11,874 bases of DNA from Deltaproteobacteria bacterium RBG_13_61_14 (GTDB taxonomy: Bacteria; RBG-13-61-14). Below are positions 1-11,874 of the stretch, one piece after another (position 1 is the first letter of the stretch; each line of letters opens with the position of its first letter). The DNA is taken from positions 20,673 to 32,546 of the forward strand of contig MGQK01000062.1 of assembly GCA_001797815.1 (NCBI GenBank), written 5' to 3'. Position numbers and translations under genes: made by a program. The notes beneath the pieces are model-generated. The model saw only the letters and a list, made by a program, of their open reading frames with translations. It did not search any database and had not been told where the DNA came from.

Positions 1-501
1 GGCGTTTGCCACCTGACCCACCTCTTCAACGGCATGAGCGGGGTGCACCACCGCACCCCGGGCGTGGCCGCGGCCGGACTGGTGCTCGAATCCGTCACCG
101 CCGACTTTATCTGCGACGGCGCTCACCTCGCGCCCGATATTGTCCGGCTGATCCTGCGCGCGCGCCGGCCGGAGCGTTTGCTCCTGATCACCGACCGGGT
201 CACCCTGGACGAGAGCGATTCCATTGAGCCCAACGTGCTGCCGGACGGCCGGCTGGCCGGAAGTCGGCTGACCCTGATCCGGGCCGTGCACAACCTGGTG
301 GAATTTACCGGGGTGGATTTACCGACCGCGGTGCGGATGGCCTCGCTCAATCCGGCGCGGCTTTTGGGAAGGGAAGCGCAATGGGGCAGCCTGGAGCCGG
401 GCAAGATGGCCGACCTATGCCTTTTGGATCCGGAGGGCGCGGTGCAAATGACGCTCTTGGAAGGCCGGGTGGTGTATCAGCGGGCCGCGACCGGAACTTG
501 A
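1..501 (+). CDS. nagA: N-acetylglucosamine-6-phosphate deacetylase, C-terminal part (5' end outside window)
   Basis: This is the last 166 residues of an amidohydrolase-superfamily enzyme that would remove the acetyl group from N-acetylglucosamine-6-phosphate in the cytoplasm, feeding amino sugars from cell-wall recycling or chitin into glycolysis. The reading frame is open from the first base of the window. Visible family marks are the metal-ligand stretch THLFN (residues 6-10 of the fragment), then HHRTPG (16-21), CDGAHLAPD (38-46), and LLLITD with the expected catalytic aspartate at codon 193-195. The C-terminal signature GSLEPGKMADLCLLDPEG is typical of the small beta-sandwich domain of amidohydrolases. 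Full-length NagA is about 380 residues, so a little over half is missing upstream. The TGA at 499-501 is followed by an imperfect GC-rich hairpin. Other amidohydrolases share parts of this pattern, but HLFN together with HHRTPG is specific to the NagA group. Confidence 0.9.
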   Translation, partial: GVCHLTHLFNGMSGVHHRTPGVAAAGLVLESVTADFICDGAHLAPDIVRLILRARRPERLLLITDRVTLDESDSIEPNVLPDGRLAGSRLTLIRAVHNLVEFTGVDLPTAVRMASLNPARLLGREAQWGSLEPGKMADLCLLDPEGAVQMTLLEGRVVYQRAATGT

Positions 502-502
502 G

Positions 503-530
503 GGCTGCCGGCCGGCCCAGCCGATTGTTT
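503..530 (+). terminator. Possible weak intrinsic terminator after nagA
   Basis: GGCTG (503-507) and CAGCC (518-522) can pair around a GC-rich CCGGCCGGCC core that can itself fold, and a T-rich stretch (GATTGTTTT) follows. The stem is short and imperfect, and the T-tract overlaps the proposed -35 box of the next gene, so this is only a candidate. Confidence 0.3.
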
Positions 531-553
531 TATCACCGTTTTTCTGCTAGTAT
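525..553 (+). promoter_or_regulatory. Putative sigma70-type promoter for the cyclic-nucleotide-binding protein gene
   Basis: TTGTTT (525-530) and TAGTAT (548-553) are separated by exactly 17 bases, in the only AT-rich patch between nagA and the next gene. The -10 box matches four of six consensus bases and the -35 box three of six. Transcription would begin near 560, giving a leader of about 50 bases that ends in the strong ribosome-binding site AGGAGAAGGG before the ATG at 614. The call rests on spacing and position only. Confidence 0.4.
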
Positions 554-613
554 TAGAGCAGAGGAAAAGAGCGGTGGGCACTCGTCTCGGAGTCGAAGTC
601 AGAAGGAGAAGGG

Positions 614-1075
614 ATGGATCTGGAGCTGCTGCGTCAAACCGATTTATTCCAGGAACTAACCAAAGAAGAGCTGGGCAAGATTACCGGGATTTCCGCTAAA
701 GAGAGCTTTGATTCCGGCCATGTGATTTTCGAGGAAGGGGATAAAGGCGATAAGTTCTATTTGATCTTGAAGGGCGAAGTCCGGATCAGCAAGATCATCC
801 CCGGGATCGGAGAAGAAGCCCTGGTGGTATTGAAAAAAGGCTCCTACTTCGGCGAAATGAGCCTGATTGACGACCAGCCCCGTTCCGCCCATGCCATTGT
901 CAACAAAGCGGCCGAATTCCTGGTGATTGACCGAACCGACTTTGAGCGGCTGTTAATCAAGGACAAAGACTTGGCTTACAAACTGTTGATGACCTTCGTG
1001 CGCACCCTTTCCCTGCGACTGCGGGAGACCAACGAGAAGATCAAAGCCTTCTTTGCCATGACCGCCTTTAAGTGA
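614..1075 (+). CDS. Single-domain cyclic nucleotide-binding protein
   Basis: The 153-residue soluble protein is almost entirely one cyclic-nucleotide-binding (CNB/cAMP-receptor type) domain. The beta-roll spans about residues 30-110 and carries the glycine turns EEGDKGDKFYLILKGEV (40-56). The phosphate-binding cassette starts at F79 (FGEMSLIDDQPRSAHA) and keeps the Glu (E81) and Arg (R90) that contact the ribose and cyclic phosphate in cAMP-binding members. After it comes only an amphipathic helical tail (about 110-150). There is no winged-helix DNA-binding domain, kinase or channel module, so it is not a CRP-type transcription factor. It could be a stand-alone sensor or a partner subunit of another protein. 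The ATG at 614 follows AGGAGAAGGG closely, which supports this start. It lies 103 bases upstream of the AAA+ ATPase gene on the same strand, so co-transcription is possible but not shown. The ligand (cAMP, cGMP or other) cannot be read from the sequence. Confidence 0.88.
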   Translation: MDLELLRQTDLFQELTKEELGKITGISAKESFDSGHVIFEEGDKGDKFYLILKGEVRISKIIPGIGEEALVVLKKGSYFGEMSLIDDQPRSAHAIVNKAAEFLVIDRTDFERLLIKDKDLAYKLLMTFVRTLSLRLRETNEKIKAFFAMTAFK

Positions 1076-1079
1076 AACT

Positions 1080-1115
1080 GAAGAGTGCACAGTGCGCAGT
1101 GCACAGTGAAGAGTG
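1080..1115 (+). repeat. Short direct repeat AGTGCACAGTG x2 inside flanking GAAGAGTG copies
   Basis: AGTGCACAGTG occurs at 1084-1094 and 1098-1108, separated by CGC. The block is bracketed by GAAGAGTG at 1080-1087 and 1108-1115. Each unit contains the palindrome GTGCAC, and the centre contains TGCGCA, so the element can also form a small hairpin. It lies in the only sizeable intergenic gap between the cyclic-nucleotide-binding gene and the AAA+ operon. It could be a dispersed intergenic repeat or a protein-binding site. Confidence 0.6.
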
Positions 1116-1178
1116 AATGGCACCAAAGATTTTTCACCAAGAAAAGATCCAGACAGGTTGTAATTCAGGTAACCCGAC

Positions 1179-2234
1179 ATGAAAGAACGAGCGGTATTCC
1201 CTTTCAGCGCGATCGTCGGCCAGGACAAAATGAAACTGGCCCTGATCCTCAATGCGATCAACCCCCGCCTCTCGGGCGTGTTGATCCGGGGCGAGAAAGG
1301 CACGGCCAAGTCCACCGCGGTGCGGGCGCTGGCCGCCCTGCTCCCGGAAATCGAGGTGGTGAAGGACTGCCCCTTCCGCTGCGACCCCCAGGCGCTGGAG
1401 AAGCTCTGTCCCCGGTGCCAAGAGACCCTGGCGGAACAGGGCCACCTCCATCCGCTCCGGGAAAAGATGCGGGTGGTGGACCTGCCGATCAATGCCACCG
1501 AAGACCGGGTGGTGGGCACCCTCGACCTGGAGCACGCCATCCAGAAAGGCGAGAAACGCTTCGAGCCGGGCGTGCTGGCCGATGCCAACCGCGGGATCCT
1601 GTATGTGGATGAGGTCAACCTGCTCGACGACCATATCGTGGACGTGCTGCTCGACTCCGCGGCCATGGGCGTCAACACCGTGGAGCGGGAAGGCGTGAGC
1701 TACACCCACCCGGCCGAGTTCATCCTGGTCGGCACCATGAACCCGGAAGAGGGGGAGCTCCGGCCCCAGCTCCTCGACCGCTTCGGACTGTGCGTGCACA
1801 TCTCCGGCATCACCAACCAGGCCCAGCGGGTGGAGATCGTCAAACGCTGGAGCGGATATGAACTGGACAGCGGCGCCTTTTCCATGGAATGGCAGGCGCA
1901 GGAACATCAGTTGGCCGAGCGAATTCTGGCCGCCCGCCGGATTTTTCCCCAGGTGGTGATCGCGGATGAGATCCTGATCCGCATCGCCAACATTGCCATC
2001 GCCCTTTCTGTGGACGGCCATCGCTCGGACCTGGTGATGATGAAAGCGGCCAAGACCATCGCGGCCTTTCACAGCCGGACCGTGGTCGAGCCGAGTGACG
2101 TGGACGAGTGCGTGGACCTGGCGTTGTCCCACCGGATGCGCAAGCGTCCCTTCGAGGAAATGGTGATTGACCCGAAACGGATCGAAGAGATGATTGCGGA
2201 ACGGATGAGCAGCCGGGCCTCGTCCCGCTACTGA
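1179..2234 (+). CDS. Chelatase-type AAA+ ATPase (BchI/ChlI-like subunit)
   Basis: This 351-residue protein is full length for the Mg-chelatase subunit I family. In that family an AAA+ ring hydrolyses ATP with a VWA-containing D subunit to drive metal insertion into a tetrapyrrole by a large H/CobN subunit. Walker A is GEKGTAKST (38-46), Walker B ILYVDEV (140-146), the sensor-1 region [13 protein letters not shown] follows, the arginine finger in LLDRFG is R201, and sensor 2 is GHRSD (R282). The pre-sensor insert [10 protein letters not shown] (107-116) is a BchI hallmark. A CX3CX8CX2C cluster (C64, C68, C77, C80) sits between Walker A and Walker B. The ATG at 1179 has a weak AGGT eight bases upstream, and the family-conserved FPFSAIVGQ begins at residue 7, so the start fits. 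Eleven bases downstream lies its AAA+/VWA partner, whose N-terminal half is a clear paralogue. The substrate metal and macrocycle are unknown because no H/CobN gene is present. Confidence 0.88.
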
Positions 2235-2245
2235 AGTTCGCGACC

Positions 2246-4396
2246 TTGAAAGCGCAAGCCTTACACCCTTCGCGCTCGGGCGCGCCCCGCTACCGGCCCC
2301 CGGTTTATCCTTTTACCGCCCTGGTGGGACAGGAGCTGATGAAGAAGGCCCTGGTCCTCAACGCCGTCAACCGCCAGCTCTGCGGCGTGTTGATCCGGGG
2401 CGACAAGGGGACCGCCAAGTCCACCGCGGTCCGCGGGCTGGCGGCCCTGCTGCCGGCCCTGGAACTAGTGGCGGACTGCCCCTTTCACTGCGACCCCCAC
2501 GACCCGCTCTGGATGTGTTTCCGCTGCCGGGAACGGCTCCGCGCCGGGGAAATGCTGCCGAAGGAGACGGCGCCGGTCCGGGTGGTGGAGCTTCCCCTCA
2601 ACACCACCGAGGACCGTCTGGTCGGAAGCCTGGACTTCGAGCACGCGCTTTTGACCGGCACCAAGCGGTTTCAGCCCGGGCTCCTGGCCGAAGCCAACCG
2701 GGGCATCATTTATATTGACGAGGTCAACCTGCTCGAGGACCACCTGGTGGATATCCTGCTCGACACCGCGGTCACCGGCATCAACCTGGTGGAGCGGGAG
2801 AGCGTGAGCTTCATCCACCCGGCGCGCTACATCCTGATCGCCACCATGAACCCGGAGGAAGGCGATATCCGGCCGCAACTGCTCGACCGCTTCGGCCTCT
2901 CGGTGAACATCGAAGGGATCTTCATGCCGGCAGTGCGCATGCAAATCGCCCGCCGGCGCGAGGCGTTCGACCTGGATGCCCGGAGTTTTCGGAAAAAGTG
3001 GTCGGCGGTGGAGGACCGGCTGCAGGCCCGGATCCAAGAAGCGGAAAGACGCTTGCCTCGGGTGCAGATCGGGGAGGACCTGTTCCGGGAGATTTCCCTG
3101 ATCGCCGCGGCCCATCACGTGGCCGGTCACCGGGCCGACATCATGATGGAAAAGACCGCCCGCACCCTGGCCGCTTTTGCCGGCCGGGAATGGGTGATGG
3201 GGGACGACCTGATCGAAGCCGCGGAGCTGGTGCTGCCGCACCGGGCGCGCTCGCCGGAGGAAGCGGCCCGGAACGGGGACCAATCCACCCAGGAGCAGAC
3301 CCAGCCGGGCGAAAGCCCAGCGCCGGAGCAGCCCGGCAGTGAAAGCGGCCAGGAAGCAGGAGGCGAGGGCAAAGACCCTTCTGCGACGGGATCGCCCAGC
3401 GAGGGTCAGCCCCGCGAGGGCGAGGAGCAGCCGGGGCAACCCGTGCCCCAACCCGGGAATGCCGATCAAACGGCCGGCGGAGAGCAGCAGGCCTTTGAGG
3501 ATCGCCTGTTCGAGATCGGCCGGCTCGTGTCCATTCCCACCTACGATATCCGTTTCGCCCGGGACAGCTTGAAGCGGCGGTCGAGCGGCCGGCGGACCAC
3601 CACCACCACCGACAACAAGACCGGCCGATACGTGCGCGCCACCGAGGTGCGCCGGAACAACGACCTGGCCTTTGACGCCACCTTGCGGGCGGCGGCCCCG
3701 TTTCAGCGCCGGCGGCCGGCGAGTCGGTTGGCGGTCAAGATCGAGGAGTCGGACATCCGGGAAAAGGTCCGGCAGAAAAAGACCTCGAACCTGCTCCTCT
3801 TCCTGGTGGACGCCAGCGGGAGCATGGGCACCCGCCTGATGAGCGAGACCAAGGGCGCGATCCTGGCGCTTCTGCTCGAGGCCTACCAGAAACGGGACAA
3901 GGTGGGGTTGATCGCCTTCAAGGGGATTGAAGCCGAGGTGCTCTTGCCGCCGACCAACTCGATCGAGATCGCGAAAAGGCTGTTGGAGGAACTGCCCACC
4001 GGCGGGAAGACCCCCTTGGGCGAGGGCTTGCTCACCGCCTATCAACTGCTCAAGAACCAGATGCGGCAAGACCCGAATATCCTGCCGCTGTTGGTGGTGG
4101 TCACGGACGGCCGCGCCAACGTGGGGCTGTTCCGGGACAAGTTTTACGACGGTCCCCAGTTCGGCGAGATCTACCGGGAGATTTACCAGATCTGCGATCT
4201 CTTCCGGCAGGAAAGGACGATCCGGGCGGTGGTGGTGGACGCGGAAGAGAAGCGGTTGGGCAGTTTCGGCCGGAGCAAGAAATTAGCCGAGGCCCTGAAC
4301 GCAAAGTATTACGTCTTGGAAGAAGTGCTCAGCGAACACCTGGTCGAGACGGTGCGTGAGAGTCGAGGGAATTCGGACCCTCATTATTCCAAATGA
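2246..4396 (+). CDS. Chelatase-type AAA+ / VWA protein (BchD/ChlD or putative cobaltochelatase subunit)
   Basis: The 716-residue protein has three parts. Residues 21-335 are an AAA+ module with Walker A GDKGTAKST (52-60), a Cys cluster C78/C82/C91/C94, Walker B IIYIDEV (154-160), sensor-1 N202, arginine finger R215 and sensor-2 GHRAD (294-298). Residues 335-415 are a Pro/Glu/Gln/Gly-rich linker. Residues 430-700 form the BchD-type C-terminus with RGRYVRA-like and DATLRAAAPFQ motifs and a VWA domain whose MIDAS is complete: DASGS 522-526, T589 and D621. The family drives metal insertion into tetrapyrroles. Classical BchD has a degenerate ATPase half, whereas this one looks intact, resembling the BchI-BchD fusion type predicted to serve CobN in species lacking CobS/CobT. 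The start is TTG at 2246 with a weak GAAG upstream; an upstream in-frame stop at 2168 and the absence of ATG/GTG leave only TTG or CTG (2231). A VWA-AAA+ machine with another target cannot be excluded. Confidence 0.85.
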   Translation: MKAQALHPSRSGAPRYRPPVYPFTALVGQELMKKALVLNAVNRQLCGVLIRGDKGTAKSTAVRGLAALLPALELVADCPFHCDPHDPLWMCFRCRERLRAGEMLPKETAPVRVVELPLNTTEDRLVGSLDFEHALLTGTKRFQPGLLAEANRGIIYIDEVNLLEDHLVDILLDTAVTGINLVERESVSFIHPARYILIATMNPEEGDIRPQLLDRFGLSVNIEGIFMPAVRMQIARRREAFDLDARSFRKKWSAVEDRLQARIQEAERRLPRVQIGEDLFREISLIAAAHHVAGHRADIMMEKTARTLAAFAGREWVMGDDLIEAAELVLPHRARSPEEAARNGDQSTQEQTQPGESPAPEQPGSESGQEAGGEGKDPSATGSPSEGQPREGEEQPGQPVPQPGNADQTAGGEQQAFEDRLFEIGRLVSIPTYDIRFARDSLKRRSSGRRTTTTTDNKTGRYVRATEVRRNNDLAFDATLRAAAPFQRRRPASRLAVKIEESDIREKVRQKKTSNLLLFLVDASGSMGTRLMSETKGAILALLLEAYQKRDKVGLIAFKGIEAEVLLPPTNSIEIAKRLLEELPTGGKTPLGEGLLTAYQLLKNQMRQDPNILPLLVVVTDGRANVGLFRDKFYDGPQFGEIYREIYQICDLFRQERTIRAVVVDAEEKRLGSFGRSKKLAEALNAKYYVLEEVLSEHLVETVRESRGNSDPHYSK

Positions 4397-4415
4397 GAGG
4401 AGGAACGAGGATCTG

Positions 4416-4919
4416 ATGAAACTCATCGTGCATAAGGGTGACATCAGCGCTCTGGAAGTGGACGCCCTGGTCGTGGCCGCCAATTCCCGGGGGGAGATGG
4501 GCGGCGGGGTGGCCAAGGCGATCAAGCGGGCCGGGGGGGAGGCCATTGAGAAGGAGGCCAAGGCCCAGGCGCCGATCCCGGTGGGGGAGGCGGTGTTGAC
4601 CAGCGCCGGCCGGCTCAAGGCCAAGGCGGTGATCCATGCGCCGACCATGGAACAGCCGACCCAGCGCACCGACCGGGAGAAAGTCTTTCGGGCCACGGCC
4701 GCGGCGCTGAAGCTGGCGGAGAAGAAAGAATTCAAAACCCTGGCCCTGCCCGGCATGGGTACCGGCGTGGGCAAGGTTCCGCCGACCGAAGCGGCCCGGG
4801 CCATGGTGGAGGCGGTCCGGGCTCATTGGGGCAAGCACCTGGAAACGATCTACCTGGTGGATATCGGTGATGAAATGGTGGAGGCGTTTCAGGAGGCGGT
4901 GAAGGCACCGGCGGCCTAA
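4416..4919 (+). CDS. Macro domain protein (ADP-ribose-binding type)
   Basis: The 167-residue protein is a single macro domain, a fold that binds or hydrolyses ADP-ribose and its derivatives, for example removing ADP-ribose from proteins or nucleic acids or acting on O-acetyl-ADP-ribose. The adenine-contacting Asp in KGDI (D9), the AANS asparagine (N23), the glycine loop GEMGGGVAKAI (26-36) and the phosphate loop LPGMGTGVGKVP (111-122) are all present. I place the start at ATG 4416: it follows GAGG (4407-4410) by five bases, and the domain begins right there with KLIVHKGDI. A longer reading from 4356 would overlap the preceding gene by 41 bases and add no conserved sequence. It begins 19 bases after the AAA+/VWA gene and ends 17 bases before the cupin gene, so it is very likely co-transcribed. 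Binding and hydrolase activity cannot be told apart from sequence alone. Confidence 0.87.
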   Translation: MKLIVHKGDISALEVDALVVAANSRGEMGGGVAKAIKRAGGEAIEKEAKAQAPIPVGEAVLTSAGRLKAKAVIHAPTMEQPTQRTDREKVFRATAAALKLAEKKEFKTLALPGMGTGVGKVPPTEAARAMVEAVRAHWGKHLETIYLVDIGDEMVEAFQEAVKAPAA

Positions 4920-4936
4920 GCTTTAGAGGAGGGGCC

Positions 4937-5278
4937 ATGAAGGTTCAGGCCTGGAGAAAGGTTCCGGAAGAGCCGATTTCGGATCCGGAGTTGCGCGGGG
5001 TCCACATCCGGATTGTGGCCGGCCCCCGGGAAGGAGCCAGGAACTTTGTCATGCGGGTGTTTGAGGTAGATCCGGGCGGCCACACGCCGCGCCACAATCA
5101 CGAATGGGAACACGAGGTTTTTGTTCTGGCGGGGGAAGGGAGCCTGGTGAGCGCGGAAGGGGAGCGGCCCCTGCGGCCGGGAGACGCGGTCTTCATTGCG
5201 GGAGGGGAAGACCACCAGTTTCGCAATACCGGTTCCCAGGCCTTCCAATTTATCTGTGTGATCCCGGCCGGCAAATAG
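4937..5278 (+). CDS. Small single-domain cupin protein
   Basis: This 113-residue protein is one cupin beta-barrel (about residues 35-110). Motif 1 is GGHTPRHNHEWEHEVFVLAGEG with likely metal ligands H53, H55 and E60; motif 2 is PGDAVFIAGGEDHQFRN with the fourth ligand H93. A metal (Fe, Mn, Ni or Zn) is therefore likely bound in the barrel. Stand-alone cupins of this size include dioxygenases, isomerases, metal-binding sensors and proteins of unknown role, and the substrate cannot be read here. The ATG at 4937 is preceded by the strong ribosome-binding site GAGGAGGGG (4926-4934). It is the last gene of the run that begins with the AAA+ ATPase and is followed by a strong terminator. A metal-binding cupin downstream of a chelatase-type motor could be connected with metal handling, but that is inference. 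Confidence 0.87.
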   Translation: MKVQAWRKVPEEPISDPELRGVHIRIVAGPREGARNFVMRVFEVDPGGHTPRHNHEWEHEVFVLAGEGSLVSAEGERPLRPGDAVFIAGGEDHQFRNTGSQAFQFICVIPAGK

Positions 5279-5304
5279 AACAAGGAAAAGTTTACGCCCG
5301 GTTA

Positions 5305-5341
5305 TGAGGCACGGAAGAAAATCCGTGCCTCAATTTTTTTT
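5305..5341 (+). terminator. Rho-independent terminator of the AAA+/VWA/macro/cupin operon
   Basis: TGAGGCACGGA (5305-5315) pairs perfectly with TCCGTGCCTCA (5322-5332) over 11 base pairs around the loop AGAAAA, and eight T residues follow (5334-5341). It starts 26 bases after the cupin stop. On the other strand the stem is not followed by T residues, so it acts for the + strand genes only. Confidence 0.95.
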
Positions 5342-5361
5342 ATTGGGGTGGCAGCTTTGCT

Positions 5362-6581
5362 TTAGAGAAAGCACCGGCCCAAGCCCCGGTAAGTGGGGAC
5401 CCGATCCTTCACCCTTCCCTCTCGGATCAAGAGCGCCTCGTTAAATCGTTCCATCAGTTCGCCGGCCTTGGCATGACGAAAAATGACGGGATCGCCCGGT
5501 TGGAGGCGAGGCGCGCCCGGAGAAAGGCGCAACGGGGTCTGGACCTCGCCGGCGCCTTCCAGGCTGAGCAACTGCAGACCCGGAGGGGAATGGGGGATGG
5601 GCAGCTTGTCCGGGCTGGAGGGGCCACTGGCCACGTAGCCGCCGCCCAGGCAGGTAACCAGACCGGGGTCAGAGACGCGCACCACCTGCAGGGCGAAAAA
5701 GGCGGCGGGGTGCAGGCGCAGGGAGCGGAAATAGCTAAAGAGGTGCGAGCAGTAAAACCCGGAGCCGGCGGTGACCTCGGTGACCGCGGACTCCCGGGGG
5801 GTCGAGTCCAGGCTGCCGGTGCCTCCGCCGTTGAAGAACTCGAACTGGATCCCTTCCCGCCGCAGCCGTTCCGCCACTTGCTCGCGTTTTCGCGCCACGT
5901 CCGGCCGGGAGAACCATTTCACCGCGCGGGCGACCGGGTTCATCAGGCTGGTGAAAGGATCGCGATCCGGCACGCCGGCAATCTGGGCCTCGTAACCCTT
6001 GAGACCTACCACCCGGACTCCGCCGAGCTTTTCCGCCTGCCGGATCAACTCCAGCACCCGCCGGGCGTCGCGGACCGGCGAGCGCCGGGCCCCGACATGG
6101 ACCCTGCCCCGGCCACGACGGTAACTCACGTCCAGTTCCACCGCGGCCCGCAGGATCACTCCTCGCTCCCGGCCGACCCGGGAAAGCGCTTGCAAATGGA
6201 CTTCGGAGTCCACCACCAGGCAAACCCGGGCGCCCTGCCCGGTCAGTTTTGGGCCAGGCTATTTAGATCCGAGTCTTGAACGGTGGGGTAAGCGACCAAG
6301 AGGTCGTCAAAGCCCTGTTCCGCCAGGAAGGCGGCCTCGGCGACGGTAAAACACATGACCCCTTGCGCGAGGCCGCGGCTTCTTTCCATAAGGTAACGCA
6401 GGAGGGAGGGCACGCGCAACGATTTGGAGGCGATCCGGAGGGTCTTGCCGCTCGCCCGGACCGGCGCCAGGATCCATTCGAGATTGGCCTCCAGAGCATC
6501 CAGATGGACGAGGGCGGCCGGGAGCCGCTCCTGGGGGGGGGAGAGGGCGGCGCGGAAGTGGTCGTAGTCGAGGGGTTGCAT
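5362..6581 (-). pseudogene. Amino acid deaminase/aldolase (D-threonine aldolase-like, PLP fold type III), broken by a frameshift
   Basis: Two - strand frames together encode one protein of about 406 residues. The N-terminal part (6581 down to about 6250) has YDHFRAAL, VHLDALEANLEWIL and IASKSLRVPSLLRYL, whose lysine should carry pyridoxal phosphate, then LLVAYPTVQ. The C-terminal part (about 6249 to 5362) continues with VCLVVDSEVHL, HVGARRSPVR, GYEAQIAGV, FFNGGGTGS, AVTEVTAGSGFY, CLGGGYVASGP, GAGEVQTPL, FRHAKAGELMERF and VPTYRGLGRCFL. This is the order of an alanine-racemase N-terminal barrel plus D-serine dehydratase-like C-terminal domain. The first frame stops at 6243-6245. Adding one A in the AAAA run (TTTT 6247-6250 on +) would join the halves smoothly. 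No ATG starts the second half. I chose ATG 6581 because the family-like sequence begins there; a TTG at 6605 would lie in the terminator hairpin, although GGAGAAGGGG stands 11 bases before it. It may be a real pseudogene or an assembly error. Confidence 0.82.
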
Positions 6582-6587
6582 GGCCGG

Positions 6588-6636
6588 AAAAAGGCGCCGG
6601 CCCAAGGATCAAGTGACCCCTTCTCCGGCCGGCGCC
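6588..6636 (-). terminator. Intrinsic terminator of the large exported protein gene
   Basis: Read on the - strand, GGCGCCGGCC (6636-6627) pairs perfectly with GGCCGGCGCC (6602-6593) over 10 GC base pairs and is followed at once by TTTTT (6592-6588). It starts 10 bases after the stop codon of the 6647-10930 gene. The 24-base loop is long for a terminator and contains GGAGAAGGGG, which resembles a ribosome-binding site for the next gene. It may therefore also influence expression of the deaminase/aldolase. Confidence 0.65.
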
Positions 6637-6646
6637 CCGGGTTGCT

Positions 6647-9600
6647 TCAGGGAGAGAAAGTTTCTTTTCGGAACAGGCGCCACCCGATCCCGATCAGGAG
6701 CGGAATGGCGATGACGATGACGCTGAGGATCATCCCGCGCTGGTTCTGCTCCTGAAGCGAGGCTGAGCCGGCCACGTCAAAGCAAGCGCCGGCCGGCACC
6801 TGGCCCTTGCGAACGGCAACGCCAATCCAGGCCCGCGCATCCGGGCCGAACCATGCCCCACTCATTCCCTTCACATCGCCGATGAGCGTTTCAAAACGGG
6901 TGAAGAACATCTCGTAACTGTCTCCCTGCCCCTTGGCCAGGGTGGGGTTCCGATATTTATCTTCCGGAACTCCCCCGCTCACCATACTATCCACGGCGTT
7001 TTGCAGGTTGATCACCAAATTGCCGAGATCATAGGCCACATCCCACTGCCTGGCGTCTAACGACCTGGCCAAGCCGACGTTGTAATTGAACTCCTCCTGC
7101 ACCAGTTCTATGTCCCCCGGAGGTCTGTCGGTTGACTCTTGAGTGGAGGCCGAGGACAAGCCCGAAAAGAGCATAACGAAGATAGGCTGGCCGTCACTTT
7201 GTTCGTGGTAGATATAAGTGTCGGAACTAAAGGCGCCATTGTAATTCGGGGAATTTTGGGCGGAGGGCAAGGCTAAGTCTAAATCAATGGGCATCTCGAC
7301 GGATTTGGCGCAATACTTTCCCAAGTCAATCACGGGCTTGGGGTGCTTGTCCCAATCGGTGGGATCCGCTTGAATTCGTTGAATCGTGGAGGTGGCGACG
7401 CCGATCCGGGTGGCCAGCAGGACTCCCTGGTTGTTGTCGAGAGCATGGCGGAAGCCATAACGCGGAGCGCCGACATCGTTCACCAGGGTCCGCTCATAGA
7501 TGGTTGTGGAAATATAGGGCGGGGAAGTTTGCCACTTAGCTTCATAAACCACCTCTTTTTTTCCCCAGAGGTGGTCCATCCCGGACCGGTCGCATTCCCC
7601 GATCTTCGCCAACGAACCCCGGTCCGGGCGCCAACTGGGAGGAATCTGAGCCCAGCCCAGGCCGGTGTAAAACAGATAGAGCCGGTCTCCATCGCGCACG
7701 ACATCCGGATAACCGACCTGATAGGCGTCAAAGCCGGTGACCTCGTCGGACCGGAAAAGCTGCGTATCGTTACCCTGGGCCCGGGTATCTGCGATCCCGT
7801 CTCCTCCGGCCAGCACACAAGGCCAGTCGGGCTTGCCCGTTCCCAGGAAGACCTGCACCTGGTCATCCCCCAGTGCGAAACTATTGCTGATCCCGTCGGG
7901 CCCGGTATTGATTTTGCGGAGGGGGCGGTCATTAGTTATGGGGATCACCTCCAGTTCATCGGCCAAAGCGATGGTGTCCAGAGCCCGGTTCGGTCCGGGA
8001 AGGATAATCGGCTGATCGGCTAATCCGCGCAAGTGCGGAATCAATTGCTTGTCCACCGAGACCGAGCAGGTTTGATTGATCCCATTGGCGCCGGTGCTGA
8101 TGTAATATTCCTGCAGGACCGGATCCCAGTGGACCTCGTCATCAAACATCACTCCCTCGTTCCGATACAGAGTAAAGATTTTTTCCACGGTCTCGCCGAA
8201 AGAGTCTTGCTTCTTTTGGACTTCCAGATAATAGCAATCGTTCGGCGCGCCCGAATAGTTTCTCAGAAGGTCTTCGTAGTCATCGTATTCTTCCACCACA
8301 AAGCGCCGGCTGAGCGCATAAGACTGGAAATAGCCGTTCTGGCCGGGACAGATGGCGATCTGATTCCCGATCACGCACATCTCGTCGTCAAAGTCGGTAA
8401 AGAGGTCGGCCTTGCCGAAAACAACGGGCAGGAAGCCTAACGCCGGACTTTTATAGGCGGAGATATCGGAAAAATACAACGTATATAGAGATTGGAGCTG
8501 ATAGTCATCGCCCGGACAAATGGCGGCACACCCCGAAACCGGACAATAAAGATCCACTTCGGAGGGATCCACGCACGAGCAGCAGACATCGCCGTCTTGT
8601 TCCGGGGGCAGGGGGGGGCAGGTTGGGGGGCACGCGACCCCGACGGTGCTGACTTCCGTGATGTTGATAAAAGTATCAATCACCACCGTTTCGAGAACAC
8701 CATCCGGGCCGGGACAGATCCCCACTTCCTCGGTCCCTAACACCGGATCGCTTTGGATGCAAAGCTCATCATCTCCCCGCAACGGGAGGTAAAGGTCTGC
8801 CCAACTGAAGGTTCCATCCGGGCCCGGACAAATGCCCGCCTTGGGCCCGGCATGGCAAAGTTGGTCATCCCCTTGATCCTTTAAAATCTGCACGATGGTA
8901 TCGAGGCGGCCGTCGGCGCCCGGCCGAACCGCGACGGTATCGGGAATCCCCATCGCGCAGCGGTTGAAATTGTCGCCGAGTTGAAAGAACACGCAGTTAT
9001 GGTTGCGCCAGTATTCCGCGGGGGTCACGGTCAATGCCGGCGCCCAGACGTCGTCGCCCAGCAGGTAGGCATTGTCGTCGTTGGCGCCGGACACTGAATC
9101 CGCGCACATGACGTCAGGGTTGGCCGGTCCGCCGGCAGGGACCGTCACCTCCACGAGATGAAACGGCGCCCCGTAATGCAGGTGGCTGGGGACAAAGAAG
9201 GTGTTGATGATCCCGTCCGGCCCGGAAGTGATGAGATTGCGCCCCGGGTCCAGGACATCGGATTGGGGCGGCGTATCCAGCACGCTGTCTTCCCCAAAGG
9301 TGACCGCGACCGTGCGGGGATAGCCCCTGCAACCGACCGGCGTCCCCTTCACCGTGCACCGGTCCACCAACTGCAAGTCGCTGTTATCCGCCTGAGTCTC
9401 GCAATAGCCGTAAACCCCGCTGGCGACCACCGGGCTGTCGGGATCCGGGTTGTCTCCGGCCTGAATCGCCGGGCGGTGCTGAAACAGGTTGGAGAGATCC
9501 CAGTTCAGACCTTCCAGCCCGTCCAGGCTTTCCAACTGGTAAATGGCATCCCCGGCATTGATCCACATCCACAGCTTTGTTCCTCCCGGCGCCACAATCA

Positions 9601-10930
9601 GCGAAGGCGCTTCCTGCCCAAAGGAACGCACGTTGGTATCCTTCGCGGTCCAATATTCCCCGTCGTCCAGGTTCTCTTTGTCATCAATCTCCCAATATTG
9701 CATATTACCGTCTTGGACGCCGTTGTCCCCCACAAAGTCCCCGCACTTCTCGTTCACCCCCCAGTCGCCTTCGTCGCCGGTGCCGGCGATGCCGTCGCAA
9801 TCCGGAAAGACATCTTGAATGGGCGTTTTCTTATCATCGGGCTCGAAGGTTTTCCCGCCGTTGAGGGTGGAGTTCCCGCTGCGGGCGGGTTGCAAGTCTC
9901 CTCTCCGGATAAAAGCCCGCTCCGGGAGGGGGGTGGTGTCCGGGTAGGGGGTGGTGATGGACTCGCTGGACAGAAAAATTTGGGAGTTTTTTTTGTATTT
10001 AGCATCTGTGCAGTTGGTCGGAAACTGTCCGGCGTTGAGATCCTCGAGCTTCAGGAAATAAGTGCCCGGACGGGTGAAAAAGTAGGCGATCTCCGCGTCT
10101 TCAAAAGTATTCATATCAAAACCGGCGTGGCTTTGAGCCAGAACCGTGGTCCCGTCCTGGTCGAACAAGGTCAACAGCAGCGAGAGATATCGGGCCATAA
10201 AATATTGATACCCTGCGGTGCGGAAATGGACTATGGTGTTTTCGCGGGGGACGATAAAAGCCAAAACATCCACATCGGTGGTATTCCCATCCATGGAGTA
10301 GTAACAACCATCACCAGGGGGACAAACCCCCCCACCGATGCTGCAACCCTGTTGAAAGCCCGGGACCATATAGCTGTTCAAATCCATATAAACCGGAGGA
10401 TCAGAGGTGGTGTCCGGGATTGAGTCCACATTGTAATCCTCTTGGGGCGATGAGTTGGGAGGGGGGAGGTAGGAAGGCAAAATGGCAAACGGTTGGTTCG
10501 TGAAATACAGTTTGAGTTGGTCGTCCACCACCAGGGCTTCCGGATGATCGGAGGCTCCCCGTTGTTTGCGGGCATCGTCCAACACATTAAGATCCCGGTA
10601 GAAAAAGTATTGATTGGGATTATCCGAGCCGTCGCCGAGGTGAAGGTAGTTATAATCGAGTCGGAGATCAGGAAAACGGGAGGGCAAGAATTCTTCACCC
10701 AAAATGTAGGGGATGGTCTTGGCATCCAGGGTGTAGACTTTCCCATCGCCCACCTGGTACTCTATGAACTTGGCATATACCGTGTCTTGAGGCGGCATGT
10801 CCTTGGCCTCGGTGGGCCGGTCCGCGGGCGTACACCCCCAGACGGCCAAAACCGCCATGCCACATAAAATCAAAGCCTTTGCCCAAAGCTCCCCGTCCCG
10901 GAAATACCTCATTTGCATCCTAAGCTTCAT
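6647..10930 (-). CDS. Large exported, membrane-anchored protein with GPDG repeats and beta-propeller-like segments
   Basis: I do not recognise a named family for this 1427-residue protein. The start is firm: GAGGAGGG six bases before the ATG at 10930. Residues 1-33 form an export signal ending in LAVWGC, a lipobox-like site (C33) with an unusual Trp at -2. Residues 205-300 look like a pre-peptidase-type beta-sandwich (TVLAQSHAGFD, PGTYFLKLED). Residues 442-460 and 1074-1346 carry motifs of five-bladed GH32/GH43-like propellers (YPDVVRDGDRLYLFYTG, DPTDWDKHPKPVID, VGLARSLDARQWD, RNPTLAKG). Between them, residues 570-1055 hold about nine GPDG...DD repeats and an eight-cysteine insert (767-805). 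Residues 1400-1420 form a hydrophobic helix followed by RLFRK at the very C-terminus. The protein is therefore likely on the cell surface or in the periplasm, anchored at one or both ends. It lies 39 bases after a beta-barrel protein gene, probably in one operon. No catalytic site can be assigned. Confidence 0.85.
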   Translation of the reverse strand: MKLRMQMRYFRDGELWAKALILCGMAVLAVWGCTPADRPTEAKDMPPQDTVYAKFIEYQVGDGKVYTLDAKTIPYILGEEFLPSRFPDLRLDYNYLHLGDGSDNPNQYFFYRDLNVLDDARKQRGASDHPEALVVDDQLKLYFTNQPFAILPSYLPPPNSSPQEDYNVDSIPDTTSDPPVYMDLNSYMVPGFQQGCSIGGGVCPPGDGCYYSMDGNTTDVDVLAFIVPRENTIVHFRTAGYQYFMARYLSLLLTLFDQDGTTVLAQSHAGFDMNTFEDAEIAYFFTRPGTYFLKLEDLNAGQFPTNCTDAKYKKNSQIFLSSESITTPYPDTTPLPERAFIRRGDLQPARSGNSTLNGGKTFEPDDKKTPIQDVFPDCDGIAGTGDEGDWGVNEKCGDFVGDNGVQDGNMQYWEIDDKENLDDGEYWTAKDTNVRSFGQEAPSLIVAPGGTKLWMWINAGDAIYQLESLDGLEGLNWDLSNLFQHRPAIQAGDNPDPDSPVVASGVYGYCETQADNSDLQLVDRCTVKGTPVGCRGYPRTVAVTFGEDSVLDTPPQSDVLDPGRNLITSGPDGIINTFFVPSHLHYGAPFHLVEVTVPAGGPANPDVMCADSVSGANDDNAYLLGDDVWAPALTVTPAEYWRNHNCVFFQLGDNFNRCAMGIPDTVAVRPGADGRLDTIVQILKDQGDDQLCHAGPKAGICPGPDGTFSWADLYLPLRGDDELCIQSDPVLGTEEVGICPGPDGVLETVVIDTFINITEVSTVGVACPPTCPPLPPEQDGDVCCSCVDPSEVDLYCPVSGCAAICPGDDYQLQSLYTLYFSDISAYKSPALGFLPVVFGKADLFTDFDDEMCVIGNQIAICPGQNGYFQSYALSRRFVVEEYDDYEDLLRNYSGAPNDCYYLEVQKKQDSFGETVEKIFTLYRNEGVMFDDEVHWDPVLQEYYISTGANGINQTCSVSVDKQLIPHLRGLADQPIILPGPNRALDTIALADELEVIPITNDRPLRKINTGPDGISNSFALGDDQVQVFLGTGKPDWPCVLAGGDGIADTRAQGNDTQLFRSDEVTGFDAYQVGYPDVVRDGDRLYLFYTGLGWAQIPPSWRPDRGSLAKIGECDRSGMDHLWGKKEVVYEAKWQTSPPYISTTIYERTLVNDVGAPRYGFRHALDNNQGVLLATRIGVATSTIQRIQADPTDWDKHPKPVIDLGKYCAKSVEMPIDLDLALPSAQNSPNYNGAFSSDTYIYHEQSDGQPIFVMLFSGLSSASTQESTDRPPGDIELVQEEFNYNVGLARSLDARQWDVAYDLGNLVINLQNAVDSMVSGGVPEDKYRNPTLAKGQGDSYEMFFTRFETLIGDVKGMSGAWFGPDARAWIGVAVRKGQVPAGACFDVAGSASLQEQNQRGMILSVIVIAIPLLIGIGWRLFRKETFSP
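7766..9223 (-). repeat. Degenerate protein repeat array, about 32 residues per unit (GPDGxxxT...GDD)
   Basis: Within residues 570-1055 of the large exported protein, copies of G[PAQG][DN]G occur at residues 570, 671, 703, 741, 863, 947, 979 (GPNR), 1010 and 1042. Neighbouring copies are 32, 38, 32, 31 and 32 residues apart, and most larger gaps are near multiples of that step. Most copies are followed by an acidic pair (GDD, DE or GND) 11 or 16 residues later. At DNA level CCATCCGGGCC(C/G)GGACA recurs near 8700 and 8814, with related forms near 7895, 8334 and 9213. Confidence 0.75.
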
Positions 10931-10969
10931 GGAGTGCCCTCCTCGCGTTCCATCCCTTTTCTGAAACGA

Positions 10970-11874
10970 TTAATACCACCACGTCAGTTGAATACCCGTG
11001 TTAAGGATCTCGCCCTCGGTATGATAATAGTAGACCGAAGAAGATCCGCGAACATTGCCCCACTCGTTGTATTCCAGCTTGTAGTCGCGATCCTCGATAT
11101 CAAAATATTGAAAATGGACATCCACCGAAAACTGACGGCGGGTGGATGGGTCCTTCAGGGGTTTGCGGCCTTTCCGGTCCAGATTGAAACCCAAGCCTCC
11201 CGAATAGACATCCGCGTCGCTGTCGAAATCATCCCCCATCTTTTGGTCGGACAAGGGAGAGTCCCAGTGAAAATAGCCGCCCCGCAGGGCGATTTTGGGA
11301 TTACGTTCCTTCAGGAACTTGGTCGGAAGCCACCCCGCTTCCAGGACATATTCCATCCCATACCGGTCAAGGGAGACATTTTTCCAGTCCGCGGTTGGCC
11401 CCCCCCCAATAAGCTGGATCAAACTAGCGACATCGGGCTGGGTCCACCGAAGATATTGTTTCAGGGTTTCTTCGTGCATGCGATGCCAGAACTGCTGGTC
11501 CTGAGTATAGGAAAGGGTGAGCTTGCTTTTGGGCAAAGGCAAATGGACCGCGGCCCCCCATTGCTCCTTATCCGGAGTATTCCAAAAATCCCCAAGGACA
11601 TAAAGACGTATGTCGTCATCCAGGAGACTTTCGGAGGTAATAATCACCGGGATTTTGTATCGGACCCAGGAGCCCGGCTTCCGCACATAACCCAGGCTGA
11701 GGTATTTGACCGGCCTGAAGGTAACGCTCCATCCCACGTCTCCGGGTTCCATGGCTATCGCTACATACCAGTGCGGATTGATATTCGGCACCGGGATCCC
11801 GGTCGAAAGTCCGAGGAACAATTCTAAAACATCATCCAGATTGAGCGTCAAATCGGAGAACTTGGTCAGCCAGA
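10970..11874 (-). CDS. Outer-membrane beta-barrel protein, partial (5' end outside window)
   Basis: The frame stays open through the upstream window edge, so at least 301 residues of a longer protein are seen, ending at TAA 10972-10970. Alternating polar/hydrophobic strands with many aromatic residues (WYVAIAMEP, LSLGYVRKPG, LRGGYFHW, VYSGGLGFNLDRKG, QFSVDVHFQYFDIEDRDYKL), together with a C-terminal strand ending in GIQLTWWY, are typical of Gram-negative outer-membrane barrels recognised by the BAM machinery. The pattern of strands introduced by RPVKYLSLGY recalls long-chain fatty acid transporter (FadL/OmpP1)-type barrels, but I cannot confirm that family. The missing N-terminus should hold the signal peptide. 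The gene lies 39 bases upstream of the large exported protein gene in the same direction, so the two may form a surface assembly. A run of nine G on the coding strand (C at 11399-11407) lies inside the coding region. Confidence 0.75.
   Translation of the reverse strand, partial: WLTKFSDLTLNLDDVLELFLGLSTGIPVPNINPHWYVAIAMEPGDVGWSVTFRPVKYLSLGYVRKPGSWVRYKIPVIITSESLLDDDIRLYVLGDFWNTPDKEQWGAAVHLPLPKSKLTLSYTQDQQFWHRMHEETLKQYLRWTQPDVASLIQLIGGGPTADWKNVSLDRYGMEYVLEAGWLPTKFLKERNPKIALRGGYFHWDSPLSDQKMGDDFDSDADVYSGGLGFNLDRKGRKPLKDPSTRRQFSVDVHFQYFDIEDRDYKLEYNEWGNVRGSSSVYYYHTEGEILNTGIQLTWWY

Follow-up and report, generated by a model that had tools for sequence, protein, structure and literature searches.

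A two-unit Gly/Asp-rich repeat array in large exported proteins, often encoded beside FadL-family barrel genes

The 11,874-nucleotide stretch of DNA analysed here (the window) encodes on its reverse strand a protein of 1427 residues (P0001, 6647..10930) along which a glycine-rich turn seems to recur. Is this a genuine repeat, and if so, what kind of module does it build and what might that module do? The repeat in P0001 is real and goes beyond composition. All nine G[PAQG][DN]G turns listed in a first-pass annotation are present, at residues 570, 671, 703, 741, 863, 947, 979, 1010 and 1042 (window 9223 down to 7807), one copy reading GPNR, and the strict pattern G[PAQGN][DN]G occurs eight times against 0.54 expected by shuffling (maximum 4 in 2000). 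The steps between the nine turns had been put at 31-38 residues; they are in fact 101, 32, 38, 122, 84, 32, 31 and 32, such that the proposed range describes the final block and one short stretch and fails elsewhere, with regular 31-32 spacing confined to the last four units. To avoid circularity, unit profiles were built only from non-orthologues of P0001, with 1000 shuffles as control. The profile of one unit type (A) scored 57.7 bits on P0001 (E 3.8e-20, one sequence) versus at most 9.1 bits for shuffled sequence, a significant internal repeat, and that of the other (B) scored 15.1 bits versus 8.8 for the best shuffle.

The units are unevenly laid out, all on the reverse strand. The main A-B-A-B block occupies residues 944-1060 (7751..8101), with units starting at 944, 976, 1007 and 1039 (steps 32, 31, 32), and is matched at E 2.1e-31 by a profile of 7 rows, one of which is the window unit itself. 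The array begins earlier than had been proposed: a partial array at residues 502-598 (9137..9427), with A at 502, B at 543 and A at 567, had been cut off, and is clearer in the orthologues of P0001, where the steps are 32 and 26. Between the two lie degenerate units with weak scores, three at residues 668-760 (GADGRLDT, GPDGTF and GPDGVLET; 8651..8929) and a single one at residues 860-880 (ICPGQNGYFQS; 8291..8353).

The proposal of two sub-types of unit is borne out, in the order A-B-A-B, and alternating A (32 residues) and B (23-31 residues) units of beta-rich character would build the module. The A-to-B distance is 32 residues in nearly all clear pairs across host proteins, while the B-to-A distance is 23 in cohesin proteins, 26 in a beta-helix protein of the genome G058 and 31 in P0001; an array on contig C317 of G058 is an irregular exception to this spacing. 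Across 14 arrays the unit core reads [IV]xxGx[ND]Gxx[DNE][TS]x(4-5)D. The acidic pair that had been described at +11 or +16 resolves instead into one near-invariant Asp that follows the first Gly at a distance of 12-13 residues and is preceded by a less conserved residue; this Asp is found in 53 of 54 aligned cells, and two further positions, +2 (N/D) and +7 (S/T), are each conserved in 51 of the 54, although the 14 rows were picked by profile and their conservation is thus partly selected. We hypothesize that these conserved Asp, Asn/Asp and Ser/Thr residues are candidate Ca ligands, which would suit Ca binding and would probably give each unit a Ca-stabilised turn.

A pattern of this kind invites comparison with established calcium-binding repeats. 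The Gx[ND]Gxx[DNE] core recalls DxDGxxD loops and is shared with those of bacterial TSP3 and dockerin EF-hands, which are likewise short Asp/Asn/Gly-rich units of exported proteins, and TSP3-like and dockerin-like segments even occur within the same polypeptides as the array. It is nevertheless very unlikely that the array is a highly diverged form of TSP3, FG-GAP, EF-hand/dockerin or RTX, as its units lack the leading DxDx, its period is a different one (32+23..31), the unit rows (set A2) match no Pfam family even at E 5, and the PDB offers no convincing fold match. The signature D.[DN].DG..D of TSP3, EF-hand and dockerin is absent from P0001 and from the repeat units, and a TSP3 identity was dropped for want of the DxDxDG pattern and of a Pfam match. 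RTX repeats are also Gly/Asp-rich and extracellular, but consist of GGxGxDxUx nonapeptides; with GG.G[ND]D absent from all twelve proteins, no Pfam match and no 9-residue period, an RTX identity was dropped as well.

That no named domain covers the repeat, as the first-pass annotation had supposed, agrees with searches of Pfam, NCBIfam and PDB sequences, none of which returned a match; a PDB profile search with the unit gave nothing useful and a literature search for the motif found nothing. An AlphaFold model of the main block, made with 14 rows, is moderately confident (pLDDT 77.6, pTM 0.63) and beta-rich, with short strands predicted ahead of the GxDG turn and following the conserved Asp. 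The best Foldseek E-value of this model against the PDB was 0.48, VIA-align gave no Z >= 2, and a viral fold library gave no match. On the model, then, the array appears to have no convincing counterpart among solved folds, which is not proof of a new one.

The protein that carries the array in the window looks exported, as had been suggested. P0001 begins with a signal peptide containing a lipobox (LAVWG-C33, 10832..10930) and ends in a hydrophobic segment (residues 1396-1420, 6671..6745) followed by the basic tail RLFRK; its orthologues in the genomes G001 and G002, at 37-43% identity, have the lipoboxes SGA-AC and SAGT-AC and a C terminus that is likewise hydrophobic plus basic. These features would fit a large lipid-anchored surface protein. 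The parts outside the array look propeller-like, a weak prediction from motifs recognised by eye. A propeller-blade-like four-strand segment (residues 427-470, 9521..9652), its strands seen in a poor model only, directly precedes the upstream array, and residues 1062-1385 (6776..7747), a conserved region that follows the main block, have blade-like motifs and no family match. At E 1, neither Pfam nor NCBIfam contained a family matching P0001; a PDB sequence search gave no meaningful match, and a PDB profile search with the region behind the array was of no use either; a GH43/GH32-like five-bladed propeller in particular was suggested by the blade-like motifs and had no Pfam or PDB match. An AlphaFold model of residues 181-1380 (1200 residues, with 3 further rows) reached a pLDDT of 27, and the propeller host is therefore putative. 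Residues 767-805 (~8516-8632, reverse strand) form a Cys-rich stretch, CPPTCPPLPP...CCSC...CPVSGCAAIC, that aligns poorly with the orthologues.

The first-pass annotation had mentioned similar repeats among proteins exported by environmental Gram-negative bacteria, and the repeat was indeed found in four genomes of rare environmental bacteria, with exported-looking hosts throughout. These four, out of 386 genomes sampled domain-wide, are the window's own (G000), G001 and G002 of the same order, and G058 (JAUYMQ01), a Deltaproteobacteria MAG; they encode two, four, two and at least two array proteins, respectively. A second domain-wide sample, centred on G058, largely drew the same genomes again. 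The repeat was absent from all 195 genomes scanned in the phylum to which G030 belongs (the RpoB proteins of G030 and G000 are 68% identical), and it was not found by phylum scans around G037 (7 genomes) and G035 (5) or by searches of plasmids, phages and viral contigs. A contig scan of genomes matched G058's own record only, using few peptide patterns, and occurrence may be wider. Apart from P0001 and its orthologues, the hosts are cohesin/dockerin giants, in which cohesin-like and dockerin-like segments directly precede the array, a 1640-residue protein and a beta-helix protein (L050/L049) apparently split over two contig ends, and the register of the repeat is identical in all of them. The second array protein of G000 (L041 3-9404, reverse strand) exceeds 3100 residues and runs off the contig end; it also contains TSP3-like DxDxDG repeats and a CglD-like region (NF033765, E 5e-36, below cut-off).

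Such a spread over unrelated hosts, apparently including the inside of the beta-helix protein, is what one would expect if the array were a mobile or selfish insert of coding DNA that had moved from gene to gene. We consider this highly improbable. Outside a few short stretches of up to 91% identity, the DNA of non-orthologous arrays is little alike (~66-79% identical), all profile matches fall within open frames uninterrupted by stops, and the block has been kept in place in orthologues, where in G002 it is 51% identical to that of P0001 compared with 38% for the whole protein; a mobile insert was disfavoured on these grounds. Because of the low DNA identity and the open frames, the array looks like the product of old protein-level evolution, and not of fresh DNA insertion. 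The module would be carried, as an insert or a linker, by differing exported proteins.

A further regularity lies in the neighbouring genes. Directly upstream of the P0001 gene, across a gap of 40 bp, is the C-terminal part of a gene for a FadL-like outer-membrane barrel (10970..11872, reverse strand), the full gene being L053 643-2073 on the same strand; the G000 copy contains an internal run of N, read as X in translation. A barrel gene occupies this position, with gaps of ~25-40 bp, in G000, G001 and G002, and the barrels of G000 and G002 share 37% identity. The Toluene_X family (PF03349) did not match the window fragment and matched the orthologues below cut-off (E 0.01-0.23), while a profile-profile comparison with bona fide FadL-family members gave 97.4% (E 1.3e-11), and the window-locus barrel is probably a remote FadL-like protein. 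Barrels at other array loci (C130 in G000, C165 in G001, C317 in G058) match PF03349 above cut-off, at E 6.6e-12 to 1.1e-19. At the cohesin/dockerin locus of G001 (C165) the FadL-family gene is directly upstream of the array gene, at that of G000 (C130) it is one gene further upstream with a TPR/CsgG-like gene between, and on C317 of G058 two FadL-family genes stand in a row upstream of the array gene. A conserved gene (L041 9501-11843, reverse strand, and L044 3-983, forward strand) lies within the FadL/array cluster of G000 and G001; the L041 copy is TPR/Glucodextran_B/CsgG-like.

FadL-family neighbours thus occur at three independent types of array locus in genomes with only about three FadL-family genes each, and in the four genomes every detected FadL-family gene is at an array locus except one on C53 of G000 and a weak match on C103 of G001. 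The chance of three independent loci is ~1e-8, a crude and merely indicative figure that assumes 4000 genes per genome and was calculated after the data had been seen. Since array genes often adjoin FadL-family barrel genes, a shared cell-surface display system is suggested.

The same evidence bears on two other interpretations. The array may be a structural spacer or loop decoration with no specific partner, its adjacency to FadL genes reflecting general surface-protein operons. A strict motif search of the flanking DNA at hand found no FadL-like gene beside the array genes on C207 of G001 or on C51 and C8 of G058; this absence of a visible neighbour, the drift in length of the B unit and the degeneracy of several units in P0001 would all suit a spacer. 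We think it somewhat doubtful, however, given that conservation in the main block exceeds that of the protein as a whole, that A-to-B spacing is nearly constant, and that the FadL-family genes, few in these genomes, are mostly at array loci. Alternatively, barrel and host could be a pair for uptake of hydrophobic compounds, in which a propeller-like lipoprotein captures a ligand for import through the barrel and the arrays do no more than stabilise this receptor. Members of the FadL/TodX family transport hydrophobic compounds, and the gene pair is conserved with short gaps, but at the other loci the array protein next to the barrel, either a cohesin/dockerin giant or a different large protein, is no homologue of P0001, which makes an uptake pair unlikely.

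The explanation we tentatively favour is that the array is an unnamed extracellular module, its turns probably Ca-stabilised, in proteins that may be handled or held at the surface with the FadL-family barrel of the adjacent gene, much as SprF holds SprB in Flavobacterium; for the barrel partnership it is gene adjacency that points this way. According to PMC9143113, PorP-like barrels are the binding partners of type B CTD proteins, SprB binding SprF and PG1035 binding PorP, such that in these Bacteroidota a large surface protein is paired with an outer-membrane beta-barrel; in the window the barrel gene is adjacent. The likeness is one of arrangement only. The window system differs in that SprA is unmatched, the barrel is FadL-like, and P0001 has a hydrophobic C-terminal segment instead of a recognisable CTD. 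SprA (TIGR04189) had no match in the four genomes, a weak test in which only one control genome gave a match; with no recognisable CTD either, type IX secretion was dropped. It is tempting to go further and regard the repeat as a new fold that serves as a portable handle for a FadL-barrel display or export route, distinct from type IX, in Deltaproteobacteria-like lineages, but this we consider decidedly unlikely. If the link to the barrel is true, these uncultured bacteria would place large proteins on their surface by means of a dedicated repeat module and a FadL-family barrel, FadL-like barrels would have a role beyond transport, and the repeat would be a marker with which to find such systems. 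At the least, this is a clean, unnamed repeat family worth its own profile.

Two other regions of the window deserve mention. On the forward strand, 1179-4396 holds a tandem pair of AAA genes of the Mg-chelatase type, and a VWA domain is fused to the second of them. On the reverse strand, an alanine-racemase-N-like gene (5362-6605) is broken near 6216-6243 into parts in different frames, which would fit a frameshift, whether natural or introduced in assembly.
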